21,951 nucleotides of DNA from a virus. The stretch spans positions 1-21,951 of the IMG/VR virus record IMGVR_UViG_3300000116_000154, one strand, 5' to 3'. Under the pieces are notes generated by a model. It searched no databases. It was given only the letters and a program-made list of their open reading frames with translations, and had not been told where the DNA came from. Position numbers and translations under genes: made by a program. Shown here piece after piece: positions 1 through 21,951 of this stretch. Positions within the stretch are counted from its first letter, which is position 1. Every line of letters starts with the position of its first letter.

Positions 1-75
1 ATGTGGGGAGCGCCGCCTTTGATAGTAAGCGTCAGCTGATCCTCTGTCTTCTGGTGAGCCGTGTTCTGTTTTCAT
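1..75 (-). CDS. Small phage protein, N-terminal part only (cut by window edge)
   Basis: This reading frame starts at an ATG at 75-73 and runs off the left end after 25 codons. The N-terminus reads MKTEHGSPEDRGSADAYYQR, followed by a basic RRSPH stretch. From memory, small phage proteins of unknown function often begin with the pattern MKTEHGS..DRG.ADAYY, so I take it as a real gene. The leader has an AGGG at 87-90 on the minus strand. It is the last visible gene of the leftward small-gene operon, separated from the upstream gene by about 60 bases. Its function is unknown, and the missing C-terminus prevents any domain call. Confidence 0.6.
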   Translation of the reverse strand, partial: MKTEHGSPEDRGSADAYYQRRRSPH

Positions 76-136
76 AGCACTATTAACCCTATATAAATCA
101 TTGCAAAAATTAAACTTGCGCCTAAGAAATTTGCCA

Positions 137-466
137 TCACGTTTCACCTTGAATAACAGCTTCGCAGCCGTTCATGCCGTTGGCATCTTGAGTGTGTGCT
201 TGCAATTTACCCTCTGTATTAAAAGTGCCGCAATCTCTGTGCGTAAAACTGTCTGCATACTTCCAATTCTCAATCTTGCGGATCGCAGCAACAGCATTTG
301 CGGCCTGGATTTTAGTTTCTCGCTCTACAGGCGGCTGGCAGTTTAGGTAATATTCCTTAACTACAAAGGTTTTTTGATTAGCCCTATCTCGCATTGTAGT
401 AACTACAGCATCAATGGCTTCGTTAAAATCGCTTACTGCAACTTGCATTTCTTTTAATTCTTTCAT
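137..466 (-). CDS. Hypothetical protein, leftward early operon (109 aa)
   Basis: I do not recognise this protein. It starts MKELKEMQVAVSDFNEAID, a likely amphipathic helix. The rest is mixed polar and ends ANGMNGCEAVIQGET, with three scattered cysteines that form no obvious metal site. I chose the ATG at 466 rather than an in-frame TTG at 481: GGAG lies nine bases upstream of the ATG, and the TTG codon lies within the upstream arm of the leader hairpin at 468-485. The upstream gene ends at 471, four bases before this start, so translation is probably coupled. It belongs to the leftward series of tiny genes, a layout usual for host-takeover or accessory functions; the specific role is unknown. 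Confidence 0.7.
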   Translation of the reverse strand: MKELKEMQVAVSDFNEAIDAVVTTMRDRANQKTFVVKEYYLNCQPPVERETKIQAANAVAAIRKIENWKYADSFTHRDCGTFNTEGKLQAHTQDANGMNGCEAVIQGET

Positions 467-467
467 T

Positions 468-485
468 ATCTTATGCTCCAAAGAT
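468..485 (-). promoter_or_regulatory. Ribosome-binding site in the loop of an inverted repeat (gene 137-466)
   Basis: On the minus strand the leader reads ATCTT, then an 8-base loop TGGAGCAT, then AAGAT, one base before the ATG. The arms are perfect 5-bp complements, and the GGAG Shine-Dalgarno sits inside the loop. The same architecture with different arm sequences recurs in front of neighbouring genes. Folding is inferred, not measured. Confidence 0.5.
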
Positions 486-695
486 TGCGTTGAGTACGGG
501 AAGTTTTACGGGGCCGTTTCCGGCGTGGGCGTCAAGCCTCTTCTGGCGGGCAACTTCTTTTGGGGTGGCGTCGCGGAAATAAACCTCGTCGTCAGCGTCG
601 CGTCCAAGCATGGCTTCGTAGTGCCCGTCTGCAAATTTGATAAGGTCAACAACGTAGTATCCAAGCTCGTCGTTTATGTTAGTAATGGTTGTCAT
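471..695 (-). CDS. Hypothetical protein, leftward early operon (74 aa)
   Basis: I do not recognise this protein. It begins MTTITNINDELGYYVVDLIK and continues through FADGHYEAMLGRDADDEVYFRD, which looks like a small beta-rich unit. A basic helical stretch around residues 44-55 (ATPKEVARQKRLDA) follows. There is no signal peptide, membrane segment or catalytic motif. The start is a clear ATG with a strong GAGGAG on the minus strand in the loop of a 5-bp inverted repeat (698-715). The upstream gene's stop codon (698-700) lies in that same leader, so the genes are tightly packed in one leftward transcript. Function unknown. Confidence 0.72.
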   Translation of the reverse strand: MTTITNINDELGYYVVDLIKFADGHYEAMLGRDADDEVYFRDATPKEVARQKRLDAHAGNGPVKLPVLNAIFGA

Positions 696-697
696 AA

Positions 698-715
698 TTA
701 AACTCCTCGTTTTAA
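698..715 (-). promoter_or_regulatory. Ribosome-binding site in the loop of an inverted repeat (gene 471-695)
   Basis: On the minus strand TTAAA, loop ACGAGGAG, then TTTAA, two bases before the ATG. The 5-bp arms are perfect and the GAGGAG Shine-Dalgarno is the loop. It also overlaps the stop codon of the upstream gene. Confidence 0.5.
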
Positions 716-880
716 ATGAAGCAAGGCCAACAAATAACCCTTTTGATAATCGTTCTCTGGCCTGTCAATTTCAAAACCGTTAATAGCGTCATCCAAATTT
801 GAAAATTTAGGAGCGTCAATTTTCCCATTTTGATAGCCAGAATAATACTCTGGGTGTGTGTGGATCATTTCTTTAATCAT
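698..880 (-). CDS. Hypothetical protein, leftward early operon (60 aa)
   Basis: A 60-residue protein with two similar aromatic-glycine helices: YYSGYQNGKIDA near residues 12-23 and NDYQKGYLLALLHLKRG near residues 43-59. The Y..GY..G pattern is common in tiny phage proteins of unknown role. The start ATG at 880 is preceded on the minus strand by AGAGGAC at a normal distance; a second in-frame ATG at 868 is possible but has a poorer leader. Only one base separates it from the stop codon of the upstream gene. Its leader lacks the compact hairpin seen at its neighbours: the only repeat is ATCAAT (881-886) with ATTGAT (911-916), a long 24-base loop. Function unknown. Confidence 0.7.
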   Translation of the reverse strand: MIKEMIHTHPEYYSGYQNGKIDAPKFSNLDDAINGFEIDRPENDYQKGYLLALLHLKRGV

Positions 881-881
881 A

Positions 882-1088
882 TCAATTGTCCTCTATGGAA
901 AATGAAGATGATTGATCAATACGCAATGTGTTTTTTACTGTGTCCTGAATAACTTGAGTTAGTGTGCTATGTTGGAGAGCGTCATCTTCTGGAGAACCAC
1001 CTTCCCAGTTCCACTCTCCTGTAGTAATAAACATTTCTAAGCGTTGAACTTGGGCCTCTAGTTGTTTGATGCGTTGTTCATTTGTCAT
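882..1088 (-). CDS. Hypothetical coiled-coil protein, leftward early operon (68 aa)
   Basis: The N-terminal third, MTNEQRIKQLEAQVQRLEMF, has heptad-like spacing of L, V and I and should form a short coiled coil, suggesting a dimer or trimer. The middle is Trp- and Gly-rich (TTGEWNWEGGSPEDDA), and the end is a second helix plus an acidic, serine-rich tail. I start it at the ATG at 1088, directly next to the leader hairpin, not at longer in-frame starts that would run through that hairpin. It is the gene downstream of the first of two near-identical 55-base stop-to-start linkers. Function unknown. Confidence 0.68.
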   Translation of the reverse strand: MTNEQRIKQLEAQVQRLEMFITTGEWNWEGGSPEDDALQHSTLTQVIQDTVKNTLRIDQSSSFSIEDN

Positions 1089-1109
1089 AATCAAGTTCCT
1101 CGTTTGATT
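1089..1109 (-). promoter_or_regulatory. Ribosome-binding site in the loop of an inverted repeat (gene 882-1088)
   Basis: On the minus strand AATCAA, loop ACGAGGAAC, then TTGATT, directly abutting the ATG. The 6-bp arms are perfect. The arms equal those at 1441-1459 and 1691-1709, but the loop is two bases longer and carries GAGGA instead of AGGA. Confidence 0.55.
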
Positions 1110-1112
1110 GGT

Positions 1113-1132
1113 GGGGGAGCCGAAGCCCCCCC
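1113..1132 (-). other. GC hairpin with UUCG tetraloop, copy 1
   Basis: As leftward RNA this is GGGGGGGC-UUCG-GCUCCCCC: five G-C pairs, one G-U, then G-C and C-G closing a C(UUCG)G loop, a class known to be exceptionally stable. No U-run follows in either direction, so it is not a normal intrinsic terminator. A role in mRNA stability, processing or as an extended start-associated element is more likely. Confidence 0.6.
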
Positions 1133-1140
1133 CTGGTTGG

Positions 1141-1440
1141 TTAATTGGCAATCGGGCCGCTACGGCTTACGCCGTGCTCAATCATCATCTTGGCGATGCG
1201 CTTAACGGTTCCTCGCGCTGAGGCTTGGAGACCTAGTGCGGATGGCCCCATGTCCCAGCCCTGCCCAGCACAGTCGCTGTAATACTCTGCATCAGATAAC
1301 CATTCGCGCAACTCTGGTGCGGTGCATCGATAGCGGATTGTGCGAGCTAACACCTTGACTTCTTCACCAGTTGGCAAGCTGCGCTCTGCGTGGTCAATCG
1401 CAAAAGTTTCTGGAATGTCAATTTCATATTTAGTATTCAT
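1141..1440 (-). CDS. Hypothetical protein, leftward early operon (99 aa)
   Basis: I do not recognise this protein. It begins MNTKYEIDIPETFAIDHAER and has a central TIRYRCTAPELREWLSDAEYYSDC with two cysteines. A helical C-terminal half follows (LGLQASARGTVKRIAKMMIEH). There is no signal peptide or membrane segment. I start it at the ATG at 1440, which directly follows the leader hairpin; an upstream in-frame TTG lies within the hairpin arm. The gene is bracketed by the two near-identical linkers (1089-1143 and 1441-1495), so it could be gained or lost as a unit by recombination between them. Function unknown. Confidence 0.7.
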   Translation of the reverse strand: MNTKYEIDIPETFAIDHAERSLPTGEEVKVLARTIRYRCTAPELREWLSDAEYYSDCAGQGWDMGPSALGLQASARGTVKRIAKMMIEHGVSRSGPIAN

Positions 1441-1459
1441 AATCAAGTTTCCTTTGATT
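1441..1459 (-). promoter_or_regulatory. Ribosome-binding site in the loop of an inverted repeat (gene 1141-1440)
   Basis: On the minus strand AATCAA, loop AGGAAAC, then TTGATT, directly abutting the ATG. Perfect 6-bp arms with AGGA in a 7-base loop. It is identical to 1691-1709 and close to 1089-1109. Confidence 0.55.
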
Positions 1460-1462
1460 GGT

Positions 1463-1482
1463 GGGGGAGCCGAAGCCCCCCC
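1463..1482 (-). other. GC hairpin with UUCG tetraloop, copy 2
   Basis: Same sequence and predicted fold as 1113-1132: an 8-bp stem closed by C(UUCG)G on the leftward transcript. It is followed by ACCAAUC rather than a U-run, so it is not a classical terminator. Confidence 0.6.
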
Positions 1483-1492
1483 CCTTTGTTGG

Positions 1493-1690
1493 TTAGGGAA
1501 ACATAAAATCCATATCTGTTCGGATTTCCATTTCGTCTTCTGCTGCTACGGATTGTATTGCGGTTACAATCTCAACATGATTGCTAAACGGCTTGGCGTT
1601 AAACGCCGCTTGCGCTTCCTCGAATGTTTCAAAACGGCGTATGTCAAAAGTTTCGTTAGAATTTTTAATGGCAAACATTGTTTTTCTCAT
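1493..1690 (-). CDS. Hypothetical protein, leftward early operon (65 aa)
   Basis: I do not recognise this protein. It starts MRKTMFAIKNSNETFDIRRF, followed by ETFEEAQAAFNAK, which looks like a beta-strand then an acidic helix, and ends with MEIRTDMDFMFP. There are no cysteines, membrane segments or known motifs. The ATG at 1690 is chosen over an in-frame TTG at 1696 because the TTG lies within the arm of the leader hairpin at 1691-1709 and the ATG directly follows it. It is the second gene of the leftward operon; its leader partly overlaps the stop codon of the first gene. Function unknown. Confidence 0.68.
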   Translation of the reverse strand: MRKTMFAIKNSNETFDIRRFETFEEAQAAFNAKPFSNHVEIVTAIQSVAAEDEMEIRTDMDFMFP

Positions 1691-1709
1691 AATCAAGTTT
1701 CCTTTGATT
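1691..1709 (-). promoter_or_regulatory. Ribosome-binding site in the loop of an inverted repeat (gene 1493-1690)
   Basis: Identical to the element at 1441-1459: AATCAA, loop AGGAAAC, TTGATT, then ATG on the minus strand. Here the upstream UUCG hairpin is absent, so the start-proximal element exists without the extended part. Confidence 0.55.
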
Positions 1710-1930
1710 TAACGGTTGTGATATTCAGCGATAAGTTCAACGTGCTGCTCGTTAATGGTGACCCTTGCGTGGTGGTAGTGGAGGCCATCGTCTGTTTCTG
1801 CTTCGTTGCAGACTGATTGGCAGTAACCTTCAAGCCACTCATTTGCTACCCATGAAACAAATTCGTCTTTGTCGATGGCAGCTTTAATGATTGCTTTAAT
1901 TGCGTAGTCATTAATTTTTTGAGTAGCCAT
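1709..1930 (-). CDS. Hypothetical protein, first gene of the leftward operon (73 aa)
   Basis: I do not recognise this protein. It begins MATQKINDYAIKAIIKAAID, a probable helix, followed by EFVSWVANEWLEGYCQSVCN with a Cys-x3-Cys pair, then an acidic patch and a His-rich strand (GLHYHHARV). A possible metal site from the two Cys and several His is speculative. It is the promoter-proximal gene of the leftward series, and its ATG lies 40 bases from the likely -10 box (1970-1975). The leader has AAGGG in the loop of a 5-bp inverted repeat at 1933-1949. Function unknown; position suggests an immediate-early product. Confidence 0.7.
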   Translation of the reverse strand: MATQKINDYAIKAIIKAAIDKDEFVSWVANEWLEGYCQSVCNEAETDDGLHYHHARVTINEQHVELIAEYHNR

Positions 1931-1932
1931 TT

Positions 1933-1949
1933 TCTAAGTACCCTTTAGA
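1933..1949 (-). promoter_or_regulatory. Ribosome-binding site in the loop of an inverted repeat (gene 1709-1930)
   Basis: On the minus strand TCTAA, loop AGGGTAC, then TTAGA, two bases before the ATG. The 5-bp arms are perfect and unrelated in sequence to the other leaders, while the position and loop size are the same. Confidence 0.5.
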
Positions 1950-1969
1950 TGTGTTTCGCTGTTCGTCCG

Positions 1970-2001
1970 ATTATATTGCCACACAAGTTGTTTACTGTCA
2001 A
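1970..2001 (-). promoter_or_regulatory. Likely leftward early promoter with a long spacer
   Basis: The minus strand has a perfect TTGACA (2001-1996) and a perfect TATAAT (1975-1970), separated by 20 bp instead of the usual 17. One complete operator arm (1981-1994) fills the spacer. A 19-20 bp spacer holding a dyad is a feature of activator-twisted promoters such as those of MerR proteins; whether that applies here is inference. Confidence 0.5.
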
Positions 2002-2022
2002 ATAAAAATAAACAACTTGTGT
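1981..2022. promoter_or_regulatory. Divergent operator: perfect 14-bp inverted repeat
   Basis: ACACAAGTTGTTTA (1981-1994) and its exact reverse complement (2009-2022) are separated by 14 bases. Each arm is itself an odd palindrome, ACAA-G-TTGT and ACAA-C-TTGT, so this is probably a pair of dimer sites 28 bp apart. It sits between the leftward operon and the HTH gene, the expected place for that gene's product to bind. Confidence 0.65.
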
Positions 2023-2046
2023 AATTTAATTTTTAGGTTAAATTAC
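2021..2046 (+). promoter_or_regulatory. Ribosome-binding site in the loop of an inverted repeat (HTH gene)
   Basis: GTAATTT (2021-2027) and AAATTAC (2040-2046) are perfect 7-bp complements. The 12-base loop contains the only Shine-Dalgarno-like AGG (2035-2037) before the ATG at 2052. The left end overlaps the operator by two bases, so transcription and translation signals are interleaved. Confidence 0.4.
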
Positions 2047-2051
2047 AAATT

Positions 2052-2243
2052 ATGAAAACAGTTGAAGAATTAATTACGCTTATGGGCGGTCGCGTTAATA
2101 CAGCCCAAGCATTAAACGTAACGCCACAGGCCGTAACCAATTGGGCCGCCCGTGGCTCCATTCCGTTGGCTCACGCACGAGCTATTATTGCTGCAGCAGA
2201 AACCAACGGTCATCTTTTAACTTACCAGGACATTATGGAATGA
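2052..2243 (+). CDS. Cro/YdaS-like helix-turn-helix DNA-binding protein (63 aa)
   Basis: This is a small single-domain regulator. Residues about 12-36 (GGRVNTAQALNVTPQAVTNW and following AARGSIP) fit a helix-turn-helix: the first helix carries TAQALNV, the turn is TP, and QAVTNWAARG is the recognition helix. The length and the -ALNVTPQAVTNWxxRGxIP- pattern are typical of Cro- and YdaS-like phage repressors, which bind as dimers to short palindromes. The adjacent operator with two ACAA-S-TTGT sites is the obvious target, so it probably controls both the leftward operon and its own rightward transcript. It overlaps the next gene by four bases (ATGA), implying coupled translation. No partner CI-like repressor is visible in the window, so a lysogeny switch cannot be claimed. 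Confidence 0.85.
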   Translation: MKTVEELITLMGGRVNTAQALNVTPQAVTNWAARGSIPLAHARAIIAAAETNGHLLTYQDIME

Positions 2244-2677
2244 TCGTTGGAATTGACCCTGGGGCAAAAGGCGCGATTGCACTTTTATATCCAGATTTTG
2301 CGGAAGTTTACGATATGCCAATGCTAGGCAAAGAAGTAAACGGATCGGAAGTTGCAGCGATACTGACGCAGTTCTTGCCAGACCACATCTGGTTGGAGCG
2401 GGTTAATAGCTTCGGGATGGGCCGGACTAGTGCGTACAATTTTGGGTTTGGCTGTGGCGTCCTAAATGGCGTATTTCAAACTTTGAAAATTCCTTACACT
2501 TTAGTGACGCCTCAGAAATGGAAGAAGGCATATGGCCTAGGCAAAGACAAAGCGCACAGCCGCCAACTAGCAACGCGCCTGTTCCCTGCAATCGCTGACC
2601 AGTTTAAAAGAGTTAAGGACGATGGCAGGGCAGAGGCTCTGCTGATTGCCAGATATGGGAGTGAGTTGAATGGATAG
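2240..2677 (+). CDS. RuvC-like Holliday-junction resolvase / RNase H-fold nuclease (145 aa)
   Basis: The protein would cut branched DNA such as Holliday junctions, resolving recombination or replication intermediates before packaging. Visible family features are the N-terminal MIVGIDPGAKGAIAL with catalytic Asp6, a second acidic site at Glu53 in IWLERVNSF, and the C-terminal acidic cluster KDDGRAEALLIARY with Asp127, Asp128 and Glu132. These four acidic positions match the metal-binding set of the RuvC RNase H fold, and the length fits phage RuvC-like enzymes. I start at the ATG at 2240, which overlaps the HTH stop codon, and not at an earlier in-frame ATG that adds a nonsense-looking extension. 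It overlaps the next gene by eight bases. Confidence 0.88.
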   Translation: MIVGIDPGAKGAIALLYPDFAEVYDMPMLGKEVNGSEVAAILTQFLPDHIWLERVNSFGMGRTSAYNFGFGCGVLNGVFQTLKIPYTLVTPQKWKKAYGLGKDKAHSRQLATRLFPAIADQFKRVKDDGRAEALLIARYGSELNG

Positions 2678-2939
2678 AGTTCAGGTGTTGAACACCGCCA
2701 AGGAAGTCGTGGCAGAACGAGGGAAGTCATACGGCGCACCCAAAGAGAACTTCGAGCGCATTGCAGCCCTGTGGAATACAGTGTTGGGTGACGAGACATT
2801 GAAAGAACCTCTTAACGCTGCTGACGTTGCCATGATGATGATTTGCCTCAAGCTGGCAAGGCTCACTGCAACCCCAGATCACGAAGACAGCATGGTGGAC
2901 ATCTGCGGCTATGCCGCACTAATGAGCGAGGTGGTGTGA
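2670..2939 (+). CDS. DUF6378-like phage protein (89 aa)
   Basis: The sequence matches a small conserved phage family I know as DUF6378. It has a basic N-terminal helix, the motif ERGKSYGAPKENFERIAALW, then DVAMMMICLKLARL and the C-terminal DSMVDICGYAALMSEV. The strongly conserved parts are YG-x-P, the K-L-A-R helix and the D-x2-D-I-x-G-Y-A-A-L end, all present. The biochemical role is not established. Its place among recombination and nucleotide-type genes suggests DNA metabolism. It overlaps the resolvase gene by eight bases and ends in TGATG shared with the start of the next gene, so these genes are likely co-translated. Confidence 0.8.
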   Translation: MDRVQVLNTAKEVVAERGKSYGAPKENFERIAALWNTVLGDETLKEPLNAADVAMMMICLKLARLTATPDHEDSMVDICGYAALMSEVV

Positions 2940-3838
2940 TGAGAAACCCGTACAAGATAGATGGCCCTGCCCATATATCATTCTCTGGCGGTAGGACGTC
3001 TGCTTATATGCTTCACCAAATTCTCGATGCCTATGACGGTAAGCTGCCAGAGGATATACCTGTGGTGTTTGCCAACACAGGGAAGGAACGACCAGAGACA
3101 CTGGAATTTATCCACAGGTGCGCGACAGAGTGGGGGGTTAATATTCACTGGTTAGAGTGGAAGGCTGGCGTTCCAGGCAAAACATCTGTAGTTGATTACG
3201 AAACAGCGTCAAGAACTGGGGGGCCGTTTGCTGCGTTTATCAAGCACTCCAAGAGCCTGCCGAATAGTATTAGGAGGTCTTGCACTGGTCATATGAAAAT
3301 TAAAATCATTGAGTGGTATCTTAGAAAATTCCTTGGTATGGGCGACTTCGATAGCGTTGTTGGGTTACGCGCTGATGAGATGCACAGGGTGACACGGATT
3401 AGGGCAAGGCAGAACGGCGTAGGCGGCGATATTTACTGCCCTTTGGCAGACGCGAAGAAGACAGCTAGAGATGTTCAAAAGTTTTGGGATAATAATTCAT
3501 TCGACCTTAATTTAATTAATGTCAACGGCAGGTCGCCCCACGGTAATTGCGACCTATGCTTCCTAAAAGGCGTCCGTATCCTAGAGGGTTTAATTCGGGA
3601 AAACCCTGAAAGTGCTGATTGGTGGATTGAGCAAGAAGAAGCTATGTTACCTATTGTGGCAGAAAGCCTAGAAAAGCGTTTCGGGAATATGAAGGGGACG
3701 ACATACTTCGCGCAATTCCGAACAGAGGAAACATACCGCCAACTGCGCGACAGGGTTTTAGCCCAAGGCGACCTTCTCAGTTTGGATAATGTGGGTGAGG
3801 AAGTCGATTGGGGGAAGCCATGCCACTGCACCGACTGA
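2939..3838 (+). CDS. PAPS-reductase-like / PP-loop family protein (299 aa)
   Basis: This belongs to the phage branch of the phosphoadenosine-phosphosulfate reductase (PP-loop ATP pyrophosphatase) superfamily. Residues 14-24 hold the PP-loop SFSGGRTSAYM, with Thr where cellular enzymes usually have Asp. NTGKERPETLEF (47-58) is the characteristic second nucleotide-binding segment, and VGLRADEMHR (141-150) the third. Cys115 (RRSCTGHMK), the pair CDLC (204-207) and CHC at 295-297 could hold an iron-sulfur cluster or zinc. Relatives act by adenylating a substrate for sulfur transfer or by reducing PAPS; DndC, which makes phosphorothioate DNA, shares this fold. Its role in phages is not established. 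I chose the ATG in TGATG at 2937-2941; a longer in-frame start would run through the preceding gene. Confidence 0.85.
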   Translation: MRNPYKIDGPAHISFSGGRTSAYMLHQILDAYDGKLPEDIPVVFANTGKERPETLEFIHRCATEWGVNIHWLEWKAGVPGKTSVVDYETASRTGGPFAAFIKHSKSLPNSIRRSCTGHMKIKIIEWYLRKFLGMGDFDSVVGLRADEMHRVTRIRARQNGVGGDIYCPLADAKKTARDVQKFWDNNSFDLNLINVNGRSPHGNCDLCFLKGVRILEGLIRENPESADWWIEQEEAMLPIVAESLEKRFGNMKGTTYFAQFRTEETYRQLRDRVLAQGDLLSLDNVGEEVDWGKPCHCTD

Positions 3839-3981
3839 TGCGTAGGATAACACAAATCATCTGCGCCGATAGATGCCGCTGTCAAGACGGCGAGAAATGT
3901 GAACACCGATTTGAAGACGAAGCGCAACAAATATTAGATTTAATCAAACAGGAAAAGGCAAAAGATAATGGACGGGTTTGA
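3820..3981 (+). CDS. Tiny Cys-rich protein, possible zinc binder (53 aa)
   Basis: A short open frame overlaps both neighbours: 19 bases into the PAPS-reductase-like gene and 14 bases into the nuclease gene. From the ATG at 3820 (preceded by GGGGGAAG) it reads MPLHRLMRRITQ, then IICADRCRCQDGEKCEHRF, then an acidic helix DEAQQILDLIKQEKAK. The spacing C-x3-C-x-C-x5-C-x-H within about 14 residues looks like a small metal-binding knuckle. A second start at 3838, sharing TGATG with the upstream stop, would give 47 residues and keep all cysteines. I do not recognise a family. Overlapping ends and a sensible amino-acid pattern support a real, translationally coupled gene. Confidence 0.55.
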   Translation: MPLHRLMRRITQIICADRCRCQDGEKCEHRFEDEAQQILDLIKQEKAKDNGRV

Positions 3982-4720
3982 AAAACACGGCTTGAAGCAC
4001 TCCAGCATCAGCCAGATCAATAAATGGATAGAAGCCCCAGACTGCTGGGTTAGCCACTATTTATTTAACAATCGAGGCGCTAGCTCCAGCGCAATGTGGC
4101 GCGGCATCTTCGTAGAGGAAGCCGTGGCTGACATTCTTACAGAGCGCATGACCTACGACGAGGCTGTGGTAAAAGCCGTCAGTAACTTCGACAACAAGGT
4201 CATGTTTGATGATGACGGATCGGCCGACAAGGAACGCACAAACATTTCGCCAATGGTCACCCTGGCTGCTGATGAGTTGAAGCAGTACGGCAAGCCAGAT
4301 TTCCCAGGCAACGCCCAGCACCGGGTATCCATGACTGCCAAAGGTGACGGCTGGTCGTTAGAATTTATAGGCTTTATTGATTTTAAGTTTCCAGATCACA
4401 ATCTTGTTGTTGATCTCAAGACAACTATGCGGATGCCTAGCGTAATGAGCAAGGGCCACCAGCGGCAACGGGCCTTCTATCAAAAGTCCAGCGGCAACGC
4501 GACCGTTAAGTTTTTGTATGTGACTCCAAAGAAGGTAGACATGAAAGAGGACGGCAACCCAGACGAACTGATGGCAGAAATTAAAGTACATTTATCAAGA
4601 CAGGAAAAGTTCTTGCGCCTGGGCGACAAGGAATTATTACGAGACATCGTGCCTGTTAACCCGGACAGTTTCTATTGGCGCGGTGATGAAGACACTAGAA
4701 AAAAACTATTTGGAATTTGA
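3968..4720 (+). CDS. PD-(D/E)XK nuclease, RecB/Cas4-type exonuclease (250 aa)
   Basis: This is a metal-dependent DNA nuclease of the PD-(D/E)XK superfamily, probably an exonuclease used in recombination or host DNA breakdown. Seen in order: the N-terminal KHSSISQINKWIEAPDCWVSHY, like the helical entry of RecB-family nucleases; an acidic helix RGIFVEEAVADIL with Glu50/Glu51; the core GFIDFKFPDHNLVVDLKTT with Asp138, Asp149 and Lys151; and QRQRAFYQK with Gln167 and Tyr171, the Q-x3-Y motif of the family. The length is normal for phage members. It starts inside the end of the tiny Cys-rich gene after an AGGAAAAGG stretch. The ssDNA-binding-like gene follows, a typical exonuclease-SSB pairing of phage recombination modules. 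Confidence 0.85.
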   Translation: MDGFEKHGLKHSSISQINKWIEAPDCWVSHYLFNNRGASSSAMWRGIFVEEAVADILTERMTYDEAVVKAVSNFDNKVMFDDDGSADKERTNISPMVTLAADELKQYGKPDFPGNAQHRVSMTAKGDGWSLEFIGFIDFKFPDHNLVVDLKTTMRMPSVMSKGHQRQRAFYQKSSGNATVKFLYVTPKKVDMKEDGNPDELMAEIKVHLSRQEKFLRLGDKELLRDIVPVNPDSFYWRGDEDTRKKLFGI

Positions 4721-4728
4721 CAACGTCT

Positions 4729-4753
4729 AAACATTTCGTGTATCTAAATGTTT
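4729..4753. promoter_or_regulatory. Inverted repeat in the nuclease-SSB gap
   Basis: AAACATTT (4729-4736) and AAATGTTT (4746-4753) are perfect 8-bp complements with a 9-base spacer. No U-run follows, so it is more likely a protein-binding dyad or mRNA hairpin than a terminator. It lies in the 82-base gap before the putative ssDNA-binding protein gene. Confidence 0.35.
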
Positions 4754-4802
4754 CTAGCCAATTATCGGCACAACAACACGACAACATGAAAAGGAAGATA
4801 CT

Positions 4803-5411
4803 ATGTCATATGAATTTGACGAAGGACAACAGGGCAGCGGAGACAGCGGCCCCTTTATTAACTTTCACGCAAAAGAAACCTTGGACGGTGCAATCGGTTC
4901 AAGGTCTTTTAGTATCCGTGACGCAGATGGCAACCGCACAGACATCACCAAGAAGATGGAGAAGGGGGTTGCCTTTGATCTCGACACATTGAAGACGGGT
5001 TGGTCGTTTAGCAATGGAGCAATCGGTCAAGCTCCTCAGTGGGAGTGGAATGACACCCCCGCACGTTTCAATGTAAAGCAGCCTGACGATATTGGTGGAG
5101 AACGCTGGAAGAAAGGCTTCTCTATTCGTATTGCTCTTGGAAAATCAGAGGCAGTGACATGGAGTCAATCCGGCGCTGGATGCTGGCAAGGCTTAGTTAA
5201 TTTAATGAAGGCAGTTCGTGAAGACGGCGGCGAAGGTGAGACTGTTATTGCTATGCTCACTGGCTGTGAAGACATCAAATTTAAAAAAGGTGGAACGTCT
5301 GCCCCTAAGTTTGAAATAAAAAAATGGGCTAAACGTCCAGACTGCTTACTGCAAGAAGCTGCAGCGGCAGACGAGCCAGAAGAAGACGACGAAGACGAAG
5401 ACGAGTTCTAA
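4803..5411 (+). CDS. Putative ssDNA-binding protein with acidic C-terminal tail (202 aa)
   Basis: The body (residues 1 to about 180) is rich in aromatic and small residues (FINFHAKETLDGAIGSRSFS, GWSFSNGAIGQAPQWEW, KKGFSIRIALGKSEAVTWSQ) and looks beta-rich like an OB-fold protein. The last 17 residues, after AAAAD, are almost all Asp and Glu and end in Phe (EDDEDEDEF). Acidic tails ending in an aromatic residue are a hallmark of functional SSBs such as E. coli SSB and T7 gp2.5, where they recruit partner enzymes. The place between nuclease and primase-helicase fits. I cannot name the family and infer the role from tail and context. Start ATG has AAGGAAG seven bases upstream. Confidence 0.65.
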   Translation: MSYEFDEGQQGSGDSGPFINFHAKETLDGAIGSRSFSIRDADGNRTDITKKMEKGVAFDLDTLKTGWSFSNGAIGQAPQWEWNDTPARFNVKQPDDIGGERWKKGFSIRIALGKSEAVTWSQSGAGCWQGLVNLMKAVREDGGEGETVIAMLTGCEDIKFKKGGTSAPKFEIKKWAKRPDCLLQEAAAADEPEEDDEDEDEF

Positions 5412-5419
5412 AGCTGGTC

Positions 5420-5484
5420 GGTGGGTCGATTAGTACCCGCCCATCGATGGGAATGGGGGTGCAGCTACATTGGTTAGCACCCCC
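5420..5484 (+). other. Cluster of hairpins between SSB-like and primase-helicase genes
   Basis: The 106-base gap holds three inverted repeats: GGTGGGT/ACCCGCC (5420-5426 with 5435-5441, one G-U pair), the 12-bp palindrome CCCATCGATGGG (5440-5451), and GGGGGTGC/GCACCCCC (5455-5462 with 5477-5484, 14-base loop). GTGGGT (5421-5426) can also pair with ACCCAC (5488-5493). No U-run follows, so a plain terminator is unlikely; an RNA control element or replication structure is possible. Confidence 0.5.
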
Positions 5485-5517
5485 TGCACCCACTAATTTG
5501 ATAAGAGGTACTAAATA

Positions 5518-7575
5518 ATGGCACGTTACGAAAAGTTTGGAAAACCACTAACAGAATTAGGTTACGACATAACGCCTTTGAAGGGTAAACGACCATTCCT
5601 TACGGGCTGGCAAACAAGGCCAGAAATCGCAACAGATTTTAAAAAATACGGCGACTCCAATATTGGTTTGTTGTGCGGCGGCAAAAATAATATTGTTGCT
5701 GTGGATGTTGATGTGAAGCATGAAGGCGCAGCCGCAATCCTACGCACACTTTGCGAAGATCAGATGGGAAGCGCACCTGAACGTATCGGTGCAGCGCCCA
5801 AGACATTATTTGTATACAGATGCTCAGAGCCGTTCTTCAAAGTAAAGACAGCAGTCTTCGACATTGACGGCGAAGATGCTTGTGTGGAAATCCTAGCGGA
5901 AGGCCAGCAGTTCGTTGCGTCAGGAAAACACCCAGACACTAAGAAGAACTATTCATGGCCTCGTGACACAATCCTAGACTGCCCACCAGACCAGCTAACA
6001 ACAGTCACTCCAAGCGATATAGCGCAATTTGTACAAACTTGTAACACAGCCTTGCAAGACTTCGGCACAATCAAAGCCAAGTCGCTGAACGGCAAGAAGA
6101 AGCCAAGCAATTACAAATACGACTTTGCTGAAAACGAACAGACAACAACAGCCGATAAGCTGCTTGCCGCAATGGCTTATGTTCCTAACGACGATATGCA
6201 TTATGACGATTGGGCATATATGGCACACGCCATCAAAGGCGCAATCGGCGCAGATGGTCAAGACTTGTTTCACAGATGGTCAAAGCGATCATCCAAGTAC
6301 GATCCACAAGAAACTGATCGCATGTGGAACAGCATTGGTGACGTAAAAACAATCGGCGCTGGGACGATATACCACCAAGCGTCACAATACGGATTCGACG
6401 TTGCAGACTTTGGTAAAGAACAATACCCTGGTCCAGACGACATAGACGAGTTTGACGGCATAGATGAACTTACAGACGCCTCAGACGATGGCACAGACGG
6501 TGTTGGCGAGGATGGTTGCTTTACAGCGGCAAGCGTCTCAGGGCCGTTACCAGAGCGTGAATGGCTATTGGACCAGTGGTTTCCGTACAAAACGACCGGG
6601 ATGCTTTTTGGTGCTGGGGGCATAGGCAAAACACTTCTTATGCACCAACTAGGCAACAAGGTCGCCTTGGGTGAGCCGTTTATGGGTTTAGCAACTAAGA
6701 AGATGCCAGTGCTATTAGCCCTATGTGAAGACGATGAACTAGAATTAAAACGCCGCCAGCTAGACATCAACACATGGTTAGGCGTTGATGACTTTGGCAC
6801 AGGGCCAGACAACTGCCACCTATGGCCCAGGATCGGCGGTGATAACATCCTTGTTACATTTCCGAACCAAGGCGAGGACAAGGCTGGAGCTTTTTATGAG
6901 CAGCTATGTCGTAAAATCCTAGCACTAAAAAAGCTGCACGACAGTGACGACATTCTAGTAATATTGGACACGGCAGCGGATTATTTCGGCGGCGGTGAGA
7001 ACGTCAGGCGTGAAGTAAACACATTCGTTAAGAAGTACCTTGGCTCCCTGTCTGTAGAGTATAACGCAACCGTTATCCTACTAGCCCACCCGTCCCTAGC
7101 AGGGCTTGCAAGCGGCACAGGTAGTTCTGGATCAACTGCTTGGGAGAACAGCGTCAGAAGCCGCGCATACCTTGCCAGGGTTGAAGATAGTGACGAGCTT
7201 CGCATCTTATCCAGAAAGAAATCGAACTACTCTTCTATTGGAACTGATAGTGATATTCAGCTTATTTGGGACAGTGGCGTTATGGTCATACCATCAACGC
7301 CAGACCAGTTTGACAGGCTCAATGCAGTCAAATTAAAAGAAGCAATCCTTTCTGAAATTGAGGACGCATGGTGCAAAGGAACACCGTATAAATCAAATAG
7401 GTCGGAAGGAAGAAAAGTTAAAACAGCGTTGCCAAAGGCGTTTCCTAACGAAAAAAAAGGACCGCTTTTGGTGGCCTTTAATGACCTTGTGGAAGGTGGC
7501 AATATTATCCACATAGAGCGCAAAGGCTACAAAGTTGAAATTGGGCTAAGTAAGGCACAAACCGTTGAAATGTAA
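5518..7575 (+). CDS. Primase-polymerase / helicase fusion (685 aa)
   Basis: A large replication initiator joining three parts. Residues 1 to about 170 are a bifunctional primase/polymerase (archaeo-eukaryotic primase type): the metal motif VAVDVDV with Asp63 and Asp65, and SGKHPD with His138. Residues about 213-272 (AAMAYVPNDDMHYDDWAYMA to DRMWNSIG) fit a PriCT-2 linker domain. From about 345 on there is a RepA-like hexameric ATPase: Walker A GAGGIGKT at 365-372 and Walker B ILVILDTAADYFGG with Asp484. It would lay primers and unwind DNA, probably relying on a host polymerase, since none is encoded in this window. The start ATG follows AAGAGGTAC. The repeat-rich gap downstream is a likely origin. 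Confidence 0.9.
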   Translation: MARYEKFGKPLTELGYDITPLKGKRPFLTGWQTRPEIATDFKKYGDSNIGLLCGGKNNIVAVDVDVKHEGAAAILRTLCEDQMGSAPERIGAAPKTLFVYRCSEPFFKVKTAVFDIDGEDACVEILAEGQQFVASGKHPDTKKNYSWPRDTILDCPPDQLTTVTPSDIAQFVQTCNTALQDFGTIKAKSLNGKKKPSNYKYDFAENEQTTTADKLLAAMAYVPNDDMHYDDWAYMAHAIKGAIGADGQDLFHRWSKRSSKYDPQETDRMWNSIGDVKTIGAGTIYHQASQYGFDVADFGKEQYPGPDDIDEFDGIDELTDASDDGTDGVGEDGCFTAASVSGPLPEREWLLDQWFPYKTTGMLFGAGGIGKTLLMHQLGNKVALGEPFMGLATKKMPVLLALCEDDELELKRRQLDINTWLGVDDFGTGPDNCHLWPRIGGDNILVTFPNQGEDKAGAFYEQLCRKILALKKLHDSDDILVILDTAADYFGGGENVRREVNTFVKKYLGSLSVEYNATVILLAHPSLAGLASGTGSSGSTAWENSVRSRAYLARVEDSDELRILSRKKSNYSSIGTDSDIQLIWDSGVMVIPSTPDQFDRLNAVKLKEAILSEIEDAWCKGTPYKSNRSEGRKVKTALPKAFPNEKKGPLLVAFNDLVEGGNIIHIERKGYKVEIGLSKAQTVEM

Positions 7576-7581
7576 AACAAA

Positions 7582-7693
7582 TAGCTTGGTGTGTGTAGGG
7601 TGTACACGTTTGGTGATATTATTTAACAATATCAAACACATAACTTTTACACACACCAGCTATATATAAATATATAAGTGGCGTGAACGCCAC
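7582..7693. other. Repeat-rich intergenic region, candidate replication origin
   Basis: The 164-base gap after the primase-helicase gene contains nested inverted repeats. Outermost, TAGCTTGGTGTGTGTA (7582-7597) faces TACACACACCAGCTA (7648-7662), complementary over 15 positions except one extra T. Inside are the palindrome GTGTACAC (7600-7607) and TGATATT/AATATCA (7614-7620 with 7628-7634). Next comes an AT-only run (7661-7677), then GTGGCGT-GA-ACGCCAC (7678-7693). Large dyads beside an AT-rich stretch next to an initiator gene is what one expects of an origin, but a regulatory role is equally open. Confidence 0.45.
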
Positions 7694-7739
7694 ACATATT
7701 TCTATCTTATATCGCAACCCAAAATGAATGGTCTTTAAA

Positions 7740-8315
7740 ATGGCAACCAAAACAATCAGACGGCAACCTGATGAAATTACAAATCCGAAAGATTACGGCG
7801 ACCCAATTGCTGACGGAATCCATCACGCAATTAAACCCGTTGACGAAATTGCAACAAAGATGGAATTGAAATGGGGATGCGATAGACTGCCTGGACTTGT
7901 GTCGCCAGCAACAGCAGCAAAGTTTGGATCGGCAAAAGCAAAGTTAGACGATGCCATTTACAACAACGACCCCCAAGCAGTTGCCAAACGTGCCACAGTT
8001 ATGGTTAATGGATGGAAAGCACTAGACAAGGAAGCTAGTAACAACCATAAACCGTTCAAGCCGCGCATCTGGCATCACACAACAGAAAACGGTTTTAAAT
8101 TTGCAATCGCAAAAGGAAACGCAGATGCAATAAAAGCCATCAAAACCGATTCAAGGATGGAAGGCGTAGCAGTCTACAGCTTAGATGAAATTGGACATTT
8201 GTTAGAAAACGACACAATGGCCCTAGTCAATTCAGTAAAGGACGTTTTTCCAGATGCACAAATTACAGAAGTTAGAAAGGCTGAGAACAGCGTTGACGAT
8301 GAACTGCCGTTTTAA
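7740..8315 (+). CDS. Hypothetical protein with SSB-like DDELPF C-terminus (191 aa)
   Basis: I do not recognise the body. It begins MATKTIRRQPDEITNPKDYG and has helical central parts (AAKFGSAKAKLDDAIYNNDP; VAKRATVMVNGWKALDKEA). A beta-rich part follows around RIWHHTTENGFKFAIAKGNA and VAVYSLDEIGHLL. The last six residues, DDELPF, nearly equal the tip of bacterial SSB (DDDIPF, DDDLPF), the peptide that docks SSB-partner enzymes. So this protein may recruit host replication or repair enzymes to the phage fork, or may be an SSB of unrecognised fold. I chose the ATG at 7740; an ATG at 7728 adds four residues. Neither has a good Shine-Dalgarno. It follows the candidate origin. Confidence 0.7.
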   Translation: MATKTIRRQPDEITNPKDYGDPIADGIHHAIKPVDEIATKMELKWGCDRLPGLVSPATAAKFGSAKAKLDDAIYNNDPQAVAKRATVMVNGWKALDKEASNNHKPFKPRIWHHTTENGFKFAIAKGNADAIKAIKTDSRMEGVAVYSLDEIGHLLENDTMALVNSVKDVFPDAQITEVRKAENSVDDELPF

Positions 8316-8335
8316 TAATTTAATAAAGGTGACGT

Positions 8336-9037
8336 ATGTTTAATCCTGAAAATGACATTGAAGCTTGGCAAGCTTATCCAAAAGATCGATGGGTTTATAA
8401 CAAATTAGATTTAAGTCTAAAACTAAATCACTACGCAGGCCCAGCTTGTGTGCCAATTAAAAAAAGAAGTGGCAATTTCTGCATTAGACCAATTATGAAC
8501 TTAAGCGGTATGGGAATTGGGGCTGTTAAAAAAAGATTAAACGCGACGGTACACGCATCAGAAATGGAAAACCATGCACACGTTCCACCTGGTTATTTTT
8601 GGTGTGAGTGGTTTAACGCCCCGCATATTTCTGCAGACTTCACTAAAAATTTAGACACAAAAAAATGGGAAGCCTTCAGTGCAATGGAGGGATTTCATGA
8701 AAACGATTTAAATTTAACAAAATTTATAAGGTGGAAAGTTGTAAAACCAGAATTAGATTATAATTTGCCAAACTGGGTCCATGATATTAAAACTAAAAAA
8801 TATTTAAATATAGAATTTAGACAGGGCAAAATTATAGAAATTCATTTACGCAGCGGAAACGACAGTTTTTGGTTTTGTGCTTTGGGAACAGAAATTCTGC
8901 CTGTTTGGAAGAATGTTAAATATAACAAAATGGAAACAAGTATGAAATTTATACCTAATTTTTATGAGGGGCTTGCTAGGTACGAGGCAAGCGGTCATCA
9001 AACTGATGTTAGGATTGGATATTACATTGACGAATGA
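8336..9037 (+). CDS. Hypothetical protein, possibly ATP-grasp-like (233 aa)
   Basis: I do not recognise this protein with confidence. It starts MFNPENDIEAWQAYPKDRWV and has a notable segment around residues 38-62: CVPIKKRSGNFCIRPIMNLS then GMGIGA. Basic residues before a glycine-rich turn resemble the nucleotide-binding loop of ATP-grasp ligases, but that is a weak analogy from short motifs. The remainder is rich in Trp, Tyr and Phe (YFWCEWFN; SFWFCALGTEILPVWKN), pointing to a compact globular enzyme rather than a virion part. AAAGGTGACGT precedes the ATG. It lies between the replication and packaging genes and overlaps the terminase small subunit start by 11 bases. Its codon use is more AT-rich than its neighbours, possibly a later acquisition. 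Confidence 0.65.
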   Translation: MFNPENDIEAWQAYPKDRWVYNKLDLSLKLNHYAGPACVPIKKRSGNFCIRPIMNLSGMGIGAVKKRLNATVHASEMENHAHVPPGYFWCEWFNAPHISADFTKNLDTKKWEAFSAMEGFHENDLNLTKFIRWKVVKPELDYNLPNWVHDIKTKKYLNIEFRQGKIIEIHLRSGNDSFWFCALGTEILPVWKNVKYNKMETSMKFIPNFYEGLARYEASGHQTDVRIGYYIDE

Positions 9038-9434
9038 AAAATTAAATCCAAAACAAACTGCTTTTGTTAAAGAATATCTTATTGATCGAAATGGGAAACA
9101 AGCGATGATTAGAGCAGGATATTCTCCTGGGCAATCCGCAGAAGTTTCAGCTTCAAGAATGATAAGAATACCTAAGATTAAAAAGGCCATCGAGCTAGGC
9201 GAACAAAAGCACCAAGAAAGATGCAACGTCACTAAAGAAACTATAACAAAGATGATGAACGAAGACAGAGATTTGGCAATTGAATTATCACAGTCAGGGC
9301 CAGCCGTTACAACGACTATGAACCTTGCAAAACTTCACGGCCTGATCACAGACAAGGCCCAGGTTGAAGCAAACGTAGGCGTCAATTTCAACACTTATAT
9401 GCAGCCCAAACCAAAAATAGATAATGGAAATTAA
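9027..9434 (+). CDS. terS: Terminase small subunit (135 aa)
   Basis: The N-terminal pattern NEKLNPKQTAFVKEYLIDRN, then GKQAMIRAGYSP and SAEVSASRMIRIPKIKKAIE, is the classic DNA-binding helix-turn-helix end of the Terminase_2 small-subunit family. This ring protein recognises the packaging site and hands DNA to the large subunit. The C-terminal part (ETITKMMNEDRDLAIELSQS and on) is the predicted oligomerising helix. The start is uncertain: I favour TTG at 9027, which has AGGATTGG upstream and puts the known N-terminus first; ATG at 9006 or 8964 would overlap the previous gene more. It overlaps the large subunit gene by 11 bases, as usual for this pair. Confidence 0.85.
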   Translation: MTNEKLNPKQTAFVKEYLIDRNGKQAMIRAGYSPGQSAEVSASRMIRIPKIKKAIELGEQKHQERCNVTKETITKMMNEDRDLAIELSQSGPAVTTTMNLAKLHGLITDKAQVEANVGVNFNTYMQPKPKIDNGN

Positions 9435-10806
9435 TATTGATTTTGAGGTGCGATGGTATCAGCAGCCATTTTATCTGGCCCTAGTTAATCAGAAGAAAAA
9501 GCGATTGATTGAAATTGCTCACAGACGGTGGGGCAAGGATGAAATAGTTTTGAACGGGTTTAGAGACCTGTCTCGTAAACGTGTTGGCACTTATTGGCAC
9601 TGCTTTCCAGAATATGCACAGGCTCGTAAAGCCATTTGGAACGGTGTCAATGGTCACACTGGCAAGCGCAGAATTGATGAAGCGTTCCCACCAGAAATCC
9701 GCAAACGTGTAAACGACAACGATATGTTTATAGAGACCACCTGGGGATCGACTTGGCAACTGTTAGGCTCTGACCGTTATGACGCCACCGTTGGCTCTGG
9801 CCCAGTTGGCATAGCGTACAGTGAGTGGGCTTTATGCAACCCAGCAGCTTGGGCTTATCACAAGCCAATGATTGAGGAATCAGACGGAACAGCAGCTTTT
9901 ATTACAACTCCTCGTGGATCAAACCATGCAAGGAGAATGTTTGATCGTGCGGTTGTCTCAGATTATTGGTTTGCTGAACTATCCAGCATTCAAGATACCG
10001 GCGCACTGTCACAGGAGCAAATTGACGAGAGCTTGGCAGAATACATTGATTTGTATGATGATGAGCTAGGCAAGAGTTTATTTGAACAAGAGTATTATTG
10101 TTCTTTTGAAGCGGCAATTATTGGTTCTTTTTACGGCTCTCATTTAGCTAGGGCTAGAAAAGAAGGCCGTATAAAAAATATTGAATGGGATGAAAGTTTG
10201 CCTGTCATAACCGTTTGGGACATTGGTTATTCTGACGATACGGTTATTATTTTTGTGCAAGTTTTGGCGGGTGAAGTTCGTATTATTGACACTTACGATG
10301 CCAACGGACGCGACCTCGAACACTACGCTGATGTCATTAAGGGCAAGCCGTGGGCCTCAAACTACGGCAAGCACTGGCTACCGCATGACGCCCAAGCCAA
10401 GACGCTTGCAGCGGCTGGGCGGTCTGTATACGAGCAGTTTACGAAGGATCACGGCCTAGAGAATGTGTCAATACTTCAGAACACTAACACCGAACAACAG
10501 GGCATCATGGCTGCAAGGCAATTGTTTCCTAGGCTTTGGATTGATGCCAGACAGGAAAAGTTTATTGACGCACTGACAAACTTCCGGCGTGAATGGGATG
10601 ACAGCAAAAAATGCTTTAGAGAAAAGCCCGTCCACGACTGGACAAACCATTACGCTGATGCGTTAAGATATTTATCTTGGGTGTGGAAAGAACCTGTTGT
10701 TAAAAAACCTAGCACCCCAAACCGCACTTTAAGCGTTGGCAAAAAATCAACTGTTACAATGGATGACTTGTTAAAATCGGTGAAAAGAAAAAAGAAGTAT
10801 GATTGA
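9424..10806 (+). CDS. terL: Terminase large subunit, packaging ATPase-nuclease (460 aa)
   Basis: This motor protein pumps DNA into the empty capsid and cuts the concatemer. The N-terminal ATPase shows an adenine-binding stretch DFEVRWYQQPF and a Walker A-type IAHRRWGKDE (31-40). The residue after Lys38 is Asp, not Ser or Thr. Walker B is VGIAYSEWA with Glu134, and the coupling motif is FITTPRGS. The C-terminal RNase H-like nuclease begins near ITVWDIGYSDD (Asp266), continues with HWLPHDAQ, and ends with a HYADALRYL acidic element. Length and motif order are normal for the family. The ATG overlaps the small subunit gene. It is followed by a likely late promoter. Confidence 0.93.
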   Translation: MEINIDFEVRWYQQPFYLALVNQKKKRLIEIAHRRWGKDEIVLNGFRDLSRKRVGTYWHCFPEYAQARKAIWNGVNGHTGKRRIDEAFPPEIRKRVNDNDMFIETTWGSTWQLLGSDRYDATVGSGPVGIAYSEWALCNPAAWAYHKPMIEESDGTAAFITTPRGSNHARRMFDRAVVSDYWFAELSSIQDTGALSQEQIDESLAEYIDLYDDELGKSLFEQEYYCSFEAAIIGSFYGSHLARARKEGRIKNIEWDESLPVITVWDIGYSDDTVIIFVQVLAGEVRIIDTYDANGRDLEHYADVIKGKPWASNYGKHWLPHDAQAKTLAAAGRSVYEQFTKDHGLENVSILQNTNTEQQGIMAARQLFPRLWIDARQEKFIDALTNFRREWDDSKKCFREKPVHDWTNHYADALRYLSWVWKEPVVKKPSTPNRTLSVGKKSTVTMDDLLKSVKRKKKYD

Positions 10807-10811
10807 CACTA

Positions 10812-10840
10812 TTGTGATTTATCAAAAGCTGCGTTATCAT
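10812..10840 (+). promoter_or_regulatory. Candidate promoter ahead of the portal gene
   Basis: TTGTGA (10812-10817) and TATCAT (10835-10840) are separated by 17 bp and match four and five of six positions of the sigma-70 boxes. They lie 41 bases before the portal start in the only clear gap of the packaging-head segment, so this is a plausible late promoter. Confidence 0.45.
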
Positions 10841-10880
10841 AAAAAATTATCTGTTTTGCGATTAAGTGGGAGTTGTAATT

Positions 10881-13400
10881 TTGGCTAACGCAGCAACGGC
10901 ACAAACTGGTTCTCTTGTGGAGCCTATTGACGCTGGCAAAGGTCCAGAAGGCGTTGTCGCACGTTGGCAAATGGAACTTGACCTGTCGTCTAAAGATGAG
11001 AAATTTTGGCGAGAGCGAGTTCAAGACGTTAATGCCCGATACCGTGACGAGAAAAACAATCAACAAAGCAACACCACAACAATTGGCCGATACGGTGGCG
11101 GCGACAGATTCAACATTCTGTATTCCAACATTCAAACAATTTGCCCTTCACTGTATAGTCAAACGCCAAATCCTGATGTGCGTCGGCGTTACCGTGACCA
11201 AGACGAAACTGGCAAGACCATTGCTGACGTTATGGAAAGGGCGTTGTCTTTTACCCTAGATGACGAAGACTTTGACAGATATATGCGCATGGCTGTGAAA
11301 GACTGCCAGCTAACAGGTCGAGGCGTTACACGTGTAAAATATGAAGCAGCTTTTGGCAACGAAGAAGAGATCGACGGCCCAGAAGGTGAGCAAGAATACG
11401 AAGTTCTTGAACGTGAAGAAGTAGAGTTTGAACACGTCAATTGGTCTGACTACCGACACGGCCCAGGCCGCACTTGGGAAGAAGTGATGTGGATTGCTTT
11501 CAAGCACACGTTTGACAAAGACGAGCTTGAGCATAATTTTCCTGACACTGCAAAAGACATTCCGTTGGATTATTCGCCCGACGGCATCGACGAGAACAAC
11601 GACGATCCAATTAATGATACTTTTAAAAGAGCAATTGTTTGGGAAATTTGGGACAAGAAAAAGCGCGAAGTTGTGTTTATGTGCCCTGGCTTAAAAGAAC
11701 GCCCATGCAAGACAGTTAAAGACCCGTTAAGCCTAAAGGATTTCTGGCCTATCCCTAGGCCGCTGTATGCGTCTGATTATACCGATTCCTTAGTGCCAGT
11801 GGAGCCGTTTAGATACTACGAGGATCAAGCAGACGAGCTTGACGACATTACCCGCAGAATTTCTGGTGTTATTGCAGCTTGTAAAGTGCGCGGCATATAC
11901 GACAGCACAATAAGCGAGATGACCAACATCATGGACAGCCAGGAGACTATGCTAGTCCCTGCTACTGATGTGTTGCCATTGATGCAAGCTGGCGGCTTAG
12001 AGCGAGCCATCTGGATTTGGCCTATTGAAAAGATAGCCGGTGTTTTAATTCATTTGTACTCGCAGCGGGAAGCCGTGAAGACCATAATTTATGAAATCAC
12101 AGGCATTGCCGATATTATGCGCGGTTCTTCTGCTGCGAGCGAAACACTAGGCGCACAACAACTTAAAGCGCAGTTTGGCACAATGCGGTTAGACGATATG
12201 CGCCGTGAGGTGCAGCGGTTTGCACGAGATTTAGTTCGTATTTCGGCTGAGATTATTGCAGAGCAGTTTAGCCCTGAGACAATGGCAATTATGACTGAAG
12301 TTAAGTTGCCAACGCCAGAAGAAAAAATGCAAGCGCAGATGATGGCGCAGCAAATGCAACAACAACAGCAACCAATTCCAAGAGACGTTCAGAAAGTATT
12401 AGACGACCCAACATGGGATGAGTGTCTGCAAATTTTGCGTGACGATCAGCAGAGAGCTTATCGGATTGACATTGAAACAGATTCAACGGTTGCTGGCGAT
12501 CAAGCGCAAGAAAAGCGAAACATAACCGAATTACTAACGGGCATAGCGTCTTTTATCCAAAATGCTGGCCCAGCCGTTGCTGCTGGCTATTTGCCTTTAG
12601 ACGCTGCCAAAGCGTTGCTTATGACTTCAGTACGTAAATTCAAAATGGGCCGTGAAGTTGAGGACGCACTTGACATGATCGGCGAAGATCAAGACGAAAA
12701 ACAACAGCCTGACCCGGCGCTTATTCAGATGCAGCAACAGATGGAACAGATGCAACCTGTCTTGCAACAGCTTCAGCAAGAGAACGAACAACTAAAGAAT
12801 GACAAAAGCGCAGAGATGCAGCGCACTCAAATGGACGTAGAAAAAACAGCAGCAGAATTAGAAATAAAGCGCGGCGACCAGCAAATTAAAGTTAGAGATT
12901 TAGAATTAAAGTCAGCACAGCCTGTTGTAACCCCACAAGAAAAATGGGAATACGATATGCAAGTTAATCAGATGCAAATGGCGTTTGATGCAGAGCAGAA
13001 GGCGTTAGACAGGGCGGCAGAGGCTGAACAGAAGGCGTTAGACCGTGAGGCGGATATAGCTAAAGCAATCATTGCAAAGGCTGACGATGAGACGGGCATA
13101 GAGGGCGCACTTGCTGACTTACACGCAAATAAAACTTTAACGTACAACGACGATGGCAGCATTAGCGGTTTTGAAACGACTGACATTGAATCAACAATAT
13201 CAAGAATTAGAGATGTATTGTCGCAGCAATCAAGCGCAGACCGTGGCGGCATGGAACAGGCTTTAGTTGGAATTGCTGAGATGCAAGCGCAAACAGGGCA
13301 GTTAATTATAGATTCTAATGACCGGCTGGCTAATGCTATTACAGCGCCAAAGCGAGCCATATACGAAAATGGTCGGCCTGTTGGAATTGAAACGATATAG
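10881..13400 (+). CDS. Portal protein (839 aa)
   Basis: The dodecameric ring at one capsid vertex through which DNA enters and leaves. Its place directly after the large terminase, its size and its wing/stem-like pattern fit P22-type podovirus portals. Seen features: VARWQMELDLSSKDEKFWRE at the N-terminus; an acidic segment near 130-185; the stretch YEDQADELDDITRRISGVIA typical of these portals; and IMRGSSAASETLGAQQLKAQ near 420-440. The C-terminal third (from about 600) is Gln-rich and strongly helical, likely a long coiled-coil barrel as in P22. I start at TTG 10881 because GGGAG lies eight bases upstream and MANAATAQTG is a sensible start; the GTG at 10866 has no such site. Confidence 0.87.
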   Translation: MANAATAQTGSLVEPIDAGKGPEGVVARWQMELDLSSKDEKFWRERVQDVNARYRDEKNNQQSNTTTIGRYGGGDRFNILYSNIQTICPSLYSQTPNPDVRRRYRDQDETGKTIADVMERALSFTLDDEDFDRYMRMAVKDCQLTGRGVTRVKYEAAFGNEEEIDGPEGEQEYEVLEREEVEFEHVNWSDYRHGPGRTWEEVMWIAFKHTFDKDELEHNFPDTAKDIPLDYSPDGIDENNDDPINDTFKRAIVWEIWDKKKREVVFMCPGLKERPCKTVKDPLSLKDFWPIPRPLYASDYTDSLVPVEPFRYYEDQADELDDITRRISGVIAACKVRGIYDSTISEMTNIMDSQETMLVPATDVLPLMQAGGLERAIWIWPIEKIAGVLIHLYSQREAVKTIIYEITGIADIMRGSSAASETLGAQQLKAQFGTMRLDDMRREVQRFARDLVRISAEIIAEQFSPETMAIMTEVKLPTPEEKMQAQMMAQQMQQQQQPIPRDVQKVLDDPTWDECLQILRDDQQRAYRIDIETDSTVAGDQAQEKRNITELLTGIASFIQNAGPAVAAGYLPLDAAKALLMTSVRKFKMGREVEDALDMIGEDQDEKQQPDPALIQMQQQMEQMQPVLQQLQQENEQLKNDKSAEMQRTQMDVEKTAAELEIKRGDQQIKVRDLELKSAQPVVTPQEKWEYDMQVNQMQMAFDAEQKALDRAAEAEQKALDREADIAKAIIAKADDETGIEGALADLHANKTLTYNDDGSISGFETTDIESTISRIRDVLSQQSSADRGGMEQALVGIAEMQAQTGQLIIDSNDRLANAITAPKRAIYENGRPVGIETI

Positions 13401-13409
13401 GTTTTAATA

Positions 13410-13775
13410 ATGGCGCAGTGGGACGTTGGTGTTTGGGACGAAAGTGTTTGGGACGTAGACCCGCCTAATTTTGCAGCGGGTGGTGGTGCAAAGCGTCGAA
13501 GGCCAAATGAAAAAGTTATCTGGTACGACGACTGGGTTAAATCACAAGAGCGCGGCGATACTACAGAAGAAGAGCAGATTGAAGAAATTGAAGAAGCAAT
13601 TAAAGTTGTTAAAACCTACAAAGAGAAAACAGTTCCTGTTGTTGATGCCAAGGCAGCAATATTAAAAGCTAAAAACGCCGAAGCTATGTTAAGCCAGATT
13701 AAAGAATTAAAGATTTTAATGAAGACTTATTTTAAGATACAAGAAGAACGCTCAAGGCTTAAAAAGCAAGACTGA
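13410..13775 (+). CDS. Hypothetical protein with WD repeats at the N-terminus (121 aa)
   Basis: I do not recognise the family. Residues 4-17 carry three W-D steps spaced five residues apart (QWDVGVWDESVWDV), followed by a proline and glycine linker, a basic KRRR patch and VIWYDDWVKSQ. The remainder is an acidic then basic helix with coiled-coil character (EEEQIEEIEEAIKVVKTYKE; LSQIKELKILMKTYFKIQEE). The gene lies nine bases after the portal and is preceded by AGG only. In this location of podovirus genomes small head-assembly or accessory virion proteins are frequent, so a portal-associated or minor virion role is a reasonable guess. Confidence 0.72.
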   Translation: MAQWDVGVWDESVWDVDPPNFAAGGGAKRRRPNEKVIWYDDWVKSQERGDTTEEEQIEEIEEAIKVVKTYKEKTVPVVDAKAAILKAKNAEAMLSQIKELKILMKTYFKIQEERSRLKKQD

Positions 13776-13811
13776 TGACTTTGTTAGTTTAGTGATGCTA
13801 GGAGTTTTATA

Positions 13812-14291
13812 ATGGCGACAATGAGAGATGCACTGTCAGCCCCACAAGGTTATTTTGGCGGCATAGACCCATCAACCCAGACAAATATAAACGCGCCGGC
13901 TGGAAAAATAGATTTGAGCGGGATGCCAGGGCGGTTAGGTTCTTTTGCTGGCGGAATGGTAGGCTCTTTAGCAGGGCCGCTTGGAAGTGCGTTAGGTTCA
14001 GGATTTGGCGGGTACGCAGCCGGTATGACCCCAGGCGGTGCAATAGGTCAAACGCTTGGAACAGCAATTGGATCAGCGTTTGGGCCCGTTGGCGCTTTAG
14101 TTGGTGGGTTTATTGGCAACCAAATAGGAACGCCGAAAACACCGCAACAAACAAAAGCTGAAGAAGATTATTCGTTAGCCACAGGTGGGTGGAGCGGAGA
14201 TGGTGGCGGGTTTGATGTAGGCGGTATAGGCAACGATGCCTCGCTAGGTGGGCCAAGCGGTGGATATGGTGGAATGAATGATTTTGCATAA
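13812..14291 (+). CDS. Glycine-zipper virion protein, possible membrane-active (159 aa)
   Basis: Residues about 36-112 are a long Gly/Ala-rich hydrophobic tract with repeated G-x3-G and G-x3-A spacing (GSFAGGMVGSLAGPLGSALG, GAIGQTLGTAIGSAFGPVGA, LVGGFIGNQIG). Such glycine zippers build packed membrane helices. The last 45 residues are again Gly-rich but polar. The N-terminus MATMRDALSA resembles that of the 647-residue protein at 18651 (MASMQDALKQ). With its place in the head module, a role as a capsid-internal protein that enters the host membrane during DNA delivery is possible; this is inference. AGGAG precedes the ATG at 13812. No signal peptide is seen. Confidence 0.75.
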   Translation: MATMRDALSAPQGYFGGIDPSTQTNINAPAGKIDLSGMPGRLGSFAGGMVGSLAGPLGSALGSGFGGYAAGMTPGGAIGQTLGTAIGSAFGPVGALVGGFIGNQIGTPKTPQQTKAEEDYSLATGGWSGDGGGFDVGGIGNDASLGGPSGGYGGMNDFA

Positions 14292-14628
14292 TATATACAA
14301 AAGAAACCTTGCTGAAATTGACTGGACAGTTAAAGCAGAATTGTCACAACAAGATAATGTTTACACTGAAAGCAAGCGGTCTAGTTTTCCGTCGCCACAA
14401 ATTGTTAGCGATTATGAGTCATACGAATGCCCAGTAAGCGGCAAATTGATTGAAGGCCGCAAAGCCCACGAAGAAAATTTAAAGTCTACGGGTTGCAGAT
14501 TGCTGGAGCCTGGAGAAAAGGAAAGCAACACAAAGAACGCAGCCCGGGCTATTGAACAAGAAAATAAAAAGCGCGACGCAGCAATTGACGGAATTGTTGA
14601 TTCAGTTGCCAGCGAATATTTTGATTAA
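14278..14628 (+). CDS. Hypothetical head-module protein (116 aa)
   Basis: I do not recognise a named family. The middle, DYESYECPVSGKLIEGRKAH and on to EENLKSTGCRLLEPGE, resembles a short element in small phage proteins that lie near head genes. It has the order Cys, Gly-Lys, Arg-x-Ala-His and a second Cys-x-Leu, perhaps a small fold holding a metal. The C-terminus is a charged helix (ARAIEQENKKRDAAIDGIVD). The ATG at 14278 overlaps the end of the preceding gene by 14 bases and has GGTGGA just upstream, so translation is likely coupled. Its position directly before the scaffold suggests an assembly-related role. Confidence 0.72.
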   Translation: MILHNIYKRNLAEIDWTVKAELSQQDNVYTESKRSSFPSPQIVSDYESYECPVSGKLIEGRKAHEENLKSTGCRLLEPGEKESNTKNAARAIEQENKKRDAAIDGIVDSVASEYFD

Positions 14629-14641
14629 ATAGGAGATTATT

Positions 14642-15703
14642 GTGGACAACGAAACACAAGAAACAGCCCCAGCAGACGCTACGTTTGCAGACATGGAAGA
14701 TTTCATGGGCAAAGCGTTTGATGCTGTTGAAAACGATGACATGACCGAAATAACTGCGTCCGACATAAGTGAAGAGCAAATCGCTGATGTTGTTGATGCT
14801 GAAGAAGATTCAGAGGTCTTAGAAGACACTGATGCAGATAGCGTTGCCAAGGTTGAGGAAACGGACGAACCTGACGACAGTCAGACCATCGTCTCGCCAC
14901 AATCGATGTCAGCGAAAGACCGTGAGGCATTTTCTGCACTTCCACCCGACCAACAGAAATGGATGTCGGATCGTGCGAAGGAACAGGAAGCAGCTTTCAC
15001 ACAAAAAACTATGGACTTGGCTGAAAAATCTAAAGGTTACGACAAGTTAGAGCAAATACTTGCACCAAGACGGCAACAGCTTGCACTGGATGGAATGGAC
15101 GACAGCACCGCAATCGGTCAGCTATTCGCACTTTCTGACTACGCAAACAACGACCCGCTTGGTTTTGTCAAATATATGCTTAATGCTCGACAGATACCTT
15201 TGTCAGCCTTAAATGAATCCAACGGGCCTCAACAGCCTGTTGACCCTCAACTAGCTGCCATGCAACAAAAAATGCAAGGCTTCGAGAATTTCTTAACACA
15301 ACAGCAGATGCAATCAAACCAACAAGCGGAAATCGCAATTAATAACGATGTTCAAAAATTTGCACAAGAACACGAATTTTATGCAGAGTTAGAAAGCGAG
15401 ATGATTCCAGTTGTTGCAGCGTTGCGTCAAAACGATCCAAACCTTTCAAACGCTGATGCCTTATTAAAATCTTATAAGATGGCGATTGCGGCAAACGATG
15501 GCGTGTCTGCAAAGGTTGAAGCTGCGAAAGCAGCTAAAGCTGGAACTGATAAAGTAGCTATGGCGAAAGCTCGCGCTGCTAAATCAAAGAAGGCGGCTGG
15601 ATCAAATGTTGCCAGAAGTGGCGCAAGACCCGCTGGGAAAGCGGGTGCTGAAAATGTTGAAGACTTTATCGGTGGTCTTGTTGATGAGCGCATGACGGCT
15701 TAA
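14642..15703 (+). CDS. Scaffold protein (353 aa)
   Basis: Internal scaffold guiding capsid assembly and then leaving or being degraded. It lies immediately before the major capsid gene. The N-terminal 80 residues are highly acidic (DNETQETAPADATFADMEDF; EEQIADVVDAEEDSEVLEDT). The centre is helical and Gln-rich, and the C-terminal 70 residues are Ala/Lys-rich and strongly basic (AKVEAAKAAKAGTDKVAMAK and ARAAKSKKAAG). An acidic start and a basic, coat-binding C-terminus is the pattern of P22-type scaffolds. The start is a GTG with AGGAG six bases upstream. No protease motif is seen. Confidence 0.83.
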   Translation: MDNETQETAPADATFADMEDFMGKAFDAVENDDMTEITASDISEEQIADVVDAEEDSEVLEDTDADSVAKVEETDEPDDSQTIVSPQSMSAKDREAFSALPPDQQKWMSDRAKEQEAAFTQKTMDLAEKSKGYDKLEQILAPRRQQLALDGMDDSTAIGQLFALSDYANNDPLGFVKYMLNARQIPLSALNESNGPQQPVDPQLAAMQQKMQGFENFLTQQQMQSNQQAEIAINNDVQKFAQEHEFYAELESEMIPVVAALRQNDPNLSNADALLKSYKMAIAANDGVSAKVEAAKAAKAGTDKVAMAKARAAKSKKAAGSNVARSGARPAGKAGAENVEDFIGGLVDERMTA

Positions 15704-15720
15704 CATGAAAGGAAAGTCTT

Positions 15721-16698
15721 ATGGCTTCCCCAAATAGCTCGTTTACTGAGATTTCAGCTATTACTTATCGTCACTTTAAAGATAAGTACCTAGCTGATAA
15801 CGTTACAAACCATACGGCACTTTACCAGCGCCTAACCGAAAAAGGTCGCGTTGATCTTGTCAGCGGTGGCTGGGAAATCCAAGTTCCTCTTGATTACACC
15901 GAAAACGGCACGTATCAGCGGTACAGTGGTTATGACACCTTGGACGTTTCACAAAGTGAAGTGTTCACAGCAGCTAACTTCCCCTGGAAACAGGTTGCTA
16001 TCAATGTGGTTGCATCTGGCCTAGAAATTCGCCAGAACAGCGGCAAAGAAGGCGTTATTAAGCTAGTTAAGAACAAGCTGAAAAATGCCATGCGTACAGC
16101 AGGAAACAATTTCTCTGTTGATATGTATTCTGATGGAACAACAGCAAATCAGATTAACGGCCTTCAGGCTCTTGTTTCTGACGCTGGCACTGGAACTGTT
16201 GGTGGTATTAATTCTGCCACTTACACGTTCTGGAAGAACATCCTTCAGTCTGCGGCTGCTCCATTGCAAGGTGGCGGTGGTATTACGCCTAGCGCAACCA
16301 CTATGGAAAGTTTGATGCTTCCAATGTGGCTTGCACTAACTCGTAACAACGATATGCCAGACTTGATTGTTGCCGATGATACGTACTTTACGTTTTTCGA
16401 CAACAGCCAGACCTCGCTGAAGCGTTACACCAACACCACTGACGTTGCTGCTGGGTCAACATCCTTGAAGTACAAGGGTGCTGATGTAGTATATGACTCT
16501 GTTGCTTCTGGTATGCCAGACGCTCATATGTACTTCCTAAATACGGATTACATTGGCCTCAGTTGCCATCGTGATGCGAATTGGACAGAAGTGCATGAAA
16601 AGTGGTCTGTCAACCAAGACAGTCAAGTTTTGCCGATTATCTGGCAGGGCAACATGACTGTCAGCAATCGTTCACTTCAGGGCGTTCTAAAAGCCTAG
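15721..16698 (+). CDS. Major capsid protein (325 aa)
   Basis: The shell-building coat protein, expected to have the HK97 fold. The sequence follows a widespread phage coat family: an N-terminal arm SSFTEISAITYRHFKDKYLA; LADNVTNHTALYQRLTEKGR; the strand-rich E-loop-like segment GGWEIQVPLDYTENGTYQRY and SGYDTLDVSQSEVFTAA; and the spine helix EGVIKLVKNKLKNAMRTAG. The C-terminal domain runs from NDMPDLIVADDTYFTFFDNS to LPIIWQGNMTVSNRSLQGVL. Complete length is normal. An AAAGGAAAG site stands seven bases before the ATG, a strong signal suited to the most abundant virion protein. It lies between scaffold and decoration genes. Confidence 0.92.
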   Translation: MASPNSSFTEISAITYRHFKDKYLADNVTNHTALYQRLTEKGRVDLVSGGWEIQVPLDYTENGTYQRYSGYDTLDVSQSEVFTAANFPWKQVAINVVASGLEIRQNSGKEGVIKLVKNKLKNAMRTAGNNFSVDMYSDGTTANQINGLQALVSDAGTGTVGGINSATYTFWKNILQSAAAPLQGGGGITPSATTMESLMLPMWLALTRNNDMPDLIVADDTYFTFFDNSQTSLKRYTNTTDVAAGSTSLKYKGADVVYDSVASGMPDAHMYFLNTDYIGLSCHRDANWTEVHEKWSVNQDSQVLPIIWQGNMTVSNRSLQGVLKA

Positions 16699-16719
16699 TA
16701 GGTTTTTGTGCAAACTTTA

Positions 16720-16734
16720 TTTCCTGAAAGGAAA
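16720..16734 (+). promoter_or_regulatory. Hairpin covering the ribosome-binding site of the decoration gene
   Basis: TTTCCT (16720-16725) pairs perfectly with AGGAAA (16729-16734) across a GAA turn. The second arm is the Shine-Dalgarno for the ATG at 16740, so folding would hide it. Ribosomes finishing the coat gene 20 bases upstream could open it, linking the two products. Confidence 0.4.
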
Positions 16735-16739
16735 AACTA

Positions 16740-17243
16740 ATGTCTGATTATGATATTGTGACCCCAATAGCGGGAGCGCAGCCTATCGCTGACACTTCCG
16801 CAACTCAACTCCACCCGCTTGGCTTGATTGTTCAAGCGGCTGATAATGCCGCCACTGCTTATGGTGCTGGCGACTTTATTTATCTTAAAGGAGTTGCGTC
16901 AACTGTCGTAGGTAGCTTTGTTACTTACAATTCAGATGACAATTCAACGGCGCTTTTGGCTGCTAATGCCATTGGCCCAGTTGCAACGGCAATGTCAATT
17001 AATCTTGCTGGCTATTATGGCTGGTATCAGATTAGTGGCAAAGCTGTAGGCAAAGCAAAAGCAAGTTATGCAGATAATGGCTTGGTTTATGCTACATCTA
17101 CGGCTGGCAGCATCGATGATGCAGTTGTTGCTGGTGATCGTGTCAAACTTGCAAAAGGCGCATCTGCGGTTGATACACCGTCGACTGGGCTTGCTGAGTT
17201 TGAAATTCAACGTCCGTTTATGGATGACGGAACAGCAGCTTAA
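16740..17243 (+). CDS. Capsid decoration / stabilising-type protein (167 aa)
   Basis: A beta-rich protein encoded directly behind the coat gene. It starts MSDYDIVTPIAGAQPIADTS and contains HPLGLIVQAADNAATAYGAG, FIYLKGVASTVVGSFVTYNS, AGYYGWYQISGKAVGKAKAS and ends FEIQRPFMDDGTAA. The YGAG-FIYLKG and YGWYQISGKAVGKA segments are familiar from proteins of similar size that follow coat genes in many podoviruses, generally taken as head decoration or head-stabilising proteins. The exact function here is by position and pattern. Its ribosome site is in a hairpin (16720-16734), and an intrinsic terminator follows ten bases after its stop codon. Confidence 0.78.
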   Translation: MSDYDIVTPIAGAQPIADTSATQLHPLGLIVQAADNAATAYGAGDFIYLKGVASTVVGSFVTYNSDDNSTALLAANAIGPVATAMSINLAGYYGWYQISGKAVGKAKASYADNGLVYATSTAGSIDDAVVAGDRVKLAKGASAVDTPSTGLAEFEIQRPFMDDGTAA

Positions 17244-17252
17244 CATTGATCT

Positions 17253-17280
17253 GGGGCTGGCCTAGCGGCTGGCCCCTTTT
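17253..17280 (+). terminator. Intrinsic terminator after the decoration gene
   Basis: GGGGCTGGCC (17253-17262) pairs with GGCTGGCCCC (17267-17276) over ten positions, including a tandem U-G/G-U step, with a UAGC loop and four Ts directly after. It would lower transcription from the coat-decoration genes into the neck and tail genes, or end a transcript completely. Confidence 0.82.
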
Positions 17281-17300
17281 CACTTTAAAAAGGATAAACA

Positions 17301-17918
17301 ATGGTTGATATGCTCCCAGAAGAAAAACATGGTTTTTATGTTGAGTTTGAGTTGAGAGCAGAAGAAGACCGCAATGCTACTATGAGCGCAGGGCATCCTG
17401 TTTTTTATGACATTGAGGTCGCTGTTATTACAATGCCAGGTGGAAATTTGGTTGTTGATAAAATTGTTTCTAAAGAATTACTAGACGAGTGGCGGCGCGG
17501 AATACCCGGACGCAAGCCACCGTCGCCATTTGCCATCAGCGCCTACGAGGCGTGGAAAGAAGGCCGTGAAGCCCCAGTAAACGGAATAGATTTAAAAAAC
17601 TGGCCTGGTGTAACGCCCTCGCAGTTAAAAATGTGTCAAAACGTAAACATCAGGACTGTTGAAGATTTATCTGCTGCCAATGCGGATTCTATTCGTAAAA
17701 TGGGCATGGGTGCTGTTGCTTTAAAAGACAAAGCTGTGTCATATTTGAAGTCGGCTGGAACAAACAAAAACAGTGAGGAGGTTGCAGCTTTAAAGGTTGA
17801 AATGGAATCTTTAAAAGACGCATTGGTTAAAAAAGATATTCAAATTGACAAGCTAATGGAGCAAGTAACAGAAACTAGCGGTGCAGCAAAACGTGGAAGA
17901 CCTAGAAAAGCTGCATAG
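17301..17918 (+). CDS. Head/neck-module protein with HhH-like domain and AT-hook (205 aa)
   Basis: Three parts can be seen. Residues 1 to about 95 form a beta-rich domain (KHGFYVEFELRAEEDRNATM; VFYDIEVAVITMPGGNLVVD). Residues about 98-150 (LKNWPGVTPSQLKMCQNVNI, RTVEDLSAANADSIRKMGMG, LKDKAVSYLK) look like a helix-hairpin-helix unit, as in nucleic-acid-binding proteins. Residues about 155-190 are a heptad coiled coil. The last residues, KRGRPRKAA, match an AT-hook (core RGRP), which binds the minor groove of AT-rich DNA. Relatives in this genome position are virion-module proteins of unknown role. Binding of packaged DNA near the portal is a possible role. AAAAAGGA precedes the ATG. Confidence 0.75.
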   Translation: MVDMLPEEKHGFYVEFELRAEEDRNATMSAGHPVFYDIEVAVITMPGGNLVVDKIVSKELLDEWRRGIPGRKPPSPFAISAYEAWKEGREAPVNGIDLKNWPGVTPSQLKMCQNVNIRTVEDLSAANADSIRKMGMGAVALKDKAVSYLKSAGTNKNSEEVAALKVEMESLKDALVKKDIQIDKLMEQVTETSGAAKRGRPRKAA

Positions 17919-17947
17919 TAAATCACTTAGCAAAACGGAACCGTATT

Positions 17948-18646
17948 ATGACACTTTTGACGATGATAAACGGCGCACAAGATACTATCGGCCTGACTAG
18001 GTCTTCTGTCGTTGTTGCGTCAACAGATGGCAATACGCGAACCTTATTAGCTTTGGCGCAGACAGAGGGCAGAGAGCTACAAGAAAGGTTTTCATGGCCT
18101 CAGACGCAGCTTGAGGCGACACACACTACCTTGGCGGCACAGTTGCAAGGGGTAATGACTACAATTGCTCCTGGCTTTGGTTACATTATCAATCAAACAT
18201 TCTGGAATCGAACGCAGACGCAACCTGTCACTGGCCCGTTGTCACCGCAAGAATGGCAGCTACAGTTAGCTCGTGTGACAACTGGCCCGTATTCTAGCTT
18301 TAGAATTAGAGGCGGTAAGCTGTTTGCATACCCAGCACCGGCGGCAGGAGATACGTGGGTCTTTGAATACCAGACTGTAAACTTCTGTGAGTCAGCCGGT
18401 GGCACAGATCAACCCGCTTGGGCTGCTGACACTGACGTTGGTTTGCTTGATGAGAATTTGATGCAGATGGGCGTTGTTTGGCGGTTTAAAAAGAAAAACG
18501 GCTTAGACTACTCTGAAGACTATAGAATTTACGAACAGAAACTTGCAAACGAAACTGCCAGGGTTGGCGGCAAAAAAGTGTTAAGTATGCAAAGCGGTGG
18601 CGGTTCTAATTCTGGTATCTATGTGCCTGAAGGCTCTTGGAGCTAA
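17948..18646 (+). CDS. Head-tail adaptor, SU10-type (232 aa)
   Basis: The adaptor ring sits under the portal and joins the tail. The start MTLLTMINGAQDTIGLTRSS, then NTRTLLALAQTEGRELQERF, is the typical beginning of the SU10-type adaptor family of podoviruses (a helical hairpin that contacts the portal). A beta-rich middle follows (SSFRIRGGKLFAYPAPAAGD and TWVFEYQ), and then a C-terminal helix of the kind WRFKKKNGLDYSEDYRIYEQ. Length agrees with the family. GGAACC stands a few bases before the ATG. Placed after head genes and before the tail hub, as expected. Confidence 0.82.
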   Translation: MTLLTMINGAQDTIGLTRSSVVVASTDGNTRTLLALAQTEGRELQERFSWPQTQLEATHTTLAAQLQGVMTTIAPGFGYIINQTFWNRTQTQPVTGPLSPQEWQLQLARVTTGPYSSFRIRGGKLFAYPAPAAGDTWVFEYQTVNFCESAGGTDQPAWAADTDVGLLDENLMQMGVVWRFKKKNGLDYSEDYRIYEQKLANETARVGGKKVLSMQSGGGSNSGIYVPEGSWS

Positions 18647-18650
18647 ATAG

Positions 18651-20594
18651 ATGGCAAGTATGCAAGACGCATTAAAACAAAATTATAGGAACAACAGCGG
18701 CTTTGCGTCTGCATACCCACAACCCCAAAGAACGCCTTGGAAAGATTTTGGAAACAATGTGTGGGATGCAGTCAAGTACGATCCTGACCCTAACACAACT
18801 TGGCTAGAGCGTTCTGGCAACAGTCTTATGGGTGATATGAACTCAATGATTACTGGGTTTGATGCTCAAGGAAATAAAATTCCTGACACTTTGCGGATGG
18901 TTTCATTAATGATGCCAGGTGGTACTGGTCTGGGTGGCAAGGCAGGGCTTGGTATTCTAGGCGCAGCAACAGGCGCAGCCCCAAAAGCTGGCAGTGCGTA
19001 TGCGTCACGTTTAATTCCAGCTTTAGAAAATATGCCACAGGAAAAAATGAGCGCAGATCAGTTTAGCGGCTGGTTTGGCAAGCAGCCTGTTGGTGCTGAT
19101 GAGCTAGAGTATTCTGGAATTCCTGGCTTGCTGGCACAGGGTGGTGATGTAACCAAGACAGGCTTGCTCGATCAGGCAAGGGCTAATCCGCTTGATATAC
19201 AGGATGTGGTTCTTGGTGATCATACGGGGGTTGGTCGAGGGATGCGAACAAAGTTCTCTGATTACCAGCTCCCCGGCGGTAAAGATTACAAAGAGATGCT
19301 GCTGACGTTGCCTAAAGGCAGGCCGAAGGACGCTGCAGCGTATGATAAGCAGTTGATGGGATTTGTAGACAGGGCAGTAGCTAAATTTAAGGGAGATGCT
19401 GTCGCTGGTGGGATGCAAGAAGACATTGCGGAAGATTTAGCGCAGCGTGTTTTTGAGCCAGATAACAGAAGGGAATATTTCAGCAAGGCAGCTAAATATC
19501 TTGGTGAAGAAGATGAGATGCGAGCAATTAGTGAAGCCTATAAAGCGCAGCGTCCTTCAGATTTCACATCGGGTCACTTTGACGAACCCAATGTCCTATC
19601 CCATGCCCGATACAACACACGCACCATTGATGGTGACAAGACGCTATTTGTTGAAGAGATACAAAGCGACTGGCATCAGAAGGGGCGTGATGTGGGGTAT
19701 CAGGGTGATATTGATTATGCTGCATTAAGAGCAAAACAAGATGAGTTATTTGCAGCGCAAAGTGCTATTGGGAAAGATGTAACAACACAAGGCTATGACG
19801 CAACACAAGCGCAACAAAGCAAATATATGGCACTGGATAACGAATATAAAGCTATTCAAAAACAACTTGATGGCAATGCAAACGCAGTCCCAGACGCACC
19901 ATACAAACGCACAGATAAATGGGCTGGGCTGACATTACAGCGCATGGTCAAGGAAGCTGTTGATAGTGGGCATGACCGCATAGCGTGGACACCTGGCAAG
20001 GTACAGATAGACAGGTATGAAGAGTCATTAAGGCGTAATGTAGACGAAATTACATACGAGCCTAATGGCGATGGTACATACAATATTGCTGCTGAAAAAA
20101 ATGGCGGAATAGTCCATGACGCTGGTGGCGTTACCACTGACGAAATTAAAGAACTTTATGGCAAAGATGTTGCAGATAAAATCGGCAAAGATGTTGGAAT
20201 CGGTGGTGATCGGCCTCTCCGTCCTGATTTAAAAGTATTGCGTGAAGACGATCTATCTATTGGTGGCGAAGGCATGAAGGAATTTTACGACAAGATGCTG
20301 GTCAAATCCGCAAACAAGTTTGGCAAGAAGTATGGTGCAAAAGCTGAACCTACTATGATGGCTAGCAATAAAGTCTGGACAATGAAGATCACACCAGAGA
20401 TGAAGGCTGGCATCAGCAAAGGTGTAATGCTTGGCAAGACAGGCGGTGAAAGCAAAATAGGTGCTGGTTTGTTATCGCAAGATGATTCTGAAATGACACA
20501 AACCTTACAAAACAACCCATATAGAATAGGCGACACAACAGGTATAAATTCGTCTATGATGCAAGCATTACAAGGCAACGGACGGAATTATTAA
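18651..20594 (+). CDS. Large virion-module protein with a polyvalent-type domain (647 aa)
   Basis: The first 300 residues vary and include a hydrophobic Gly/Ala tract (GGTGLGGKAGLGILGAATGA, near 90-110). From about 314 on lies a region I know from large phage polyvalent proteins: LSHARYNTRTIDGDKTLFVE and EIQSDWHQKGRDVGY (314-348), WAGLTLQRMVKEAVDSGHDR and IAWTPGKVQIDRY (423-456), GGEGMKEFYDKMLVKSANKF and GKKYGAKAE (537-566), and WTMKITPEMKAGISKGVMLG (576-596). Its activity is not established; the invariant E-x2-QSDWHQ and aromatic/basic core suggest an enzyme. It lies four bases after the adaptor and directly abuts the tail hub gene. A protein sent into the host with the DNA is my best guess. 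Confidence 0.75.
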   Translation: MASMQDALKQNYRNNSGFASAYPQPQRTPWKDFGNNVWDAVKYDPDPNTTWLERSGNSLMGDMNSMITGFDAQGNKIPDTLRMVSLMMPGGTGLGGKAGLGILGAATGAAPKAGSAYASRLIPALENMPQEKMSADQFSGWFGKQPVGADELEYSGIPGLLAQGGDVTKTGLLDQARANPLDIQDVVLGDHTGVGRGMRTKFSDYQLPGGKDYKEMLLTLPKGRPKDAAAYDKQLMGFVDRAVAKFKGDAVAGGMQEDIAEDLAQRVFEPDNRREYFSKAAKYLGEEDEMRAISEAYKAQRPSDFTSGHFDEPNVLSHARYNTRTIDGDKTLFVEEIQSDWHQKGRDVGYQGDIDYAALRAKQDELFAAQSAIGKDVTTQGYDATQAQQSKYMALDNEYKAIQKQLDGNANAVPDAPYKRTDKWAGLTLQRMVKEAVDSGHDRIAWTPGKVQIDRYEESLRRNVDEITYEPNGDGTYNIAAEKNGGIVHDAGGVTTDEIKELYGKDVADKIGKDVGIGGDRPLRPDLKVLREDDLSIGGEGMKEFYDKMLVKSANKFGKKYGAKAEPTMMASNKVWTMKITPEMKAGISKGVMLGKTGGESKIGAGLLSQDDSEMTQTLQNNPYRIGDTTGINSSMMQALQGNGRNY

Positions 20595-21951
20595 ATGCTT
20601 CAACCTTTACAAAGCAACACACAAAGATCGCCAGTTGCAAGGTCGTCTAGCACCTCTGCGCCTGTTCGTGGGTGGAACGCCAAGGACTCGCTTGCTGACA
20701 TGGAAGCTGAGTGGGCAATTACTTTAGATAATATATTTCCAAACATGACCGACGTTGAATTGCGAAGTGGTCATGCTTCGCATTCTACAGGAAACGGATC
20801 AGGCGCAGTTGAGACGTTAGTTGAGTATTCTGGCCCGTCGACCAAAAAACTACTCGCTTGCGCTGGCGGTGTAATTTATGACGCATCTGCGGCTGGCGGC
20901 TCAACTTCGATTGCTACAGGGAAATCAAACAACCGTTGGCAGACTGTCATGTTTGGAACGGCTGGTGGTAATTTTCTCTATATGGTCAATGGTGCAGATG
21001 CGCCGGTTTATTACAACGGTTCTGCATTTACAACGCCCTCATTAGGCAGCGTCACTGCTGCTAATATAGTGGACGTTATTGCTCACCAGCGCCGTTTGTT
21101 TTTTGCTTTTAATGATAGTTTAATTATAGGTTATTTGCCTGTTAATTCACTTGCTGGAACTGTTGCCACGTTTGACCTTGGCGGGTTATGTAAAAAAGGC
21201 GGCAAAGTACAGGCTTTGGCTTCTTGGACTAGGGACGGTGGTTCTGGGCCTGATGATATATTTGTAGCTATAACATCAGAAGGCGAGGTTATTTTATATT
21301 CTGGAACTGATCCAGGCTCTGCGTCAACGTGGCTTTTAGTTGGCGCAAGTTTTAGCATTGGCAAGCCAATTGGTCGTAGATGCGTTGAAGTAGTTGGCAC
21401 TGAAGTTATGGTCACGACCCAGGACGGCGCTATTCCATTGTCAACAATGTTGCCTATTGACCGGGTTGGATCATACGGCAAGGCACTTTCTGACAATATA
21501 CAAAACGCATTTATTGCTTCAGCACGACAATATGGCACAAATTTCGGGTGGCAATCTTTACATTACCCACAGGGTTCTTATGCGTTATTTAACGTGCCAA
21601 TCAGCAGCACTGTTTCGTATCAATATGTAGTCAACACACAGACGGGCGCTTGGTGTCAATTTACAGGACAAAACGCAGCTTGCTGGTCACTTTTTAAAGG
21701 TGATTTGTATTTTGGCTCAACAACTGGGGGCATAGTCTTTAAAGCAGACACCGGCACTTCAGATAACAATGCTGACATTGAATATACGATTAAACCCGCT
21801 TTCAATTATTTTGGAACGCGAGGCGTAAATAAGCTGTTTAGCTTGTGTCGGCCTCATTTTACATCAAACGGTGCGCCTTCTGTTGCTATTGATTTAAATA
21901 TTGATTTTTCAGATATTAATCCTACTAGCGTCCCAGCCGCCACAACTATTA
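20595..21951 (+). CDS. Tail hub/nozzle-like protein, N-terminal 452 aa (cut by window edge)
   Basis: The frame opens at an ATG directly after the preceding stop codon and stays open to the window end. It begins MLQPLQSNTQRSPVARSSST and SAPVRGWNAKDSLADMEAEW, followed by NIFPNMTDVELRSGHA. Repeated blade-like units then appear (LVEYSGPSTKKLLACAGGVI; WQTVMFGTAGGNFLYMVNGA; DDIFVAITSEGEVILYSGTD; VVGTEVMVTTQDGAIPLST; YVVNTQTGAWCQFTGQNAA; SLFKGDLYFGSTTGGIVFKA). Repeats of strand-G/D-strand form indicate a beta-propeller. Proteins with this start and propeller pattern follow the adaptor in podoviruses and form the tail hub or nozzle, the position of P22 gp10. The C-terminus is outside the window. Confidence 0.8.
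   Translation, partial: MLQPLQSNTQRSPVARSSSTSAPVRGWNAKDSLADMEAEWAITLDNIFPNMTDVELRSGHASHSTGNGSGAVETLVEYSGPSTKKLLACAGGVIYDASAAGGSTSIATGKSNNRWQTVMFGTAGGNFLYMVNGADAPVYYNGSAFTTPSLGSVTAANIVDVIAHQRRLFFAFNDSLIIGYLPVNSLAGTVATFDLGGLCKKGGKVQALASWTRDGGSGPDDIFVAITSEGEVILYSGTDPGSASTWLLVGASFSIGKPIGRRCVEVVGTEVMVTTQDGAIPLSTMLPIDRVGSYGKALSDNIQNAFIASARQYGTNFGWQSLHYPQGSYALFNVPISSTVSYQYVVNTQTGAWCQFTGQNAACWSLFKGDLYFGSTTGGIVFKADTGTSDNNADIEYTIKPAFNYFGTRGVNKLFSLCRPHFTSNGAPSVAIDLNIDFSDINPTSVPAATTI

Follow-up and report, generated by a model that had tools for sequence, protein, structure and literature searches.

The 21,951-base window analysed here belongs to a virus record of 28,051 bases; genes for a terminase and a portal-like protein lie downstream. 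The features under study, with P1 denoting the tip-bearing protein and P2 the probable phage single-stranded DNA-binding protein (SSB), are the following:

3968..4720, + strand: gene before P2 (PHROG 10230, unknown function)
4803..5411, + strand: P2, probable phage SSB, 202 aa, with an OB-like model, ending ...EDDEDEDEF; in Roseobacter phages a gp2.5-like SSB stands in its position
5361..5408, + strand: acidic tail of P2, residues 187-202 (low model confidence)
5518..7575, + strand: primase-helicase (Prim-Pol, PriCT-2, AAA_25)
7740..8315, + strand: P1, tip-bearing protein, 191 aa, ending ...ENSVDDELPF
7803..8045, + strand: three-helix bundle of P1, residues 22-102 (model, block-mean pLDDT >90)
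8067..8246, + strand: small alpha/beta part of P1, residues 110-169 (model)
8259..8312, + strand: tail of P1, residues 174-191, without secondary structure (model, confidence dropping towards the tip)
8295..8312, + strand: codons of the SSB-type tip DDELPF (translation and conservation)

Before the replication genes, at 2052-2243, a short gene encodes a Cro/YdaS-like DNA-binding protein (YdaS_toxin, 30.8 bits against a cut-off of 30), hinting at a temperate phage. A DUF6378 gene (2670-2939, E 2.5e-30) lies between a Holliday-junction-resolvase-like gene (PHROG 1770) and a phosphoadenosine phosphosulfate (PAPS) reductase-like gene (2933-3838, PHROG 424, E 9.8e-47), and genes annotated as PAPS reductase adjoin P1 in the Roseobacter phages CRP-821 and CRP-831. 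The terminase large subunit (9424-10806) is nearest to those of Rhizobium, Bradyrhizobium and Acetobacter phages (44-51% identity), a likeness pointing to an alphaproteobacterial host.

Translation of 7740-8315, which closes with the stop codon TAA at 8313-8315, bears out the claim of the preliminary description that the C-terminal hexapeptide of P1, DDELPF, nearly equals the bacterial SSB tip; an alternative in-frame ATG at 7728 would lengthen P1 to 195 aa. The hexapeptide is an acidic C-terminal tip ending in PF, and, as in the C-terminus of bacterial SSB (DDDIPF in E. coli), the sequence D-[DE]-x-[IL]-P-F follows a variable, probably flexible tail. P1 differs from bacterial SSB in that the tip is on a separate protein, which neither shows an OB fold when modelled nor matches the Pfam SSB family. 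A beta-clamp-binding motif was considered instead of an SSB tip and set aside, as D-[DE]-x-[IL]-P-F at a free C-terminus suits the SSB C-terminus better.

The AlphaFold2 model of P1 (38-row alignment, mean pLDDT 85.1, pTM 0.66) places helices at residues 22-45, 56-74, and 78-102, and the best-conserved motif of the family alignment, W-G-x-x-R-L-x-x-L-V, sits in the resulting three-helix bundle. The alpha/beta part includes three short strands in the model, and along the tail the mean pLDDT declines from 81 (residues 171-180) to 54 (181-190) and 44 (191). Relatives from annotated records were left out of this model (38 sequences) and of the P2 model (40 sequences). The check proposed earlier, structure prediction for an OB fold, found none, and the earlier impression of a body lacking an SSB signature is likewise upheld: since the model shows no OB barrel and neither P1 nor 42 relatives match the Pfam SSB family (PF00436), P1 was rejected as an SSB itself. 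Membership in a known Pfam family was also rejected, since the 43 family members gave single stray matches only (the sole row for the P1 of the window being RickCE_cat, E 0.033, under its cut-off), and a PHROG search with the same 43 members returned no match. The P1 model had no match at E <= 0.001 in a PDB fold search. A second-look comparison retrieved common three-helix bundles (Z 8.4 or lower) and hardly probed the remainder of the model, and the 13 matches at E <= 0.001 in BFVD are uncharacterised or nameless except for one terminase small subunit. A full-text literature search, judged by titles and abstract starts and with most subscription journals outside its coverage, found no paper on such a protein, and the family is so far annotated only as 'hypothetical protein'.

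Conservation of the tip was assessed in 190 sources, a set completed by scanning viral contigs with the P1 and P2 alignments; iterated profile searches of all ORFs in these sources recovered 158 P1, 155 P2, and 166 primase-helicase ORFs. When P1 or its Manatee relative alone served as query, scans of viral contigs found no relative. A scan of genome contigs found one truncated relative. The tip, defined as a C-terminal match to [DE].{0,2}[ILVM]P[FWY], is carried by 80 of 123 distinct P1 proteins with intact 3' ends. Of the remaining distinct genes in these loci, counted from a length of 80 aa upwards, 4 of 1,418 have it, and all four of these encode the gp2.5-like ssDNA-binding protein of Roseobacter-type phages; among P2 proteins the proportion is 21/114. 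A smaller first round gave 33/54 for P1, 12/73 for P2, and 4/638 for other genes. These counts leave out truncated P1 and P2 genes, identical sequences, and three loci that repeat others (L003, L016, L018); control genes are the longest non-overlapping ORFs (the gp2.5-like SSB of L006, ending LDDDIPW, is not among them), and the proteins of L155/L156 are counted as tipped P1 despite their fusion to primase sequence.

In this very divergent family the tip is kept in 42 of 64 P1 clusters at 70% identity and in 26 of 44 at 50%. The preliminary description had named conservation among homologues as the check on chance, with unrelated C-termini as the sign of it, and the homologues instead retain the tip, which is almost certainly real and under selection. 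In the 42 tipped representatives (70% identity), D occurs at -5 in 40, and the last residue is F in 40 and W in 2, with P at -2 and [ILVM] at -3 set by the search pattern itself. Positions -20 to -11 are variable (at most ~1 bit each), the same arrangement as in bacterial SSBs, where a variable tail precedes an invariant tip. The Trp ends include DEVPW on one P1 and DDDIPW on one Roseobacter-type SSB. In 22 clusters there is no terminal tip. Frame errors are no general cause of its absence, because the other reading frames around the end of such P1 genes held a plausible displaced tip only in L154. The P1 tip likely acts as a mimic of the SSB tip directed towards some pocket.

The gene neighbourhood is also conserved. 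In the window P1 lies directly downstream of the primase-helicase; where both genes are present, they share a strand in 115 of 116 loci and P1 is downstream in 111 of 116 (median gap 225 bp), with 11 further P1 loci having no primase within the fetched stretch. Relatives of P1 found by tblastn come from five Roseobacter phages, a Manatee Spring phage, and a Caenibius plasmid, all with the gene order P2 or other SSB, primase-helicase, P1 (several small genes intervene in the Manatee phage). The gene after the primase-helicase in the Manatee Spring phage, in Roseobacter phages CRP-811/821/823/831, and in the 38-kb Caenibius plasmid is a P1 homologue, annotated as hypothetical only, and the Roseobacter and Caenibius members lack the terminal tip. 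At the place matching the 3968..4720 gene, the Roseobacter phages have a PD-(D/E)XK nuclease that matches other families. The Caenibius plasmid (L008, NZ_CP081845.1), labelled 'non-mobilizable', looks like a phage-plasmid, as both this replication module and a terminase gene are aboard.

Two near-identical contigs encode the same 582-aa protein (L155:4870-6618 = L156:216-1964), which joins P1 in frame with roughly the first half of the primase-helicase; the helicase part is absent and the tip DEIPF is retained. Because both contigs give the same protein, they perhaps represent one event or an artefact, and the fusion may be a deletion or an assembly artefact. The primase-helicase of the Manatee phage (L001:3972-6272) ends GETFDDIPFD, with a tip-like motif one residue from its end; among 124 distinct complete ORFs of the primase-helicase, one more has such an end, that of the L155 fusion, making 2 in all.

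The protein on the other side of the primase-helicase, P2, is probably the phage's own SSB and a putative ssDNA binder, a reading that joins a weak OB-like model to the finding that in Roseobacter phages the corresponding position is occupied by a gp2.5-like SSB. The P2 model (40 rows, pLDDT 80.4, pTM 0.75) consists mainly of strands with one long helix (125-141). A Foldseek search with it gave no match at E <= 0.001; in the second-look comparison a phiC31 integrase-RDF fusion came first, with 150 aligned, Z 6.3 and rmsd 5.3, and the rows below it were for the most part OB-fold, HIN, and related domains, such as RPA, SSBs, and HIN-200, with Z of only 2.6-3.7. From the phiC31 match, the phiC31 directionality factor and the SSB-like family could share a fold. 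Sequence searches returned no match of P2 to the T7 gp2.5-type families (PHROG 112, Pfam PF10991/PF21265), none to PHROG 112 among 42 P2 members, and no relative by tblastn against phages; the only PHROG match was phrog_9528 'nucleotidyltransferase', in 10 of the 42 members. P2 shares with T7 gp2.5-type SSBs an acidic tail ending in Phe, and the gp2.5-like protein of Roseobacter phages occupies its place in the gene order, whereas P1 differs from these SSBs in having no family match and no OB barrel in its model. The tails of P2 relatives (among them DEF, DEI, EPLF, ETDF, and DFG) end in F, FG, I, or PF, so that the last residue is not always aromatic.

The preliminary description had seen the primase-helicase as flanked by two proteins with acidic tails ending in Phe. 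The arrangement stands; the two tails, however, are not equivalent, P2 being most likely the phage SSB, with a tail that lacks PF when P1 is tipped. Of 97 distinct pairs of P1 and SSB, 60 have the tip on P1 alone, 19 on the SSB alone, 18 on neither, and 0 on both. The cases with the tip on the SSB alone comprise two lineages. In one, of Roseobacter type, P2 is replaced by a gp2.5-like SSB (PHROG 112, E 2.6e-17; Pfam PF10991 over its cut-off) that ends DDALPF or DDDIPW, and P1 ends xGLFxxx (DGLFDNK or alike). In the other, the P2 terminus is EDIPF or similar, with P1 ending CDEIL, EDEILY, GPITPFLG, or the like. Where the SSB ends IPF and P1 ends CDEIL/EDEILY (L055, L057, L068, L074, L088, L090, L091, L094), these P1 ends resemble the DDEI tails of P2 in L025 and L038, as if the tails had been exchanged.

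Mutual exclusion of the tip on P1 and the SSB is suggested by these sequences and not proven, because the SSB gained its tip only about twice. The 97 pairs were thinned to 65 rows, and a tree of their tail-less P1 bodies shows at least 11 changes of the P1 tip and 2 of the SSB tip, which leaves an independent-pairs test powerless, as its sign test cannot reach significance; a Fisher test on the 65 thinned rows gives p of about 1e-4 with kinship ignored and is not leaned on. Two further tipped P2 proteins lie beside no detectable P1: L064 shows none in its whole 41.9-kb record, and L069 none in the only 1.9 kb present past the primase; L036, however, is without both P1 and tip. Among the pairs with a tip on neither protein, four (L008, L051, L080, L164) have LPF, VPF, or IPF with 3 to 5 further residues behind it, and another four (L014, L015, L161, L174) keep an altered motif. 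An SSB tip needs the free carboxylate of its last Phe, so such internal motifs should not act as one. The 22 tipless P1 clusters and the 18 pairs with neither protein tipped indicate that the tip is not always needed.

Profiles of DNA_pol_A, DNA_pol_B, DNA_pol3_alpha, and the SSB family found no match in 40 of 40 whole records, a result to be read in the knowledge that a divergent polymerase could escape profiles and that many records may be fragments. The 40 records (that of the window, five named, and 34 other virus records) were hand-picked from the 190 sources and are mostly ~30 kb or longer; the same profiles matched control genomes in 10/14 (DNA_pol_A), 5/14 (DNA_pol_B), 10/14 (DNA_pol3_alpha), and 10/14 (SSB) cases. 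In one report, two subgroups of Roseobacter phages are described as without a DNA polymerase gene, suggesting reliance on host machinery (PMC12629253), and in another, for cyanopodoviruses without a polymerase gene, the SSB and helicase/primase are proposed to perhaps interact with host Pol III (PMC9860041). According to a third source, chi/psi of E. coli join the replisome to SSB via the SSB C-terminal tail (PMC13213242).

The candidate role that appears narrowly probable for P1 is that of a replication-module adaptor whose tip recruits the partners of host SSB through their own pockets. The folded body would dock on a component of the phage's replication machinery, with the primase-helicase and P2 as the likeliest candidates, and the flexible tail would offer a free SSB-type tip, D-[DE]-[IL]-P-F-COOH. 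This tip could fill the pockets that receive the SSB C-terminus on chi of the Pol III clamp loader, DnaG, PriA, or RecO, and binding would bring the host enzymes to the phage fork; in two lineages the SSB bears the tip instead, with P1 lacking a terminal tip. Such recruitment through P1 is proposed to be needed because the phage has no recognisable polymerase of its own and the tail of its SSB is tipless. A broader and more tentative idea, which is possible but has less than an even chance of being right, is that a wide group of phages lacking a recognisable polymerase has a split SSB: P2 would coat ssDNA and P1 would bear the hub tip that gathers host enzymes, with no more than one tip per module and with the tip having moved between the two proteins at least twice.

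The acidic tails of T7 gp2.5 and T4 gp32 order the phage replisome via phage proteins, and the P1 tip might similarly be read by a pocket of the phage primase-helicase or phage nuclease. The conserved neighbourhood, the fusion of P1 to part of the primase-helicase in L155/L156, and the P2 tails, likewise acidic and ending in F or I, are consistent with such an internal role, but the close match to the bacterial SSB consensus across diverse phages would suit bacterial pockets better than a phage pocket that evolves fast, and this explanation is considered unlikely. T4 gp59, a helicase loader, provides the model for another reading, in which the body of P1 is the active part, as a loader or mediator, and the tip just helps it to stay near SSB partners. 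A helical body, a gene that comes after the helicase, and retention of the body where the tip is lost all agree with a loader; the PDB fold searches without a match to a known loader argue weakly against it, and of the functional alternatives it is given the least credence.

The other function envisaged in the preliminary description, competition for host SSB partners, would make P1 a decoy whose free tips flood the SSB-binding pockets and block repair or nuclease activities of the host (Exo I, RecQ, RecO, RecJ) to which the phage would be vulnerable. A free tip on a body that is not an SSB would be expected to compete for the same pockets, to judge from the literature on the SSB C-terminus (PMC5872125, PMC10164576). 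However, a decoy has no need of an adjoining primase-helicase, next to which P1 is so regularly found, and tipless P1 stays in the module in the two lineages with a tipped SSB; recruitment is therefore preferred to a decoy, which is improbable, though slightly less so than a loader. A chance or compositional C-terminus without function could account for the tipless clusters, but it is contradicted by the excess of tips in P1 over control genes, all of whose tips are on SSBs, and it is hardly credible.

Recruitment of host enzymes by P1 would bear on how phages without a polymerase replicate. In bacteria, replication and repair enzymes dock mainly at the SSB tip, and, if the adaptor role is true, such phages would take over the host replisome by detaching this tip from the DNA-binding protein, a naturally occurring test of the reasons for its usual linkage to ssDNA. 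For a family known only as hypothetical proteins, the P1 tip is a short sequence feature that is experimentally accessible.
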